Positions 1 through 64,000 of a stretch of DNA of 64,000 bases are shown piece by piece. Source of the DNA: Oscillospiraceae bacterium (GTDB taxonomy: Bacteria; Bacillota; Clostridia; Oscillospirales; CAG-272); contig SVTT01000001.1 of assembly GCA_015063625.1 (NCBI GenBank), positions 124,001 through 188,000 on the forward strand, given 5' to 3'. The translations under genes were made by a program, and so were the position numbers. The number at the start of each line of letters is the position of its first letter. Positions within the stretch are counted from its first letter, which is position 1. The notes under the pieces were generated by a model. It was not told the origin of the DNA and did no database searches. It saw nothing but the letters and a program-made list of their open reading frames with translations.

Positions 1-479
<479 letters not shown>

Positions 480-486
480 TGAAAAA

Positions 487-531
487 GGGTGACTTCTGTC
501 ACCGATGTGACGGAGGTCACCCCTTGCTTTT
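487..531 (+). terminator. Rho-independent terminator of lysS
   Basis: A 16-bp stem (487-502 with 507-522, two G-U pairs) closes a CGAT tetraloop and is followed by CTTGCTTTT. It starts eight bases after the lysS stop and ends before the Shine-Dalgarno of the next gene, so the next gene should start at 557 and not at the in-frame ATG at 479, which lies upstream of this hairpin. Confidence 0.85.
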
Positions 532-556
532 ACCGATCACTGAAGGAGAGGATAGT

Positions 557-1372
557 ATGCAGCATCCCGAAGATAAGAAAAACGAAAGGCTTGGCGACCG
601 CGAGATCAGAGTGGGAGCGTCGGCGGCGGGGAAAGCCACCGAGCGCAAGCACGGCAGGGTCTATCGCTGGCTTGATAATTTCTGGTATCACTATAAATGG
701 CATACCGTTGCCGTGCTCTTTGTTGCCGTGGTGCTGACAGTCTGCATCGTGCAGCTGGTATCTCGCGATACCGAGGCGGATGTGGATATCGTGATGGCAG
801 GCCCCTACAGCTTTACCACGCGTGAGGAGGACTTGACGGCGCTTCGCGCCTGTCTTGCCACCTATTTGCCTGCCGATTTTGATGAAAGCGGCGATAAAAA
901 AGTCAAGATCATTTCCTACTCCTTCTATTCGGAGGAAGAGATCGAGGACATCGAGAGTCGCCTGGATGAGAACGGAGAGCCTCTTGGCGTCAAGGTGGAT
1001 ACGGCGCAGAATGCCAATCAATACGAGCAGTTTTATTCATATTTGCGAACGGGAAGCTCCTCGCTTTATTTTCTGTCCCCCTCGCTTTATGAGGAGCTTG
1101 CGGAAAGGACCTCCACGCTGGTCGATCTGAAGGAGCTGCTTGGAGTCCTGCCGGAGGGAGCACTTCTTTTTGCCGACGGTGAGGGCAACAGCGTTTGCCT
1201 CGGTGTGCGTCTCGGCGATACTGCGCTTTACCGTGAGAACAGCGCCGTCCGCACCCTGCCCGAGGATACGGTGATCTGCTTGACTGCCCCTTTCGTATTC
1301 GGCAGCAGCAGTAATACCGAGCAGTATGAGCACGCGGTTTCCTACATCAAAGCCCTGATGGGCATTCAATAA
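557..1372 (+). CDS. Membrane-anchored protein of unknown function
   Basis: Unrecognised 271-residue protein. The first ~48 residues are charged and basic, followed by one clear membrane segment (about 49-68, VAVLFVAVVLTVCIVQLV), then a ~200-residue domain that should lie outside the membrane. That domain is acidic and mixed alpha/beta in appearance, with no cysteine pairs or catalytic motif that I recognise. Start at ATG 557 is preceded by AAGGAGAG at a good distance; an in-frame ATG at 479 lies upstream of the lysS terminator hairpin and is unlikely. It sits between two terminators, so it is probably monocistronic. Function unknown. Confidence 0.85.
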   Translation: MQHPEDKKNERLGDREIRVGASAAGKATERKHGRVYRWLDNFWYHYKWHTVAVLFVAVVLTVCIVQLVSRDTEADVDIVMAGPYSFTTREEDLTALRACLATYLPADFDESGDKKVKIISYSFYSEEEIEDIESRLDENGEPLGVKVDTAQNANQYEQFYSYLRTGSSSLYFLSPSLYEELAERTSTLVDLKELLGVLPEGALLFADGEGNSVCLGVRLGDTALYRENSAVRTLPEDTVICLTAPFVFGSSSNTEQYEHAVSYIKALMGIQ

Positions 1373-1379
1373 TCACTCG

Positions 1380-1419
1380 CCCGCGGTTTCCAAAGGGAAC
1401 CGCGGGCATCCTCTTTTTC
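1380..1419 (+). terminator. Rho-independent terminator
   Basis: A 12-bp stem CCCGCGGTTTCC / GGGAACCGCGGG (1380-1391 with 1395-1406, one G-T pair), loop AAA, followed by CATCCTCTTTTTCT. Ends the gene at 557-1372. Confidence 0.88.
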
Positions 1420-1447
1420 TCATCCATTTTTTGCCCGTTTTGTCAGT

Positions 1448-1477
1448 GCATAAGGGCAAATGGGCGGGGCAATACTT
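1448..1477 (+). promoter_or_regulatory. Predicted forespore (sigma-F/sigma-G) promoter of sigG
   Basis: GCATA at 1448-1452, a 15-base gap, then GGCAATACTT at 1468-1477. This fits the published forespore consensus of GYATA, about 15 bases, then GGNNANANTR in all but the last base. It lies about 37 bases before the sigG start codon. In Bacillus subtilis spoIIIG (sigG) is transcribed by sigma-F and then by sigma-G itself, which agrees with the position. No good TTGACA/TATAAT pair is seen here. Confidence 0.65.
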
Positions 1478-1513
1478 TCATCAGTTGCTCCCGAATTCCC
1501 AAAGGAGAAAAAG

Positions 1514-2287
1514 ATGTATCGGAACAAAGTTGAAATTTGCGGCGTAAATACCGCAAAGCTCAAAACACTGACCGATGAAGAAAAGCGCAGATTGCTGGAG
1601 CGTACCAAGGCAGGTGACAGTGCTGCGCGCGACGAATTGATCTACGGAAATTTGCGCTTGGTGCTCAGCATCATCCAGCGCTTTTCGGGTAGAAAGGAAA
1701 ACGCGGACGATCTGTTTCAGGTTGGATGTATCGGGTTGGTCAAGGCGGTGGATCACTTTAATATCGATCTTGACGTCAAGTTTTCCACCTATGCAGTTCC
1801 CATGATCATCGGCGAGATCCGACGCTATCTCCGTGATAACAACTCCATCCGCATCAGTCGCTCTGTGCGAGATCTTGCATACCGTGCCCTGCAGGCGAGG
1901 GAGGAGCTGACAAGGGAACGTGAATATGAGCCGAGCGTGGACGAGATCGCCAAAAAGCTTGGCGAGGAGCGAGAGTCAGTGCTTCGCGCCATGGAGGCAA
2001 TCGTGGAGCCGATCTCTCTTTATGAGCCTGTTTATAACGAAAGCGGAGATTCGATCTACGTGATGGATCAGTTAAGCGATACCTCGGCGGGTGATGAGCA
2101 TTGGCTTGAAAATATCGCTCTGCGCGATGCCATGAATAAGCTCGGGGAGCGTGAGCGCAAGATCATCGAAATGCGCTTTTATAAAAACAAGACGCAAATG
2201 GAGATCGCGGAAAGCATCGGCATCTCTCAGGCACAGGTATCGAGGCTGGAAAAAAGCGCACTTGAGCGCATGCGCAAGGAAATATGA
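1514..2287 (+). CDS. sigG: RNA polymerase sporulation sigma factor SigG
   Basis: Sigma-70 family factor that directs late forespore transcription during endospore formation. The 257-residue length matches the ~260 of Bacillus SigG, and the N-terminus MYRNKVEICGVNTAKL is the SigG/SigF-type opening with VEICGV. Region 2 follows (NLRLVLSIIQRF, DDLFQVGCIGLVKAVDHF, FSTYAVPMIIGEIRRYLRD), then region 3 and region 4 with the helix-turn-helix (TQMEIAESIGISQAQVSRLE). ATG 1514 is preceded by AAAGGAG; the longer in-frame reading from 1460 would overlap the predicted promoter. In many clostridia sigG follows sigE directly; here it stands alone. Confidence 0.95.
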   Translation: MYRNKVEICGVNTAKLKTLTDEEKRRLLERTKAGDSAARDELIYGNLRLVLSIIQRFSGRKENADDLFQVGCIGLVKAVDHFNIDLDVKFSTYAVPMIIGEIRRYLRDNNSIRISRSVRDLAYRALQAREELTREREYEPSVDEIAKKLGEERESVLRAMEAIVEPISLYEPVYNESGDSIYVMDQLSDTSAGDEHWLENIALRDAMNKLGERERKIIEMRFYKNKTQMEIAESIGISQAQVSRLEKSALERMRKEI

Positions 2288-2334
2288 GAAGCATCGGCAG
2301 AGCACCCGTTTAACGGGTGCTCTGCCGATGCTTC
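2288..2334. other. 23-bp perfect inverted repeat after sigG
   Basis: GAAGCATCGGCAGAGCACCC and three more bases (2288-2310) are exactly repeated in inverse at 2312-2334, starting on the base right after the sigG stop codon. There is no T run on the plus side (TTGAAAAAAATCC follows) and none on the minus side (CATATT), so it is not a typical intrinsic terminator. It could protect the 3' end of the sigG mRNA or be processed from a longer transcript. Confidence 0.8.
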
Positions 2335-2400
2335 TTGAAAAAAATCCGACAAAAAGAAGCGCGCGCCTCTTTTCGCGTGATTTCAACAGAGCAGACGTCA

Positions 2401-2461
2401 TATAATAAAAAGACAAAACTTGGTGGAGGCAAGCCTATGTGAGGCTTATCAGCGCGCCTCC
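2401..2461 (+). promoter_or_regulatory. -10 box and structured leader of glgC
   Basis: TATAAT at 2401-2406 without a convincing -35 box. The predicted leader holds a nested stem: GGAGGC (2425-2430) with GCCTCC (2456-2461), and directly inside it AAGCCT (2431-2436) with AGGCTT (2442-2447). The hairpin ends 27 bases before the glgC start. I do not recognise it as a known riboswitch. Confidence 0.5.
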
Positions 2462-2488
2462 CTTGAAACAGTAGAAACAGAGGTAGCT

Positions 2489-3631
2489 ATGAGAAAACAA
2501 AAAGAATGTGTGGCAATGCTGCTGGCAGGAGGGCAAGGGAGCCGGCTGCAACCGTTGACCGAACGGCTGGCAAAGCCTGCAGTGCCGTTTGGAGGGCGCT
2601 ATCGTATCGTGGATTTTACGCTTTCCAACTGTACCGAATCGGGCATCGATACCGTGGGAGTCCTGACACAATATCAGCCTCTTGTGCTGAATGAGTACAT
2701 CGGAAACGGGCAACCGTGGGATCTTGACGTCAATCACGGTGGCGTGCATATCCTGCCGCCCTATCAGGCAAAAAAGGGCGGTGCATGGTACAAAGGAACA
2801 GCCAATGCCGTCTGGCAGAACCGTATGTTTATCGAGCGCTATGAGCCGCGGTACGTTCTGGTGCTTTCGGGGGATCACATTTACCGTATGAATTACCGCA
2901 GGATGCTGCAGCTTCACCGTGAACGGGAGGCAGACTGTACAATTGCCGTCATCGAGGTCCCCATTCGTGAAGCGAGCCGTTTCGGAGTGCTTTCGGTTGA
3001 TGACGGGGATCGCGTGACGCAATTTGCTGAAAAGCCCGCTGTTCCCAAAAGCAATCTCGCCTCCATGGGGATCTATATTTTCAATACCGAGTATCTTCTC
3101 CGCCATCTGCTTTCGGATGACAGAAACAAGGACTCGCAGCACGATTTTGGAAAAAACGTGATCCCCGCAATGCTTGGCGAGGGCGGAAGACTCTTTGCAT
3201 ACAGGTTTGGCGGCTATTGGAGGGACGTGGGGACGTTGGAAAGCCTATGGCAGGCAAATATGGATCTGTTGGGCTTTCCGCCCGAATTTGACCTGTTTTC
3301 GGGCGAATCGGGTATTTGGTCAAGAAGTGAGGCGGCAGCACCGCAGTTCTTGGGAGAAAGCGCAAGGATCGCCGACTCGCTGCTGTCGGAGGGCTGCCAT
3401 ATCAACGGAAGCGTGGAGCATTCGGTCATTTCGCCCGGTGTCACGGTTGAGGAAGGGGCGGTTGTCAAGGATTCCGTGCTGATGTCGGGAGTACATATCG
3501 GTGCCGGTGCACGGGTGGAATATGCCATTTTGGATGAAGGAGTAACGGTGAAAGAGCATGAGAACGTGGGAGGATCGCGCCTTGCAGGGGCTTCTCTTAC
3601 GGTGATGGGAAGGGAGAGTGAAGTGTTATGA
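2489..3631 (+). CDS. glgC: Glucose-1-phosphate adenylyltransferase (catalytic subunit)
   Basis: Makes ADP-glucose from ATP and glucose-1-phosphate, the first committed step of bacterial glycogen synthesis. 380 residues, the usual GlgC length. The N-terminal nucleotidyltransferase motif [15 protein letters not shown] is intact, as are [15 protein letters not shown], the substrate-site FAEKP, and [20 protein letters not shown]; the last ~100 residues look like left-handed beta-helix hexapeptide repeats. ATG 2489 has AGAGGTAG upstream; a longer in-frame opening at 2420 would run through the leader hairpin. It overlaps glgD by four bases (ATGA), so the two subunits are translationally coupled. 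No glgA or glgB is in the window. Confidence 0.95.
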
Positions 3632-4671
3632 GCGTTTCGGGAATTATTTTTTCAAATTTACATGACGGCGAGCTGCCGATGCTGACCGTCAAGCGTACGA
3701 TGGGCGCAGTCCCCTTTGGAGGGCGTTACCGTCTGATCGATTTTCCGCTTTCGGCAATGGTCAATGCGGGGATCTCCAACATTGCGGTCATTGCCCATCA
3801 TAATTACCAGTCCCTGATGGAGCACATCGGCTCGGGAAAGGATTGGGATCTTGCCCGACACGCGGGCGGTATCCGAATCGTTCCTCCTTACAGTGCGGCA
3901 TATCAGGTTCGCGAGGAGAGCTACGATTCGCGCATGGAAACGCTTTTGAGTATTCGGGGGATGATCGACCGCATCAAGGAGGAGCATATCCTGTTTGCCG
4001 ATTGTGATGTGGTGGGAACCCCGGAGCTGAAGGGACTGATCGAGGCACACCGCCGTGGGGAAGCACCGATCACCGTGGGAACCGAGCACGACGGATATGC
4101 GGACGAGGGACCCTCGTTGCATATTTTTATCGTCGATTCTGCCTATTTCAAGGAGATCCTGTTCGAGGCAGAGCAAAAGGCATACCGATCTTTTACCGAG
4201 GATATCGTCAGACGGCAGATGCGAAGGGGAATGGTCGCGACCTACCGCTTTGAAAATCGATTTTACCGCATGCGCTCGCTTGCCGAATATTACCGCCTGC
4301 ACATGCTGCTGACCGGGAAGGGAGGTGCGAGAGAGGAACTGCTGCAAAAAAGCAATTGCCCGATCTATACAAGGATCCTGAATGCACCGCCTGTCAAATA
4401 TGGCTCGGAGGCAAGGGTGAAAAATGCATTGATCGCCGACGGATGTATGGTTGAGGGAGAAGTGATCAACTCGGTCATTTTCCGAGGTGTCCATATCGGC
4501 AAGGGATGCTCTGTGCGCAACGCTGTGCTGATGGAGAATTGCATTCTTGCGGGAAATGCCACGGTGGATTCGGTGGTGCTCGACAAGGGCGTTTCTCTCG
4601 GGAGCGGTGTGGCGCTCCATGGGCATGAAAGCATGCCGCTGTTTGTGGAAGAAGGAAGAAAAATCGTTTGA
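3628..4671 (+). CDS. glgD: Glycogen biosynthesis protein GlgD (regulatory ADP-glucose pyrophosphorylase subunit)
   Basis: Non-catalytic partner of GlgC in Firmicutes; in Bacillus and relatives the GlgC/GlgD complex is more active than GlgC alone. The fold is the same as GlgC ([32 protein letters not shown]), but the N-terminal GGxGSRLxPLT nucleotide-binding loop is replaced by [20 protein letters not shown]. The last third carries hexapeptide repeats ([20 protein letters not shown]). 347 residues, shorter than GlgC as expected. Overlaps glgC by four bases and is followed by a terminator, so glgCD forms a two-gene operon. Confidence 0.93.
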
Positions 4672-4720
4672 ATGTGCATAAAAAGAAACAATTGTTCTAT
4701 AAAACAGTAAATATAGTTTC

Positions 4721-4758
4721 AAAAATCGCTTTTGCCATCTTGGCAAAAGCGATTTTTT
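4721..4758 (+). terminator. Terminator of glgCD
   Basis: A 17-bp perfect stem (4721-4737 with 4741-4757) with a TCT loop, ending in a T run (GATTTTTTG). The A-rich left arm means it could also stop transcription on the minus strand, but no minus-strand gene ends here. Confidence 0.88.
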
Positions 4759-4837
4759 GATGCTATAAATTGCCGTGTGTGAGGCTTTTTTTACTGCATA
4801 TATTAAAATAAAGTGATGAAAAAAAGGGGGGGATGGC

Positions 4838-6259
4838 ATGAAGAATCACGGCAGGCTTTTTTATCATACGGCAATTCTTTCACTTAGCTCGGTTCTTTCC
4901 AAGCTGGCGGTGTTCTTGCTAATGCCCCTTTATACCGCTTGCCTTTCCCCCTCGGATTTCGGCATGACGGATATTTTGGTCAACGTTGCCGTGCTCTTGA
5001 TTCCTCTTGCCACGCTGAATATTCCACAGGCGGTCTTTCGCTTTTGCGCGGGAGGGGAGGATCGCGCGTCGGTGTTTTCATCAGGAGCCTTGATCCTGCT
5101 TTGCGGGATGCTTATTTTTTTGCCGATCGCTTGTCTTTTTGGGCTCTATCCGAGGATCGCACCCTTTCGCGTCTATCTGATGTGCTATGTGGCCGCCTCG
5201 TCGTTTCGCAGCTTTTTCACACATTTTTTGCGTGCCGATGGGCAGTATTCTCTTTATGCCGTTCAGCAGCTCTTTTGTACGCTCATGACAGTGCTGCTGC
5301 AAATTCTTTTTTTGCGCATTTGGGGTATGGGGGTAGGCGGGTATCTGTTGGCGGTCATTCTTTCCGATCTCGCCACAGCACTGATCCTGGTCGGTTATCT
5401 TGCCCCATGGCGGCTTTTTTCGGTATCCCTGATCGATCGGCGGCGAACGCGGGACATGCTTCACTATGCTATGCCGCTGATCCCTGCGTCGCTCCTCTCC
5501 TGGATCACGGCGGCTTCCGATCGCTATATCATTCTTTTTTTTCACGGGGAAGCACTCACGGGGCTTTATGCGGCTGCCGGAAGGATCCCCGCCTTGCTGG
5601 GGTTTGCCGTCAGCGTCTTTATGGAGGCATGGCATTATGCATTTTTTCGAGAGGAGGGAAGCAAGGAAGCACTGTTTGAGCAGATCTATGTCATGCTGCT
5701 TCCGTTCCTGGTGGGTGTTGCCGTGACCGTGATTCTGTTTTCGGGAAGCATTGTGCGTCTGATCTTTGCCGGTGGCTATGCCGATGCGGCACGGTATGTC
5801 CCGTTTTTGACGGTTGCCGTTCTTTTTTCGGCGCTTTCCTCTTTTCTCGGAAGTGTGTATGCCGTGCGTCTGCGCTCGGTTTCTTCCATGCTGACCACTC
5901 TTTGCGGCGCGGCGGTAAATTTGCTCTTGAATTTTCTTTTGATCCCTCGTTTTGATGCTTTTGGCGCCGCGCTTTCGACGCTTGTCGCGCATTTTGCTGT
6001 TTTTTTGATCCGCGCGCTTCATTGCCGACGCTGCTTTGATCTTCATCCGAGGTTATTGAAGCTGCTTTTCTCGGTTTTATTGTTGCTTGCCGCATCGCTG
6101 ACCTCGGTGCTTGAGCTTTTCGCAGCTACCGCGTTACTTTTGTCGCTTTCCTTGCTCGTTTTCTCAGAGGAGATCTTGATAACCGTTCGTTTTTTGTGGG
6201 GAAGAATTGCGATTTTTCAAAAAAATCGACAAAATGCCCCGACAGATATTGACAAGTGA
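4838..6259 (+). CDS. Polysaccharide flippase of the MOP/MVF superfamily
   Basis: 473-residue, very hydrophobic protein with about 12-14 predicted membrane spans from the N-terminus (LFYHTAILSLSSVLSKLAVF) to near the end. The opening SSVLSKLAVFLLMPLYTACL is typical of the polysaccharide biosynthesis/Wzx family, which flips lipid-linked sugars across the membrane. A strong purine-rich Shine-Dalgarno (AAAAGGGGGGG) precedes ATG 4838. It is probably monocistronic: glgCD terminates before it, and the promoter of the next transcript overlaps its last codons. The substrate cannot be named; a spore or capsule polysaccharide is possible. It is distinct from the SpoVB-like protein at 10.9-12.4 kb. Confidence 0.85.
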   Translation: MKNHGRLFYHTAILSLSSVLSKLAVFLLMPLYTACLSPSDFGMTDILVNVAVLLIPLATLNIPQAVFRFCAGGEDRASVFSSGALILLCGMLIFLPIACLFGLYPRIAPFRVYLMCYVAASSFRSFFTHFLRADGQYSLYAVQQLFCTLMTVLLQILFLRIWGMGVGGYLLAVILSDLATALILVGYLAPWRLFSVSLIDRRRTRDMLHYAMPLIPASLLSWITAASDRYIILFFHGEALTGLYAAAGRIPALLGFAVSVFMEAWHYAFFREEGSKEALFEQIYVMLLPFLVGVAVTVILFSGSIVRLIFAGGYADAARYVPFLTVAVLFSALSSFLGSVYAVRLRSVSSMLTTLCGAAVNLLLNFLLIPRFDAFGAALSTLVAHFAVFLIRALHCRRCFDLHPRLLKLLFSVLLLLAASLTSVLELFAATALLLSLSLLVFSEEILITVRFLWGRIAIFQKNRQNAPTDIDK

Positions 6260-6277
6260 GGAGATACAATTTATAAT
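6249..6277 (+). promoter_or_regulatory. Consensus sigma-A promoter of the lysine-riboswitch transcript
   Basis: TTGACA (6249-6254), 17-base spacer, TATAAT (6272-6277): a perfect consensus pair. It overlaps the stop codon of the preceding flippase (TGA 6257-6259). The expected start near 6284 coincides with the first bases of the riboswitch P1 stem. Confidence 0.93.
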
Positions 6278-6281
6278 GTAG

Positions 6282-6443
6282 GAGATAGAGGCGCATCGTT
6301 CATGAGTCGCGTGGTCAAGGGCACGGAAATGCTTCACGCAAAAGGGGACGTTGCCGAAGCCCTCATGCGTTTCCGCGCGTGTCGGTTGGGACGGTGGAGA
6401 AGATCCAACGTACTGTCACAGTCAATGTGGAGTGCTATCGACT
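6282..6443 (+). promoter_or_regulatory. Lysine riboswitch (L box) aptamer
   Basis: Matches the L-box core block by block: GATAGAGGCGC at the 5' side, CATGAGT in the loop-E-like region, AAAAGGGGACGTTGCCGAAGC as the most conserved block (6340-6360), GGTTGGGA, then TGTGGAGTGCTATC at the 3' side. P1 forms from GATAG (6284-6288) with CTATC (6437-6441). These are the features of the Bacillus lysC leader. It precedes an NhaC-family transporter, a gene class previously linked to lysine riboswitches. Confidence 0.93.
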
Positions 6444-6456
6444 GCCGTTAGGCTGC

Positions 6457-6490
6457 CGTGGCGCTTTGCCGCGGCTGTTTTTGTTTCCTC
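6457..6490 (+). terminator. Riboswitch-controlled terminator
   Basis: GCCGTGGC (6457-6464) pairs with GCCGCGGC (6470-6477) around a GCTTT loop, followed by TGTTTTTGTTTCC. It lies 15 bases downstream of the aptamer P1 stem, so bound lysine should favour P1 and termination. CGACTGCCGTTAGGC, between P1 and this stem, could act in the antiterminator. Confidence 0.85.
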
Positions 6491-6513
6491 AATTTTTTTA
6501 CAAGGAGTAGACT
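6491..6513 (+). other. Expression platform 3' end with Shine-Dalgarno of the lysine transporter
   Basis: TCAATTTTTTTACAAGGAGTAGACT. The AAGGAG lies 7 bases before the ATG and is outside the terminator stem, so control is at transcription rather than at ribosome access. Confidence 0.7.
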
Positions 6514-8145
6514 ATGAACAAGAAGCAGATCCGAAATCTTGTGATCCTTGTTGTTGCGTTGATCGCCGTGGTGGTTCTCGCCATCGTATTGCGTACCGAC
6601 GCAGCCGAGGGTCCGTACTACGCAACCTTCATGTCGCTGGTGCCTCCCATCATCGCCATCGGGCTTGCGCTCATGACCAAGGAGGTATACAGCTCGCTGT
6701 TTGTGGGCGTCCTCGCAGGCGCGCTCTTTGCCGCCGATTTCAGCCCCGTTACCTCGATCGACACGGTTGTCAACAGCGGTATTATTGAGGCGGTTTCCGG
6801 TACGGCAGGTATTTTTGCCTTCCTGGTGATCCTTGGTGCCGTCGTCATCCTGCTGAATAAGGCGGGGGGCTCCAAGGCGTTTGGCGAGTGGGCAAAGACC
6901 CATGTCAAGACCCGTGTGGGTGCCATACTTGCAACCTTTGCTCTCGGCGTGCTCATCTTTGTGGATGACTATTTCAACTGTCTGACAGTCGGTAGCGTGA
7001 TGACGCCCGTCTGCGATTCTCACAAGATCTCTCGCGTCAAGATGGCGTATATCATCGATGCAACCGCTGCGCCCATCTGTATGATCGCGCCCGTGTCCTC
7101 CTGGGCAGCTGCCGTTTCCGAATACGTAGAGGGCGGCCAGGGGCTTACTTATTTTATCAAAGCGATCCCTTACAACTTCTATTCGCTTCTGACCATCGTG
7201 TTTGTGATCACCATTGCACTGATGGGCTTTGATTACGGCAAGATGTCCGGCTTTGAGATCAAGGCGCAAAAGGAGGGCGACCTCGGCGCACAGGAGGATG
7301 AGGAGAAGGATGCCGAGGAGATCGGCAATGTTTCTCACGCTTGTGTGCTTGATCTCGTGCTTCCCATCGTTGTCCTGATCGTTTCCTGTATCGCAGCACT
7401 GATGTATGTCGGTGGCTTCTTCACCGAGGGAGACTATCGGTTTGATCTGATCGGTTCGTTCGGCAACACCGATGCAACCGTCGGTCTGCCCCTTGGCTCG
7501 CTGGTGGCACTGATCGTGATCATCGTATATCTGATGGCACGTCGCCTGATCACCTTCAAGGTTTCGATGGAGGCCATTCCGAAGGGCTTTATCGCCATGG
7601 TTCCCGCAATTCTGATCCTCACCCTTGCAACCGCATTGAAGAACACCACCTCCTTGCTCGGCTCGGATGTGTTTGTTGAGGAGCTTTTGAAGAATGCAGG
7701 CAACCTCAAGCTCTTCCTGCCTGCGATCATCTTTGTGATCGCTTGTGCACTTGCATTTGCTACGGGTACCTCCTGGGGCACCTTCGGTATTCTGATTCCG
7801 ATCGTGAGCGCCGCCTTTGGCGGTCTTGGCAGCGAGATCGCCGTCATCGGCATGTCGGCTTGCCTTGCAGGTGCCGTTTGCGGTGACCACTGCTCGCCCA
7901 TCTCGGATACCACCATCATGGCATCCGCAGGTGCACGCTGCAACCACGTGGAGCACGTTTCCACGCAGCTGCCCTATGCTATCACCGTTGCAATCGTTTC
8001 CTTTGTTTCCTATATCCTTGCCGGTGTGCTGCAGAGCGTCGGTCTTTACTGGTATCTGTCGCTTCCCATCGCCATCGCGCTGATGGTCGGCACCCTCTTC
8101 GGCATTCGCTACTTCGTCAAGAAGAAGGAAGCAACCGCTGCATAA
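6514..8145 (+). CDS. lysW: NhaC-family transporter under lysine riboswitch control (LysW-type probable lysine importer)
   Basis: 543-residue integral membrane protein with about 11-13 membrane spans and one cytoplasmic-looking acidic loop (~residues 250-272, rich in Glu and Lys). The family is the NhaC Na+/H+ antiporter superfamily, judged by FVDDYFNCLTVGSVMTPVCD, DATAAPICMIAPVSSWAA, ATGTSWGTFGI and CGDHCSPISDTTIMAS. NhaC members under L-box control were named LysW and proposed as lysine transporters by comparative genomics (Rodionov and co-workers, 2003). The riboswitch, the only visible control, would shut the gene off when lysine is plentiful, which fits uptake. Start ATG 6514 has AAGGAG. 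Monocistronic, with its own terminator. Transport of lysine is inferred, not shown. Confidence 0.88.
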   Translation: MNKKQIRNLVILVVALIAVVVLAIVLRTDAAEGPYYATFMSLVPPIIAIGLALMTKEVYSSLFVGVLAGALFAADFSPVTSIDTVVNSGIIEAVSGTAGIFAFLVILGAVVILLNKAGGSKAFGEWAKTHVKTRVGAILATFALGVLIFVDDYFNCLTVGSVMTPVCDSHKISRVKMAYIIDATAAPICMIAPVSSWAAAVSEYVEGGQGLTYFIKAIPYNFYSLLTIVFVITIALMGFDYGKMSGFEIKAQKEGDLGAQEDEEKDAEEIGNVSHACVLDLVLPIVVLIVSCIAALMYVGGFFTEGDYRFDLIGSFGNTDATVGLPLGSLVALIVIIVYLMARRLITFKVSMEAIPKGFIAMVPAILILTLATALKNTTSLLGSDVFVEELLKNAGNLKLFLPAIIFVIACALAFATGTSWGTFGILIPIVSAAFGGLGSEIAVIGMSACLAGAVCGDHCSPISDTTIMASAGARCNHVEHVSTQLPYAITVAIVSFVSYILAGVLQSVGLYWYLSLPIAIALMVGTLFGIRYFVKKKEATAA

Positions 8146-8159
8146 GATCATGAAAATTC

Positions 8160-8194
8160 AAATCGGCAGAAGGCGAACGCCTTCTGCCGATTTT
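8160..8194 (+). terminator. Terminator of the lysine transporter gene
   Basis: 15-bp perfect inverted repeat AATCGGCAGAAGGCG (8161-8175) and its complement at 8178-8192, followed by TTACG; two more T-A pairs are possible. The minimal loop (AA) would open to GCGAACGC. Confidence 0.8.
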
Positions 8195-8236
8195 ACGCTG
8201 AAATATAAAGTTTTCAAAAAAATGTCAAAAAAGGAC

Positions 8237-8265
8237 TTGCATTTCGAAAAGAGATGTGATATAAT
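8237..8265 (+). promoter_or_regulatory. Promoter of rplS
   Basis: TTGCAT (8237-8242), 17-base spacer, TATAAT (8260-8265) with an extended -10 TG at 8257-8258. Confidence 0.8.
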
Positions 8266-8271
8266 ATCATG

Positions 8272-8348
8272 CGTGTGTGTTGACACGAGTATAAGGGTGG
8301 TCCGCTGCGCAGCTCTGCATGAACATCCGGATTTAAAGGAGGCCAAAC
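8272..8348 (+). promoter_or_regulatory. Candidate ribosomal protein L19 leader
   Basis: Predicted 5' UTR of rplS. It has a small hairpin (CGTGT with ACACG), then GGTCCGCTG and the block GAACATCCGGATTTAAAGGAGG that includes the Shine-Dalgarno; GTCCG can pair with CGGAT. This resembles, from memory, the Rfam L19 leader found before rplS in Firmicutes, thought to be an autoregulatory element. A covariance-model search would decide. Confidence 0.6.
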
Positions 8349-8690
8349 ATGAATTTGATTCAGGCTTTTACAAACGAGCAGTTGAAGACCGAGGTCCCCG
8401 TCGTACGCGTTGGCGATACCGTGCGTATCCACAACAAGATCGTTGAGGGAACCAAGGAGAGAATCCAGCTTTTCGAGGGCACTGTCATTGCAAAGCATGG
8501 CGGCGGCATCTCCGAAACCTTTACCGTAAGACGCGTATCCTACGGTGTCGGTGTGGAGAAGACCTTCCCCCTCCATTCTCCCAACGTTGCTAAGGTTGAT
8601 GTGATCCGCGTCGGTAAAGTACGCCGCGCAAAGCTCTACTACCTGCGCGACCGTATGGGCAAGGCATCCAAGGTCAAGGAAAAGATCTGA
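8349..8690 (+). CDS. rplS: 50S ribosomal protein L19
   Basis: Large-subunit protein at the 30S-50S interface. 113 residues, as usual for L19, with the family core [54 protein letters not shown] and [15 protein letters not shown]. In many Firmicutes rplS follows trmD and rimM; here it stands alone with its own promoter and terminator, while rbgA and rnhB, which often lie next to it, are at the other end of the window. Confidence 0.97.
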
Positions 8691-8700
8691 ATTTTCTGAA

Positions 8701-8739
8701 GAACAGGGCGTTTGCAAGTGCAAACGCCCTGTTCTTTTC
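8701..8739 (+). terminator. Terminator of rplS
   Basis: 16-bp perfect stem GAACAGGGCGTTTGCA (8701-8716) with 8719-8734 and an AG loop, then TTTTC. Confidence 0.88.
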
Positions 8740-8804
8740 AATTTGTTCTTTCATCAAACTGGCGCAGTAATTGGTTTGGCGCTATTCTGCTCTTTATCGC
8801 AAAA

Positions 8805-8860
8805 AGAAAAAATCAAAGGGCACCTGCATTGCAGGTGCCCTTTTTGACCGCTTTGCGGTC
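8805..8860 (-). terminator. Hairpin pair between rplS and pckG, terminator for pckG
   Basis: Reading from pckG, GACCGC-TTT-GCGGTC (8846-8860) comes first, then a 14-bp inverted repeat (8815-8828 with 8830-8843). On the minus strand the second stem is followed by GATTTTTTCTTTTT, on the plus strand by TTTTTG at its right edge, so the larger stem can terminate both ways. Confidence 0.85.
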
Positions 8861-8865
8861 AGAAA

Positions 8866-10653
8866 TCAGCCAAGTCTCTTTTCAAGAGCAGCAAGCTCCT
8901 CGTACATGGTTGCGGGAACAGCGTCGCCGACCTGTGCGTAGAACTCCTTGATGTTGGCAACGTCAGCCTTCCAGGACTCAACGTCAACCGAAAGCAGATC
9001 ACGGATGGTATCGATGGTCACATCCTTCAGACCCTCGATGTTGATATCCTCAGCCTTGGGAACGTAGCCGATTGCAGTTTCAACAGCATCAACCTTATCC
9101 TCGCAGCGAGCCAGGATCCAGAGAAGGACGCGCATGTTGTCGCCGAAGCCGGGCCAGATGAAGTGCCCCTCGTCATCGGTGCGGAACCAGTTTACGTGGA
9201 AGATCTTGGGAGGATTGGGGATCATCTTGCCCATATCGAGCCAGTGCTGCCAGTAGTCACCCATGTTGTAACCAACGAAGGGACGCATAGCCATGGGGTC
9301 ACGGCGAACCACACCGACAGCGCCTGCGGCTGCTGCAGTGGTCTCGGAAGCCATGATGGAGCCGACGAATGCACCATGCTGCCAGTTGAAGGACTGGTAA
9401 ACCAGGGGAGCAGTCTTTGCGCGGCGACCGCCAAAGACGATTGCCGACACAGGAACGCCCTTCAGGCTGTTAAACTCGGGAGAGATGCAGGGGCAGTTCT
9501 TGGCAAGAGCAGTGAAGCGGGAGTTGGGATGAGCACCGCAGGTGGACTTATCCTTCTTATCGAACTTGGTGCAGTCCCAAGGATTGCCCTTCCAGTCGAT
9601 GGCATTGCCGGGCTGAGGAGGATTGTCGTTGAGACCCTCCCACCAAACGGTGTTGTTCTTGGTGTCATGCACAACGTTGGTGAAGATGGTGTCGCGCAGG
9701 CAGGTGTGCAGTGCGTTGGGGTTGGACTTCTCGTTGGTGCCGGGAGCAACGCCGAAGAAGCCGTTCTCGGGGTTGACGGCGTAGAGCTTGCCATCCTCCT
9801 TGTTCAGACGGATCCAAGCGATATCGTCGCCGACGCACCATACCTTGTAGCCCTGCTTCTTGAAGATTTCGGGCGGGATCAGCATGGCGAGGTTGGTCTT
9901 ACCGCAAGCAGAGGGGAAAGCGGCGGTCACGTACTTCACGTCACCGTTGGGGTACTCAACGCCCAGAATGAGCATGTGCTCAGCCATCCAGCCTTCCTTG
10001 CGACCGAGGTAAGAAGCGATGCGGAGTGCGAAGCACTTCTTGCCCAGCAGAACGTTTCCGCCGTAGCCGGAGTTGACCGACATGATGGTGTTGTCCTGGG
10101 GGAAGTGGGTGATATAGCGGTTCTCCTCGTCGATATCAGCCTTTGCGTGCAGACCCTTGATATAATCAGGGCTGTCGCCGAGAGCCTCAAGCACGTTGGT
10201 GCCGACGCGGGTCATGATCAGCATGTTGAGAACGACGTAGATGGAGTCGGTCAGCTCGATGCCGTACTTTGCAAAGTCAGAGCCAACAACGCCCATGGAG
10301 TAGGGGATCACGTACATGGTGCGACCCTTCATAGAACCGGTGTAGAGCTTCTTGAGCTTGGCATACATCTCATCAGGAGCCATCCAGTTGTTGATGTTGC
10401 CTGCCTCCTCCTTGGTGGGAGTGCAGATATAGGTTCTGCCCTCAACACGGGCAACGTCGTTCACGGCGGTGCGGTGCAGGTAGCAGTTGGGGAGAAGATC
10501 TTGGTTCAGCTTGATCATCTCGCCGGTTGCGCAAGCTTCAGCGCGGAGTGCCTCTGCCTGCTCTTCGGTGCCGTCGATCCAAACGATCTTGTCGGGCTTG
10601 GTCATCGCGGCCATTTCGTCGATCCAGGACAAAACATACTTGTTGTTGGTCAT
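8866..10653 (-). CDS. pckG: Phosphoenolpyruvate carboxykinase, GTP type
   Basis: Interconverts oxaloacetate + GTP and phosphoenolpyruvate + CO2 + GDP; used in gluconeogenesis, and in many gut anaerobes run in the carboxylating direction. 595 residues, as expected for the GTP class and longer than the ATP class. The kinase-1a loop FPSACGKTNLAML is intact (~285-297), with VGDDIAWI, FGGRRAKTAPLVYQ, MRPFVGYNMGDYWQHW and NWFRTDDEGHFIWPGFGDN, all GTP-PEPCK signatures. ATG is preceded by GAGGAG on the minus strand and a TTGCAA/TAAAAT promoter lies about 60 bases upstream. Monocistronic. Confidence 0.96.
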   Translation of the reverse strand: MTNNKYVLSWIDEMAAMTKPDKIVWIDGTEEQAEALRAEACATGEMIKLNQDLLPNCYLHRTAVNDVARVEGRTYICTPTKEEAGNINNWMAPDEMYAKLKKLYTGSMKGRTMYVIPYSMGVVGSDFAKYGIELTDSIYVVLNMLIMTRVGTNVLEALGDSPDYIKGLHAKADIDEENRYITHFPQDNTIMSVNSGYGGNVLLGKKCFALRIASYLGRKEGWMAEHMLILGVEYPNGDVKYVTAAFPSACGKTNLAMLIPPEIFKKQGYKVWCVGDDIAWIRLNKEDGKLYAVNPENGFFGVAPGTNEKSNPNALHTCLRDTIFTNVVHDTKNNTVWWEGLNDNPPQPGNAIDWKGNPWDCTKFDKKDKSTCGAHPNSRFTALAKNCPCISPEFNSLKGVPVSAIVFGGRRAKTAPLVYQSFNWQHGAFVGSIMASETTAAAAGAVGVVRRDPMAMRPFVGYNMGDYWQHWLDMGKMIPNPPKIFHVNWFRTDDEGHFIWPGFGDNMRVLLWILARCEDKVDAVETAIGYVPKAEDINIEGLKDVTIDTIRDLLSVDVESWKADVANIKEFYAQVGDAVPATMYEELAALEKRLG

Positions 10654-10707
10654 AATTTACATCTCCTCATGAATTTGGGAATGCTGTTAATTTTTTTACC
10701 CGTAATA

Positions 10708-10736
10708 ATTTTACTACACTTTTGCACAATTTGCAA
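10708..10736 (-). promoter_or_regulatory. Promoter of pckG
   Basis: On the minus strand TTGCAA (10736-10731), 17-base spacer, TAAAAT (10713-10708). The rest of the interval 10654-10862 is AT-rich and holds only a weak TGCAAG/CTTGCA inverted repeat downstream of the spoVB-like gene. Confidence 0.7.
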
Positions 10737-10862
10737 TAGAAACTTTCAAAGGTTACAGATTGTTAACAACTTTATCTCGTGAATAAGGTAAATACTACAT
10801 TTATCTATATACCTTTTTGCAAGATTGAAAACAAAAACTTGCATTTTTGATAAAAAACATCT

Positions 10863-12428
10863 TCATTTTGCCTTTCTTATATAGGATTGCCGCCAATCAA
10901 GCGAGGAAACCAACCATTTTCTTTCATTTTTTCCAAGCGCTCCTGTGCAAAACAGCAGAACAATGTACAGAAGGGAAACGCATATAATGTGCAGTGTCAG
11001 TATCCCCCCGTTTTGATATCTTAAAACAGGACCCGAAAGAGAAACGAGCAGGTGTGTGATGGCGGTGGCGCCGACAATCGACAGCAAGGGGCGGAAGATC
11101 AGCTGAGTGATCCGCGGACGGAAGCCGCTGACGCGCAAGAGCCTGCAAACGCTGAGTGCGGCGTTGAGGATCTCGGTAATATAGATGGTCAACAGATAGC
11201 CGTCGATCCCTATCAGCGGCACCAGGATCCACACTGCAATCACAGAAACAAAGGCATCCAGAATATTCACGTTCATGGAGTAGACCTGCTCGCCGAGACC
11301 CTTCAGGAGCGCGTCGGTGGCGGTGTCGAGATACATGATGGGGATCAGCGGTGCAAGCCGACGGATAAAGTATGCAACCTCCTTGCTGTCATACAGCACG
11401 CCGCCAAGCTCTCCCGAAAGCAGCATCATGACCCCTGCAACACCGATGGAAAAAAGCAGTGCCATTTGGTAGACTCTGCCCGCGATATAACGGATCTCCA
11501 CACGGTTGTCAGATGCCTGTTGCTCGGTAATTTCCGGTATTAAAAGTGAAGAAAAAGAGGAGAGAATGGCGGCAGGATATAAGACCACCGGCAACGCCAT
11601 GCTGTGCAGCGCGCCATAAGAGGCGAGCGCGGCGGAATTTCCTGCTCCATAGGCTATAAGCCCTTTTGGAATTAAAATGTGTTCTATTGTTAGTAAACCA
11701 GACCGCATATATGCACTGATGGCAACGGGGAGAGCAATGGCGGACACCTTGACTGCCGCACCGCTTTTTTGCTGTCTGACGCCTTTGAAATGTCGCTTGT
11801 CAAACAAATAAAAAATGCTGTTCAGTAACAACGAAAAGATTTCTGCCACCGCGCCGCCGAGCAGGATGGCAAGCACGCTTCCTTCGATGGTGCCGGGTGC
11901 AACAGCTACCAGCAGATAGCCCGTGCAGGTGATCTTGACCGCCTGCTCGGCAACACCTGCCGCTGCATTTTTGTAGGCGCGCCTGACTGCGGTAAAATAA
12001 CCGTTCAGCACTGAGGTGAGCGCAATGGGGATCAGGGTAAAGGACAGCATGTAGAAGGCGCGCACCGTACGCACGTCCTTTAAGATCAGTATGCCGATCG
12101 GACGGGCAAACAAAAAGAGAAGCACCGTGGCAAGCAGACCGAAGCCGCCTGCGTAGGACAGTGTAGCGATCAGACAGCGTCGGTTTTCCGCTCCCTTGCT
12201 TTTTTGCAGTCGCTCGGCAAAAATGCGAACGGTGGCAAGATGGATCCCCGAGGTTGCCAGAGTGACGGCAAAGTTATAAACTCCCGAGATCAGGGACAAA
12301 AGCCCCATTGCCTCTGCTCCGACCTTATCCGAAACGTACACGTTAAAGCTGACGCTGACGGTTCGCATCAGCAGCGTTACCAGCGTGAGCAGCAATGCGT
12401 TATAGAAATACTGTTGCTTGGTTTTCAT
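10863..12428 (-). CDS. SpoVB-like polysaccharide/lipid flippase (stage V sporulation protein B family)
   Basis: 521 residues with about 13-14 membrane spans, MOP flippase superfamily. The N-terminal third (FYNALLLTLVTLLMRTVSV, GLLSLISGVYNFAVTLATSG, HLATVRIFAE) and the middle LIPEITEQQASDN follow the SpoVB/MurJ-like pattern. In Bacillus subtilis SpoVB is needed for spore cortex formation, and paralogs such as YtgP are lipid II flippases, so the role could be sporulation or vegetative wall synthesis. Minus-strand ATG is preceded by GAGGTG. No clear sigma-E promoter is visible upstream. The family call is firm; the specific SpoVB role is inferred. Confidence 0.85.
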   Translation of the reverse strand: MKTKQQYFYNALLLTLVTLLMRTVSVSFNVYVSDKVGAEAMGLLSLISGVYNFAVTLATSGIHLATVRIFAERLQKSKGAENRRCLIATLSYAGGFGLLATVLLFLFARPIGILILKDVRTVRAFYMLSFTLIPIALTSVLNGYFTAVRRAYKNAAAGVAEQAVKITCTGYLLVAVAPGTIEGSVLAILLGGAVAEIFSLLLNSIFYLFDKRHFKGVRQQKSGAAVKVSAIALPVAISAYMRSGLLTIEHILIPKGLIAYGAGNSAALASYGALHSMALPVVLYPAAILSSFSSLLIPEITEQQASDNRVEIRYIAGRVYQMALLFSIGVAGVMMLLSGELGGVLYDSKEVAYFIRRLAPLIPIMYLDTATDALLKGLGEQVYSMNVNILDAFVSVIAVWILVPLIGIDGYLLTIYITEILNAALSVCRLLRVSGFRPRITQLIFRPLLSIVGATAITHLLVSLSGPVLRYQNGGILTLHIICVSLLYIVLLFCTGALGKNERKWLVSSLDWRQSYIRKAK

Positions 12429-12485
12429 GGCTTCACCTCATGGTAATCTATTCCGAAAAAACTTTTTTTAGCACCGAAAACCCTC

Positions 12486-12514
12486 TTTACAAATTCCACA
12501 AAATGTGTTAACAT
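12486..12514 (+). promoter_or_regulatory. Promoter of the cytidylate-kinase-like gene
   Basis: TTTACA (12486-12491), 17-base spacer, TAACAT (12509-12514). Confidence 0.65.
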
Positions 12515-12553
12515 ATGGTTAACAGCATGAATGACCCGAAGGGAGGAATTCTC

Positions 12554-13198
12554 ATGGCAAAAAAATTAGCGATCACCATCGGTCGTCAGTATGGCAGCGG
12601 CGGACGCGACATCGGAAAACGGGTAGGCGAGCTGCTCGGCTTCCGTGTTTACGACAAGGAGCTTTTGTTTATGGCGGCACAGAAAAACGGTGTAAATCCC
12701 GATTATCTTCGCCGCGTGGACGAAAAGGCGACCAACAGTCTTCTTTACACGCTGGCGCTCGGCTCCTCTCTTTACGGTGCCAGAAATCTCGGGATCGACG
12801 TTCCGATCAACGATCAGCTTTTTATGACACAGACCGAGATCATCAAATCCGCCGCCGAGGAGGAGTCCTGTGTGTTTATCGGTCGCTGTGCCGATTACGT
12901 ATTGCGAAATCATCCGAACCGCATCAGCTTTTTTATTTACGCCGATAAGGAGGCGCGCATCGCACGCGTTTGCAAGGAGGAGGAGGTTGACCGCGACGAG
13001 GCGATCAGCCTGATGAATAAGAACGATAAGCGACGCATTAATTACTACAATTTCTACACGGGACAGAAGTGGGGTAAATTCGAGAATTATCATCTTTCGG
13101 TCAATAGCTCCTTGCTCGGCATCGAGGGAACAGCGCAAATGATTGCAGACATTGCTAAGATCTATGTTTCCGAAAGTGAAGATGACAAGCGAATTTGA
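12554..13198 (+). CDS. Cytidylate kinase-like family protein
   Basis: 214-residue P-loop kinase of the cytidylate kinase-like family (Pfam Cytidylate_kin2 type). The N-terminal GRQYGSGGRDIGKRV is the characteristic phosphate-binding loop of this family; CVFIGRCADYVLRN and the lid-like RRINYYNFYTGQKWG also fit. These proteins are widespread in clostridia and differ from Cmk; the true substrate is not established. ATG 12554 follows GGGAGG; an upstream in-frame GTG or ATG (12515, 12527) would start inside the predicted transcript start region. The gene stands alone between its own promoter and the rubredoxin promoter. Confidence 0.85.
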   Translation: MAKKLAITIGRQYGSGGRDIGKRVGELLGFRVYDKELLFMAAQKNGVNPDYLRRVDEKATNSLLYTLALGSSLYGARNLGIDVPINDQLFMTQTEIIKSAAEEESCVFIGRCADYVLRNHPNRISFFIYADKEARIARVCKEEEVDRDEAISLMNKNDKRRINYYNFYTGQKWGKFENYHLSVNSSLLGIEGTAQMIADIAKIYVSESEDDKRI

Positions 13199-13256
13199 CA
13201 GAAAAGCGACTTTTTTGTCGTGTTCCAAAAAAATTTTCAAATAGCCAAAAATCCAC

Positions 13257-13285
13257 TTGACAAGACATGCCTTGCCGATTATGAT
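13257..13285 (+). promoter_or_regulatory. Promoter of the rubredoxin gene
   Basis: TTGACA (13257-13262), 17-base spacer, TATGAT (13280-13285). Confidence 0.82.
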
Positions 13286-13323
13286 ATATAGTGCAAAAAA
13301 TAGTGGCTGAGGAGGTTATCAGA

Positions 13324-13509
13324 ATGGCACTTTACGTATGTGCACTTTGCGGTTATGAGTACGATCCGCAGAACGGCGACCCCGATAACGGAATTGAAGA
13401 GGGGACGGAATTTGAAGATTTGCCGGAGTCCTATATCTGCCCCCTGTGCGGCGCCTCGAAGGAGGATTTCGAACGCATGGGCGACGATGCGGACGATGTG
13501 AACACTTGA
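13324..13509 (+). CDS. Rubredoxin
   Basis: Small iron protein (61 residues) that carries single electrons, often to oxygen or peroxide reductases in anaerobes. The four cysteines that bind iron are all present: [11 protein letters not shown] and [13 protein letters not shown], with the standard [17 protein letters not shown] linker. ATG 13324 is preceded by GAGGAGG; an in-frame start at 13291 would lie almost on the -10 box. The last ~10 residues are acidic (GDDADDVNT). Own promoter and terminator; no partner reductase is nearby. Confidence 0.95.
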
Positions 13510-13519
13510 GCTGTCAGAT

Positions 13520-13557
13520 AAAAAAGGACCGCTGCGCGCAGGCAGCGGTCCTTTTTT
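13520..13557 (+). terminator. Terminator of rubredoxin
   Basis: GGACCGCTGC (13526-13535) with GCAGCGGTCC (13542-13551), loop GCGCAG, flanked by an A run and TTTTTT. Confidence 0.92.
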
Positions 13558-13610
13558 ATGCAATAAATGTTCGTCTATGCAAAAAAATATACGCATATTC
13601 ATTTTTTATA

Positions 13611-13639
13611 TTGACAATGCCAAGTAAAAAGTTTATAAT
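13611..13639 (+). promoter_or_regulatory. Consensus sigma-A promoter of the nusB operon
   Basis: TTGACA (13611-13616), 17-base spacer, TATAAT (13634-13639): a perfect consensus. It probably drives the run of overlapping genes from nusB to ybaK. Confidence 0.92.
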
Positions 13640-13675
13640 AATATATATTATTTATATCAAAAGGATGTTAACGGT

Positions 13676-14089
13676 ATGAACAGAAGGGAAGCTCGCGAGG
13701 CGGTGTTCGAATTGCTTTTTGAAACCGAATTCAAGCAGGATGAGGAAAGAGAAGGGATCTTCAATCTCTCCACTGTCAATCGAGAGATCGAGGAGGACGA
13801 TTATATCAAGACGACATATTTCGGCGTATGCGCACATACCGAGGAGCTTGATGCGCTGATCGGCAAGCACGCGAGGGGATGGAAAACAACGCGCATTTCG
13901 CGTGTTTCCCGTTCGATCCTTCGCCTCTCGATCTATGAAATGCTCTATTGCAAGGATATTCCGGTCAATGTGTCGATCAATGAGGCGATCGAGCTTTCCA
14001 AGAAGTTTGACGAGGAGAGTGCAAAGGCGTTTATCAACGGCATTTTGAACAGCGCCAAAAACGAGATCGAAGGGAATGCCAATGCTTAA
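13676..14089 (+). CDS. nusB: Transcription antitermination factor NusB
   Basis: RNA-binding protein that joins NusE (S10) on boxA to keep RNA polymerase processive, mainly on rRNA operons. 137 residues, the normal size. Family features: RREAREAVFELLFETEF at the start, then TRISRVSRSILRLSIYEML and VSINEAIELSKKFDEESAKAFINGILN at the end. First gene of the operon; its stop codon overlaps the start of the TsaD-like gene. The usual clostridial and Bacillus order nusB-folD-xseA is altered, with the TsaD-like gene in the folD place. Confidence 0.96.
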   Translation: MNRREAREAVFELLFETEFKQDEEREGIFNLSTVNREIEEDDYIKTTYFGVCAHTEELDALIGKHARGWKTTRISRVSRSILRLSIYEMLYCKDIPVNVSINEAIELSKKFDEESAKAFINGILNSAKNEIEGNANA

Positions 14090-15038
14090 AAAATGCTACA
14101 TCGGCATTGATACAAGCAATTATACTACCTCTCTTTCCGCAGTGGATGAGAGAGGTGAGGTGCTTGTGAATCTGAAGGCGCCCTTGCCTGTAAAGGAGGG
14201 AGCGTGCGGACTGCGTCAGAGTGATGCCGTCTTTGCGCACGTCAAGCATATTCCCTTGCTGATGAGAAGGCTTCAAGAGGCGCTGGAGGGCTACACTCCC
14301 GTTGCGGTGGGCGTTTCGGCACGTCCCCGCGATGCGGCGGATTCCTATATGCCCTGCTTTTTGTCGGGCGTAGCGGCGGCGGAGTCCTTTGCGGCCGGCA
14401 TGGGACTTCCCGTTTACACCTTTTCGCATCAGAACGGACACGTAATGGCAGCCCTGATGTCCTCGGGCGGTGCCGAGCGTCTTTTCGGACGTGCGTTCGG
14501 TGCGTTTCACGTGTCGGGCGGTACTACGGAGATGCTCCTCGTGACCCCGAGAGGGAAGGATTTTGACATTTCCCTTGTCGGCGAGAGTGCCGATCTTCAC
14601 GCAGGACAGGCGATCGACCGCATCGGCGTCGCCATGGGGCTTTCCTTTCCGTGCGGGCCCGCACTGGAGCAGCTTGCTGCCCAAAACCAATCACCCGTTC
14701 CGCGTCCCCGCGTTTCGGTCACGGGGGGTGTTTGCCATCTGTCGGGACTTGAAAATCTTGCCCTCAAGCTTTATCGCGAAAGCGGTGACGCTCGGCTGAC
14801 TGCCGCCTATGTTCTTGCGTTTTTGGCAGAAACCCTGACGCGGATGGCGCGGCATTTTCGCGAGGAGCATCGGGACCTGCCGTTGCTTTTTGCGGGAGGC
14901 GTGATGAGCAATCGGATCATTGCCGATACGCTGAAAAGAGATCTGGGGGGCGAGATCCTTTTTGCAGAGCCGGCGTTTTCCGCCGATAATGCTGCGGGCA
15001 TTGCTTATCTTTGCCGCGCACGTGCATCGGAACATTGA
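14082..15038 (+). CDS. TsaD-like (Kae1/Qri7 family) paralog, peptidase M22-type
   Basis: 318-residue ASKHA-fold protein of the Kae1/TsaD family, often annotated as an O-sialoglycoprotein endopeptidase. Seen are YIGIDTSNYTTSLS at the N-terminus, the metal-site pair in SHQNGH (H116 and H120), the phosphate loop FHVSGGTTEMLL, LHAGQAIDRIGVAMGL and the C-terminal FAGGVMSN and FSADNAAGIAY. True TsaD makes t6A37 in tRNA with TsaB/TsaE; this copy is shorter and looks like the second clostridial paralog, whose role is not known. ATG 14082 is spaced seven bases from GAAGGG; ATG 14076 is closer and less likely. It overlaps nusB by eight bases. Confidence 0.85.
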   Translation: MLKKCYIGIDTSNYTTSLSAVDERGEVLVNLKAPLPVKEGACGLRQSDAVFAHVKHIPLLMRRLQEALEGYTPVAVGVSARPRDAADSYMPCFLSGVAAAESFAAGMGLPVYTFSHQNGHVMAALMSSGGAERLFGRAFGAFHVSGGTTEMLLVTPRGKDFDISLVGESADLHAGQAIDRIGVAMGLSFPCGPALEQLAAQNQSPVPRPRVSVTGGVCHLSGLENLALKLYRESGDARLTAAYVLAFLAETLTRMARHFREEHRDLPLLFAGGVMSNRIIADTLKRDLGGEILFAEPAFSADNAAGIAYLCRARASEH

Positions 15039-15056
15039 AAAAAGAAAGGAGCCGAC

Positions 15057-16268
15057 ATGGACGAGAATTTTCTTTCGGTCACTCAGCTGAATGAATATAT
15101 TCGCATGATGATGGACAGCAATCCCGTGCTTGTCGGGCTTCATGTCAAGGGTGAGATCTCCAATTTCACCAACCATTATAAAACAGGACATTTTTACTTT
15201 TCCCTGAAGGATGAAACGGGGCTGATCCGCGCCGTTATGTTCCGTTCCTCTGCGCAGCGTGTTCGCTTTGTACCGGAGAACGGGATGAAGGTGATTGTGC
15301 ACGGCAGGGTTACGGTGTTTCCGCGTGACGGTCAGTATCAGATCTACGTTGACGATATGCAGCCTGACGGCATCGGCGCACTGTATCTCGCCTTTGAGCA
15401 GCTGCGCAAGCGGCTTGCCGCCGAGGGATTGTTTGATCCCGATCGGAAAAAGCCCATTCCTGCATACCCCGAGCGCATCGGACTTGTGACCTCGCCCACG
15501 GGGGCGGCGGTACGGGACATGATCAAGGTCCTCGCCCGTCGGTTTCCTGCGGCAAGGGTCTATCTCTATCCTGCTCTGGTGCAGGGACAGGGCGCTGCCG
15601 AGTCGGTCTGCGCGGGTGTGCGGTTCTTTAATCGGCAGCTGCCCGTTGATGTCATGATCGTAGGCAGAGGCGGCGGATCGGCAGAGGACCTTTGGGCGTT
15701 TAACGACGAGGGGCTGGCGCGTACCGTTGCCGACTCCGCAGTTCCCGTGATCTCTGCGGTGGGACACGAAACCGATACCACCATTCTTGATTTTGCGGCT
15801 GATCTCCGCGCCCCCACTCCCTCTGCCGCGGCAGAGCTTGCCGTGCCCGATCGGGCGGAGCTTTGCGATCGGCTCTTGAAGCGGCGAGTGATGCTGACAG
15901 AGCGCCTTTCCGGAAGCCTGCGGCAGCGGCGCGCAGCGCTTGATCTGCTGTCCTCGGCAAGGAGCATGCGATCTCCTCTCGGATATCTGGAGGATCGTCG
16001 CATGCAGGTTGCCTACCTTGAGGATCGCACGCACCGCGCAAGTGCAGGTGCGATGACCGCGGCAAGGGCGAGCCTTTCTGCCATGTGCGGTCGCCTTGAG
16101 TCCTTGAATCCATTGAAGGTCCTGTCCCGTGGATATGCCGCGGTTTTTGATCACGAAAACGACACCGTCACCAAAAGCGCCTCGCTTGTCAAGGGACAGC
16201 GGGTCACCATCCGCTTTTTTGACGGAACGGCGGACGCCGAGATCCTCGGTGTTCGGGAAAGCGAGTAA
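15057..16268 (+). CDS. xseA: Exodeoxyribonuclease VII large subunit
   Basis: Catalytic subunit of exonuclease VII, which degrades single-stranded DNA to oligonucleotides in repair. 403 residues. N-terminal OB fold (LSVTQLNEYIRMMM to VHGRVTVFPRDGQYQIYVDDM), then the nuclease core with ERIGLVTSPTGAAVRDMI, VGRGGGSAEDLWAFNDE and VGHETDTTILDFAADLRAPT, then a helical coiled-coil region and a C-terminal LSRGYAAVFD segment. AAAGGAG precedes ATG. xseB follows three bases after the stop, so the two subunits are co-expressed. Confidence 0.97.
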   Translation: MDENFLSVTQLNEYIRMMMDSNPVLVGLHVKGEISNFTNHYKTGHFYFSLKDETGLIRAVMFRSSAQRVRFVPENGMKVIVHGRVTVFPRDGQYQIYVDDMQPDGIGALYLAFEQLRKRLAAEGLFDPDRKKPIPAYPERIGLVTSPTGAAVRDMIKVLARRFPAARVYLYPALVQGQGAAESVCAGVRFFNRQLPVDVMIVGRGGGSAEDLWAFNDEGLARTVADSAVPVISAVGHETDTTILDFAADLRAPTPSAAAELAVPDRAELCDRLLKRRVMLTERLSGSLRQRRAALDLLSSARSMRSPLGYLEDRRMQVAYLEDRTHRASAGAMTAARASLSAMCGRLESLNPLKVLSRGYAAVFDHENDTVTKSASLVKGQRVTIRFFDGTADAEILGVRESE

Positions 16269-16271
16269 CGT

Positions 16272-16505
16272 ATGAATGGGCAAAATATGAAATTTGAAGA
16301 GGCAATGGCGCGGCTGGAAGCAGTTGTGGAGCAGCTGGAAAAGAGCAACGTCGGTCTTGATGAATCGCTTGCGCTTTATGAGGAAGGAATGCGCCTGATC
16401 GGCTTTTGCAACAAAAAGCTTAATGATGCAGAGCAGCGTGTCGAGGCGGTTCGCCTTGAAAAAGAGGGCTTTACCACGGAGCCATTCGGAGAGGGCACGG
16501 TATGA
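16272..16505 (+). CDS. xseB: Exodeoxyribonuclease VII small subunit
   Basis: 77-residue helical protein that binds the large subunit. The family core is MKFEEAMARLEAVVEQLEKSNVGLDESLALYEEGMRLI in two halves: FEEAMARLEAVVEQLE then LDESLALYEEGM. It overlaps ispA by four bases (ATGA). Confidence 0.95.
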   Translation: MNGQNMKFEEAMARLEAVVEQLEKSNVGLDESLALYEEGMRLIGFCNKKLNDAEQRVEAVRLEKEGFTTEPFGEGTV

Positions 16506-17389
16506 CGGTCAAGGAACGGCTTCAGCAAAATGCGGCTTTGGTCGAGCGTGAGCTTGACCGATTGATGGCAAGGGAGGATGTCGATTTTTCCTATTTACTT
16601 GCCGCTGAGCGTTATTCACTGCTTGCACCGCGAGCCAAGCGCATCCGCCCCACACTGGTTCTTGAATTCTGCCGCATGCTCGGCGGCACGGATAAGGCGG
16701 CATTGCCCTTTGCGGCGGCGGTCGAGATGGTGCACACCTATTCGCTGATCCACGACGATCTTCCTTGCATGGATAACGACGATCTCCGACGTGGCAGACC
16801 TACCTGTCACAAGGAGTTTGACGAGGCGACCGCACTGCTTGCGGGGGATGGGCTTCTCACCCGTGCCTTCGGCTTGATTGCCGAAAACGATGCCGTGTCC
16901 CACGAGCAAGCCCTTGCAGCGGTGGCGGCGCTTTCGCGTGCCGCAGGCAGCTTTGGCATGATAGGAGGTCAGGTGATCGACCTGCGCGGCGAGCGCGAGC
17001 CACTCACCAAGGAAACGCTTTTAAAGCTGCACGCCCATAAAACAGGGGCGCTGATTGCCGTCAGTGCCGAGCTTGGCTGTCTTGCCGCAGGTGTCAGGCA
17101 GGGGGCGACGGAGATCGACGCAGCCTGTGCCTTCGCCAAGGGCGTGGGGCTTGCCTTTCAGATCGTTGACGACGTGCTGGATGCCACCTCCTCCACAGAG
17201 GAGCTCGGTAAGCCGGTCGGCTCCGATTCCAAGAGTCACAAGACCACGTTCTTAAGCTTTTATACGCCCGAGGAGGCGCTTTCCTATGCCCGCCGCGTCA
17301 GTGACGAGGCAAAAAAGGCTCTCTCTCAATTTGATCACGCCGATTTTTTGACGGCTCTTGCCGACTATCTGATCGACAGAAGGTGTTGA
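16502..17389 (+). CDS. ispA: Farnesyl/geranylgeranyl diphosphate synthase (polyprenyl synthetase)
   Basis: Trans-prenyltransferase that condenses dimethylallyl diphosphate with isopentenyl diphosphate. 295 residues, the size of IspA. The first aspartate-rich motif IHDDLPCMDNDDLRRGRPT and the second FQIVDDVLD are intact, with GKPVGSDSKSHKTTFLS after it. Chain length cannot be fixed by eye, though neighbours and length favour C15. In the classic order the DXP synthase gene dxs follows ispA; here a divergent PAP2 gene takes that place. Confidence 0.94.
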   Translation: MTVKERLQQNAALVERELDRLMAREDVDFSYLLAAERYSLLAPRAKRIRPTLVLEFCRMLGGTDKAALPFAAAVEMVHTYSLIHDDLPCMDNDDLRRGRPTCHKEFDEATALLAGDGLLTRAFGLIAENDAVSHEQALAAVAALSRAAGSFGMIGGQVIDLRGEREPLTKETLLKLHAHKTGALIAVSAELGCLAAGVRQGATEIDAACAFAKGVGLAFQIVDDVLDATSSTEELGKPVGSDSKSHKTTFLSFYTPEEALSYARRVSDEAKKALSQFDHADFLTALADYLIDRRC

Positions 17390-17391
17390 AT

Positions 17392-17898
17392 ATGGAATTT
17401 GATATTTTAGAGTTGAAGAACCATGTGATCGATTTTTTAACCAACCGCGTTCTTCTTTGCGCGATTATCTCATGGTTTTTGGCACAGTTCATCAAACTGT
17501 TTACCTCGCCCAAGCACAGGGAAAAAATGTCGTTCACGGGATTTGTAGTGGGCAGCGGCGGTATGCCGAGCTCACACTCTGCAGTGGTATGTGCCACCTG
17601 CTTCTCGTGCGGTATTCTTTACGGCTTTGACACGGCACTCTTTGCCATTTCAGCGGTGCTTGCCGTGGTGGTCATGCGTGATGCCGCAGGCGTGAGAAGA
17701 GAATCGGGCAAGCAGGCGGCGGTCATCAATCAGATGTCTCGTGAGCTGAGCACCAGACGCAAAAATTTCACCGAGGTCACCCTCTCGGAGCTGTTGGGAC
17801 ACACCCCCCTGCAGGTTCTGTTCGGCGCACTTCTCGGTCTTGCCATGGCATTCTTCTGTCAGTGCTGGCTCTTCCGCATCATTTTCCCGGCGTTCTGA
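17392..17898 (+). CDS. Divergent PAP2 family membrane protein (DUF212/YuiD-type)
   Basis: 168 residues, four or so hydrophobic segments. The family signature is SGGMPSSHSAVVCA plus VVVMRDAAGVRRESGKQA and SELLGHTPLQVLFGALLG. It belongs to the acid-phosphatase-related PAP2 branch; substrates are unknown, but location next to ispA suggests a polyprenyl-phosphate or lipid-phosphate role (inference). ATG 17392 has AGAAGG at good spacing; a GTG at 17383 in the ispA stop region is also possible. Confidence 0.9.
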   Translation: MEFDILELKNHVIDFLTNRVLLCAIISWFLAQFIKLFTSPKHREKMSFTGFVVGSGGMPSSHSAVVCATCFSCGILYGFDTALFAISAVLAVVVMRDAAGVRRESGKQAAVINQMSRELSTRRKNFTEVTLSELLGHTPLQVLFGALLGLAMAFFCQCWLFRIIFPAF

Positions 17899-17899
17899 T

Positions 17900-18682
17900 A
17901 TGAGACTTGATCTCTATCTTGCCGAGAAAGGGTATGCCGCCTCCCGTGCCCTTGCAAAGCGCTTGATCGAATCTGGCGCGGTCACAGTGGACGGCGATAC
18001 GGTCAAAAAGCCCGCCACCGATGTCGGGGGCGATTCCTTGATAACGGTGTGTCAGCCCGAGTTTGTGGGCAGAGGGGGAGAGAAGCTCTCAGCCGCGCTT
18101 CGCCTGTTCCGTGTGGACGTCAAGGGGCTTCGCGCGCTTGATATCGGCGCTTCTACCGGCGGCTTTACCGACTGTCTTCTTCAGAATGGTGCGGCACACG
18201 TGGTTGCGGTGGACGCAGGCTCGGGGCAGCTGCACGAAAGTCTTTGCCGCGATCCGCGCGTGACCAATATCGAGAAGTATAATGCACGTTATCTCAAACG
18301 CGAGGACGTCGGTATCGCAGAGCTGGCGGTAATGGACGTTTCCTTCATCTCGCAGACCTACATTCTGCCCGTCATTCCTACCGTTCTGGTTGAGGGTGGC
18401 TTGCTCATCTCTCTTATCAAGCCCCAGTTCGAGGCGGGTCGCGGTGCACTGGATAAGCACGGACTCGTCAAGAAGGATAAGGATCGCATATTCGCTGTCA
18501 GTCGGGTGCTTGCGGCGGCAGGGAGCGCACATTTGCGCTGCGAGGGGCTTGCTCCCTCTCCCATTAAGGGAGGGGAAGGAAACGAGGAGTATCTTGCCCT
18601 TTTCCGTCATGATCCGACCTGCACCGAAAATGCGGGCGTGACGATTGAAAATACTGTTATTAAAAAGGCGGTGATAACATGA
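17900..18682 (+). CDS. tlyA: TlyA family rRNA 2'-O-methyltransferase
   Basis: S4-domain plus FtsJ-like methyltransferase; TlyA of mycobacteria methylates 16S and 23S rRNA and affects capreomycin sensitivity. 260 residues. N-terminal S4 domain RLDLYLAEKGYAASRALAKR (residues 2-21), then VGRGGEKLSAAL, the SAM loop DIGASTGGFTDCLLQNGA, VMDVSFIS and LIKPQFEAGRG. ATG 17900 comes one base after the PAP2 stop. The Bacillus homologue YqxC lies in the same neighbourhood (ispA...argR-recN), which supports the call. Confidence 0.93.
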   Translation: MRLDLYLAEKGYAASRALAKRLIESGAVTVDGDTVKKPATDVGGDSLITVCQPEFVGRGGEKLSAALRLFRVDVKGLRALDIGASTGGFTDCLLQNGAAHVVAVDAGSGQLHESLCRDPRVTNIEKYNARYLKREDVGIAELAVMDVSFISQTYILPVIPTVLVEGGLLISLIKPQFEAGRGALDKHGLVKKDKDRIFAVSRVLAAAGSAHLRCEGLAPSPIKGGEGNEEYLALFRHDPTCTENAGVTIENTVIKKAVIT

Positions 18683-19551
18683 AACGCATAGCGATCATCA
18701 CCAATTTCAATATTTATGACAAGGCAAATGCCGCGCTTGAGGTTGCAGAGGAGCTGCTCAACTACGATGCGCATATTTTGCTTGCCACCGTCAATAAGGA
18801 TCGCATTTTCCGCATGCACAGGAACAAAAAGGAATATGAGTATCTTCCGCTTGATGAGCTTTACGCAAAGGCGGATATCATCATTGTCCTTGGCGGTGAC
18901 GGCTCCTTGCTGGATTCGGCTCGTCGTGCCGCACCCCACGGTAAGCCCCTCCTTGGCATCAATATGGGCAGACTTGGCTATATGACCGAGCTTGAAATGA
19001 CCGATCTTGCCGCGCTTGGCAAGCTTTTTTCAGGGGAATACGATCTGGACGAGCGCTCAATGCTCTCGGTCGAGGTCCACTCTCAAGGCGGTGGCCTGCG
19101 GGCAGAGTCCTATGCACTCAATGATGCCGTCATCTCCAACGGCTCGATCTCGCGCATCGTTGATCTTGAGCTGCACGAGGGCGGTGAGCGCATCTCCTCC
19201 TATCGCGCCGACGGTCTGATCGTTTCCACCCCCACGGGATCAACGGCATATTCGATGTCTGCGGGCGGTCCCATCGTAGATCCCCATCTCGCCTGCATTT
19301 GCGTTACACCGGTTTGCCCCCACTCGCTTTCCGCCAGACCCGTCGTATTCCGTGATGATGCGGTGATCGAGATCAAAAATACCTGTCAGCGAGAGAAGAT
19401 GCTTTACTTAACGGTGGACGGACGCATGAACTTTGAGATCTATCGGGGTGATTGCGTCAAGATCACAAAATCCGCCATGACCACGTCGCTGATCCGCTTG
19501 CACAAGGGCGGATTTTATACCAGACTCCAACAAAAAATGAACCGTAAATAA
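18679..19551 (+). CDS. nadK: NAD kinase
   Basis: Phosphorylates NAD to NADP. 290 residues with the GGDGS loop (IIVLGGDGSLLDSAR), LLGINMGRLGYMTEL, the ALNDAVISNGSISRIV region (usually NExxI), and TPTGSTAYSMSAGGPIVDP followed by TPVCPHSLSARPVV. Overlaps tlyA by four bases. Confidence 0.96.
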   Translation: MKRIAIITNFNIYDKANAALEVAEELLNYDAHILLATVNKDRIFRMHRNKKEYEYLPLDELYAKADIIIVLGGDGSLLDSARRAAPHGKPLLGINMGRLGYMTELEMTDLAALGKLFSGEYDLDERSMLSVEVHSQGGGLRAESYALNDAVISNGSISRIVDLELHEGGERISSYRADGLIVSTPTGSTAYSMSAGGPIVDPHLACICVTPVCPHSLSARPVVFRDDAVIEIKNTCQREKMLYLTVDGRMNFEIYRGDCVKITKSAMTTSLIRLHKGGFYTRLQQKMNRK

Positions 19552-19562
19552 GGGGTGAGGAC

Positions 19563-20018
19563 ATGAAAACCAACAGACAGAAGAAGATCCTTGAGATCGT
19601 CAATCGCTTTCACGTTGAAACGCAGGATGACTTGATCGATCGCTTGATGATGGAGGGCTATACCGTCACGCAGGCAACCGTATCCCGTGATATCCGCGAG
19701 CTGCAGCTGACCAAGGTTCTGACGGGCAAGGGCAGCTATCGCTATGTTGCTCCCAAGAAGGAGGACATGGTTGCGGGACTCAAGTTCAATGCCGCCTTGG
19801 TCGATTCGATCACCAGCGTGGAGTATGCCATGAATATGATCGTGATCAAGACCTATCCCGGTCTTGCCCAGGCAGTTGCCGCAGGCGTGGATAATCTCTC
19901 CATCGCCGAGGTGCTGGGCTGCGTGGCGGGGGACGATACCATCATGATCGTCACGCGCAACGAGGCATCTGCCAAAAGCATCAGTGAGCGCATCCGCGTG
20001 ATGATGAAGGCAGGTTAA
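19563..20018 (+). CDS. argR: Arginine repressor ArgR/AhrC
   Basis: Hexameric regulator of arginine synthesis and breakdown genes. 151 residues: N-terminal winged helix (QKKILEIVNRFHVETQDDL, TVTQATVSRDIRELQLTKV) and C-terminal arginine-binding domain ending GCVAGDDTIMIVTRN. AGGGGTGAGG precedes ATG. Located before recN as in Bacillus. Confidence 0.96.
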   Translation: MKTNRQKKILEIVNRFHVETQDDLIDRLMMEGYTVTQATVSRDIRELQLTKVLTGKGSYRYVAPKKEDMVAGLKFNAALVDSITSVEYAMNMIVIKTYPGLAQAVAAGVDNLSIAEVLGCVAGDDTIMIVTRNEASAKSISERIRVMMKAG

Positions 20019-20023
20019 TTGCC

Positions 20024-21694
20024 ATGCTGAATTCCTTGCACATTGAGAATATGGCGGTCATTGCCTCTCTTGATGTGGATCTTACGCAGGGGCTTTGCGC
20101 CGTAACGGGTGAAACCGGATCGGGAAAATCGGTGATGATCGACTGTATTCTGTTCCTGCTTGGTGGTAAGCCCTCCCGCGATCTGCTGCGAAGCGGCACG
20201 GAGAAAGGGCTGGTCAGCGCGCTGTTTACCGATGTGGGCAGTGAATGTCTTGCTTATCTTGAGGAGATCGGTCTTGACGGAGAAGGAGAGATCCTTCTTC
20301 AGCGCACGCTTTCGGCGGATGGAAAAACGCAGGCGCGCTTTAACGGCAGAGTGATCCCGCAGGCGATTTTGCGTGAGCTGTCTGGGTATCTTGTAAGCGT
20401 TCACGGGCAAAACGATCACCAGCAGCTGATGCAACGAGGGGCGCAGGAGCGCATCCTTGACAAAGCGGCGGAGCTCTCTGAGCTTCTCGCGCGTTACCGT
20501 GCCCGTTACAGTGAACGGAGTGCGGCGCTTTCGGCGCTTGCCGAGCTTGACCGCGACGGTGCCGAAAAGGAACGCCAGCGTGATATTCTCAAATTTCAGA
20601 TCGGTGAGATCGATGCCGCCAAGCTGAAGACAGGCGAGGAGGAGGAGCTCCTCTCCAAGCGCGAACGACTTCGTTACGCCGAGAAGATCACCACCGTTTC
20701 CTCCTTTGTTTACCGTGCGCTTTACGGCAGCGAAAAGGGCGCCTCCTCCTTGCTCGACCGTGCCGCATCGGCGCTTTCGCAGATCGCCTCGGTCGTGTCG
20801 GATGCCGATCATGCCGCGAGGCGCCTTCTTGAGATGCGCTACGAGCTTGAGGATATTGCGAGTACCGTCGAGGCATTCGGAGAAGAGATCGACGGTGACC
20901 CCACCAAGGCGCTTGACCGCGTGGAGGGAAGGCTGGATCTGATCAGCAGTCTCTGTCGCAAGTACGGTGCCGATATCGGTGAGGTACTGGCATTCCGCGA
21001 GAATGCAGCGGCAAAGCTGCATGCGCTGGATCACGGAGAGGAGGAACGGGAGCGTTTGCTCTCGGTGATTGCCGAGCACGAAAGGGAGCTTGCCGTGATG
21101 GCAGATACACTGCACGAGCGACGTGAGAGAGCAGCTGCCGCCCTTGGAAGCGCTGTGAGGGAAGAGCTTGCCTTTTTGGATATGCCCGCAGTCCGCTTTG
21201 AGATCGCTGTGAAAAAAGGGGCTACCCTTACCCCTAACGGATGGGACGACATCTCCTTTTGTATCGCCACCAACCCGGGAGAGCCAATGCTGCCCCTTGC
21301 ACGCATCGCGTCAGGCGGCGAGCTTGCGCGTGTCACACTGGCGATCAAAAGCGTGCTGAATGAGATGGACGGTGTCGGAACCGCTGTCTTTGACGAGGTG
21401 GATACCGGTATTTCGGGAAAGACCTCGCGCAAGATCGGCATCAAGCTTTCCTCGATCGGGAAAGCCACGCAGGTTATCTGCGTCACCCACTCGGCACAGA
21501 TCGCCTCGCTTGCCCATACCCATTATAGGATTGCCAAGCACGAGGAGGCGGGGCGTGCCTTTGCTACCGTAACGCCACTTGACCTTGAGGGGCGCGTTGC
21601 AGAGGTGGCGCGCATTCTCGGCGGTCTGAAGCTGACCGCGGCGCAGCTGACCGCGGCGCGTGAGATGATCGAGGAGGGAGTGGCATACCGATGA
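20024..21694 (+). CDS. recN: DNA repair protein RecN
   Basis: SMC-like ATPase recruited early to double-strand breaks. 556 residues. Walker A GETGSGKSVMIDCI (~29-42), a long coiled coil with a central break, the ABC signature LASGGE-type segment ARIASGGELARVTLAIKSVL, Walker B GTAVFDEVDTGISGKTS and ICVTHSAQIAS. The start ATG 20024 follows argR by five bases. In Bacillus the next genes would be spoIVB and spo0A; here ybaK overlaps the recN end by four bases instead. Confidence 0.96.
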   Translation: MLNSLHIENMAVIASLDVDLTQGLCAVTGETGSGKSVMIDCILFLLGGKPSRDLLRSGTEKGLVSALFTDVGSECLAYLEEIGLDGEGEILLQRTLSADGKTQARFNGRVIPQAILRELSGYLVSVHGQNDHQQLMQRGAQERILDKAAELSELLARYRARYSERSAALSALAELDRDGAEKERQRDILKFQIGEIDAAKLKTGEEEELLSKRERLRYAEKITTVSSFVYRALYGSEKGASSLLDRAASALSQIASVVSDADHAARRLLEMRYELEDIASTVEAFGEEIDGDPTKALDRVEGRLDLISSLCRKYGADIGEVLAFRENAAAKLHALDHGEEERERLLSVIAEHERELAVMADTLHERRERAAAALGSAVREELAFLDMPAVRFEIAVKKGATLTPNGWDDISFCIATNPGEPMLPLARIASGGELARVTLAIKSVLNEMDGVGTAVFDEVDTGISGKTSRKIGIKLSSIGKATQVICVTHSAQIASLAHTHYRIAKHEEAGRAFATVTPLDLEGRVAEVARILGGLKLTAAQLTAAREMIEEGVAYR

Positions 21695-22164
21695 AAAATA
21701 AAACCAACGCCATGCGAATGCTGGACGCTGCAGGCATCTCCTACCGTGTGATGGAGTATACCGTAGATGAAAACGACCTGTCGGGCTCTCATATTGCCGA
21801 TGAGATCGGCATGGCACACGAGCAGGTTTTCAAAACGCTGGTCGCCAAGGGAGATAAGACGGGGCACGTGGTCTTTTGTATTCCTGTGGATCTTGAGATC
21901 GATCTGAAGAAGGCGGCACGGGTCACGGGAAATAAGCGCATTGAGATGGTCCACGTCAAGGATCTGCTTGCTTTGACGGGATATATCCGCGGCGGCTGCT
22001 CACCCATTGGCATGAAAAAGAAATTTCCAACCTATATCGACGCCTCGGCGTGCGAGCATGACAGGATCACTGTCAGCGCGGGCGTGCGCGGCGCACAGCT
22101 TTTACTGGATACGGACAAGCTGATCGGCTTCGTGAATGCCGTTTGCGAGAATTTCACGGTTTAA
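21691..22164 (+). CDS. ybaK: Cys-tRNA(Pro)/Cys-tRNA(Cys) deacylase YbaK/EbsC
   Basis: Editing protein that hydrolyses mischarged Cys-tRNA-Pro. 157 residues with the YbaK core: NAMRMLDAAGISYRVMEY, VFKTLVAKGDKTGHVVFC, the conserved lysine context DLKKAARVTGNKRIEM, and GYIRGGCSPIGMKKKFPT. Overlaps recN by four bases. Probably the last gene before the separate glyQS promoter. Confidence 0.94.
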   Translation: MKNKTNAMRMLDAAGISYRVMEYTVDENDLSGSHIADEIGMAHEQVFKTLVAKGDKTGHVVFCIPVDLEIDLKKAARVTGNKRIEMVHVKDLLALTGYIRGGCSPIGMKKKFPTYIDASACEHDRITVSAGVRGAQLLLDTDKLIGFVNAVCENFTV

Positions 22165-22176
22165 TTAACACAGGGC

Positions 22177-22206
22177 TTGACAATCCCCCCCACGGAATAG
22201 TAAAAT
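22177..22206 (+). promoter_or_regulatory. Promoter of glyQS
   Basis: TTGACA (22177-22182), 18-base spacer with a C run, TAAAAT (22201-22206), just downstream of the ybaK stop. The leader of under 40 bases is too short for a T box. Confidence 0.75.
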
Positions 22207-22243
22207 AGTACCATATTTATTTTTAGTTATACAGGAGCACATC

Positions 22244-23659
22244 ATGAACAATCTGGAAAAAACAATGGAAAAAATCGTTGCCCTATGCAAGAACCGCGGC
22301 TTTATTTTTCCCGGCTCGGAGATCTACGGCGGTCTTGCAAACTCTTGGGATTACGGCCCTCTCGGCGTTGAATTTAAAAACAACGTCAAGCGCGCTTGGT
22401 GGAAAAAATTCGTGCAGGAGAGCCGCTATAACGTCGGTCTTGACAGTGCGATCATCATGAACCCCGAGGCATGGGTGGCATCGGGTCACGTGGGCGGCTT
22501 TTCCGACCCCTTAATGGATTGCAAGAGCTGCAAGGCACGTCACCGCGCCGATAAGCTGATCGAGGAATATGCCTTCGAAAACGGGCTTTCCGACAATCCC
22601 GCAGGCTGGAGCTTTGAGGAAATGGCGGCTTATATTGAGGAAAAGGGGATCGCCTGCCCTCAGTGTGGCGGCAAGGACTTTACCTCGATCAAAAAGTTCA
22701 ATCTGATGTTCAAGACCTTCGTCGGTGTCACCGAGGACAGCGCGAGCACCGTATATCTGCGTCCCGAGACCGCACAGGGCATTTTCGTCAATTTCCCTGC
22801 GATCCAGCGCTCCACGCGCCGCAAGCTGCCCTTTGGCGTATGCCAGGTCGGCAAGTCCTTCCGTAACGAGATCACGCCCGGAAACTTTACCTTCCGCACC
22901 CGTGAGTTTGAGCAGATGGAGCTGGAGTTCTTCTGCAAGCCCGGCACCGATCTTGAGTGGTTTGCCTATTGGAAGGATTACTGCAAGCAGTTCCTGCTCA
23001 CACTCGGTATGAGAGAGGAAAATCTGCGTCTGCGCGACCATGAGAAGGAGGAGCTTGCCTTCTATTCCAAGGCAACCACCGACTTTGAGTTCCTGTTCCC
23101 GTTCGGCTGGGGCGAGCTTTGGGGTATTGCCGACCGCACCGATTATGACCTTTCCCAGCATGCGGAGCACAGCGGCAAGGACATGACCTATTTCGACCCC
23201 GAAACCAACGAGCGCTACGTGCCTTATGTCGTCGAGCCCTCGCTGGGTGCTGACCGTGTGGCGCTGGCATTCCTGATCGACGCCTATGACGAAGAGGTGA
23301 TCGATGCGGAGAAGAACGATACTCGCGTGGTTCTGCATCTCCATCCCGCACTCGCTCCCTACAAGGTTGCCGTTCTGCCTCTTTCCAAAAAGCTTGCTCC
23401 CAAGGCACTGGAGATCTATGACGAGCTTGCCAAGTATTTCGCCGTTGACTATGATGAAACCGGATCGATCGGTAAGCGTTACCGCCGCGAGGATGAGATC
23501 GGCACGCCTCTTTGCGTAACCGTCGACTTTGAAACGGTGGGAGATGCCGAAAAGCCTGCCGACAACTGCGTCACGGTCCGTGACCGCGACACCATGGAGC
23601 AGGTGCGCATCCCGATCGCTGAGCTGAAATCCTATATCGAGTCCCGTATTGCCTACTGA
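22244..23659 (+). CDS. glyQS: Glycyl-tRNA synthetase (homodimeric alpha2 type)
   Basis: Class II synthetase that charges tRNA-Gly. 471 residues, the alpha2 form as in Bacillus-lineage and archaeal relatives, not the split glyQ/glyS form. Features: [15 protein letters not shown]-like opening ([19 protein letters not shown]), four zinc-type cysteines (CKSCKARH and CPQCGG), motif 2 region [20 protein letters not shown], and motif 3 [15 protein letters not shown], then the anticodon-binding domain. CAGGAG precedes the ATG. First gene of a transcript that continues into the kinase/PqqD/peptidase trio. Confidence 0.97.
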
Positions 23660-23681
23660 TTTTAACGTGTGAGGTGTTGCC

Positions 23682-24395
23682 GTGCTTCAGATACGAGTTG
23701 CAGAACTGAATATTGAGATCGACAATGCATATCCGTACCTGGCGCGGCAATGCCGTGACTATCTCGCCACCTTCGAACGCGCCGATATCACCGTAAGGGT
23801 CACACCGGAGGAGATCGAGGAGGAAGGGAGAGTCAACCCCTATTCGCTCTCGCCCGACTATCTCGAGTCGGTGTGTGCCTATCGGCAGATCGCGTTTCAG
23901 CTTCCTCTGTTCGGGGCGATCGTATTTCACGCATCGGTGGTGGAGTGTGACGGAAGGGCGTACGCCTTTGCCGCGCACAGCGGAACGGGCAAATCCACGC
24001 ACACAAGGCTTTGGTTGAGGGTGTTTGGAGATCGTGCCCGTGTGATCAACGGTGACAAGCCGATCTTTCGCTTGACCGAACAAGGGTGGCGTGCATACGG
24101 CACCCCCTGGTGCGGCAAAGAAAAATGGGGAGAAAATGCTTCTTCCCCTTTGGCAGCGCTTTGCTTTTTGGAGCGCTCTCCTCGAAATCGTATAGCCCCC
24201 ATCGGCAATGACGAGGCGGTCAACCGCCTGTTCGGTCAGGTCCTGATGCCGAGCGAGCCCGAAACTGCTGACCGCTTTTTCGCCCTGCTCGATGATCTTA
24301 TTCAAAACACCCCCGCATATCTGCTTGGCTGCAATATGGAGCCCGAAGCGGCAGAGGTTGCGTTGGCGGGGATGCAAAAAGGAGAAACAATATGA
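23682..24395 (+). CDS. HPr kinase-like protein of the PqqD-associated type
   Basis: 237-residue P-loop protein related to the C-terminal domain of HPr kinase (HprK), the type found with PqqD or lasso-peptide modification genes. VFHASVV (His83) lies where HprK has its HG, followed by the P-loop AAHSGTGKSTHTRLW (Ser100-Thr106), INGDKPIFR, TPWCGKEKWGENA, PLAALCFLE and LFGQVL. It lacks the N-terminal HprK regulatory domain, and no ptsH is next to it. GTG start at 23682 is preceded by GTGAGGTG, 22 bases after glyQS. It overlaps the PqqD-like gene by four bases. Relatives phosphorylate the C-terminal Ser of lasso peptides; the substrate here is unknown. Confidence 0.8.
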   Translation: MLQIRVAELNIEIDNAYPYLARQCRDYLATFERADITVRVTPEEIEEEGRVNPYSLSPDYLESVCAYRQIAFQLPLFGAIVFHASVVECDGRAYAFAAHSGTGKSTHTRLWLRVFGDRARVINGDKPIFRLTEQGWRAYGTPWCGKEKWGENASSPLAALCFLERSPRNRIAPIGNDEAVNRLFGQVLMPSEPETADRFFALLDDLIQNTPAYLLGCNMEPEAAEVALAGMQKGETI

Positions 24396-24658
24396 TCCGC
24401 ACGAAACATTTTATCAAACGCAAGATCGGCACGCAGTTTGTCATCGCCGCAGTCGGAGAAGCAAGCAAGACCTTTAACGGTGTGATCTCGATCAATGCAA
24501 CGGGTGCATTTATCTGGGATCAGCTGGAGAAGAATATGACCATGGATGAGCTGGTGAGCGCTATGACCGAATATTATGACGTGGATAGTGCCACCGCAAG
24601 AGAGCATGCCACTGCCTTCGTTGATCGCCTGAAGGAGGTTGGCGCGATTGCAGAATGA
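24392..24658 (+). CDS. PqqD family protein (RiPP recognition element-like)
   Basis: 88-residue PqqD-fold protein. The pattern is RKIGTQFVIAAVGEAS, FNGVISINATGAFIWDQLE, MTMDELVSAMTEYYDVD and FVDRLKEVGAI, which match the PqqD beta-strand/winged-helix layout. PqqD proteins bind leader peptides of ribosomal peptides for modifying enzymes. Here no radical SAM enzyme and no precursor gene is seen, only the kinase before and the S26-type peptidase after. Start ATG 24392 overlaps the kinase stop (ATGA). Confidence 0.85.
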   Translation: MIRTKHFIKRKIGTQFVIAAVGEASKTFNGVISINATGAFIWDQLEKNMTMDELVSAMTEYYDVDSATAREHATAFVDRLKEVGAIAE

Positions 24659-25115
24659 AATGACCATGGAGGAAATCTATCCGCTTCTCCTTGAGGTGGT
24701 TGAAAGCGGAGGAGAATTCCGTCTGTATCCTCGGGGCACGAGCATGCTTCCCATGCTGCGAGAGGGAATCGATTCGGTGCTGCTTGCCAAACCCCTGACG
24801 CTTTCTCCCCTGGATATCTGCCTTTACCGCCGCGAAAACGGACAGTTTGTGTTGCACCGCCTGATGCATTTCGACGAGGCGGGTGATCCCGTTTTCTGCG
24901 GTGATAATCAGCTTGCGCCGGAATACGGCATCAAAAGGGAGCAGATCATTGCAAAGGTCACCTCCTATTATCGCGGAGATGAGCACGTTCTGACTGATTC
25001 TCCCAAATACCTTTCCTATCTGAGGCGTCATTGCAATCTGCGTTACCGCAAGCTCTATTTTCTTCCGCGCCGCATCAAGGGGCGCATCAAGCGCATTCTT
25101 TCAAAACAACGGTAA
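24648..25115 (+). CDS. S24/S26 peptidase-like protein (signal peptidase fold, no membrane anchor)
   Basis: 155-residue protein with an S26-like core: LYPRGTSMLPMLREG (Ser32 as candidate nucleophile), VLHRLM (His70) and FCGDNQLAP (Asp86). The Ser-His-Asp layout is that of the SipW/ER type, which uses His rather than Lys. No signal or membrane segment is seen, so it should be cytoplasmic. The last ~35 residues are strongly basic (RYRKLYFLPRRIKGRIKRI), maybe RNA-, DNA- or membrane-binding. TTG 24648 lies 9 bases after AAGGAGG; ATG 24660 or 24666 are alternatives. It overlaps the pqqD stop region. Confidence 0.78.
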   Translation: MQNEMTMEEIYPLLLEVVESGGEFRLYPRGTSMLPMLREGIDSVLLAKPLTLSPLDICLYRRENGQFVLHRLMHFDEAGDPVFCGDNQLAPEYGIKREQIIAKVTSYYRGDEHVLTDSPKYLSYLRRHCNLRYRKLYFLPRRIKGRIKRILSKQR

Positions 25116-25116
25116 A

Positions 25117-25159
25117 AAAAGCACACCGCCGCGCCAGACAGGCGCGGCGGTGTGCTTTT
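25117..25159. terminator. Bidirectional terminator
   Basis: 19-bp perfect stem (25117-25135 with 25141-25159), loop AGACA, with an A run on the left and TTTT on the right. It ends the glyQS-peptidase transcript and, on the other strand, the parC transcript. Confidence 0.92.
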
Positions 25160-25163
25160 GGCT

Positions 25164-25346
25164 TCAGAGCAGGTCGGGAACAGAGAATTCGATGGCGGCA
25201 TCGGCGCTCTGCTTTTCCTCCTCTTTTTCGCTTCTTGCGTTCTCTACGATCATGTAAACGGTGAAGTACGCAATGCTGACGACCATCAGAACCGAGAGTA
25301 CGATGGCAAGAATTTGGGTAGCGAGCTTTTTGGTAGACTTTTTCAT
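25164..25346 (-). CDS. Small single-span membrane protein
   Basis: 60 residues. A basic N-terminus (KKSTKKLA) leads into one membrane span (about 10-33, ILAIVLSVLMVVSIAYFTVYMI), then an acidic, lysine-rich tail (RSEKEEEKQSADAA). By the positive-inside rule the tail is outside. GAGGT precedes the ATG on the minus strand. Last gene of the minus-strand operon. Function not recognised; the reading is supported by its start site and by the terminator just after it. Confidence 0.75.
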   Translation of the reverse strand: MKKSTKKLATQILAIVLSVLMVVSIAYFTVYMIVENARSEKEEEKQSADAAIEFSVPDLL

Positions 25347-25359
25347 AATTTACCTCACA

Positions 25360-27615
25360 TCAAAGATCCTCCATGCGAAGCTGCATGGGGTCATTATTTT
25401 TATCGCTCAACGCAACGCCTGTTGCGGGGAGTTTATATTTTCTAAGGCCCTTGGCATCGGGCACACGGTCGGCAAAATCAGTCAGCGCCTCCTTGATACG
25501 CTTGTCCCTTCTGCCAAAGCTCATCAGCGTCACGCCGCCCGAGGATCGGGTGGTCATAACAGGAATGAGCGAGGATTTGAAGACGATGGCGCGGTCACTG
25601 TCCGAGATCAGCAGGATGTCCACAGGGTCCTTTTCGACCTCGTAGAATGCCGAAACAATGGGAGAAGCCTTGGAGAAGGCGCCCGTCAGCTTGCGGCGGT
25701 TGCCCTTTGCCACGTAAGCTGTGATGGGCACGCGAACGCCCTTGCCGTTTTCAAAGATAAAGACCATGTTTTCGCCCTCGGGGTACTCGTTTTGCACGTG
25801 CATGAAAATGGGGCGCTCGTCCTTTTCCATGCCGAGCTTGGCATTGAGAAAGTCACCCATTAAGGACGCCTTAGTGGTGTCAAAATCATCCACACGCACA
25901 CGCCAGACCTGTGCTTGATCGGTAAAGATCAGGAGATGGTCGCTGTTCTTGGCGTCGATGATCTGGTGAATGGCGTCGCCCTCCTTCAGCCTTTGCTCGT
26001 CGTTGCCGCGCAGGGACTGGAAGGTGATCTTCTTGAAATAGCCCTCGCGTGTGAGAACCAAACGGACGGGATAGCTTTCCACCGTCTCCTCCTCGACCTC
26101 CTCGGAGATATCTCCCGAGAAGATGAGCTGCGAACGGCGAGGCTGACCGTATTTCTTTTTGATCTCGGAGAGCTGTGCGGCAATCTTGGCACGCAGCTTC
26201 AGCTCGTCACCGAGAATTTCTTCGATCTCGGCGATCTCGCGCTTGAGTGCCTCCATCTCCTCGATGCAGTTGAGGATATATTTTTTGTTGAGATTGCGCA
26301 GCTTGATGTTCGCGATATATTCTGCCTGGATCTGATCGATCGAAAAGCCGCGCATCAGCTCGGGCACCACCTGATCGTCGTTCTCGGTATGCCGAATGAT
26401 GCGGACCGCCTTGTCAATATCAAGCAGGATCTTTCCAAGACCCGTGACCAGATGCAGGCGATCCTGCTTTTTCTTGAGATCAAAGCCGAGCTCGCGGCGC
26501 ACACATCCGGTGCGGAAGGAGATCCATTCCCTTAAAATGTCCATCACACCCAGCTGACGGGGGGTGGAGTCAATGAGAATGTTAAAGTTGCACTTGAAGC
26601 TGTCCTCAAGCGGTGTCAGCTTAAACAGACGGTTCATCAGCTTGTCGGGATCAGTGCCGCGCCTGAGATCCAGGGTCAGCTTGAAGCCGTTGACATCGAT
26701 CTCGTCGCGGCAATCCACGATCTCCTTGACCTTGCCCTCCTTTACGAGCGAGGTGATGCTGTCAAGGATGGGCTCGATGGTAGTGGAGTAGGGGATCTGA
26801 AGAATATCGATGCAGTTGTTGTCTTTGTCGTAGCTGTAACGGGAGCGAATGCGGAAGGAGCCTTGACCGGTCTCGTAAATGCGGCGCATCTGCTCGCGGT
26901 CATAGATGATCAGCCCTCCACCGGGGAAGTCGGGAGCCTTGATAAGATCAAGGATCCTGTCAACAGTGGTTTTGGGGTTCTTTAAAAGCGCAATGGTCGC
27001 ATCGCACACCTCTCCGAGGTTGAAGGAGCAGATGTTGGATGCCATGCCGACCGCAATGCCCATATTGGGCATGACCAGCACGTTCGGGAAGGTGGTGGGT
27101 AACAGCACGGGCTCCTTCATGGTGCTGTCATAGTTGTCAACCATGTCGACAGCGTTTTTATCAATGCCCGCAAAAAGCTCTTGGCAAATGGGGTCAAGCT
27201 TTGCCTCGGTATAACGCGAGGCGGCGTATTTCATGCTCGTGCTGGAGTATTGCTTGCCAAAGCTGCCCTTGGAATCGATCAGAGGATGAAGCAATGCCGC
27301 GTGACCGCGCGTCAGACGCACCATCGTTTCGTAGATCGCGGCGTCACCATGAGGGTTCAGCTTCATGGTCTGTCCCACGATATTGGCGCTTTTGGTCTTT
27401 GCACCCGTCAAAAGCCCCATTTTATACATTGTATAAAGAAGCTTGCGGTGCGATGGCTTCAGACCGTCGATCTCGGGGATCGCACGGGAAATGATCACAC
27501 TCATGACGTAGGGCATGTAGTTCTTTTCAATGGTTTCTGTAATGGGCTGTGGTGTCACGGGCGCGTGAACGATACGGGACTGCTCGGTAACGGGAGAGTT
27601 CTTTTTCTTTGCCAT
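25360..27615 (-). CDS. parC: Type IIA DNA topoisomerase subunit A (ParC/GyrA-like, divergent)
   Basis: Breaks and rejoins DNA with subunit B to remove supercoils or decatenate. 751 residues: VMSVIISRAIPEIDGLKPSH, HGDAAIYETMV (the quinolone-resistance region), active-site Tyr135 in AASRYTEAKL, then the tower/coiled coil and a C-terminal beta-propeller. No GyrA box is obvious, so ParC is preferred. The usual GyrA/ParC RDGLKP is IDGLKP here, a mark of a divergent paralog. No parE lies next to it in the window; tsaC lies upstream and the small membrane protein downstream. Confidence 0.88.
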   Translation of the reverse strand: MAKKKNSPVTEQSRIVHAPVTPQPITETIEKNYMPYVMSVIISRAIPEIDGLKPSHRKLLYTMYKMGLLTGAKTKSANIVGQTMKLNPHGDAAIYETMVRLTRGHAALLHPLIDSKGSFGKQYSSTSMKYAASRYTEAKLDPICQELFAGIDKNAVDMVDNYDSTMKEPVLLPTTFPNVLVMPNMGIAVGMASNICSFNLGEVCDATIALLKNPKTTVDRILDLIKAPDFPGGGLIIYDREQMRRIYETGQGSFRIRSRYSYDKDNNCIDILQIPYSTTIEPILDSITSLVKEGKVKEIVDCRDEIDVNGFKLTLDLRRGTDPDKLMNRLFKLTPLEDSFKCNFNILIDSTPRQLGVMDILREWISFRTGCVRRELGFDLKKKQDRLHLVTGLGKILLDIDKAVRIIRHTENDDQVVPELMRGFSIDQIQAEYIANIKLRNLNKKYILNCIEEMEALKREIAEIEEILGDELKLRAKIAAQLSEIKKKYGQPRRSQLIFSGDISEEVEEETVESYPVRLVLTREGYFKKITFQSLRGNDEQRLKEGDAIHQIIDAKNSDHLLIFTDQAQVWRVRVDDFDTTKASLMGDFLNAKLGMEKDERPIFMHVQNEYPEGENMVFIFENGKGVRVPITAYVAKGNRRKLTGAFSKASPIVSAFYEVEKDPVDILLISDSDRAIVFKSSLIPVMTTRSSGGVTLMSFGRRDKRIKEALTDFADRVPDAKGLRKYKLPATGVALSDKNNDPMQLRMEDL

Positions 27616-27641
27616 CTCGTTTCCTTACTTCCTTTCGAGAT

Positions 27642-28682
27642 TTAGACTTTCAAAACGGTGTGCGCGGCGGCACGGATGAGGCGGTTGTAAAGGGCAAGCC
27701 CTATGCCCTCCCTTGGGGGGAGATGCGCGTAGAGCGTGTGAATATCGGCGTGCTCATCAGCAGCGCGCAGGGCGGCAAACAGGCGATGCGCCTGCTCGCC
27801 GAGATCGTCACGATGACCGATCGGGAAAAGGGGCGCCGCAGACCGAAACAGCGCTTGCTCCTCGTCGTAGCAAAGGATCCCCACACCCTGCCTGCTTGCA
27901 GCCGACACCAAAAAGCTCGTCACGCTTGCCACATCACCGTCCAACAGAACGAGCGAAGCGCGGGGAGCGTAATGTCGATATTTCATGCCGGGGGAGAGAG
28001 GGCGAGCGTCGGCGGAAAGCTGTTCAAGACACGCGGGCGCAATGGTGACCTCACTGCAAACACAGCAAAGCGCATCGTAGGTAATGGCACCCGGACGAAG
28101 CAGCGTGCCGCGGTCACCGTCAAGGGCGATTATGGTGGATTCAAGACCGACCTCGCATTCTCCGCCATCAATGATGACCTCCACTCTGCCCGACAGATCC
28201 TCAATGACGTGAGAGGCAAGCGTGGGTGACGGTCTTCCTGACAGATTTGCCGAGGGGGCGGCGATGGGAACACCTGCCGCCCGAATCAGCGCGTTCGCGA
28301 CGGGATGTGAGGGGCAGCGAACTGCCACGGTCTGAAGCCCACCCGTGACAGAGAGGGGAATGCGCTCTCTTCGGGGCAGGATCACCGTAAGGGGTCCCGG
28401 CATAAACTGTGCGGCAAGCTTATAGTATGTATCGTTGGTCACGGCATACGGCTCGGCATCGGCAGGATCGGCAACGTGAATGATCAAGGGGTTGTCCGAC
28501 GGACGTCCCTTTGCCTCATAGATGCGCGCGGCGGCATGTTCGTTGGTGGCATCTCCTCCGATACCGTACACCGTTTCGGTGGGGAAGACCACCAGACCGC
28601 CCGAACGGAGAACGCTCGCCGCGTGCTCGAGCTCCTTTTCGTGTCCCTTGGGGGAGCTGAGGGTTAAAATTTCGGTTTTCAA
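27642..28682 (-). CDS. tsaC: Threonylcarbamoyl-AMP synthase, long Sua5/TsaC form
   Basis: Makes threonylcarbamoyl-AMP from Thr, HCO3- and ATP for the t6A37 modification of ANN-decoding tRNAs. 346 residues, so this is the long form: YrdC domain at ~1-205 (VFPTETVYGIGGDA, AKGRPSDNPLIIHV with the KxR motif, PIAAPSANLSGRPSP with SxN), then a Sua5-type C-terminal domain (LSPGMKYRHYAPRASL). It lies 18 bases after prfA in the minus-strand operon. Confidence 0.94.
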   Translation of the reverse strand: MKTEILTLSSPKGHEKELEHAASVLRSGGLVVFPTETVYGIGGDATNEHAAARIYEAKGRPSDNPLIIHVADPADAEPYAVTNDTYYKLAAQFMPGPLTVILPRRERIPLSVTGGLQTVAVRCPSHPVANALIRAAGVPIAAPSANLSGRPSPTLASHVIEDLSGRVEVIIDGGECEVGLESTIIALDGDRGTLLRPGAITYDALCCVCSEVTIAPACLEQLSADARPLSPGMKYRHYAPRASLVLLDGDVASVTSFLVSAASRQGVGILCYDEEQALFRSAAPLFPIGHRDDLGEQAHRLFAALRAADEHADIHTLYAHLPPREGIGLALYNRLIRAAAHTVLKV

Positions 28683-28700
28683 CAGAAAACCTCCTTCGTA

Positions 28701-29765
28701 TTATTCGCTTTTCAGTTGGCTCGCCGTGTTGGCGGTGATCAGCGCATCGATCAGCTCGTCGATACGGCCGTCCAATATTTTATCAAGCGTGTAGAGCGTA
28801 AGACCGATGCGGTGATCGGTCACACGTCCCTGCGGATAGTTGTAGGTCCTGATACGCTCACTGCGATCGCCCGTTCCGACCTGCGTGCGGCGCTTGTCGG
28901 CAATTTCGGCTTGTTGGGCAGTCAGCTTGATGTCGTAAAGCCTGGCGCGAAGCATCTTCATTGCCTTGTCGCGGTTTTTATATTGACTGCGCTCCTCCTG
29001 GCATTCCACCACGATGCCCGTGGGCTTATGGAGAAGGCGCACGGCAGACTCGGTCTTGTTGACGTGCTGACCGCCCGCACCGCTGCTTTTGCAGGATTCC
29101 ATGACAATGTCGGCAGGATCGATCTCGACCTCGACGTCCTGTGCCTCGGGCAGAACCGCCACGGTCACGGTGGAGGTTTGGATCCGTCCCTGTGATTCGG
29201 TCACGGGTACACGCTGAACACGGTGTACACCCGATTCAAATTTAAAACGGGAATATGCGCCATCCCCCTCAACCGTGAAAACGATCTCCTTAAAGCCCCC
29301 AAGCTCAGTTTCATTTACGCTCATTCGGGAGGTCTTAAAGCCCATGGCATCAGCATACATGGTATACATGCGGTAGAGCACCGCGGCGAACAGCGCCGCT
29401 TCCTCGCCGCCCGCGCCCGCGCGGATCTCCACGATCACATTGCGGTCGTCGTTCTCGTCACGGGGAAGAAGGAGAATGCGAAGCTGCTTTTCGAGATCGG
29501 TAAGCCGTGTGCCCGATTGCTTGTATTCAAGCGAGGCAAGCTCCCTTAATTCGGGATCCTGCTCATGCTCCAGCAGCTCCCTTGCCTCATCCTGTGCCGT
29601 GCGTGTCGCTTGCCATTCGCAAAATGTCGTTACCAGCGGCTCCAACCGCTTCATTTCCTTCAGAAGGGCAGTCAGCGCCCTTTGATCCGCGCAGACAGAT
29701 GGGTCAGCGCTTCTTGTTTCCAGCTCGCGGTAACGGGAAACCGCATCCTGTATTTTTTTAAACAT
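28701..29765 (-). CDS. prfA: Peptide chain release factor 1
   Basis: Terminates translation at UAA/UAG. 354 residues, normal for RF1. Codon-reading PxT motif in HRVQRVPVTESQGRIQTS and the catalytic GGQ in GAGGQHVNKTESAVRL (~226-241). The Met start at 29765 overlaps the stop of the M18 peptidase by one base. Confidence 0.97.
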   Translation of the reverse strand: MFKKIQDAVSRYRELETRSADPSVCADQRALTALLKEMKRLEPLVTTFCEWQATRTAQDEARELLEHEQDPELRELASLEYKQSGTRLTDLEKQLRILLLPRDENDDRNVIVEIRAGAGGEEAALFAAVLYRMYTMYADAMGFKTSRMSVNETELGGFKEIVFTVEGDGAYSRFKFESGVHRVQRVPVTESQGRIQTSTVTVAVLPEAQDVEVEIDPADIVMESCKSSGAGGQHVNKTESAVRLLHKPTGIVVECQEERSQYKNRDKAMKMLRARLYDIKLTAQQAEIADKRRTQVGTGDRSERIRTYNYPQGRVTDHRIGLTLYTLDKILDGRIDELIDALITANTASQLKSE

Positions 29766-31156
29766 CAGGCGTTGCAGAAGGCGACGAAGGCACGGTAAGC
29801 CTCGTAAACGTCGACCTTGGAAACGACCTCAAAGGGTGCGTGCATCGAGATCACGGGCACGCCGAGGTCCACCGTTTCAATATTGTGGCCTGCAATAAAC
29901 TTGGCAACGGTTCCGCCACCGCCGCCGTCGACCTTCCCAAGCTCGCCCGCTTGCCAGATGACGCCACTTTGCGCCATCACGCGGCGCAGCCAGCCGATAT
30001 ACTCGGCGCTTGCGTCATTGGTGCTCGATTTTCCGCGTGAGCCCGTGTACTTAGTCAACACCACACCTGCCGAAAGGAGAGGGGTATTGCGCTTTTCGAA
30101 GGCGTCCGAAAAATTCGGGTCAAATGCAGCCGAAACGTCTGCCGAAAGGCATTTGGAATTGGCACGCACGACGGCAGGGTCGCCGCCGAGTGCACGTGCG
30201 ATCTCCGCAATGAGATCGGGGAAGATGGCACTCTTCATGCCGGTGTTGCCCTCGCTGCCCGTTTCCTCCTTGTCGGCAAGAACGCACATCAGCGTTGAGG
30301 CAGGTGCCTCGGTGTCAAACAGGGCGGTAAGCGAGGGGTAAGCGCAAACGCGGTCGTCATGCCCGTAAGCACCGATCAGCGAACGGTCAAAGCCGATATC
30401 ACGCGCCTTGAATGCGGGGACGACGCAAAGCTCCGCCGAGAGAAAATCCTCCTCGGTAATGCCGTATTTTTCATGGAGCAGATAAAGGGTGTTGAGCTTG
30501 ATGGAATCACCGTCAAATTCGGGATCGTAAGGGCGGCTGCCCACAAGCACGTTGAGCTTTTCACCCTGGATCGCCTCGCCAAGCGGCTTCTTGTCGGCTT
30601 CGTGACCGAGATGAGGGAGAAGATCGTTGATATAAAATACGGGATCGCGATCATCCTCGCCCACCGAAATATCGATGCGCGTACCATCCTTCTTAACCAC
30701 GACGCCGTGGAGCGCGAGGGGGGTAGCGACCCATTGATACTTGCGGATACCGCCGTAATAGTGCGTCTTGAAAAAGCTCATGCCGCCCTCCTCATAAAGA
30801 GGGCACTGCTTGAGATCGATACGGGGGGAGTCGATATGCGCGGCGCAGATGCGGATACCTCTTTCGATAGGCTCGCTGCCTACGGTAAAGAGATAAAGGC
30901 TTTTGTCGCGGTTGTTATAATAGTATTTTTCTCCTGCCTTCAGCTCCATCCCGAGGGTGTAAGGGCGAAAACCCTTTTCCTTTGCAAGGCGAATGGATTC
31001 GGCAACTGCCTCGCGCTCGGTTTTTGCCGCATCCAAAAAGGCGGCGTAGCCCTCGGAATAACGATAGGCAGCCTCGGTGATCTCCTTCGGGGCGGCTTCA
31101 TAAACGCTTTTTTTGCGATAGGAAAGCGCTTCCTTCAACTCTTTTGCGTCCTTCAT
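29765..31156 (-). CDS. M18 family aminopeptidase
   Basis: Zinc aminopeptidase that removes N-terminal (often acidic) residues from peptides. 463 residues. Metal ligands and active-site residues as in the family: CAAHIDSPRIDL, AYGHDDRVCAYP, ADKEETGSEGNTG, CLSADVSAAFDPNF and PVISMHAPFEVVSK near the end. Likely cytoplasmic; no signal peptide. Sits between the lytic transglycosylase and prfA in the minus-strand operon. Confidence 0.93.
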   Translation of the reverse strand: MKDAKELKEALSYRKKSVYEAAPKEITEAAYRYSEGYAAFLDAAKTEREAVAESIRLAKEKGFRPYTLGMELKAGEKYYYNNRDKSLYLFTVGSEPIERGIRICAAHIDSPRIDLKQCPLYEEGGMSFFKTHYYGGIRKYQWVATPLALHGVVVKKDGTRIDISVGEDDRDPVFYINDLLPHLGHEADKKPLGEAIQGEKLNVLVGSRPYDPEFDGDSIKLNTLYLLHEKYGITEEDFLSAELCVVPAFKARDIGFDRSLIGAYGHDDRVCAYPSLTALFDTEAPASTLMCVLADKEETGSEGNTGMKSAIFPDLIAEIARALGGDPAVVRANSKCLSADVSAAFDPNFSDAFEKRNTPLLSAGVVLTKYTGSRGKSSTNDASAEYIGWLRRVMAQSGVIWQAGELGKVDGGGGGTVAKFIAGHNIETVDLGVPVISMHAPFEVVSKVDVYEAYRAFVAFCNA

Positions 31157-31168
31157 CGATGAACTCCT

Positions 31169-31717
31169 TTAAAGGTTGTATTTTTCAAGGTAATAACGGT
31201 AAGCGGCAAGTGTCGCCTTCACGTAATGCTCGGTTTCGCCGAACGGGATGTCGGTAAGGACTCCGTCCTTTGATAGCGAGGGGTCAAGCAGCCACTCGCA
31301 AACTCTACCTTCTCCCGCATTGTAGGCGGCAAGGGCAGTGGCGGGATCACCAAACTGCTCCGAGAGATAGGCGTAATAATAGGTGCCGTAGCGAATGTTG
31401 ACGGCAGGATCGTAAATGGCACTGTCTGCAAGTGCTTCTCCAAGCTTTTCGTCACGAAGATAGGAAAAGGTGGAGGGCATCAGCTGCATCAGCCCCACCG
31501 CACCGACCTCGGAAACGGCATTTTTGTCAAAATCGCTTTCGGTACGGATGATCGCCATGATCATGGCGGGGGAAACGTCATAGCGGCTTGCCTCCCTGAG
31601 CACTGTACTGAGGACCTCGCGCTCGCGCGCGTTACGCGTCGCGTGCGGAACCGTGCACGTCAATAAAAGCAACAGCACGAGCAGCGCGATCGCGACCGTT
31701 AAAGCTCTTTGCCGCAT
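31169..31717 (-). CDS. Lytic transglycosylase (SLT domain, membrane-anchored)
   Basis: Cleaves peptidoglycan between MurNAc and GlcNAc. 182 residues: one N-terminal membrane span (~8-24) and an SLT domain with IIRTESDFDKNAVSEVGAVG (catalytic Glu in RTES), LMQLMPSTF and AAYNAGEGRVCEWL. The signal-type helix TVAIALLVLLLLLTCTV could be cleaved. ATG 31717 has AGGCAGGG upstream; a first ATG at 31735 is also possible. Directly follows coaE. Confidence 0.9.
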   Translation of the reverse strand: MRQRALTVAIALLVLLLLLTCTVPHATRNAREREVLSTVLREASRYDVSPAMIMAIIRTESDFDKNAVSEVGAVGLMQLMPSTFSYLRDEKLGEALADSAIYDPAVNIRYGTYYYAYLSEQFGDPATALAAYNAGEGRVCEWLLDPSLSKDGVLTDIPFGETEHYVKATLAAYRYYLEKYNL

Positions 31718-31740
31718 ATGCACCCTGCCTTTCATTCGGT

Positions 31741-32328
31741 TCAGAGCAGCTGCATCAATCTTTCAAGCAAGGCAGACTCGTCTGAATCGTTTTCAAGTAT
31801 CAGATCGCAACGCGCACGGAAGAAATCGTCCCCGTGCTGTGCGGCAATGCGCGCGCGCGCCTGCTCGTGCGTGATACCGTCACGCTCGATAAGACGGGCA
31901 ATGCGTTGCTCGGTGGGGGCGATCACGCCGATGACGGTGTCACAAAGAACCTCCGCCCCCGCCTCAAACAGCAATGGGGCGTCCAGAACGACGATAGAAA
32001 GCCCCTCGCCCCTTGCCTCTTGCAGCATTTTGCGAATTCTGACCATAACATATTTATGGGTGATCTCGTTCAAAATATGCAGGCGCGCCTCGGCATCGGG
32101 CTTTCCGAAGACCAGGGCACCCAGCTTTTTTCGGTCAACGATGCCACTCTCCGAAAGGATCTCGTCTCCGAAGGCATCTGCAAGCTCAGCGTTCATCTCG
32201 GGATCGCTTGCCAGCAGCTCGTGATAAATACGGTCGGCGTCAAGCACGCGAAGCCCCTTTTCTTGAAGCAGAGTGGCAACCGTGCTTTTGCCCGAGCCGC
32301 TGCCGCCCGTCAGTCCGATCACTTTCAT
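31741..32328 (-). CDS. coaE: Dephospho-CoA kinase
   Basis: Last step of coenzyme A synthesis, phosphorylation of the ribose of dephospho-CoA. 195 residues with Walker A GLTGGSGSGKSTVATLL, VLDADRIYHELL, VVLDAPLLFEAG and the lid ERDGITHEQARARIAAQ. Overlaps the Gfo/Idh gene by four bases (ATGA). Confidence 0.96.
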   Translation of the reverse strand: MKVIGLTGGSGSGKSTVATLLQEKGLRVLDADRIYHELLASDPEMNAELADAFGDEILSESGIVDRKKLGALVFGKPDAEARLHILNEITHKYVMVRIRKMLQEARGEGLSIVVLDAPLLFEAGAEVLCDTVIGVIAPTEQRIARLIERDGITHEQARARIAAQHGDDFFRARCDLILENDSDESALLERLMQLL

Positions 32329-33470
32329 TCGATCACCTCAAACGAGCCGTTGTTTCGGTCCGAGCAAAGCGCCTTTTCCATCAGCCACTGCACGTATGCG
32401 CCGTCGCCGAAATCGGGGGAATTCTGCTCGTTGCGATAGACCGCGTCAAGAAAGCGGTACATACTCATCACGTGGCCCATCAACCAACCGGTCGGGGCCT
32501 TGAAGGAGGGAAAAATACCCGCAGGATGGGGATAGCGCCCCACACATTCGATGCGTGTAAAGCCCCTGGTTCCGCCGATAGGAGAAGCAGGGGCTTCGGC
32601 GTCGTAATATTCAAGGAAATTGGGGTCCATCAGCGAGAAGCGGAGCGCGCCGCGCTCGCCGTAAATCGCGAAGCGAAGATCGTCGTTGGCACCCGTGGTC
32701 AGCTTGCTTGCGGTGAGCATTCCGTGTGCACCGGATTCGGCTTGCAGCATCATGTAAAACGCCTCGGGAGCATCGGTGTACCAGGAGGCGCCGTCCATGC
32801 CGCGTCGCTCTGGAAATGCGATCTGCGATTTTCCGCTGATCCGCTTCATCCTGCCGCAAAGAAAGACGGCAAGATCCAGAATGTGCGAGCCGAGATCGAA
32901 GAGAACGCCGCCCTCGCCGCAAACCGTTCCGTCCTGCTTCCATCCTGCATTGCGATCGGGATCGGTGCAGGAATTGTGAAGATAGGAGAAATCAAAGTGG
33001 AGGATCCGTCCGAGCCTGCCCTCGTCGATCAGCTGCTTGGCACGCATGACGGCGGCGAGATGGCGGTTGTTGAAGACGACCGTGCAGATCCTTCCCGTGC
33101 GCTTTGCCAGGGCGGCAAGCTCCTTGGCGTCGCGCCAGTTGTCACAAAGCGGCTTCTCGCAGTAGAGATGCTTTCCTGCTGCCAGCGCTTTTTTTGCGGT
33201 TTCAAAATGACAGACGTTAGGCGTGCAGATGTCGATCACGTCAATATTGGGATCACCGATCAGGACATCCTCGCAGTCGGTCGCGATCTCAAAGCCGAAG
33301 GCAGAGGCAACTGCATCGGATTTCGCTTTCGCACGGGTACAAACGCCAGCGATCGAGGCATGAAAGGGAAGCTCCGCCATAAAAAAAGGCAGATTCCCGA
33401 CAGCGTAGCTGTGCGTTTTCCCCATCGCGCCAAAGCCGATAAGGCCAATACGGATCTCTTGTTTTTTCAC
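32325..33470 (-). CDS. Gfo/Idh/MocA family NAD(P)-dependent oxidoreductase
   Basis: 381 residues. Rossmann start IRIGLIGFGAMGKTHSYAV (GxGxxG-like), the Gfo/Idh lysine in HLYCEKPLCDNWRDAKELA, and FDLGSHILDLAVFLCG with the catalytic-type His of this family; the C-terminal half is the mixed sheet domain. Such enzymes oxidise or reduce sugars and inositols; no sugar neighbour tells which. GTG 33470 is chosen because GGGAGTG lies just upstream and the reading beyond it (to 33959) would be antisense to yjjG. First gene of an eight-gene minus-strand operon. Confidence 0.85.
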   Translation of the reverse strand: MKKQEIRIGLIGFGAMGKTHSYAVGNLPFFMAELPFHASIAGVCTRAKAKSDAVASAFGFEIATDCEDVLIGDPNIDVIDICTPNVCHFETAKKALAAGKHLYCEKPLCDNWRDAKELAALAKRTGRICTVVFNNRHLAAVMRAKQLIDEGRLGRILHFDFSYLHNSCTDPDRNAGWKQDGTVCGEGGVLFDLGSHILDLAVFLCGRMKRISGKSQIAFPERRGMDGASWYTDAPEAFYMMLQAESGAHGMLTASKLTTGANDDLRFAIYGERGALRFSLMDPNFLEYYDAEAPASPIGGTRGFTRIECVGRYPHPAGIFPSFKAPTGWLMGHVMSMYRFLDAVYRNEQNSPDFGDGAYVQWLMEKALCSDRNNGSFEVIE

Positions 33471-33504
33471 GGTGCTCACTCCCTTATAAATACTGTTAAA
33501 CAAT

Positions 33505-33533
33505 ATTGTACTACATTTTGTATGAAATTTCAA
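33505..33533 (-). promoter_or_regulatory. Promoter of the Gfo/Idh-coaE-prfA-parC operon
   Basis: On the minus strand TTGAAA (33533-33528), 17-base spacer, TACAAT (33510-33505). Confidence 0.8.
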
Positions 33534-33563
33534 GTGAAAACATAATATATTGTGCGCAATATC

Positions 33564-33592
33564 TTGAAAATTTCGGGAAAATCTGTTATAAT
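33564..33592 (+). promoter_or_regulatory. Promoter of the yjjG-murB-whiA-dnaE series
   Basis: TTGAAA (33564-33569), 17-base spacer, TATAAT (33587-33592). Divergent from the minus-strand promoter 30 bases away. Confidence 0.85.
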
Positions 33593-33614
33593 GCTGGAAA
33601 AAGGTGGTGGTTTT

Positions 33615-34307
33615 ATGCTGCGATACGATACCGTGCTCTTCGATGCGGACAATACCTTGCTTGATTTCACTCGCTCGGAGCATGATGCGATCCTTGATAC
33701 GCTGCGCTTTGCGGGCATCGAGCCGAGTGAGGAGATGGTGGCGACCTACAGCGCCATCAACGACTGCATGTGGAAAAGACTGGAGAGAGGCGAGATCTCC
33801 AAAACGGCTCTGCGCGAGGCGCGCTTTGCCGAATTTGCGGCACACTACGGCTTTTCGTTGAACGTTCCTCGCATTGCACTTGCCTATACCGAATTTCTTT
33901 CTCAAAAATCCTATTTGATCGACGGAATGGAGGCAGTCTGCCGCACGCTTGTTCCGCACTGCCGCCTTTATGTGATCACCAACGGGCTGAAGACGGTGCA
34001 GGAGCGCCGCTTCGGTGCATCACCGCTTGCACCGCTGTTCCTTGATGCCTTTATCTCCGAGGAGATCGGTGCGGAGAAGCCGAGCCTTCGTTATTTTGAG
34101 GAGGTGGCACGCCGTATTCCCGATTTCTCGCCCATCCGTACGCTGGTGGTGGGGGATTCTCTGACCTCCGATATGCAGGGAGGCATTCGTGCAGGGCTTG
34201 ATACCTGCTGGTTTAACCCCGGCGGAAAGCCTGCACCATCCGACATAGAGATCACCTATACCGTCAGGAAACCCGAGGAGCTTCTTCCTCTGGTTCTCGG
34301 CCGATGA
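33615..34307 (+). CDS. YjjG family noncanonical pyrimidine nucleotidase (HAD hydrolase)
   Basis: 230-residue HAD phosphatase: motif I VLFDADNTLLDFT (nucleophile and acid Asp), motif II VITNGLKTVQERR, motif III lysine in EEIGAEKPSLRYF and motif IV VVGDSLTSDMQGG. YjjG relatives remove phosphate from modified pyrimidine nucleotides, a house-cleaning role. ATG 33615 has AAAGGTGG upstream; reading further upstream would run into the promoter. Overlaps murB by four bases. Confidence 0.88.
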   Translation: MLRYDTVLFDADNTLLDFTRSEHDAILDTLRFAGIEPSEEMVATYSAINDCMWKRLERGEISKTALREARFAEFAAHYGFSLNVPRIALAYTEFLSQKSYLIDGMEAVCRTLVPHCRLYVITNGLKTVQERRFGASPLAPLFLDAFISEEIGAEKPSLRYFEEVARRIPDFSPIRTLVVGDSLTSDMQGGIRAGLDTCWFNPGGKPAPSDIEITYTVRKPEELLPLVLGR

Positions 34308-35212
34308 CGGGGGCGCTTCAAAGAGAATTACAAAGCAAAGGAATTCCTTTTCGAAGCGACGTTTCAAGTGCCTCGCTTTGCAGCTTTCGCATCGGAGGCA
34401 CAGCAAAGCTTGTGATAGAGCCGCAGTGCGTGCACGAGCTGATCGCCGCCGTCGGGATCCTGGAGTGGGCAAGAGCCCCTTATGCCGTTGTGGGACGGGG
34501 CAGTAATGTGCTGTTTGGAGATTCACTCGGTGACACGGTGCTCCTTCGAACCGTGCTTCTCGACGGAATTTGCCGTACCGAGCAGGGGATCAGAGTGATG
34601 GCGGGGCACTCCTTGCCCTCACTGTTTCGAAGGACGGCGAGGATGGGGTTCTCGGATCTTTTGTTTGCCTGCGGCATCCCGGGAACACTCGGTGCCGCCG
34701 TGCTCGGAAACGCAGGTGCATACGGAAAAAGCATGGGAGATCTGGTAAAAAGCGTAACGGCGTTATTTCCGGAAAACGGCGAAATAAGAACATTATTTTA
34801 TGATCAATTGAACTATTCTTATCGGAATTCAACAATTAAAGAAAAAAATGTCATCGTGCTGGAGGCGGAGCTGAGGCTTTCCGAGGCAGCCGATCCCACA
34901 TGGGTCGTATTGCGTGCGCGAGAGCTTTCTCGCCTTCGTGCAAGCAGTCAGCCCCTGGAGCTTCCCAACGCAGGCAGCATTTTTTTGCGCCCTTCCCCCG
35001 AGCTTCCGATCGGGAAGCTTCTGGATGAGGCAGGCGTGAAGGGACTTTCGTGCGGCGGCGCCGCCGTTTCCGAAAAGCACGCGGGCTTTATCGTCAATCA
35101 AGGAGACGCCACCGCCGCCGATGTGAAAGCGTTGATACAACGTATCCAAGATATCACTGAAAGGAGAATGGGGATCAGACCGCAGCCCGAGATTCGGTTT
35201 ATCCCGTCGTGA
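34304..35212 (+). CDS. murB: UDP-N-acetylenolpyruvoylglucosamine reductase, type II
   Basis: Reduces UDP-GlcNAc-enolpyruvate to UDP-MurNAc with NADPH and FAD. 302 residues. FAD-binding VVGRGSNVLFGD and GIPGTLGAAVLGNAGAYG, the arginine in LNYSYRNSTIKEKN, and NAGSIFLR with GKLLDEAGVKGL, the type II layout. Overlaps the YjjG gene by four bases and ends two bases before whiA. Part of a Firmicutes order in which rapZ and yvcK normally sit between murB and whiA; they are missing here. Confidence 0.94.
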   Translation: MTGALQRELQSKGIPFRSDVSSASLCSFRIGGTAKLVIEPQCVHELIAAVGILEWARAPYAVVGRGSNVLFGDSLGDTVLLRTVLLDGICRTEQGIRVMAGHSLPSLFRRTARMGFSDLLFACGIPGTLGAAVLGNAGAYGKSMGDLVKSVTALFPENGEIRTLFYDQLNYSYRNSTIKEKNVIVLEAELRLSEAADPTWVVLRARELSRLRASSQPLELPNAGSIFLRPSPELPIGKLLDEAGVKGLSCGGAAVSEKHAGFIVNQGDATAADVKALIQRIQDITERRMGIRPQPEIRFIPS

Positions 35213-35213
35213 C

Positions 35214-36050
35214 ATGAGTTATTCGTCCGATCTTAAAGAGGAATTGATCGCGGGCGCTCCCCGTTCGGGTTGCTGCCGCAGGAACTATTTGCGAGGGCTT
35301 TTTGCCAATGCGGGTGCCACGCAGGAGCACAAGATCATTTTGCGTCTTTCCTCTGCCGCCGCACGTCATGAGTGTGCACGCGTTTACCGCGAGCAATATA
35401 AGAAGGAAGCACTGATCGAGGGCAACCATATGCTGTTTGCCTCCGAAAAGCTCTTTTGCGATCTTTCCGCGGGCAGACCGCAATTTGTGTGTCCCAAATG
35501 CGCGGGCAACTATTTGCGTGGAGTTGCCGTTACCTGTGCCTCCGCCACCGATCCCGAAAAGGCGTATCGCCTGGAATTTAACCTTGCCGATGCAGAGCAC
35601 CTCGGTTATCTTGCCGATTTTTTTGCCGAGCGTGGACTTGAATACAAGCAACGGCGACGCGAAAGGGACCACACCTACTATTTCAAAAAGAGTGCGGATA
35701 TCGAAGAGATCCTTTCTGTGCTTGGCGCCAACAACGCACTGTTCGCACTGATGAACGCTAAGATCACACATGAGATCCGCAATAACGCCAACCGTGAGGC
35801 AAACTGCGATGCCTTGAACATCAAAAAGGCGGTCGATGCTGCCGAGCGCGTGCTGACTGCCATCGATAAGATCCGCGCGTGTGCCCGTTTTGAAGCGATG
35901 CCCGAGGAGCTGCGCGAGACCGCGCGTCTGCGCACCGAATACGGCGAGGCTTCGCTTTCCGAGCTTGCAAAGCTTCACAATCCGCCCTTGACCAAATCAG
36001 GGCTTTCCCATCGCTTGCAGAGGATCATCCGCTTTGCCGAGGGAATTTAA
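35214..36050 (+). CDS. whiA: DNA-binding protein WhiA
   Basis: 278 residues; LAGLIDADG-like domain fused to a helix-turn-helix, involved in cell division and chromosome segregation in Firmicutes and sporulation septation in Streptomyces. Seen are SYSSDLKEELI, CCRRNYLRGLFANAG, NREANCDALNIKKAVDAA and LRTEYGEASLSELAKLHNPP with GLSHRLQRI at the end. It starts one base after the murB stop with no clear Shine-Dalgarno, so it is probably translated by coupling. Confidence 0.95.
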   Translation: MSYSSDLKEELIAGAPRSGCCRRNYLRGLFANAGATQEHKIILRLSSAAARHECARVYREQYKKEALIEGNHMLFASEKLFCDLSAGRPQFVCPKCAGNYLRGVAVTCASATDPEKAYRLEFNLADAEHLGYLADFFAERGLEYKQRRRERDHTYYFKKSADIEEILSVLGANNALFALMNAKITHEIRNNANREANCDALNIKKAVDAAERVLTAIDKIRACARFEAMPEELRETARLRTEYGEASLSELAKLHNPPLTKSGLSHRLQRIIRFAEGI

Positions 36051-36081
36051 GTAACGTTCCGATCAAAAAAGGAGGTAGATC

Positions 36082-39000
36082 ATGTCGGATTTCGTTCATC
36101 TGCATCTTCACAGTGAATACAGTCTGCTTGACGGTGCCTGCCGCATCGAGGAGATCCCGCGTCGCGCGAAAGAATGCGGACACCGCGCGGTTGCGCTGAC
36201 AGATCACGGCGTGATGTACGGAGCCGTCGCCTTTTACAATGCCTGTTTGAAGGAGGGGATCAAGCCTATCATCGGCTGTGAGGTCTACGTTGCGCCGCGC
36301 TCCCGATTCGGTAAAAGCAGCACCGACGCGCACCCCTATCACCTTGTTCTGCTTTGTGAGAACGAGATCGGATATCGCAATCTCATCGATATGGTATCCC
36401 GCGCCTTTCTTGAGGGCTTTTACGCCAAGCCGCGTGTCGATCTCGAGCTGCTGCGCACCCATAGTGAGGGACTGATCGCCCTCTCAGGCTGCCTTGCGGG
36501 GCAGATCCCACAGCTGCTGTTAGGCGGTGATTTTTCCGAGGCGACGCGTGTGGCAAACGAGCTATCGGCTGTTTTTGGAAAAGACCACTTTTATATTGAG
36601 CTTCAGAATCACGGCTTACCCGAGCAAAAGCAGATCCTGCCCATGCTGGCAAGACTTGCGCGCGAGTGCGGCATTCCCACCGTTGCAACCAATGACTGCC
36701 ATTATCTTCGCCGCAACGATGCCGAAACGCAGGCGGTGCTCATGTGCATCCAGACCAACAGCCGACTGGATGACGGTAGACCCATCGGCTTTGAAACCGA
36801 CGAGTTTTATTACAAGACCACCGAGGAGATGCGTGTTCTCTTCGGAGAATATGAGGGTGCGCTTGAAAACACCGTTGACATCGCAGAGCGATGCAGCTTT
36901 GCCTTCGATTTTGATACCGCCCATCTTCCCAAATTTCCGACGCCGAACGGCGCCCCTGCAAAGGAGCATCTCAAGGAGCTTGCCGAGCATGGCTTTGACG
37001 CACGTGCCGCCTCGGGAGGACTTGATATTGCCGCCTATGGAGAGCAGGCTTATCGTGAGCGAATGACCTATGAGCTTTCGGTGATCGAGCGCATGGGCTA
37101 CGCCGACTATTTTCTTATCGTACAGGATTACGTCAATTTTGCCAAAAGCAAAAGGATCCCCGTCGGTCCCGGGCGCGGCTCAGGGGCGGGCAGTCTGGTT
37201 GCCTATCTGCTTGGCATTACCGACGTCGATCCGCTTCGCTTTGATCTTTTATTTGAGCGCTTTCTCAATCCCGAGCGTGTCAGCATGCCCGATATTGACG
37301 TGGACTTCTGCTACAACCGTCGCGATGAGGTGATCGACTACGTCACAAGGCGCTACGGAAAGGATCACGTTTCTCAGATCGTGACCTTTAACACACTGGC
37401 GGCACGCGCCGCCGTGCGCGACGTGGGACGAGCCCTTGGCATGCCCTATGCCGATGTTGATGCGGTTGCAAAGACGATTCCGCGCGAGCTTGGGATCACC
37501 ATCGAAAATGCGCTTCAGCTGCCCGATCTCAAGCGACTTTACGAGGGAAGCGACGACGTCAGACGTCTGATCGATCTCTCGGTGGCGCTTGAGGGAATGC
37601 CGCGCAATCTTTCTATCCACGCGGCGGGCATCGTCATCACCGAAAAGCCCCTCTCACACTATCTGCCGCTTGCCTCCAGCAACGGCGTGGTGGTCACGCA
37701 ATACGATATGGATACCGTGGCGGCCCTTGGTCTTTTGAAATTTGATTTTCTCGCGCTCCGCTATCTCACGATCATCAATGATGCCGTACAGTCGATCAGA
37801 GAAGCCGATCCGAGCTTCGATATCACAAAGCTGCCGCTTGACGATGCCGCTACCTATCGTCTGATCGCCAAGGGTGCGACGGCGGGGGTGTTTCAGCTGG
37901 AGTCGGGCGGGATGCGGCAGATGCTGATGAATCTTCAGCCCGATTGCTTTGATGACATCGTTGCGGCAATTGCGCTGTATCGCCCGGGACCTATGGAGTC
38001 CATTCCCACCTTTATCGAGAACCGCAAAAATCCGAATGCGATCCGTTATCTCACCCCCATGCTCGAGCCGATCCTTCGCAGCACGCACGGCTGCGTGGTC
38101 TATCAGGAGCAGGTCATGCAGATCTTTCGTCAGCTCGCAGGATACACCTTCGGGCATGCCGATATCGTGCGGCGCGCTATGTCCAAGAAAAAGGCGTCTG
38201 TCATGGAGGCGGAGCGCGGTGCCTTTCTTGACGGATGCTGTCAAAACGGCATTGACAGGAATACGGCAAGCAGGCTCTTTGACGAGCTTTCCTCCTTTGC
38301 CAACTACGCCTTCAACAAGAGCCACGCCGCCTCGTATGCCGTGATCTCTTATCAGACCGCATGGCTGAAGACGCACGAGCCAAAATCCTATTTTGCAGCA
38401 CTGCTGACCTCCGAGCTCGGCAATATCACAAAGATCGCCGATGATATCGCAGAGGCGGGCAGACGGGGCATCCGTGTGCTTCCCCCCGATATCAACGAGT
38501 CCAATATTGCCTTCAGTGTCAGTGGTGACCATATCCGTTTTGGACTTCTCGCCCTGAAAAACGTCGGTCAGCAATTCCTCACTCACGTTGTGGAGGAGCG
38601 CCGTCGGGGAGGTCCTTACCGTTCCTTCGACGAGTTTCTTGAGCGTATGGCACCCTTTGATCTCAACAAGCGACAGGTGGAGTCACTTATCAAATCAGGC
38701 GCCTTTGACAACCTCGGTGTTTACCGCAGCCGCTTGATGGCGGTATATGAGGCAATGATCGACAGCTTGCAAAGCCGCAACCGAACGCTCCTGACCGGTC
38801 AGCTGGATATTTTCTCCATGCCCGGTAGCGAGCGCCCCGATATTCCGTATCCCAATCTTCCCGAATTTGAGCTCCGCACCCTCCTTTTGCAGGAAAAGGA
38901 GGCTTCCGGCATGTATTTTTCGGGACATTTACTGGATGGCTTTTCGGATGCACTTTCCGCAGAAGGGGTTACCGAGATCCGCCGACTGCTTGAAGCCGAC

Positions 39001-39576
39001 GAGGCGGGTGATTTCCTTCTTGATGACCGCACGCGCGTATGCGTGGCAGGTATCATCACTGCTATGACGGGGAAGACTGTGAAAAGCGGGGAGCGCATGG
39101 CGTTTTTTACGATCGAGGATAAGACTGCCGAGATCGAGTGTCTGGTGTTTCCGAGAGTGCTTGAACGGTACGCGGGGGTTATCCGCACCGATGCCGTGAT
39201 CCGCGTGGAGGGTACGCTTTCTCTGCGCGAGGATGAAAAACCAAAGATCATTCTCTCTGCGGCGAGCGAGCTTGCGGAGAACGGAAAGCTCGCCAAAAAA
39301 GCCGAGCCGATCGCAGAAAAGGTTGCCATGCCCGATTACGCCGAGATCTTAAAGAAGGGAGCGAAAAAGCTCTTTTTGCGCGTCCCCACCCTCACGCATC
39401 CCCTTGCGCACAGGGCAAAGACCATTCTTGACCTCTTTGACGGTACGCTTCCCGTGTCGGTCTACGACGCCGAAAAAAAGACCTACCACGCGCAGGAGCT
39501 CGGCTTTGACGCCACTCCCTTTACTCTTTGCGAACTTGCCCTCATCCTCGGTCCCGAAAATGTGGTTTTAAAGTAA
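36082..39576 (+). CDS. dnaE: DNA polymerase III alpha subunit
   Basis: Replicative or gap-filling polymerase (in Firmicutes alongside PolC). 1164 residues: PHP domain at the N-terminus (VHLHLHSEYSLLDGAC), the palm with VGPGRGSGAGSLVAYLLGI and the catalytic aspartates in MPDIDVDFCYNRRDEVI, fingers, a helix-hairpin-helix and a C-terminal OB domain (VCVAGIITAMTGK). Strong AAGGAGG at 36069-36075. In many clostridia dnaE likewise follows whiA. Confidence 0.97.
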   Translation: MSDFVHLHLHSEYSLLDGACRIEEIPRRAKECGHRAVALTDHGVMYGAVAFYNACLKEGIKPIIGCEVYVAPRSRFGKSSTDAHPYHLVLLCENEIGYRNLIDMVSRAFLEGFYAKPRVDLELLRTHSEGLIALSGCLAGQIPQLLLGGDFSEATRVANELSAVFGKDHFYIELQNHGLPEQKQILPMLARLARECGIPTVATNDCHYLRRNDAETQAVLMCIQTNSRLDDGRPIGFETDEFYYKTTEEMRVLFGEYEGALENTVDIAERCSFAFDFDTAHLPKFPTPNGAPAKEHLKELAEHGFDARAASGGLDIAAYGEQAYRERMTYELSVIERMGYADYFLIVQDYVNFAKSKRIPVGPGRGSGAGSLVAYLLGITDVDPLRFDLLFERFLNPERVSMPDIDVDFCYNRRDEVIDYVTRRYGKDHVSQIVTFNTLAARAAVRDVGRALGMPYADVDAVAKTIPRELGITIENALQLPDLKRLYEGSDDVRRLIDLSVALEGMPRNLSIHAAGIVITEKPLSHYLPLASSNGVVVTQYDMDTVAALGLLKFDFLALRYLTIINDAVQSIREADPSFDITKLPLDDAATYRLIAKGATAGVFQLESGGMRQMLMNLQPDCFDDIVAAIALYRPGPMESIPTFIENRKNPNAIRYLTPMLEPILRSTHGCVVYQEQVMQIFRQLAGYTFGHADIVRRAMSKKKASVMEAERGAFLDGCCQNGIDRNTASRLFDELSSFANYAFNKSHAASYAVISYQTAWLKTHEPKSYFAALLTSELGNITKIADDIAEAGRRGIRVLPPDINESNIAFSVSGDHIRFGLLALKNVGQQFLTHVVEERRRGGPYRSFDEFLERMAPFDLNKRQVESLIKSGAFDNLGVYRSRLMAVYEAMIDSLQSRNRTLLTGQLDIFSMPGSERPDIPYPNLPEFELRTLLLQEKEASGMYFSGHLLDGFSDALSAEGVTEIRRLLEADEAGDFLLDDRTRVCVAGIITAMTGKTVKSGERMAFFTIEDKTAEIECLVFPRVLERYAGVIRTDAVIRVEGTLSLREDEKPKIILSAASELAENGKLAKKAEPIAEKVAMPDYAEILKKGAKKLFLRVPTLTHPLAHRAKTILDLFDGTLPVSVYDAEKKTYHAQELGFDATPFTLCELALILGPENVVLK

Positions 39577-39627
39577 AAAAATGAATCCTTTGCTTGCAAA
39601 TTACCGTTTGTCGGCAGGTATGTGCAT

Positions 39628-39660
39628 CCCCGTTCTGTAAAAAACTACAGGGCGGGGGTG
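39628..39660 (+). promoter_or_regulatory. Hairpin covering the Shine-Dalgarno of the PBP gene
   Basis: A 12-bp stem (39628-39639 with 39646-39657, two G-U pairs, loop AAAAAC) whose right arm includes most of the only good Shine-Dalgarno (GGCGGGGGTG, 39651-39660) before the PBP start. It lacks a T run beyond a short TTCTTTT and lies between dnaE and the PBP gene, so it may control translation or act as a weak terminator. Confidence 0.6.
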
Positions 39661-39666
39661 ATTCTT

Positions 39667-42057
39667 TTGAATCAGAAAGGAATATTGCGTCGCGTCGGCG
39701 TCCTTGTGCTTTCGGCATCACTGGTACTGCTTACGGTTGCTGCATGTGCTGTTTTGTTCGGTGGGATCTGGGCACTGACCGTGCCTGACAGATCGGTTCG
39801 TGAGGAGCTTTTTCTGATCGGCGTGCGGGATCGCACCACAAGGCTTTATGCGTATGACCGAGAGGGCGAGGCGAGGGAGCTTTCCTCGGATCGTATCAGC
39901 GGCTATCAGAACGCGCTTTACTGTCCTCTCGGTGAAATGCCCGAGAATCTCAAAAATGCCTTTATTGCTATCGAGGATAAACGCTTTTACGATCACGGAG
40001 GCATCGATTGGTGGAGGACCGCCTCTGCCGTACTCGGTTATCTCAGGGGCGGAGAGGGAAAAACCGCCTTTGGCGGATCGACCATTACGCAGCAGCTGGT
40101 TAAAAATCTGACGGGGGATAGTGAGAAGAGCATTCAAAGAAAAGTCAGCGAGCTTTGCCGTGCTGCCGAGCTGGAAAAAAAGCTTACGAAAAACGATATA
40201 CTGGAGCAGTATCTGAACGTCGTCAATCTCTCGGAAAATTGCTATGGTGTGCGCACCGCCGCCAATGCTTATTTTTCCAAGGAGCCGAGCGAGCTGACGC
40301 TTACGGAATGTGCGGTGATCGCGGCGATCACCAACAATCCCACCAAATATAATCCTATCAGAAATCCGCAGGAAAACCGTGCACGGCGAGATCTGATCCT
40401 GTCCGAGATGCATGCACAGGGAATGATCGGAAGCGAGCAATTTCGCGAGGCGGTGGCAACCGATACGGTGCTTTCGGTCAACAAGGACGCACTTTCGGGA
40501 AGGATCAATTCCTGGTATGCGGATCTTGTGATCAGTGATGTGATCAGGGATCTCAAAAAGGAGCACGGAATGAGCGAAGCGGCAGCCGGCCGTCTTGTTT
40601 ACTGTGGGGGCTTGCGCATCTACACGGCAATGGATGAAAGCTTGCAGGAGCGCGTGACGGCGTTTTACCGTGAGAGCGAGCATTTTCCGACGCATACGGG
40701 CGGAAAGAAGGCGCAAAGTGCCATTATGATCGTCGACCCTAAAAACGGAGATATCCTCGCCGTTGCGGGAGCGATCGGGGAAAAATCCTCCAACCGCATC
40801 CAGAATTACGCCACCGACGTCAAACGCCCGTCCGGCTCGGTGATCAAGCCTCTCTCGGTCTATGCACCTGCACTGGCAAGAGGTATTGTGACCTATGCAA
40901 CGGTGTTTGATGACGTGCCGCTTCAATTTTTAAACAGCGGAGCGCCGTGGCCGCGTAACTCTCCCGATGTGTACAGAGGGCTTGTCACGGTCAATACGGC
41001 ATTGACCCACTCGATCAATACCGTCAGCGTATCGGTCCTGCGCCGCCTTGGCAACGCCAATTCCTTCTCATTTTTGAGTGATCAGCTTCATATGACCTCG
41101 CTTGACCGCAAAAACGATATGGGAACGGCATCGCTTGCCCTCGGTCAGCAGCATGAGGGCGTGACGTTGCGTGAGATCGTAGGCGGCTATACCGCGCTTG
41201 CCAACGAGGGGATTTATACGGGCACACGCAGCTATCACAAGGTGCTTGACAGCAACGGTGAGCTTTTACTCACCAATGCAACCGAGCAAGCGCGCGTGCT
41301 GGATGAGGAAACCGCCTCCATCATGACCATGATGCTGCGGCACGCCGTCAGTGAGGGAACGGGAAAGGCACTTACGCTGCGGAGGAGTACCGACGTGGCA
41401 GGGAAGACGGGAACCAGCACGGGGAGCTGCGACAAATGGTTTGTCGGCTACACACCGGAGCTTCTGGCAGGCGTGTGGTACGGGCATGAGTATCCCGAAT
41501 CTCTCTCGGACGTCAAGGGAAATCCCGCGCTTGATATTTTTGATGATCTGATGCATGAGGCAGTTGCCGTAAGAGGGGAGAGGGAGAAGCATTTTCGGAC
41601 GCCCGACGGTGTGGTGGCGGTTCGCTTTTGCAAGGACTCGGGGAAGCTGCTTTCCGAAGCCTGTCACCACGATCCGCGCGGAGACCGAAGCGAGATCGGC
41701 TATTTCAAAAAGGGAACCGAGCCGACCGAGAGCTGTGGGTGTCATGTGCTGATCGATTATTGCGCTGCAGGCGGCGTTGCCACCGAGCATTGCCCGACAG
41801 AAGGCCGACACAGCATTGCGCTTTTGCGAGTCACAAGACGCTTCCCACGACAGATCCGAGTATTGGATGCCCCATATTCCTACGGCGGCATTTGCCGCAT
41901 AAACGGACGGATTTTATCCTTTAATGAACCATATTATGCCGAAGCGGGAGAAACAAAGAGATATTATGGTATCGGACTCGATGTGACACCCTACAACCGC
42001 GCCTGTCCCGTTCACGGCGAGGATGCGTTCTGGGAAAAACGGTTGAATATTGCGTAG
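39667..42057 (+). CDS. Class A penicillin-binding protein (transglycosylase/transpeptidase)
   Basis: Bifunctional peptidoglycan synthase. 796 residues from the chosen TTG: a short basic cytoplasmic end (NQKGILRR), one membrane span (about residues 9-35), the GT51 domain with AIEDKRFYDHGGIDWWR and GGSTITQQLVKNLT, then the transpeptidase with SGSVIKP (SxxK), HSINTVSV (SxN) and AGKTGTSTGS (KTG). A ~150-residue C-terminal part carries several cysteines (HHDPRG, SCGCHV, HCPTEG). The GGCGGGGGTG site lies six bases before TTG 39667; ATG 39622 is upstream of the hairpin and has no Shine-Dalgarno, TTG 39685 is a third option. Confidence 0.92.
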   Translation: MNQKGILRRVGVLVLSASLVLLTVAACAVLFGGIWALTVPDRSVREELFLIGVRDRTTRLYAYDREGEARELSSDRISGYQNALYCPLGEMPENLKNAFIAIEDKRFYDHGGIDWWRTASAVLGYLRGGEGKTAFGGSTITQQLVKNLTGDSEKSIQRKVSELCRAAELEKKLTKNDILEQYLNVVNLSENCYGVRTAANAYFSKEPSELTLTECAVIAAITNNPTKYNPIRNPQENRARRDLILSEMHAQGMIGSEQFREAVATDTVLSVNKDALSGRINSWYADLVISDVIRDLKKEHGMSEAAAGRLVYCGGLRIYTAMDESLQERVTAFYRESEHFPTHTGGKKAQSAIMIVDPKNGDILAVAGAIGEKSSNRIQNYATDVKRPSGSVIKPLSVYAPALARGIVTYATVFDDVPLQFLNSGAPWPRNSPDVYRGLVTVNTALTHSINTVSVSVLRRLGNANSFSFLSDQLHMTSLDRKNDMGTASLALGQQHEGVTLREIVGGYTALANEGIYTGTRSYHKVLDSNGELLLTNATEQARVLDEETASIMTMMLRHAVSEGTGKALTLRRSTDVAGKTGTSTGSCDKWFVGYTPELLAGVWYGHEYPESLSDVKGNPALDIFDDLMHEAVAVRGEREKHFRTPDGVVAVRFCKDSGKLLSEACHHDPRGDRSEIGYFKKGTEPTESCGCHVLIDYCAAGGVATEHCPTEGRHSIALLRVTRRFPRQIRVLDAPYSYGGICRINGRILSFNEPYYAEAGETKRYYGIGLDVTPYNRACPVHGEDAFWEKRLNIA

Positions 42058-42161
42058 CGATCAATAAAACATGCCTTGATTCCAAGCAAGGGCTTCGTTC
42101 GCGCTCCGATAGGCTATAAAAAAGGTGTGAATGCGGAACAAAGGTATGCAAAATAAAAAAA

Positions 42162-42245
42162 GAGAAAGCTTGAGGCTTCTCTGAAGCCTCAAGCTTTCTC
42201 AAAAATCTCTTTAACGTCAGAGGCACCGTCGGTGCCTCTGACGTT
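42162..42245 (-). terminator. Tandem hairpins ending mnmA, second one a terminator
   Basis: Reading from mnmA: first a 15-bp stem (42213-42227 with 42231-42245, loop GTC), then an 18-bp perfect stem (42162-42179 with 42183-42200, loop TCT) followed on the minus strand by TTTTTTTATTTT. On the plus strand neither stem is followed by a T run. The bases 42058-42161 after the PBP gene hold no feature I recognise. Confidence 0.88.
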
Positions 42246-42278
42246 CCTTATGATCTCAAAGCGAAGCAAGTCCTTTGC

Positions 42279-43325
42279 TTATACGATCTTTCCGCCGCCC
42301 ACCACATATTCGTCGCGGTACAGCACAAGTGACTGTCCCGGCGAAATGGCGCGCTGCGGCTCCTCAAAGACCACGGTCAGCTCGTCCTCGTCGGTCTGCT
42401 CCACCCATGCGAGAGAGGCAACCTGGCGGTAACGTGTCTTGGCAAGCAGGCGCATGCCGTGCTCCATGCGGTCAAAGGGAATGAGATTGATCTGCTTTGC
42501 CACCAGTCTTTTTGCAAACAGATCGGCATTCTCGCCAAGGGTCACGGTGTTTTCGCTTGCGGATTTTCCGATCACAAAGGCAGGCTTGCCAAGCGCGATG
42601 CCAAGTCCCTTGCGCTGACCGACGGTATAGTGGAGCTGCCCTTGGTGCTCGCCCAATACACTGCCGTCAAGCGAGAGAAATTTACCCTTTGGGTAAAGCT
42701 TTCCCGTTTGTCGCTTGATAAAGGCGGCGTAATCGCCATCCGCGATGAAGCAGATATCCTGGCTGTCCGCGCGGTGCGCCACGGGCAGTCTTGCATTCGA
42801 TGCCAGCTCTCGGACGCTTTCCTTGTCAAGCTCTCCGAGGGGGAATTGCACGCGGGAAAGCACCTCCTGCGAAAGTGTATAGAGCATGTAGCTCTGGTCC
42901 TTTTTTTCGTCCTTTGCACGACAAAGCAGAGTTCTGTCGCCATGCGTCTCAACACGGGCGTAATGTCCCGTGGCAATGCGGTCGTAGCCCTGCTTCCTTG
43001 CAAAGTCAAGGAGTGCACCGAATTTGATTCTTTTGTTACAGTCAATGCAGGGGTTGGGGGTCTGTCCTCGCTCGTACGCCTCGATGAAGGGGATGACCAC
43101 GGCGGCGTAAAAGGCATCACCAAGCTCGGCAACACAGTGGGGGATGCCGAGCATGGCACAGATCCTTGCCGCGTCCTGTGCGTCGGAATCAATGACCCCC
43201 GAGGTGTTTCCCTTAAAATCAAGACGCATGGTGACACCGGCTGCCTGTCTGCCCCTTGCGGCAAGCAGTGCGGCGACGGCACTGTCAACCCCGCCACTCA
43301 TTGCAATCATGATATTATCGTTCAC
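42279..43325 (-). CDS. mnmA: tRNA-specific 2-thiouridylase MnmA
   Basis: Adds the 2-thio group to the wobble uridine U34 of tRNA-Lys, -Glu and -Gln. 348 residues. PP-loop IAMSGGVDSAVAALL at the start, the first catalytic Cys in NPCIDCNKRIKFG, the second in SQDICFIADGDY, and HRADSQDI. GTG 43325 fits best since GGAG ends eight bases before it; ATG 43331 lies only two bases from the same site. It overlaps the end of trmL by 11 bases. No iscS-like sulfur donor is next to it. Confidence 0.94.
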   Translation of the reverse strand: MNDNIMIAMSGGVDSAVAALLAARGRQAAGVTMRLDFKGNTSGVIDSDAQDAARICAMLGIPHCVAELGDAFYAAVVIPFIEAYERGQTPNPCIDCNKRIKFGALLDFARKQGYDRIATGHYARVETHGDRTLLCRAKDEKKDQSYMLYTLSQEVLSRVQFPLGELDKESVRELASNARLPVAHRADSQDICFIADGDYAAFIKRQTGKLYPKGKFLSLDGSVLGEHQGQLHYTVGQRKGLGIALGKPAFVIGKSASENTVTLGENADLFAKRLVAKQINLIPFDRMEHGMRLLAKTRYRQVASLAWVEQTDEDELTVVFEEPQRAISPGQSLVLYRDEYVVGGGKIV

Positions 43326-43830
43326 CGGCATCACTCCAATCGTATTTGGTAAGAGAGCCCTGCTCTGCAAGTCCGCCAAAATCATTCTGTCGCAGGACCT
43401 CGTAAACGGCAATGGCAACCGAGTTGGAAAGATTCAGACTGCGCAGCCGATCGCGCATCGGAATCCGCACGGCACGGTCGGGGTGTTGGAACAATAGCTC
43501 CTCGGGAAGTCCTGCGCTCTCCTTTCCGAACATCAAAAAAACCTCGGCAGGGTAGGTGATCTCGGTATAGCCGTGTCTTGCCTTGGTGGTAAAGTAGAAG
43601 ATTTCGGCATCGGGATGCTTTTTAAAAAAGTCATTCAGACCGTCGTAATAGGTGATATCCAGCTTGTCCCAATAATCCAGCCCTGCGCGCTTGAGTTTTT
43701 TGTCATCAATGGCAAAGCCCAAGGGGCGGATCAGATGAAGCGAGGCACCGGTCGCCGCACAGGTACGTGCCACGTTTCCGGTGTTCTGGGGGATCTCCGG
43801 CTCAAACAAAACGATGTGGATGCGACTCAT
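43315..43830 (-). CDS. trmL: tRNA (cytidine/uridine-34-2'-O)-methyltransferase TrmL
   Basis: SPOUT methyltransferase that acts on the wobble base of tRNA-Leu. 171 residues: RIHIVLFEPEIPQNTGNVAR, LHLIRPLGF, FGKESAGLPEELL and IPMRDRLRSLNLSNSVAIAV, all TrmL/YibK motifs with the knotted SAM site. ATG 43830 is spaced ten bases from GGAGG; an ATG at 43839 is nearly on the Shine-Dalgarno. Forms a two-gene wobble-modification operon with mnmA. Confidence 0.94.
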   Translation of the reverse strand: MSRIHIVLFEPEIPQNTGNVARTCAATGASLHLIRPLGFAIDDKKLKRAGLDYWDKLDITYYDGLNDFFKKHPDAEIFYFTTKARHGYTEITYPAEVFLMFGKESAGLPEELLFQHPDRAVRIPMRDRLRSLNLSNSVAIAVYEVLRQNDFGGLAEQGSLTKYDWSDAGER

Positions 43831-43889
43831 AAAATGCATACCTCCGATGCCTTGGTCAAAATGCAGACGTTGCGCTTCTTTTCGGCTCT

Positions 43890-43918
43890 ATTATATCGAA
43901 TTTTGCGCCGCCTTTCAA
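43890..43918 (-). promoter_or_regulatory. Promoter of trmL-mnmA
   Basis: On the minus strand TTGAAA (43918-43913), 17-base spacer, TATAAT (43895-43890). Confidence 0.85.
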
Positions 43919-43956
43919 GTGTTAGAAAATAATTTGCAAATTTTTTGTGCGAACAG

Positions 43957-43985
43957 TGGCAAATTTCTCTTTAATGTAGTATAAT
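43957..43985 (+). promoter_or_regulatory. Probable promoter of secA
   Basis: TATAAT at 43980-43985 with TGGCAA (43957-43962) 17 bases upstream; the -35 box is weak. Divergent from the trmL promoter. Confidence 0.55.
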
Positions 43986-44016
43986 AAATATAATTATTTC
44001 TTCAAGCGGAGGAAAC

Positions 44017-46767
44017 ATGGGACTGTTTCGTAAATTATTCGGTTCATACAGCGACCGACAGATCAAAAAATTGCGCCGTGTGGCAGATCGCATCGAGAGT
44101 CTGGCGCCCACCTATGCGGCGATGAGCAACGAGGAGCTTGCAGGTGTGACGCTGAAGCTGAAGGAGCGACTCGCCGGCGGTGAAACCCTTGAGGATATTT
44201 TGTGCGACGCATTTGCCGCCGTCCGTGAGGCGGACGAGCGGGTGCTGGGCAAGCGCCCTTTTTACGTACAGCTTCTGGGCGGTATCATTTTGCATCAGGG
44301 GCGCATCGCCGAAATGAAAACGGGTGAGGGTAAAACGCTGGTCGCAACCATGCCCGCCTATCTCAACGCACTGACAGGAAAGGGCGTTCACGTTGTCACC
44401 GTCAATGATTATCTTGCCCGCCGCGACAGTGAGGAGATGGGCAGAGTCTATGCTTTCATGGGACTCTCCACAGGTCTTGTGGTACACGGGCTTACCCCTG
44501 CGGAGAAGCAGGCAGCCTACAATGCCGATATCACCTATGGCACCAATAATGAGTTTGGTTTTGATTATCTGCGTGACAATATGGTGGTCTACAAGAATGA
44601 TATGGTACAGCGCGGGCATGAATTTGCCATCGTGGATGAGGTTGACTCGATCCTCATTGACGAGGCGCGTACCCCTCTTATCATCTCCGGCGCAGGAGAA
44701 AAGCCGACCGATCTTTATGAGCGCGCCAACGCCCTTGCGCGAAGCATGACCAAGCTGGTGCGTAAGGAGGTCGACAACAAGGAAGAAACCGATGACGTGG
44801 ACGCAGACTATCTCGTTGACGAGAAGGGCAAAAACGCCATTCTGACGCCTCGCGGCGCCAAGCGTGCAGAGGAATTTTTCGGCATCGAAAATTTCACCGA
44901 TCCCTCCAATTCGGAGATCGCACATCACGTCAACCAGGCGATTCATGCCTGGGGCGTCATGCGCCGCGACGTCGATTATGTGGTCAACGAAAACGGCGTT
45001 ATGATCGTGGATGCCTTCACGGGTCGCATTATGCCGGGCAGAAGATATTCCAACGGCTTGCACCAGGCGATCGAGGCGAAGGAGGGCGTACAGATTCAAA
45101 AGGAGAACCGCACTCTTGCCACCATCACCTTCCAGAATTACTTCCGCATGTATAAGAAGCTCTCTGGCATGACAGGTACGGCTCTGACTGAGGACGTGGA
45201 GTTCCGTGAGATCTACGCGCTTGACGTGGTGGAGGTCCCCACCAACAAGCCTATGATCCGTATCGACCACAACGACCAAGTCTACAAGACTGTCAAGGGC
45301 AAATACGACGCCATCGTCAAGAAGATCAAGGAATGTCACGAAAAGGGACAGCCCGTGCTGGTAGGTACCGTCAGTGTGGATAAATCCGAGGAGCTTTCTG
45401 CAAGGCTGAAAAAGGAAGGTATTCGCCACAATGTGCTGAACGCCAAGCATCACGAGAGAGAAGCCGAGATCGTTGCACAGGCAGGCAAATTCGGTGCCGT
45501 CACCATTTCCACCAATATGGCGGGACGCGGTACCGATATCATGCTGGGCGGCAATCCCGAATTTCTTGCAAAAAACGAAATGCGCAAGGAGGGCTTCTCC
45601 GAGGAGCTGATCGTCATGGCAACCGGCACCACCGACATCGATGACGATGAGGTGCGTGCTGCAAGAGAGGTCTTTCACCGTCTGCACGCACGCTTCAAGG
45701 AGGAGATCGAGCCTGAGGCGCAGCGCGTGAGAGAGGCGGGCGGTCTTTATATTCTCGGTACCGAGCGTCATGAGAGTCGCCGTATCGACAATCAGCTGCG
45801 CGGTCGTTCGGGCAGACAGGGAGATCCCGGTGAATCCTGCTTCTTCCTCTCCTTGCAGGACGATCTGATGCGTCTGTTCGGTGCAGAACGAATTATGGGA
45901 CTGGTCGAACGCCTTGGGCTTCCCGAGGACCAACCCATCAATGCAGGCATGCTGTCAGGCTCCATCGAGCGAGCACAGATGAAAATCGAGGACAACAATT
46001 TTAAGCGCCGTAAGCACGTGCTGACCTATGACGACGTGATGAACCAGCAGCGAAATCTCATTTACGGTCAGCGTCTGGAGGTTCTCGCGGGTGAGGATGT
46101 TTCGGAAACGATTCTCGGAATGATCCGTTCCACCATCGAAGAAAACGTGCACGGCACGATGGGCGACCGCGAAAATCAGAATTTTGAAGCGTTGACGACG
46201 CTCTACGGCGGCTATCTGGTCAAAAAGGACGACCCCGAATGGTTGGCGTTTGAAGAAGGAGCGCATAAGACGGAGGAGATCACAGCATTCCTCACCGAGC
46301 GCGCCGAGAGGCTTTATGCCGAAAAGGAAAGCCTCTTTGGAAAAGAAACCTTCCGCGAGATCGAGCGCTCGCTGCTGCTGCAATCGGTTGACCGTCACTG
46401 GATGGAGCATATTGACGCCATGGACGATCTGAAGGGAAGCGTGGGATTGCAGGCTTATGCACAACGCGATCCCGTCAACGAGTACCGACTGCTCGGTGCT
46501 GACATGTTCGAAACGATGATCGCCGAGATCCGAGAGGAAACGGTACGCCATATCCTCACCGTCGTGCCCCGTCCTCAGCCCGTTCGCCGTGTCCAGGTGG
46601 CTAAGCCGCTGACCGAGGGCTTTGAGGGGCAGCAGGGCAAGGAGAAGAGGACGGTGGTTGTCGTACGCAAGGCAGAAAAGGTCGGAAGAAACGATCTTTG
46701 TCCCTGCGGCAGCGGCAAAAAGTATAAGAAGTGCTGCGGTGCGGCACAAAGCAATTCTCAAAATTAA
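44017..46767 (+). CDS. secA: Preprotein translocase ATPase SecA
   Basis: Motor that pushes unfolded preproteins through SecYEG. 916 residues. Walker A MKTGEGKTLVATMPAYLNAL, the DEAD-type IVDEVDSILIDEARTPLII, TNMAGRGTDIML and ERHESRRIDNQLRGRSGRQG, then the scaffold and the C-terminal zinc site CPCGSGKKYKKCCG that binds SecB or ribosomes. GGAGG precedes ATG 44017. Confidence 0.97.
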   Translation: MGLFRKLFGSYSDRQIKKLRRVADRIESLAPTYAAMSNEELAGVTLKLKERLAGGETLEDILCDAFAAVREADERVLGKRPFYVQLLGGIILHQGRIAEMKTGEGKTLVATMPAYLNALTGKGVHVVTVNDYLARRDSEEMGRVYAFMGLSTGLVVHGLTPAEKQAAYNADITYGTNNEFGFDYLRDNMVVYKNDMVQRGHEFAIVDEVDSILIDEARTPLIISGAGEKPTDLYERANALARSMTKLVRKEVDNKEETDDVDADYLVDEKGKNAILTPRGAKRAEEFFGIENFTDPSNSEIAHHVNQAIHAWGVMRRDVDYVVNENGVMIVDAFTGRIMPGRRYSNGLHQAIEAKEGVQIQKENRTLATITFQNYFRMYKKLSGMTGTALTEDVEFREIYALDVVEVPTNKPMIRIDHNDQVYKTVKGKYDAIVKKIKECHEKGQPVLVGTVSVDKSEELSARLKKEGIRHNVLNAKHHEREAEIVAQAGKFGAVTISTNMAGRGTDIMLGGNPEFLAKNEMRKEGFSEELIVMATGTTDIDDDEVRAAREVFHRLHARFKEEIEPEAQRVREAGGLYILGTERHESRRIDNQLRGRSGRQGDPGESCFFLSLQDDLMRLFGAERIMGLVERLGLPEDQPINAGMLSGSIERAQMKIEDNNFKRRKHVLTYDDVMNQQRNLIYGQRLEVLAGEDVSETILGMIRSTIEENVHGTMGDRENQNFEALTTLYGGYLVKKDDPEWLAFEEGAHKTEEITAFLTERAERLYAEKESLFGKETFREIERSLLLQSVDRHWMEHIDAMDDLKGSVGLQAYAQRDPVNEYRLLGADMFETMIAEIREETVRHILTVVPRPQPVRRVQVAKPLTEGFEGQQGKEKRTVVVVRKAEKVGRNDLCPCGSGKKYKKCCGAAQSNSQN

Positions 46768-46827
46768 ACGATGCACGGGCAGGGCAGTGACAGGACTGCT
46801 CTGTCGATGCGGAAGGGAGGGACCGTC

Positions 46828-47439
46828 ATGGGCTTTGGTTGGCTTATGATCGGCTATTTTGCAGTCAATATTATGGCGCTTTATCAGCCCCTGTCGATGA
46901 TCATGCTGATCGGATATCCGATGATGATCGCGGGGCTTTTCCGTCTTGCTCCTTACGAAAAGCGCTTCCATATTTCGCGCGATCTTTCCTTTCTGACGAT
47001 TCCGTTTGCGATCTACTATGCGCTCTTCGGGCTCAGCTCGATCGGTATTTTGCCCCCCCTCTCTTTTTTTGATGGGATCGGTGCGGATATCGTCGAATGG
47101 TGCTATTTCGCGCTGACGCTTGCACTGCATGCCCTCATCCTTTGGGGCATCGCCGAGCTTACACGAGAGCTTTCACTCTTCACCTTCCAAAGTGCAGCGC
47201 TGCGTAACCTGATCTTTGTGATGATCTATCATTTGCTGTACTTGATCATCAGTTTGCCGCTCTCGTCGGCGTTTGCCCCTCACTTTGCCGTAGCGGTAAT
47301 GATCCTGCGTCTGCTCTGCGTTTTTCTCAATCTTTGGCTTTTCTTCAAGTGCCATCGCATCATTATCCCCGAGGAGAGCATGATCCTGCCTGCCGATGGG
47401 CAGGATGCGCCGAAATCCAAAAGCAAGGAGAATACATAA
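46828..47439 (+). CDS. Membrane protein of unknown function
   Basis: 203 residues with about six membrane spans and a short polar tail (PADGQDAPKSKSKENT). The start at 46828 is fixed by GGAAGGGAGGG upstream; the reading from 46771 lacks a ribosome site. It ends where the next membrane gene begins (TAA then ATG), so both are probably translated as a unit and may work together. No family recognised. Confidence 0.8.
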   Translation: MGFGWLMIGYFAVNIMALYQPLSMIMLIGYPMMIAGLFRLAPYEKRFHISRDLSFLTIPFAIYYALFGLSSIGILPPLSFFDGIGADIVEWCYFALTLALHALILWGIAELTRELSLFTFQSAALRNLIFVMIYHLLYLIISLPLSSAFAPHFAVAVMILRLLCVFLNLWLFFKCHRIIIPEESMILPADGQDAPKSKSKENT

Positions 47440-48825
47440 ATGAAAAAAGGCATCAGGCCCATGAGCTTTTCGCTCATTCTGATCGGGCTCTGCTTCTTTT
47501 GCAATCCCACCTTTGCAGCCGTGGATATTCTGCCCGATTTTGTCGGCGCGCTTTTGGTGGCTTTGGGGCTTGTGGTCCCGGCGCGGATCTCTGTCCATAT
47601 GGCAACGGCAAAAAGGGCATTTTTACGTCTTGCCTATGCGGATGCCGCAAAAAATCTTGTGCTGGTGGGCGTATTTGCCTTTGGCGGCTCCAACGATCAG
47701 GCAACGCTTTTGCTGATCGTTGCCTTTGTGAGTGCAACGGTGCTGCTGTATTTTGCCGTATGTGCTGTCAGAGCGTTATTTGACGCCTTTGAGTTCAGCG
47801 CCTCGTCGTACGGCTGCGATGCGCTTTACGCCGTACATCGCAAAGGGCTTTCTTACACCGAGCTTTTTTCCAAATTTACCGTCTTTTTTCTCATTTTCCG
47901 AGAGGTGCTTTGCCTCTTGCCGGAATTTGCGGCACTCCTGAACAGCACCTATGTCGATTCGGATATGATCCGCATTTACGATTATATCGGACTCATGCGC
48001 GTGATGGTGTGTATTCCCGTTGCCTTGCTCGGTGCCGTCTGGCTGGTGCGGCTGCTGCGCTATTTCGGCAGACTGCGTAGCGAGCGCGACTTCAGGACCG
48101 CACTTGCTCTGCAATATGCGGATTTTATACAAAAAAGACCCGGTATCCGCATCAAGGCACAGCACGCCGCAGCGTTTTTCTTTCTCTCGGTCGGTTCGTT
48201 TTTTCTTGTCGATTTCTATCTTGATTTCCAGAATATTATTCCCGATACCATCGGGGGCGTGCTGATCCTGGTTGGCATCATGCTGCTGAAGCTGCCCTTG
48301 AGATCGCGTCTGATCGCGGCAACTGTGGCGGCACTTTACAGCGGCGTGGCAGCAGTTTCCTCCCATCTTTCTTACCGCTTCTCGCTTGATTTCAGCATCG
48401 GTCAGGTTGCAAAAAGCGAGGAGGCGGCAAGCGCGTACTTTACCATGTGGGTCACCTCTCTTGCCGAAATGCTCTGCTTCCTTCTGCTTCTGCTTTTGCT
48501 GATGATTTTGCTTCGCGCCACGGTGCGTGCATGGGCGGGCTACGTGCCCGAGCATTGCGAAGGGGATTTTGAAACGAGAAGCTTAAAAAATCTTCGCGAT
48601 GAATTTGACAGCGAGCTGATCAAATGCTATCTGTTCGGCTTTTTCAGTGCGCTTTTCTCCTTCCTCTTTGATTATCTCAAGGAGTGGCCCGCACACAAGG
48701 CATTCCGTATTCTTGAATTTTTCTGGTTTGCCGATTTTTTGATGGCGATCGTTTTCGGCTGCATTCTCACCTACCTTCTTTCGTTGATCCAAACACAGAT
48801 CAAGGCAAGATTCCAATACGAATGA
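47440..48825 (+). CDS. Multispan membrane protein with two IPD-G repeats
   Basis: 461 residues, roughly ten membrane spans. A motif seen near the start, DILPDFVGALLVALGL (residues ~29-44), recurs in the middle as NIIPDTIGGVLILVGI (~265-280), each followed by a basic stretch, so the protein looks like an internal duplication. Similar D-LPD-xxG segments occur in small clostridial membrane proteins of unknown role. AAGGAG precedes ATG 47440. No catalytic motif seen. Confidence 0.8.
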   Translation: MKKGIRPMSFSLILIGLCFFCNPTFAAVDILPDFVGALLVALGLVVPARISVHMATAKRAFLRLAYADAAKNLVLVGVFAFGGSNDQATLLLIVAFVSATVLLYFAVCAVRALFDAFEFSASSYGCDALYAVHRKGLSYTELFSKFTVFFLIFREVLCLLPEFAALLNSTYVDSDMIRIYDYIGLMRVMVCIPVALLGAVWLVRLLRYFGRLRSERDFRTALALQYADFIQKRPGIRIKAQHAAAFFFLSVGSFFLVDFYLDFQNIIPDTIGGVLILVGIMLLKLPLRSRLIAATVAALYSGVAAVSSHLSYRFSLDFSIGQVAKSEEAASAYFTMWVTSLAEMLCFLLLLLLLMILLRATVRAWAGYVPEHCEGDFETRSLKNLRDEFDSELIKCYLFGFFSALFSFLFDYLKEWPAHKAFRILEFFWFADFLMAIVFGCILTYLLSLIQTQIKARFQYE

Positions 48826-48826
48826 A

Positions 48827-48854
48827 TAACGGAAGGTTCTGTTTCACATACTAT
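48827..48854 (+). promoter_or_regulatory. Weak candidate mother-cell (sigma-E/sigma-K-like) promoter
   Basis: CATACTAT at 48847-48854 resembles the sigma-E -10 (CATACANT, one mismatch) with ATAACG-like bases about 14-16 upstream. Only one box is convincing, so the call is tentative; no sigma-A promoter is seen before the Asn/Gln-rich gene. Confidence 0.3.
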
Positions 48855-48907
48855 TTCTACTCCGCCCAAACGGTGCACTGCGCCCTGTGGCGATCAAAAA
48901 GGAGAAA

Positions 48908-49117
48908 ATGATGATGCAGAATCAAAATAACCAAAGCCAGAACAAGAATCAGAACCAGAACAACTACCAGAATCAGAATAACCAGAACAACAACCAAAAC
49001 CAAAACAAGAACCAAAACCAGAATAACTACCAGAACAATAACAATAACAATAACCAAAATCAGAACCAAAACAACAACCGAAACCAGAACCAGAGCCGCA
49101 ACTATCAGGGCAACTGA
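48908..49117 (+). CDS. Asn/Gln-rich low-complexity protein
   Basis: 69 residues; by hand count 36 are Asn and 20 are Gln (56 of 69), with a few Lys, Tyr, Arg and Ser, e.g. MMMQNQNNQSQNKNQNQ. No hydrophobic core, signal or Cys. AAAGGAG (48900s) precedes the ATG at 48908, and a proper terminator follows, so it looks like an expressed gene. The composition is prion-like and would favour an aggregated or matrix state; a spore-coat role is possible but unproven. Confidence 0.75.
   Translation: MMMQNQNNQSQNKNQNQNNYQNQNNQNNNQNQNKNQNQNNYQNNNNNNNQNQNQNNNRNQNQSRNYQGN
48920..49085 (+). repeat. Degenerate AAC/CAG-type codon repeat
   Basis: The coding stretch consists of short AACCAGAA-like units (AAC, AAT, CAG, CAA codons) in irregular order, without constant unit length or spacers. 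It encodes the Asn/Gln-rich tract. Confidence 0.8.
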
Positions 49118-49133
49118 GTCCCTTTTGCGCACG

Positions 49134-49165
49134 GACGGGCGACCGGATTCGGTCGCCCGTTTTTT
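49134..49165 (+). terminator. Terminator of the Asn/Gln-rich gene
   Basis: ACGGGCGACCG (49134-49144) with CGGTCGCCCGT (49149-49159), loop GATT, then TTTTT. Confidence 0.92.
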
Positions 49166-49188
49166 GGCTGAAAAGAGAGGCAATACAT

Positions 49189-51594
49189 ATGACACAGCTC
49201 GGAGAACGTTATCTTGCCGTTAAGCGCGCCTTGTTTGACCGTTATTACGATACGCTCAACGACAAGCAGCGACAGGCAGTTTACCATATCAACGGACCTT
49301 TATTGATCCTGGCGGGCGCAGGAAGCGGAAAAACCACTGTTCTCGTCAAGCGCATTGCTTATATCATTCGCTACGGCAATGCCTATTACAGTGATTACGT
49401 CCCTTACGACCTTGACGAGCATCACGTCAGAGCGCTGGAGCAGGCGCTGCAAGGATCGCTTGGCAAGAGAGAGCTGGGTGAGCTCTTGTGCGAGTTCAGC
49501 AATCATCCGTGTCCTCCCTGGAAGCTGCTTGCCATTACCTTTACCAACAAGGCAGCAGGGGAGATCAAAAGCCGACTTGCCAATGCCTTTCCGGAGGATC
49601 CCGACCTTACGGGGAGCATCTGGGCAGGAACCTTCCACTCGATCTGTATGCGCATTTTGCGGCGCTATACTGCCGAGGCGGGACTTCGCGAGGGCTTTAC
49701 CGTTTATGATACCGATGATTCCAAAAAGGCAATGCAGGCAGTTCTTAAAGAGCTGAATATCGATGAAAAGGTGCTTTCCGCAAAAAGCGCACTCACTGCC
49801 ATCAGCCGTGCAAAGGATCGGCTGATCGCCCCCGAGCATTTTGAGCTTGAATTCGGAAACGACTATCGCATGAAGCAGATCGCGAAGGCATACGCGGCTT
49901 ATCAGAAGCGCCTTCGCGACTCAAATGCCCTTGATTTTGACGATATCATCACCACCACCGTCAAGCTGCTGGAATCAAGCAAGGAGATCCTTCTCGACTA
50001 TCAAAGTCGGTTTCGTTACGTTTCGGTCGATGAATACCAGGATACCAACATCGCACAGTTCCGCTTGACGGCACTGCTTTCGGGCGGATATCAGAACCTG
50101 ATGGTGGTGGGGGACGACGACCAGAGCATCTATAAGTTCCGCGGTGCCACCATTGCGAATATTCTTGAGTTTGACCGCGTGTTCAAAAACGCCGCCGTGA
50201 TCCGTCTGGAGCAAAACTATCGCTCTACCCATTACATTCTTGATGCGGCAAACGCCGTCATCGCGCACAATGAGGGCAGAAAGGGAAAAACACTCTGGAC
50301 GGGAAGAGAGGGAGGTGCCAAGATCAAGGTCCTCAACCCCGAGCACCAGAATGCCGAGGCGCGCACCATTCTTGATATCATTCAGAAAAAGGTGGCAAGC
50401 GAAGGACTTCAATACCGCGATTTTGCCGTTCTCTACCGCACCAACGCACAGTCCAACGCATTGGAAATGGCATTTGCAAGAAGCGCAGTGCCATACCGCA
50501 TGCTGGGAGGCGTGCGCTTTTCGGACCGCAAGGAGATCAGGGATCTCGTTGCCTATTTGCAGCTGATCAACAACCACGATGACAGAGACCGACTCCTGCG
50601 CATCGTCAACGAGCCGAAAAGGAAGCTCGGAGAGCGCACTCTCACTGCAGTGGGAGAGATTGCCGCTATGGAAGGGAAAAGCATGTTTGAGGTGATGAAG
50701 CATGCCGACGATTATCTGGCACTGGCACGCTCTGCCGCCACGCTGAAGGGCTTTACGGCTCTGATCGAGGAGCTGACCGCCCTGCTGACCGACATGCCGC
50801 TGGACCGCTTTGTGGATGAGGTGCTGGATCGAACAGGCTACCGTCAGATGATCCGCGATATGGGCGAGGAGGAGGCAGAGCGCCTTGACAACCTTGACGA
50901 ATTCATTTCCAACGTGGTGGAGTATCAAAATACTGCCGAGACCCCGACGCTGACCGAGTTCCTTGAGGAAACCGCGCTTGTTGCGGACGTGGATCGCTAC
51001 GACGATACCGCCGACGCTGTGGTCATGATGACCATACACAGTGCCAAGGGGCTTGAATTTCCGCAGGTCTTTTTGCCCGGCTTTGAGGAGGGGATCTTCC
51101 CCGGAATGCAAACCGTGATGGCAGGTCCCGAGGAGATCGAGGAGGAGCGCCGCCTTGCCTACGTTGCAATCACACGTGCCAAGGACGCGCTTTACATTCT
51201 GCACGCCTCCTCGCGCATGCTTTACGGTCACACCACCAGCAATCCCGCATCCCGATTCCTCGGAGAGATCCCCGAGCAGCTCCTGGAGCGTGAGGGACAG
51301 CGGCAAGCCTCTCTTTATGCGGGCAGTGCATCGGGCTTCCGCACATCGGGTACCGTTGGGATGCAAGGTCCGCGCAAAACCGCTGCCGCAGATCCCATTT
51401 CGGTGGGACGGACAGAAAAAGCCGCCTGCCTTCCTATTCTTGAAGCGGGGGATCGCGTGCGCCATATGCTCTTTGGTGAGGGAGAGATCTTGACGGTTCA
51501 AAAAATGGGTGCTGATTATCTTTACGAGATCGCATTTGACACCAAAGGAACTAAAAAGCTGATGGCAACCTATGCAAAACTGAAGAAAATATAA
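49189..51594 (+). CDS. pcrA: ATP-dependent DNA helicase UvrD/PcrA
   Basis: SF1A 3'-5' helicase for repair and plasmid replication. 801 residues: LNDKQRQAV (Q motif), LAGAGSGKTTVLVKRIAYII (motif I), ITFTNKAAGEI (Ia), DEYQDTN (II), GDDDQSIYKFRGA (III), EQNYRS (IV), TIHSAKGLEFPQVFL (V), and YVAITRAKDALYILHAS (VI), ending with a PcrA-type GDRVRHMLFGEGEI domain. About 45 residues are inserted between motifs I and Ia. GAGAGG precedes ATG 49189. Confidence 0.95.
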   Translation: MTQLGERYLAVKRALFDRYYDTLNDKQRQAVYHINGPLLILAGAGSGKTTVLVKRIAYIIRYGNAYYSDYVPYDLDEHHVRALEQALQGSLGKRELGELLCEFSNHPCPPWKLLAITFTNKAAGEIKSRLANAFPEDPDLTGSIWAGTFHSICMRILRRYTAEAGLREGFTVYDTDDSKKAMQAVLKELNIDEKVLSAKSALTAISRAKDRLIAPEHFELEFGNDYRMKQIAKAYAAYQKRLRDSNALDFDDIITTTVKLLESSKEILLDYQSRFRYVSVDEYQDTNIAQFRLTALLSGGYQNLMVVGDDDQSIYKFRGATIANILEFDRVFKNAAVIRLEQNYRSTHYILDAANAVIAHNEGRKGKTLWTGREGGAKIKVLNPEHQNAEARTILDIIQKKVASEGLQYRDFAVLYRTNAQSNALEMAFARSAVPYRMLGGVRFSDRKEIRDLVAYLQLINNHDDRDRLLRIVNEPKRKLGERTLTAVGEIAAMEGKSMFEVMKHADDYLALARSAATLKGFTALIEELTALLTDMPLDRFVDEVLDRTGYRQMIRDMGEEEAERLDNLDEFISNVVEYQNTAETPTLTEFLEETALVADVDRYDDTADAVVMMTIHSAKGLEFPQVFLPGFEEGIFPGMQTVMAGPEEIEEERRLAYVAITRAKDALYILHASSRMLYGHTTSNPASRFLGEIPEQLLEREGQRQASLYAGSASGFRTSGTVGMQGPRKTAAADPISVGRTEKAACLPILEAGDRVRHMLFGEGEILTVQKMGADYLYEIAFDTKGTKKLMATYAKLKKI

Positions 51595-51608
51595 AAAGAG
51601 GTCGCATT

Positions 51609-52265
51609 ATGAAAGAAAAAAAGTTTCAAATAGCGAATGCCAAATATGCAGCAACCGCAATGGCGTTGCTGGCGTTTCTGTTTTTCATCTTTGCTGCGAT
51701 TACCAAAAGCACGGGGACTCGCGTCTTTTGCATCGTTCTTCTTTGTTTGTCCTTGCTTGGCGGATGCGGGATGCTTTACCTTGCTTACGGCTCGGGAAGG
51801 CAAAAAAATTATTTCCTTTATGACCGCCGTCGCAAATGCAAGGTTTCACCCAAAAATTTGACCTTTGATTTTCTCAATGATAAGCTGAGTGAATATCTTT
51901 CGGACTTTGTGGAGGAATCGATCGATCTTTGGGAGGGCTTTCCGCAAAAACTTAAGATCCAGCTGCAAGCCGATAAGGCGTATCTTCCTCCCATTGCATT
52001 TCGGATGCTTCACGATCTTTCCTTGCGTCGTCCCGAGGATATTCTTGCGGTTTTTACCACCTGCGACAAGAAGATGCTCGCCTTTGTCTGCCGCGCCATC
52101 AAGGACAGCGGTGACGAGGAAATGGCAAGCCTGATCTTTCACATGAAAAAGCACACAGAGCGCGAAAAGACGCGCATTATCGCTTTCTTTACCAAAAACC
52201 GCCGTTGCTTTGAGGGGCGCATCGTCCACTACATCAAAACGCATATTGAGGAATATGAAATATAA
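51609..52265 (+). CDS. Membrane protein of unknown function
   Basis: 218 residues. Two membrane spans in the first ~62 residues (TAMALLAFLFFIFAAI, FCIVLLCLSLLGGCGMLYLA), then a ~155-residue basic, helical-looking cytoplasmic part (RRRKCKVSPKNLTFDFLN onward). AGAGGT upstream of ATG 51609; 14 bases after pcrA, so co-transcribed. No known family. An odd point is that no plus-strand terminator follows. Confidence 0.75.
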   Translation: MKEKKFQIANAKYAATAMALLAFLFFIFAAITKSTGTRVFCIVLLCLSLLGGCGMLYLAYGSGRQKNYFLYDRRRKCKVSPKNLTFDFLNDKLSEYLSDFVEESIDLWEGFPQKLKIQLQADKAYLPPIAFRMLHDLSLRRPEDILAVFTTCDKKMLAFVCRAIKDSGDEEMASLIFHMKKHTEREKTRIIAFFTKNRRCFEGRIVHYIKTHIEEYEI

Positions 52266-52308
52266 AAGAGCTGCAAAGAGGAACTGCTTCATTTAAGTAT
52301 AATCTAAC

Positions 52309-52355
52309 AAAAAACGGCAGGGGGAGCGCTGAAATAGCACCCTCTGCCGTTAAAA
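52309..52355 (-). terminator. Hairpin with a T run on the minus strand only
   Basis: Stem of about 12 bp, AACGGCAGGGGG (52313-52324) against its near-complement (52340-52351, one G-U pair), followed on the minus strand by TTTTTTG. On the plus strand it is followed by AAAAATA. No minus-strand gene is visible from here to 54 kb. The rest of 52266-52550 holds no gene that I can support. Confidence 0.55.
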
Positions 52356-52550
52356 ATATAACTGTTCTTTAGAAAATCCAAGGATTCCTGCGATATTCTC
52401 TTTTTTGTTTTGCATGCTTTTGCTGAATTCTTAATACAGGGCGCTCTTTTTGACGATAACGTTTTTTGTCGGCTTCGCCATATTTTTTCGGTGTTATCCG
52501 CGCGAAAATGTGAAAAAACTATAGGCAGTAACAAAAAGGGAGGTTTTCTG

Positions 52551-53324
52551 ATGAAACGATCTTTTTTGGCAGGAGTGATCGCCATTGCTGTCTTTTTTCA
52601 TCTGATCCCGGCGGTGGATGCCGCAAGCGATCTGGAGCTGCACTGGTATTGTCCGAAAAAAAATGGGGAGCTCCCCTCGGATCTTGCCCTGATCGAGCAA
52701 TATAACGGCTATTATGCCGATCTTTCTCGAACGGGACAGGGGGATGACCGTGTGGTCTATCTGACCTTTGACGTGGGATACGAAAACGGCAACGTGGCAA
52801 AAACGCTGGATATCTTACGAGATACCGATACACCCGCGGCATTTTTCATTTTAAAGCACCCTGTGGTCGCGAGCAGTGACCTCGTGTTGCGTATGGCAAA
52901 CGAGGGACATCTGATCTGCAATCACACCGCCAATCATCCCAATCTCTCGCACGCAAGCAAGGAGGCGGTCGAGCGCGAGATCAGAGAGCTTGAGGAGGCG
53001 GTGCTGAAGCTGACGGGAAGCGAAACCGCACCCTATTTCAGACCGCCCGAGGGCAGCTTCAGTGAGCAAATGCTGCAGTCGGTTCATTCGCTCGGCTACA
53101 GCACGGTCTTCTGGAGCGTTGCCTACGCCGATTGGGACAATCGCCGTCAACCGTCGCCAAGGACTGCCCTGGACACCGTTCTTTCCCGCATGCACAACGG
53201 TGCCGTGATCCTGCTGCACCCTACGTCCGAAACCAACGTCAAGATCCTGCCTGTACTGATCGAAACGCTCAAAAAAGAGGGCTATCGCTTCGGTACGCTC
53301 CACGAGCTATGCAGAAAGCGATAA
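52551..53324 (+). CDS. pdaA: PdaA-type polysaccharide deacetylase (delta-lactam spore cortex)
   Basis: Deacetylates muramic acid so that spore-cortex delta-lactam can form; needed for normal germination in Bacillus. 257 residues with a signal peptide (MKRSFLAGVIAIAVFFHLIPAVDAA), and a NodB domain with YLTFDVGYENGN (PdaA has TFDNGYENG), HLICNHTANHPNL, YFRPPEGSFSEQML and FWSVAYADWDN. AAAGGGAGG precedes ATG 52551. It overlaps the second deacetylase by 16 bases. Confidence 0.88.
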   Translation: MKRSFLAGVIAIAVFFHLIPAVDAASDLELHWYCPKKNGELPSDLALIEQYNGYYADLSRTGQGDDRVVYLTFDVGYENGNVAKTLDILRDTDTPAAFFILKHPVVASSDLVLRMANEGHLICNHTANHPNLSHASKEAVEREIRELEEAVLKLTGSETAPYFRPPEGSFSEQMLQSVHSLGYSTVFWSVAYADWDNRRQPSPRTALDTVLSRMHNGAVILLHPTSETNVKILPVLIETLKKEGYRFGTLHELCRKR

Positions 53325-54004
53325 TCCGTGTCATAGCGCTTTGTCTTACGGTCGTGCTGCTCTTTTCCTTTTGCTGCATGGATGCCTTCGGTGAGCCGAA
53401 CATCGTTTACCGATACGTCGGAAAAACCGATAAGAAACGGATCGCACTGACCTTTGACGACGGACCTCATCCGCGCTATACGCCACAAATTCTTGATATT
53501 CTGAATGAATTTGGTGTTGAAGCGACCTTTTTTGTGGTGGGCACCAACGCCGAAACCTACCCGGAGCTGATCGAGCGCGAGCAAAGGGAGGGGCACGAGA
53601 TCGGCAATCACACCTATAATCACTATCATACCGCAAAAATGAGTGCCGCCACGCTCATCGAGGATATTCTTGCTTGCAGCAACACGCTGGAGCGCATCAC
53701 AGGCTCGCGTGTAAAGCTGTTCCGACCTCCCGAGGGCGTCTGCACACCGGATATCAAGACTCATTGCGAGGAAAACGATTTCACCATCGTGATGTGGAGC
53801 GTGGATACAAGAGATTGGGCGCATCCTTCGGTAACAGAGATCTGCCGCAACGTCAAGGAGCATGTCAAAAATGGCTCGATCATTCTGATGCATGATTTTA
53901 TCGGAAAAAACAGTCCGACTCCCGAGGCATTACGGCGTATCATACCGATGCTTCAGGAGTCGGGATATGAATTTGTAACGGTCAGTCGCCTGCTTCAGGG
54001 GTAG
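53309..54004 (+). CDS. Secreted NodB-family polysaccharide deacetylase
   Basis: 231 residues: N-terminal signal or anchor (RVIALCLTVVLLFSFCC) and a NodB domain with the metal-site motif IALTFDDGPHPRYTPQIL, IGNHTYNHYHTAK, LFRPPEGV, WSVDTRDWAH and SIILMHDF. It is of the peptidoglycan N-acetylglucosamine deacetylase (PgdA) type rather than PdaA, since it has the DD pair. It has no own Shine-Dalgarno of note and overlaps pdaA, so translation is probably coupled. Its last 23 bases overlap the convergent YesL-like gene. Confidence 0.88.
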   Translation: MQKAIIRVIALCLTVVLLFSFCCMDAFGEPNIVYRYVGKTDKKRIALTFDDGPHPRYTPQILDILNEFGVEATFFVVGTNAETYPELIEREQREGHEIGNHTYNHYHTAKMSAATLIEDILACSNTLERITGSRVKLFRPPEGVCTPDIKTHCEENDFTIVMWSVDTRDWAHPSVTEICRNVKEHVKNGSIILMHDFIGKNSPTPEALRRIIPMLQESGYEFVTVSRLLQG

Positions 54005-54959
54005 GCAGCTGCTCTTCGGTCATCTCCTCGTCCTTCCCATCGTCATAAGGATCGATCATATAACGCTTGATGTTAGGCCAGACGCAATACATGGCAATGA
54101 AGCCGAGAAGCGTGATGAGGTAGAAGAAGGGCAGGATCAGCGGAACCGAAAAGCCGACCGAAAGACCGCCCACGATCATGGCGATGTTCGCCGCGATCAG
54201 GATCACAAAGCCAAGCAGCATGGCAAGGTTGCGTTTAATGCCGAGCATGGTGAAGAGAAGAGCATTTTTGAAAAGCTTTTTGATGGAAAGGTCAAAGGTG
54301 ATGAGCATCGGATAGATGTAAAAGCGCATGACCAGGTAAAGAATACCGAGAAATACGGTGATGGCGTACATGACACCGTAGCCGAACTCATAGGAAAGAG
54401 GATAGAAATAAAGGATGTCAAAAACGATCAGAAAGATCAGAAATGCATCGATAAGTCCAAAGAAGAAGCCCTGCTTCAAATTTCGCTTGATGGCATAAAA
54501 GTAGTCCGAGAGCAGAAAGCAGGAGTCCCCCCGTACCAGACTGCGCAGATTATAGGTGCCGCCCACGTTCTGCCAGCCCCAGGTGAGCACCGTAAAGCCG
54601 ACCAAAATGACGATCGCAACCAATCTTCCGGTCGTGAGGACGGGAACGTCCAGCTGCTCGCCGAAATGGTTGAGCAAAAGTCCTGCGACGGGCGAATTAC
54701 CTGCAATTTGGGTTCCGATCAGGGGAGCGTAAAGGGGACTTTGTGCGGTAGGTGTGGTAGGACCCATGATATAGATCAATGCCGCCGCCACAAGGGGAAT
54801 GACCTGAATGACCATCAAAAGATTCAGGGAAAGCAGCTTGCCAACCTTGCGCCAGAGAAGCTTGAAAAAATAGCGAAAGGTCGGAGTGGTGTCCTCCGCC
54901 TGCGCATCCGGGCGATCGGTATTTCTGAAAAACCACCGTTTATTGGTTTCGTTTGCCAT
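53982..54959 (-). CDS. YesL-like DUF624 membrane protein
   Basis: 325 residues, about six membrane spans with the DUF624 pattern (KLLWRKVGKLLSLNLLMVIQ, GDSCFLLSDYFYAIKRNLKQG, LFKNALLFTMLGIKRNLAMLLG). The C-terminus is acidic (DDGKDEEMTEEQ). In Bacillus the relative yesL sits next to sugar-use genes; role not known. ATG 54959 is preceded by AAAGGA. Convergent overlap of 23 bases with the upstream deacetylase gene. Confidence 0.88.
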   Translation of the reverse strand: MANETNKRWFFRNTDRPDAQAEDTTPTFRYFFKLLWRKVGKLLSLNLLMVIQVIPLVAAALIYIMGPTTPTAQSPLYAPLIGTQIAGNSPVAGLLLNHFGEQLDVPVLTTGRLVAIVILVGFTVLTWGWQNVGGTYNLRSLVRGDSCFLLSDYFYAIKRNLKQGFFFGLIDAFLIFLIVFDILYFYPLSYEFGYGVMYAITVFLGILYLVMRFYIYPMLITFDLSIKKLFKNALLFTMLGIKRNLAMLLGFVILIAANIAMIVGGLSVGFSVPLILPFFYLITLLGFIAMYCVWPNIKRYMIDPYDDGKDEEMTEEQLPTPEAGD

Positions 54960-55008
54960 TTGATGTCCTTTCATGGCGGCGATGCCGCCCATGTACTAAC
55001 TACGCACT

Positions 55009-55037
55009 ATTGTATCACAATTCTCTCCAAAAATCAA
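55009..55037 (-). promoter_or_regulatory. Promoter of the YesL-like gene
   Basis: On the minus strand TTGATT (55037-55032), 17-base spacer, TACAAT (55014-55009). Confidence 0.75.
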
Positions 55038-55124
55038 CTTTGTTCAAAAAACTTTACGAAAAGTATCGACGTATCGTCAAAAAGAGCGCTTTTCTCTTCT
55101 TTTGATTTTGTCAAAACAGATATT

Positions 55125-55158
55125 TAAGGCAGGGGGCTGTAAACAGCCCCCTGCCTTA
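55125..55158 (-). terminator. Hairpin after clpX
   Basis: 16-bp perfect stem TAAGGCAGGGGGCTGT and its complement (55125-55140 with 55143-55158), loop AA. The T run after it on the minus strand is poor (TTAAATATCTGTTTTG), so termination may be partial. Confidence 0.65.
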
Positions 55159-55180
55159 CTTAAATAAAGCAGCGCCTGAT

Positions 55181-56527
55181 TTATGCATCCTTTTCCTCGG
55201 CGGGAAGCAGGTCACGCAAGAGAACGTATTGGGGATTTTCCTTTCCCTTAACTGCGGCAGGTGTGACACGCACCTCGGCAACGTCCTTCCGTGCAGGAAT
55301 CTCATACATCGTAGAAAGCATCAGATTCTCCATGATCGCACGAAGACCGCGCGCACCTGTGTTTCGTTCGAGCGCCAGCTCGGCGATCGCCTCCATCGCT
55401 CCCTTTGCAAAGGTCAGCTTCACACCGTCCATATCGAACATCTTGGTGTATTGCCGAACCAGTGAATTCTTCGGCTCGCTGATAATACGTACCAGCGCAT
55501 CGCGGTCAAGCTCGGAAAGCGAAACGATAACCGGAACGCGACCTACCAGCTCCGGGATCAAGCCGTATTTGACGATATCCTGCGGCAGGGCATCACGGAA
55601 CAGTCCTGCCTTTTTCTTTTCTTCCTTTTTTAGGATCTCGCCGCCAAAGCCGACCGTCTGGTTTCCCTTACGCTTCTCGATCAGCTTATCAAGCCCCTCA
55701 AATGCGCCTCCGCAGATGAAGAGAATGTTTTTGGTGTTGATGTGAATGAATTCCTGATTTGGATGCTTTCTGCCACCCTGAGGCGGCACATTGGCAACCG
55801 TGCCCTCAAGGATCTTCAAAAGCGCCTGCTGCACACCCTCGCCCGACACGTCACGGGTGATGGAGCGATTTTCACTCTTGCGGGCGATCTTATCGATCTC
55901 ATCGATATAGATAATACCGCGCTCGGCAAGCGAAATATCAAAATCGGCAGCCTGGATCAGACGGAGAAGGATGTTTTCCACGTCCTCTCCGACGTAGCCT
56001 GCCTCGGTCAGCGTGGTGGCATCGGCAATGGCAAAGGGAACCTTCAGCGTTTTGGCAAGGGTTTGGGCGAGATAGGTCTTACCCACACCGGTGGGACCGA
56101 GCAAAAGCACATTGCTCTTTTGAAGCTCTACCTCATCAGTGCCCGTGCTTTCCCCGACATCCTTCTCGTTTTTGCCGCGTTTTTTGGTCTGCTTTGCCTG
56201 TTGCTCGGCGTAAAGCACACGCTTATAGTGATTGTAAACGGCAACCGAAAGCGCGATCTTGGCGTCGTCCTGCCCGATCACGTACTCGTCAAGAGCTGCC
56301 TTGATCTGCGTGGGGCGCGGAAGCGTATCCAGCGTAAAGGAACCAAAGGAAGCGTCCTCCTTTTCGGTTTCCTCGATCAGCTCGGAGCATGCACCGACGC
56401 AAAAATCGCAAATATAGATGCCCGTGGGCGAGGGAATGAGAAAGTTTGCCTGGTTTTCGTTTCTGCCGCAAAAGGAGCAATAACGGGAGGAGCGTCCTCC
56501 GCCCTTGTTGGGGGGTGTGTTTGCCAT
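55181..56527 (-). CDS. clpX: ATP-dependent Clp protease ATPase ClpX
   Basis: AAA+ unfoldase that feeds substrates to ClpP. 448 residues: N-terminal zinc finger ([23 protein letters not shown]), Walker [17 protein letters not shown], pore loop [10 protein letters not shown], Walker [12 protein letters not shown] and sensor 2 [15 protein letters not shown]. Third gene of tig-clpP-clpX. Confidence 0.97.
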
Positions 56528-56550
56528 GTTAACCTCGCAAAATCAATTGT

Positions 56551-57159
56551 TTAGTTGCGCTTTTCAAGCACCTTGTCAACAAGACCGTAAGCAAGTGCCT
56601 CGTTTGCGGTCATGAAATAGTCACGGTCAGTATCACGCGCAACCTCTTCGACCGTTTTTCCGGTGTTCTTTGCAAGAATGCGGTTGAGAGTATCACGCGT
56701 GCGCAGGATCAGATCTGCCTGGATCTTGATATCGGATGCCTGACCCTTAGCGCCGCCGAGAGGCTGGTGGATCATGATCTCGCTGTTGGGAAGGGCAAAG
56801 CGCTTTCCCTTTGCACCCGAGGAGAGCAAGAACGCGCCCATCGAGGCAGCCATGCCGATACAAATAGTCGAAACATCACATTTGATGTAATTCATCGTAT
56901 CGTAGATCGCCATGCCTGCGGTAACAGAGCCGCCGGGGCTGTTGATATAGAAGCAGATATCCTTATCGGGATCCTGTGCTTCAAGAAAGAGCATCTGTGC
57001 TACGACCAGAGAAGCAGTGGTATCGTTGACCTCATCCGAGAGGAATACGATACGGTCGTTCAAAAGACGGGAGAAAATGTCAAACGAGCGCTCTCCGTGT
57101 CCGGTTTGCTCAACCACCATGGGTACGAGCGCATTGTTACGAAGAAAATCCATCATCAT
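56551..57159 (-). CDS. clpP: ATP-dependent Clp protease proteolytic subunit ClpP
   Basis: Serine protease forming the barrel that degrades substrates unfolded by ClpX. 202 residues. Catalytic Ser in [14 protein letters not shown], His in [12 protein letters not shown], Asp in [10 protein letters not shown]. Start: GGAGG is spaced ten bases from ATG 57159; TTG 57165 is an alternative. Middle gene of the tig-clpP-clpX series. Confidence 0.97.
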
Positions 57160-57258
57160 TCTCAAAAAACCTCCGTTTTTAGATTTTTTATCATAAGAGT
57201 ACCATAGCCGCGACGCTATATCTGTCGCGGCTATGCTGAATGTCAGTTATCCGAAGCA

Positions 57259-58797
57259 TTACTCCTCAACCTTTTCGGCAGCGGGCTTCTTTGCAGTGGT
57301 CTTCTTTGCTGCGGGCTTTTTCTCGCCATCGGCTGCGGTGGTCTTCTTTGCGGTCGAGGTGGTCTTTTTGGCAGCGGGCTTCTTCTCGCCCTCAGCCGCA
57401 GTGGTCTTCTTCGCGGTCGAGGTGGTCTTCTTGGCAGCGGGCTTCTTCTCGCCGTCGGCTGCCGCGGTCTTCTTGGTGGTCGTCTTCTTGGCAGCAGGCT
57501 TTTTTGCGGCGGGAGCAACGTCGGTAACGACTGCCTTCTCGCGGACAAGATCCATTGCCTTCTTAACGATCAGATCCTCGGTGATCACGTCGACGGGCAG
57601 GCTCTCCTTGACCTGCTCAACAGGCATATTGTATGCAGAAGCGAAGCGCTCGTATTCCGCGTTGAGATCCTCCTCGGTCGCGGTAAGATTCTCAAGTGCG
57701 GCAATCTTCTCAAGAGCAAGGCGTGCCTTGACCTGGCGCTCCGCCTGGGGACGGAACTGCTCGCGCAGACCGTCAAGGGTCATGCCGGTATATTTGATAT
57801 AGGTGTTGAGATCAAGTCCCGACATGCGCAGCCTGTTGTCGTAGTCACGCAGGAAGTTTTCCGCCTCGGTATCATACATGGGGGCAGGGATGTCGGCCTC
57901 CATCTTCTCGATCAGAGCATCGACCAGCTGCTCGCTGACGGCGTTGTCAGCAGTATCGGCATGTCTTTTCTCGATTTTTGCCTTAAGATCGGCCTTGTAT
58001 TCAGCGAAGGTATCAAATTCAGAAACATCCTTCGCAAAGTCATCATCCAGCTCGGGAAGCTCAACGCGGGTCAGTGCGTGCAGCTTGCACTTAAACACTG
58101 CCTCCTTGCCGGCAAGCTCCTTGGAATGATACTCGGTGGGGAAGGTCACGTTGACGTCAAACTCATCGTCGATCTTGTGACCGACAACGCCTTCCTCAAA
58201 GCCGGGAATAAAGGTGCCGGAGCCAAGCTTGAGCGCGTAATCCTCGCCCTTGCCGCCCTCGAACGCTTTACCGTCGCAAAAGCCCTCGTAATCGATGACA
58301 GCGGTGTCGCCCATCTCGGCAGCGCGATCGGTCACCTCGACCTCACGGGAATTGCGCTCGCGCACGGTGTTGATCTCGCTCTCGACCTCTGCTTCCTCAA
58401 CAGGCGCCACGGTGCGGGTAGCGGCAATGCCAAGATAATCGGCAATCTTGACCTCGGGCTTCACAAAGACCTTAGCGGAGAGCACAAGACCGTTCTCGTC
58501 AAGAGAAACCACGTCAAGATCGGGCTGTGCAACGGGGGTAATGCCCGCCTCGGCAACCGCTGCGCTGTATGCATCGGGAATGATATCGTTGATCGCGGTT
58601 TCGTAGAATACGCCCTTGCCATACATCTTCTCGATGATGGAGCGAGGAGCCTTTCCCTTACGGAAACCGGGCACGCTGATCTTTTTGGACTCCTTCTGGA
58701 AGGCCTTGTTGACTGCCTCGTCAAAGGTCGCCTTATCGACCGAGATGTGCAACTCGACCTTGCTGTTCTCGATCTTTTCGGTTTTTACCAATTTCAT
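57259..58797 (-). CDS. tig: Trigger factor with long Lys/Ala/Thr repeat tail
   Basis: Ribosome-bound chaperone and prolyl isomerase. 512 residues, ~85 more than usual. The ribosome-binding signature VPGFRKGKAPRSIIEKMYG is near residue 43, the FKBP domain (GDTAVIDYEGFCDGKAFEGG) in the middle, and the helical arms up to ~427. The last 85 residues are made of AAK and TT blocks with a repeating 21-residue unit starting GEKKPAAKKTTSTAKKTTAA, with 25 Lys and no Arg. This resembles histone H1 tails. ATG 58797 has GGAGGAAG; ATG 58827 is upstream of that site. Confidence 0.93.
   Translation of the reverse strand: MKLVKTEKIENSKVELHISVDKATFDEAVNKAFQKESKKISVPGFRKGKAPRSIIEKMYGKGVFYETAINDIIPDAYSAAVAEAGITPVAQPDLDVVSLDENGLVLSAKVFVKPEVKIADYLGIAATRTVAPVEEAEVESEINTVRERNSREVEVTDRAAEMGDTAVIDYEGFCDGKAFEGGKGEDYALKLGSGTFIPGFEEGVVGHKIDDEFDVNVTFPTEYHSKELAGKEAVFKCKLHALTRVELPELDDDFAKDVSEFDTFAEYKADLKAKIEKRHADTADNAVSEQLVDALIEKMEADIPAPMYDTEAENFLRDYDNRLRMSGLDLNTYIKYTGMTLDGLREQFRPQAERQVKARLALEKIAALENLTATEEDLNAEYERFASAYNMPVEQVKESLPVDVITEDLIVKKAMDLVREKAVVTDVAPAAKKPAAKKTTTKKTAAADGEKKPAAKKTTSTAKKTTAAEGEKKPAAKKTTSTAKKTTAADGEKKPAAKKTTAKKPAAEKVEE
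57320..57470 (-). repeat. 63-bp tandem coding repeat in the tig 3' end
   Basis: The TCTCGCC landmark occurs at 57321, 57384 and 57447, that is at an exact 63-base period (21 codons), with the second copy nearly identical and the ends more diverged. It encodes the GEKKPAAKK...TTAA units. Confidence 0.85.
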
Positions 58798-58836
58798 TTT
58801 TCTTCCTCCAAAGTTTGAAAAATTCACACAAGGTAT

Positions 58837-58865
58837 ATTTTACAGATTTTGCTGTAGTTTGTCAA
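58837..58865 (-). promoter_or_regulatory. Promoter of tig-clpP-clpX
   Basis: On the minus strand TTGACA (58865-58860), 17-base spacer, TAAAAT (58842-58837). Confidence 0.85.
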
Positions 58866-58929
58866 GTCTTTTATTATAAAAATGGGATAAAAAGGGGATA
58901 AAAGATGATAAAAGCTCGGGATCCACCTG

Positions 58930-59649
58930 TCAGAAAATGCGATGGGGGATAAAATTCAAATAATCCGAGGAAATGAGGGTAAAACGCTTTCCTTGGTAGT
59001 CCTCGAAGGGGGGCGCGTTGTAAACGCCGTGAATGTGACCGTAATAGCAACGGCGCACGCCGTACTCATCAAGGAGTGAGAGGATCTTCTCGCAGACGAA
59101 ATCACGCCAGAGGGGAGGGAAATGTAAAAAGACGAGAATTTCCTTTTCGGGATGTGATTTTTGCAGAGTTTTTGCGGCATCAAGGCTCAGGCAAAGGCGC
59201 AGGATCTCACGGTTCATGATCTTTTCGTAATCCACGTCGCCCACTGTGATCTGCTGGCTTTTTTCAAGGAACCAGCCGCGCGTGCCGCACACGATAAAGT
59301 CCTCCACGACGTAGGCGTTGTTGTAGAGCAAGGAGATCGTGGTGATGCCGTTTTCCTCAAAAAAACGACCGATCTTGGCGGCGGTATCCCACCAGAAATC
59401 GTGATTTCCCTTGCCGATCAGCTTTTTTCCCGGCAGAGAATCGATCAAAAGAAGGTCCTCGCGCGCTTCCCGAAGCGTCATCGCCCAAGAGATATCACCC
59501 GGCAAAATGACCGTATCGTTCTCACCGACCACGGCGCGCCAATTTTTTTTGATTTTTTGCATGTAATCCTGCCACCGCGAGCCGAACACATCCATCGAAT
59601 GATCCGACGCCGCGCAAAAATGCAGATCTGCCATGGTAAAGAGCGCCAT
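58930..59649 (-). CDS. Metallophosphoesterase (calcineurin-like)
   Basis: 239 residues. Metal-site motifs in order: MADLHF (DxH), ILPGDISWAM (GD), IGKGNHDFWW (GNHD), FLHFPPLW and YYGHIHGVYN (GHxH). The family is broad; the substrate is unknown, and YkoQ-like and other uncharacterised members exist. ATG 59649 has AAAGGAG; the reading upstream to 59832 is antisense to the DUF1540 gene. Confidence 0.88.
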   Translation of the reverse strand: MALFTMADLHFCAASDHSMDVFGSRWQDYMQKIKKNWRAVVGENDTVILPGDISWAMTLREAREDLLLIDSLPGKKLIGKGNHDFWWDTAAKIGRFFEENGITTISLLYNNAYVVEDFIVCGTRGWFLEKSQQITVGDVDYEKIMNREILRLCLSLDAAKTLQKSHPEKEILVFLHFPPLWRDFVCEKILSLLDEYGVRRCYYGHIHGVYNAPPFEDYQGKRFTLISSDYLNFIPHRIF

Positions 59650-59673
59650 GATAACTCCTTTCGCTAAAATTGA

Positions 59674-59702
59674 GAATAGAGTTTGCAGAAAGGGGAAAAC
59701 TG
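59674..59702 (+). promoter_or_regulatory. Weak candidate forespore promoter of the DUF1540 gene
   Basis: GAATA (59674-59678) and GGGAAAACTG (59693-59702), which fits GGNNANANTR fully; the spacer is 14 rather than about 15. Tentative. Confidence 0.35.
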
Positions 59703-59733
59703 ATAATATCCCTTTGAAAGGAGAACGATCAAA

Positions 59734-59922
59734 ATGGATAAGAATGAAAAGATGATGGGCTGCTGCGATCATGTCAACAGCGGTATCACCTGCGACGTCA
59801 AGAACTGCTATTACCACGCAGGTGATTGCCATTGCACGGCTGACAAAATCGCCGTCGGTCCCAGCTTTGCCACCTCCAGCACCGACACTGTATGCGCTAC
59901 GTTTAAGCCCAAAAAGGACTGA
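59734..59922 (+). CDS. DUF1540 domain protein
   Basis: 62 residues with seven cysteines, arranged as in DUF1540: GCCDHVNSGITCDVKNCYYH, GDCHCTADKIAVGP and DTVCATF. Probably a small metal-binding or disulfide-rich protein; no function established. GAAAGGAG precedes ATG 59734. Divergent from the metallophosphoesterase and followed by its own terminator. Confidence 0.9.
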   Translation: MDKNEKMMGCCDHVNSGITCDVKNCYYHAGDCHCTADKIAVGPSFATSSTDTVCATFKPKKD

Positions 59923-59938
59923 TATTGCGTTTTTTGCA

Positions 59939-59975
59939 GATGCGGAGCAATTTGCTCCGCATCTTTTCTGTTTTT
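59939..59975 (+). terminator. Terminator of the DUF1540 gene
   Basis: GATGCGGAGCA (59939-59949) with TGCTCCGCATC (59953-59963), loop ATT, followed by TTTTCTGTTTTTTT. Confidence 0.9.
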
Positions 59976-61460
59976 TTATTTTTTGAGATAAGCGAAGACG
60001 GAATCCTTCATGCCGCCTGCCTCGGTCACATCTGTGAAGCGAACGGCTCGCTCGCCAATGCCTCGCAGGGGGTAAGCGATCTCGGTACCCGACTTGTTGC
60101 TGAGCGCATCCAGTGCCTCAAGGGGAGATGCAGGGGATTCTCCGTAAAGCGCAGTATAGACGTCGGATGCAAATTTGTAGGGGCTTGCGGTGGAAGCCAC
60201 GACCATCGGCTTGCGGTCACCCGTTTCGGCAATGTACTGCTCGGCGGCGGAAAGAGCTACGGCGGTGTGCGTATCGGCAAGGTAGCCGTAGCGCTCCATG
60301 ACCGAACGAATGGTCTTGGCCGTCATTTCCTCGTCGGCATAGTAACCGCAGAAATGGCGGTCGATCTCTGCCTTGATCTCGGGAGAAACGGTATATGCGC
60401 CCTTTTCGTTCAGATCCTTCATATACGAAGCAGTTTTTGCAGGGCCTGCAACGAAGTAAAGCAGGCGCTCAAGATTGCTGGAGATGAGGATATCCATTGA
60501 GGGAGACATGGTGAGATAGAAGTCGCGGTTGCGGTCATAGGTGCCTGTTTTAAAGAAATCTGTCAGAATATTGTTCTTGTTGGAGGCACAGATCAGGCGA
60601 TCGATCGGTAAGCCCATCAGCTTGGCAAGATAAGCGGCAAAGATATTGCCGAAATTGCCGGTAGGCACCGTGACGTTCATGGGTTGACCGTATTTAAGCT
60701 CGCCTTTACTGAGAAGATCACAGTACGCCGAAACATAATAGACGATCTGCGGTGCCAGACGTCCCCAGTTGATCGAGTTGGCAGAGGAAAGGAAATATCC
60801 CATGTCATTGAGCTGCTCTGCGACGTCAGAATCGGCAAAAATGCGTTTGACGCCGGTCTGTGCATCGTCAAAATTTCCCTTGATCGCCATGACGTTCACG
60901 TTAGCGCCCGTCTGGGTCTGCATTTGCAGCTTTTGTACCGTGCTCACGCCGTCAACCGGGTAAAAGACCATGATCTTGATGCGGTCAATATCCTTATACC
61001 CCTCAAGAGCCGCCTTGCCGGTATCGCCCGAGGTCGCCACCAGGATCAGCGCCGTACGCTCCTCACCCGTCTTGACAAGAGCACGGGAAAGCAAACGCGG
61101 CATGATCTGCAGCGCCATATCCTTAAAGGCGGCAGTGGGACCGTGCCAAAGCTCCAGCGAGTGGACGGTATCCCCCAGCTTGACCAGCGGTGCGGCACCG
61201 CCCACAAAGGAGCTCTCGGAATATGCCGCACGGCAGTCGGCAAGCAGCTCCTCCTTTGTGTAGTCGGTCAAAAAACGACCGAGCACAAAGGCAGCGCGCT
61301 CGGGGTAGCTCATACCGCACAGCGCCTCGATGTCCTCTTTTGTTAGCGAGGGGATGGATTCGGGCACAAACAGTCCGCCGTCAGCCGCCAAGCCCTGCTT
61401 GATGACGCAAGCTGCCGAAAGCTTTTTGGCAGAGGTATCACGGGTACTTTGAAAATTCAT
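59976..61460 (-). CDS. thrC: Threonine synthase
   Basis: PLP enzyme making threonine from O-phosphohomoserine. 494 residues, the longer class of ThrC. PLP lysine Lys113 in GPTAAFKDMALQIMPRLL, the phosphate loop VATSGDTGKAALEGYKD, and NVTVPTGNFGNIFAAYLAK. Minus-strand ATG preceded by AAAGGAAC; 36 bases after the M19 gene, so perhaps co-transcribed. No hom or thrB is nearby. Confidence 0.95.
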   Translation of the reverse strand: MNFQSTRDTSAKKLSAACVIKQGLAADGGLFVPESIPSLTKEDIEALCGMSYPERAAFVLGRFLTDYTKEELLADCRAAYSESSFVGGAAPLVKLGDTVHSLELWHGPTAAFKDMALQIMPRLLSRALVKTGEERTALILVATSGDTGKAALEGYKDIDRIKIMVFYPVDGVSTVQKLQMQTQTGANVNVMAIKGNFDDAQTGVKRIFADSDVAEQLNDMGYFLSSANSINWGRLAPQIVYYVSAYCDLLSKGELKYGQPMNVTVPTGNFGNIFAAYLAKLMGLPIDRLICASNKNNILTDFFKTGTYDRNRDFYLTMSPSMDILISSNLERLLYFVAGPAKTASYMKDLNEKGAYTVSPEIKAEIDRHFCGYYADEEMTAKTIRSVMERYGYLADTHTAVALSAAEQYIAETGDRKPMVVASTASPYKFASDVYTALYGESPASPLEALDALSNKSGTEIAYPLRGIGERAVRFTDVTEAGGMKDSVFAYLKK

Positions 61461-61496
61461 GTTACAGTTCCTTTCATTATATATCTCGTAATATTT

Positions 61497-62432
61497 TTAA
61501 CGAAAATGTGTTTTCAGAAACGCCAGTCCGTTTTGGTAAAACAGTCGGTCGATCAGAGAGGCAGGGTAGCCACTCCTTTGCATATACGTGGCAAGCAGGG
61601 AAATATCCGCAAGCGAGGAAATACCACAGGGAAGAGAGGCGATTCCGTCAAAATCGGTGCCAAGCGCGATCACATTCTCTCCACCCACGTTTATGATGTG
61701 GCGAATATGCGCGATCAGTGCCTGTATATCTGCACTGCCTGAATCGTGCAGAAAGACGGGATAGATATTGATACCGATGATCCCACCCATATCGGCGATC
61801 ATCCTGATCTGCTCGTTATCGAGATTGCGCCGATGGGCGCAAAGCGCGCGAGCCGCAGAATGGGTGGCAACAATGGGTCTTTCCGCCGCGCGCGACAGCG
61901 CCGCGATATCGTAAAAGGAGCGAACCGAGGCGTGGGAAACATCAAGAACAGTACCGTTTTCCAGCACGCGCGCAAGCGCCTCTTTTCCGAATTCCGAAAG
62001 CCCCGTGTCGGTATCGTGTGCGCCGCCGATCACGCTCTCGCCACGCCAAAGCGGCGTCATAAACCAGAGATGCAGCGCGGCAAGCGCTTCGATCCTCGAG
62101 AGATCTCCCCCAAGGATCCTGGCATCCTCCAGCGTAAGGCAAAACACACGCTCGCCTTTCTCAAATCCCTTCGCAAGGGATTTAAGATCGGTGGCGATCA
62201 CAGCATTTTCGGTGCGCTCAACCTCTTGCCGAAAGTGACACGCCATTTCCTTTACGTAGACAAAGCCGCTGTCATCATCGAGGTGCGCAGGGCAAAAGAG
62301 CGCCGCCATCTGGCAGTAGGAGGAGAAGGAAGCGGTTTTCCTCATATCCACGTGGTGCTGATTACAAAGCAGTGAACCCTTGCTTTTAAAAAGCTCACCG
62401 GGAGTATCACAGTGAAGATCAATCAATTTCAT
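61497..62432 (-). CDS. Membrane dipeptidase family M19
   Basis: Zinc dipeptidase of the renal-dipeptidase type. 311 residues: LIDLHCDTPGELF (HxD), LTLEDARILGGDLSRIEAL (metal Glu), VATHSAARALCAHRRNLDNE (two metal His region) and ALGTDFDGIASLP. No signal peptide or membrane span is seen, so it may be cytoplasmic. Overlaps yraN by four bases. Confidence 0.92.
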   Translation of the reverse strand: MKLIDLHCDTPGELFKSKGSLLCNQHHVDMRKTASFSSYCQMAALFCPAHLDDDSGFVYVKEMACHFRQEVERTENAVIATDLKSLAKGFEKGERVFCLTLEDARILGGDLSRIEALAALHLWFMTPLWRGESVIGGAHDTDTGLSEFGKEALARVLENGTVLDVSHASVRSFYDIAALSRAAERPIVATHSAARALCAHRRNLDNEQIRMIADMGGIIGINIYPVFLHDSGSADIQALIAHIRHIINVGGENVIALGTDFDGIASLPCGISSLADISLLATYMQRSGYPASLIDRLFYQNGLAFLKTHFR

Positions 62433-62836
62433 CGTCTGATCACTCCGCCCCTCCCAAAGGCATTTTCAATATGGTTGATTTTAAAGGGCTTCATGCCTGA
62501 ACAACGGTCAAGATAGACCTCAATGACGTCAAAGCGAGGCGCCCTTTCGTTGGGATGCTTTTGAAGATGTGCCAACGCAGCCGCAACCGTGCGCTTTCTT
62601 TTGGCTTCATCCACCGCCATGACGGGACGTGCCTGCTCGGCATCCGGCTTCTGTGAAAAGGTTCGTGTCTTAACCTCAACAAACAGGATGTACTTTTTGC
62701 TTTGCGCGATCAGATCCAGCTCGTTTTTGCCGTAGTGACGGTTTTTGGCAACAATGCGAAAGCCCGCACGCCTCAAAAAGCGTGCAGCAACCCGTTCGCC
62801 GTACCGACCGATCCGTTGAGTTGACCAATCACTCAT
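62429..62836 (-). CDS. yraN: YraN family endonuclease-like protein (UPF0102)
   Basis: 135 residues with the nuclease-fold signature RYGERVAARFLRRAGFRIVA, KNELDLIAQSKKYILFVEVK (D..EVK). Function unsettled. It overlaps both neighbours by four bases, as in many Firmicutes where it follows rnhB. Confidence 0.93.
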   Translation of the reverse strand: MSDWSTQRIGRYGERVAARFLRRAGFRIVAKNRHYGKNELDLIAQSKKYILFVEVKTRTFSQKPDAEQARPVMAVDEAKRKRTVAAALAHLQKHPNERAPRFDVIEVYLDRCSGMKPFKINHIENAFGRGGVIRR

Positions 62837-63432
62837 TTGTCAAGGAAACGGATAAATTTGGTGCGATAGATCTCACAAGGACCGTATTTCCGCAACGCCT
62901 CCATGTGCGCTTTGGTACCGTACCCCTTGTGCTTGGCAATGCCATACTCGGGATGTGCGGCATCCAGCTCAAGGCAAATGCGGTCACGTGTGACCTTGGC
63001 AAGAATGGATGCGGCTGCAATGCTTGGCGAAATGGCGTCGCCGTGCACAACGGCGCGTGCGGGGAGAGGGAATCCTCTCGTAATATTTCCGTCCACCAGA
63101 GCGAAATCCGCCTTGATCTGTAAGCCCTCAACGGCACGGTGCATGGCGTGCAGCGTTGCCGAGAGAATATCTGTCCCGTTGATCTCCTCCACGCTGCCGA
63201 GTACTACACAGTAGGCAAGCGCCTTTTCACAGATCTCATCATAAAGTCTTTTGCGCTTTGCTTCGGAAAGCTTTTTGGAGTCATTCAAGCCCTCGATCAC
63301 CAGCCCTGTCGGGAGAATACACGCAGCGGCGGCAACCGGTCCGCACAGAGGCCCGCGCCCCGCTTCATCCACACCGCAAACGGCGTTGTAGCCCTCCTGC
63401 TCAAGTGCAGCCTCAAGCTCATAGGTCAGCAT
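62833..63432 (-). CDS. rnhB: Ribonuclease HII
   Basis: Cleaves RNA in RNA/DNA hybrids and removes single ribonucleotides. 199 residues: CGVDEAGRGPLCGPVAAA (catalytic Asp-Glu), NDSKKLSEAKRKRLY, ADFALVDGN and SPSIAAASILAKVTRD. ATG 63432 is spaced seven bases from AAAGGAG; ATG 63438 is closer. It overlaps the rbgA end by seven bases. Confidence 0.95.
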   Translation of the reverse strand: MLTYELEAALEQEGYNAVCGVDEAGRGPLCGPVAAAACILPTGLVIEGLNDSKKLSEAKRKRLYDEICEKALAYCVVLGSVEEINGTDILSATLHAMHRAVEGLQIKADFALVDGNITRGFPLPARAVVHGDAISPSIAAASILAKVTRDRICLELDAAHPEYGIAKHKGYGTKAHMEALRKYGPCEIYRTKFIRFLDK

Positions 63433-64000
63433 GGCCATTCTCCTTTCGAAAGGGTATCCAGCGTGATGCGTCCGATCTTGGCGGCACGGAACTCATCCAA
63501 CAGGGTATTGGCGGTTCGCTCGGTATTGACCTCGCCACCGCTGACAAGAAAGCCGCGCTTTTTTCCGATCAGTTCAAAAAGTTCGTAATCCGAGAGATCT
63601 GCCGCAAGGTCGCTCTCGCCGACCTTATAGCGCGCGCAAAGCAGCGCAGGGTAACGATCGCGCAGCTTACGACAAAGCGCCACGGCAAGCGTTTCGATTT
63701 CCACCACATCGTCCTTGATCGCACCGGTGACAGCAAGATTCTCACCCGTTTCGCGATCATCAAAGCGAGGCCAGAGAACTCCCGGCATATCCATCAGATC
63801 AAGCTCCTCCCTGGCACTGACCCACTGTGGGTTCAGCGTTACGCCGGGGCGGTTTTCCACCTTTGCCTTTTTACTGCCGCAAAGAAGATTGATCAGAGAG
63901 GATTTTCCCACGTTCGGAATACCCACGACCATCGCGCGCAGCCTTCTTCCGATCATGCCCTTTTGCGCATAGCGCTCCAGCTTATCGGCAAGAAGTGTGC
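63426..64000 (-). CDS. rbgA: Ribosome biogenesis GTPase RbgA/YlqF (N-terminal part cut by window end)
   Basis: Circularly permuted GTPase that helps late 50S assembly. The 191 residues in view hold the G1 loop VVGIPNVGKSSLINLL, a G3-like DMPGVLWPRF and the C-terminal helical ANTAR-like part; the G4 motif, which comes first in this family, lies beyond the window. The frame stays open to the last base. Upstream of rnhB as in Bacillus. Confidence 0.93.
   Translation of the reverse strand, partial: TLLADKLERYAQKGMIGRRLRAMVVGIPNVGKSSLINLLCGSKKAKVENRPGVTLNPQWVSAREELDLMDMPGVLWPRFDDRETGENLAVTGAIKDDVVEIETLAVALCRKLRDRYPALLCARYKVGESDLAADLSDYELFELIGKKRGFLVSGGEVNTERTANTLLDEFRAAKIGRITLDTLSKGEWPC

Follow-up and report, generated by a model that had tools for sequence, protein, structure and literature searches.

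The three overlapping genes at 23682-25115 of the window, the 64,000-nucleotide stretch of DNA analysed here, probably encode a centralised peptide-tailoring core of LPP type that works on dispersed precursors. Linear polyphosphorylated peptides (LPP RiPPs), published in May 2026, derive from an lppA-K-B-S-D-N cluster of Paenibacillus alginolyticus, in which experiments showed that LppK polyphosphorylates Ser3 of the core, that LppB binds the YxxP leader, and that LppS, a SipW-like protease, removes this leader with the help of LppB (PMC13381572). Comparative sequence analysis of the clostridial genes establishes the trio and its operon layout, the conservation of its products, a precursor family that co-occurs with the kinase (K) and carrier (B) genes, and purifying selection on that family.

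The kinase, carrier and peptidase genes

The source genome is a 1.76-Mb clostridial draft in 28 contigs. As the earlier note had stated, the reading frames of kinase, carrier and peptidase (S) overlap, and all three were confirmed in the window, in the following setting:

22244-23659, plus strand: glyS/glyQS, glycyl-tRNA synthetase, 22 nt upstream of K, context only
23682-24395, plus strand: K, LppK-like HprK-fold kinase, GTG start, 237 aa, with His83 and a P-loop at residues 100-106
24392-24658, plus strand: B, discrete PqqD-fold RRE, LppB/lasso-B1-like leader binder, 88 aa
24648-25115, plus strand: S, LppS-like S24/S26-fold serine protease, candidate leader peptidase, TTG start, 155 aa
25120-25156: 16-bp perfect inverted repeat with A/T runs on its flanks, read from the sequence

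The inverted repeat is probably a shared terminator closing the K-B-S operon; the trio is framed by glyS on one side and, on the other, by a gene of the opposite strand for DNA gyrase/topoisomerase IV A. Positions 25164-25346 of the minus strand encode a single-span membrane protein of 60 aa, convergent with S, and loci L032 and L033 hold ORFs that match it in size, strand and place; it was rejected as a substrate on account of its transmembrane segment, its opposite strand and its lack of a YxxP leader. The window shows no precursor and no radical SAM gene next to the trio, in agreement with the earlier description.

That description had also assigned the three products to an HprK-like kinase with His83 and SGTGKST, a PqqD-fold protein, and a signal-peptidase-fold protein with Ser32, His70 and Asp86 that has no membrane span and a very basic tail, and each assignment holds up. 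His83 and the P-loop SGTGKST (100-106) are present in K, with H83, G101, G103, K104 and T106 invariant in 26 homologues, and the fold of its AlphaFold model (pLDDT 95.4) is that of the PEPCK/HprK group. No Pfam model matches K, and the NCBIfam ScmC and HprK_rel models match it below their cut-offs. B matches Pfam PqqD (PF05402, E 3.5e-16), and a profile of its homologues matches the lasso B1 and LppB structures 5v1u, 6jx3, 9x90 and 9x8z, the LppB structure 9x8z with E 7.2e-6. Asp70 of LppB, which fixes the leader Tyr, corresponds to His72 in B; within the source genus the position is Asp or His.

The best start of S is the TTG at 24648, read from the sequence 9 nt after the Shine-Dalgarno element AAGGAGG at 24632. 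This start gives Ser32, His70 and Asp86, a catalytic set that is invariant in 27 homologues (S28/H66/D82 when numbered from ATG 24660). Pfam S24 scores below threshold, and the model (pLDDT 90.8) matches the fold of LexA, UmuD, SipA and signal peptidase. No membrane span was found in S, whose maximum 19-residue hydropathy is 1.26, and its C-terminal 38 residues include 14 K/R but not a single D/E. Assignment as a signal peptidase I (SipW) was rejected, the score being 11.3 bits against a cut-off of 190 and a membrane anchor being absent. Apparent fusions in family genomes, observed as matches within one open frame, join B to S in ~241-aa frames (G002:C44, G048:C49, G016:C47, G081:C83, G107:C9) and S to the PF14907 (LppN-type) transferase N in 511/512-aa frames (G026:C43, G048:C27).

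The K-B-S arrangement is contiguous in ~50 related loci across Clostridia. One scan of genome contigs found K at 54 loci, a family search found S in 77 of 146 family genomes, and profile counts over the same 146 genomes are 93 for K, 89 for B, 81 for S and 90 for N, with every pair strongly associated; B and S, for example, occur together in 79 genomes, singly in 10 (B) and 2 (S), and not at all in 55. The contiguous loci and this strong co-occurrence place the grouping far from chance. The check on gene neighbourhoods proposed in the earlier note thus came out in its favour, with the trio recurring as a unit, in some cases with a small conserved peptide as its immediate neighbour. Outside the source genus the trio adjoins, at some loci, an MsbA-like ABC transporter, N, or Wzz. 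Several loci also contain long antisense ORFs, which were taken to be spurious. K-type kinases also adjoin a radical SAM enzyme in L060, L069, L078, L083 and L085, with precursor-like peptides near several of these loci, some of them Cys-rich in L060 and L083, and the loci suggest a variant that swaps in or adds a radical SAM step.

Precursor peptides encoded away from the trio

The exact LPP precursor motif, Px9Fx[T/A], is absent from the ORFs of related loci. A looser motif followed by iterative profiles recovered a precursor family of the form MKxxYxxPxxExxxFxxEDVIxTS with an acidic, variable tail, which in relatives adjoins some K-B-S cassettes, for example just upstream of K in L019-L021; the L019 precursor, directly upstream of K, reads MKREYAAPEVDTLIFETEDIIMVSGEFDMNRPVASEDIDEK. 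Profile A4, built without own-genome sequences, was searched against the source genome and matched G000:C22 (MKAIYEAPMAEVMYFSTEDIMTESENDNLGDGEDLGDSDL, E 5.5e-7) and, more weakly, G000:C26 (MKHTYFEPRADVRFLLSMDIIAASGEPQ..., E 0.13) and G000:C16 (MKNEYRMPTIEIFWIMPRDILVSSVDTPP..., E 0.32), the last two values (0.13-0.32) being those before the peptides joined the profile. All three candidates align without gaps and have good Shine-Dalgarno sites, and none of the three lies in the window.

Across 88 distinct peptides, conservation is sharp at Tyr5, Pro8, Glu11, Phe15, Asp19 and Ser24, the last present in 81, and collapses past residue 25; tails are acidic in 92%, and a Shine-Dalgarno core is found for 82 of the 88 vs a background of 14%. 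No Pfam or NCBIfam model covers these peptides, and their profile gave chance matches only against solved structures. Two sister genomes have orthologues of the C26 type, again behind the fusA-like gene, with dN/dS 0.07/0.62 between the sisters. In a second, C22-like type the leader is identical at 24 of 24 residues between sisters and the tail is unrelated; such a constant leader with a variable putative core is a RiPP signature. No orthologue of the C16 peptide was detected. As far as these comparisons of sister genomes reach, the precursors are under purifying selection (dN/dS 0.11-0.17).

The distribution of the family follows that of the trio. The 146 family genomes were searched with profile A5, in which the own-genome sequences are included, and matches at E<=0.01 counted as positive; K and B are present in 58 of 58 precursor-positive genomes, whereas 0 of 46 genomes without K/B/S are positive, and omission of the genomes that supplied profile rows leaves 51 of 51 and 0 of 46. 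Within a class sample of 392 genomes, some of which may have supplied profile rows, 54 are precursor-positive, with up to 20 precursors per genome. Full-length K (E<1e-60) is present in 51 of the 54, and positives among class genomes without full-length K number 3 of 328, about the chance expectation at E<=0.01. Fisher values treat related genomes as independent; even so, and despite the possible profile-row overlap, the contrast between genomes with and without K is very large. The earlier proposal of a minimal kinase, carrier and protease with a substrate encoded elsewhere is borne out to the extent that a putative substrate family lies in trans and follows the trio from genome to genome.

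The precursor is in most cases the second gene of a pair. Of the 43 sampled, 40 follow a gene on the same strand; for 37 the gap stays within 150 bp, and typically it is 10-30 bp. A signal-peptide-like start is found in 27 of 32 complete upstream products vs 86 of 259 genes in those loci (p 2e-10, from a heuristic predictor). Large size and many repeats mark most of the upstream products, which have few Pfam matches (LRR_5, pectate-lyase-like, InlB-type repeats, transglutaminase). A C-terminal domain of ~180 aa, with the pattern ...GxxIRxxxxxGIRFxxxI...ARAYVxxxxxxFYxxxxxNxRSxxxVA, is common to 11 of the 38 genes that stand immediately before a precursor (loci L163, L137, L196, L198, L207, L208, L210, L190, L214, L182 and L213). 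In the source genome the C22 peptide lies 18 bp behind the gene for a 1070-aa secreted protein; the C26 peptide is an exception, behind fusA and before spoIIA-like genes.

The transferase is likewise encoded at a distance. The source genome has two PF14907 (LppN) genes, E 9.1e-46 and 1.5e-39, both in polysaccharide loci and in trans to the trio, and N is found elsewhere in 32 of the 37 family genomes whose K-B-S has no adjoining N. One of the two encodes an 896-aa fusion in which the PF14907 part makes up the C-terminal half and an O-antigen ligase (Wzy_C) the N-terminal half:

L089:8749-11439 (G000:C28), minus strand: PF14907-Wzy_C fusion, source genome

The fusion locus also holds a SIS-domain (GmhA-like) isomerase, a sugar nucleotidyltransferase/HAD fusion and two glycosyltransferase-like genes, and similar long proteins occur at the matching locus of two sister genomes (L120, L121). 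No transporter, LppD-type (MsbA-like) or other, adjoins the trio; an MsbA-like ABC candidate (L090 12167-13942) lies ~1.5 kb away from one of the N genes.

Proposed pathway and competing readings

By analogy with LPP and lasso biochemistry, the RRE protein B would bind the YxxP leader of the small precursors and K would phosphorylate, perhaps polyphosphorylate, the conserved Ser24 at the boundary of leader and tail. The soluble, basic S may then cut the leader near Ser24, which would release an acidic phosphopeptide. An LppN-type nucleotidyl/glycosyl transferase from the polysaccharide loci may decorate the phosphate further, and by the same analogy the peptides may have some link to the cell surface; in pseudomycoidin, PsmN, annotated as a nucleotidyltransferase, installs hexoses on phosphoserine (PMC9266682). 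The whole points to an undescribed route by which modified peptides are made across the genome together with exported proteins. A more specific version, less likely than not, gives each of many secreted proteins a partner peptide of its own. One central kinase/RRE/protease set would phosphorylate and trim these peptides, a polysaccharide-locus transferase may join them to glycan, and at the cell surface each would tag, anchor or regulate its exported protein.

The small peptides could be substrates of a chemistry unlike that of LPP, with K adding just one phosphate or some different group, or with S cutting after Ser24 to give a simple signal or anchor peptide. The differences from LPP in leader spacing and in the active-site spacing of S fit such a scheme, and the end of conservation at Ser24/Gly25 is compatible with a cut there. 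The HprK fold and invariant HprK motifs of K argue against it, however, as does a conserved Ser whose position relative to YxxP equals the LPP phosphosite within one residue, and this reading is rather unlikely.

More improbable still is a decayed or orphan LPP cluster, a remnant with no substrate left, its precursor, transporter and transferase having been lost. It would account for the lack of an A, D or N gene adjoining the trio in the source genus and for G097, one of four genus members, where K-B-S and two N genes are found and no precursor was detected. Yet the catalytic residues are all intact, the trio is retained in 4 of 4 sampled members of the genus, and the precursors that lie in trans are under purifying selection, with N elsewhere in the genome.

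Lasso tailoring, in which K and B would serve a paeninodin-like pathway with cyclase and B2 elsewhere, is very improbable. Proteins of K, B and N type do occur in lasso clusters (PMC9266682), and B is equally close to lasso B1 structures and to LppB. Against this, neither the macrolactam cyclase C nor the B2 peptidase adjoins the trio within the window, the conserved Ser marks the edge of the leader and not the C-terminus, and S is an S24/S26-type serine protease, a type described as new to RiPP pathways (PMC13381572). A housekeeping link to glycyl-tRNA synthetase or translation through a glyS-KBS operon is likewise very improbable: the 22-nt gap and the glyS-KBS-parC-type synteny speak for it, but the linkage with glyQS drawn in the earlier note is no more than local synteny of the source genus, and other genera carry K-B-S in unrelated surroundings, beside capsule, nicotinate, dihydroorotase and other genes, so that functional coupling to glyS was rejected, and the precursor association is independent of glyS.

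With the centralised LPP-like core as the preferred reading, an unannotated trio common in gut Clostridia is matched with a substrate family that can be tested. The distance of such substrates from their enzymes would hide them from gene-cluster mining, and since the peptide genes stand repeatedly right behind genes for secreted proteins, the role of LPP-type peptides becomes directly testable.

Comparison with known systems

HprK-like and PqqD-like proteins are also paired in the NCBIfam ScmC/ScmD, HPr-rel-A and HprK_rel_B systems. Identity with HPr-rel-A or ScmC-ScmD was rejected, with scores far below the equivalog cut-offs (37.8/125 bits for K, 19-22 vs 35-100 for B), and to our knowledge the definition of these systems includes no S26 protease. 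The paeninodin and pseudomycoidin lasso systems (PadeK/PsmK, B1, PsmN; PMC9266682) share with the trio an HprK-type peptide kinase, a discrete RRE and a PF14907-type transferase, but lasso peptides need a cyclase C and a cysteine protease B2, are phosphorylated at a C-terminal Ser and have no S26-type protease.

The closest system is LPP, which has the same core, contrary to the earlier statement that no characterised system of exactly this set was known. Motifs and fold make K an HprK-like kinase, B is a discrete RRE as LppB is, and S is an SpI-like (SpI/S26-type) serine protease with the Ser/His/Asp set of LppS, the three standing in the gene-for-gene order lppK-lppB-lppS. Both sets of precursors have a YxxP leader, with 19 residues from Tyr to Ser in the clostridial peptides vs 18 in LPP (Y-16 to S3), and in some clostridial relatives N and ABC genes adjoin K-B-S; a link to polysaccharide is shared as well. 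The His-Asp spacing differs, at 16 in S vs 25 in LppS. The LPP leader is YxxPxVLxHQxIxFETxxS (Px9Fx[T/A]; PMC13381572), whereas the clostridial leader is YxxPxxExxxFxxEDVIxTS, spaced Px6F..DVIxTS instead of Px9FxT. LPP genes A, K, B, S, D and N lie together, whereas the trio is K-B-S only, with A and N in trans and precursors that are multiple and dispersed; clusters with D and/or N do occur in relatives of the source genome. The trio is therefore called LPP-like and not a member of LPP, as it lacks both the exact leader motif and the gene clustering. The main text on LPP makes no mention of Clostridia, secreted partners or genes elsewhere (PMC13381572).

In layout, the nearest parallel is with the prochlorosins and synechococsins, lanthipeptides of ProcM and SyncM (PMC10783134), where one promiscuous enzyme set likewise serves many scattered precursors with a shared leader and variable core. 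Their lanthionine chemistry, leaders and enzymes are unrelated to the K-B-S system, and most clostridial precursors, unlike theirs, are second genes behind genes for secreted proteins. With the clostridial trio, LPP chemistry would reach beyond clusters to precursors dispersed in the manner of the prochlorosins.
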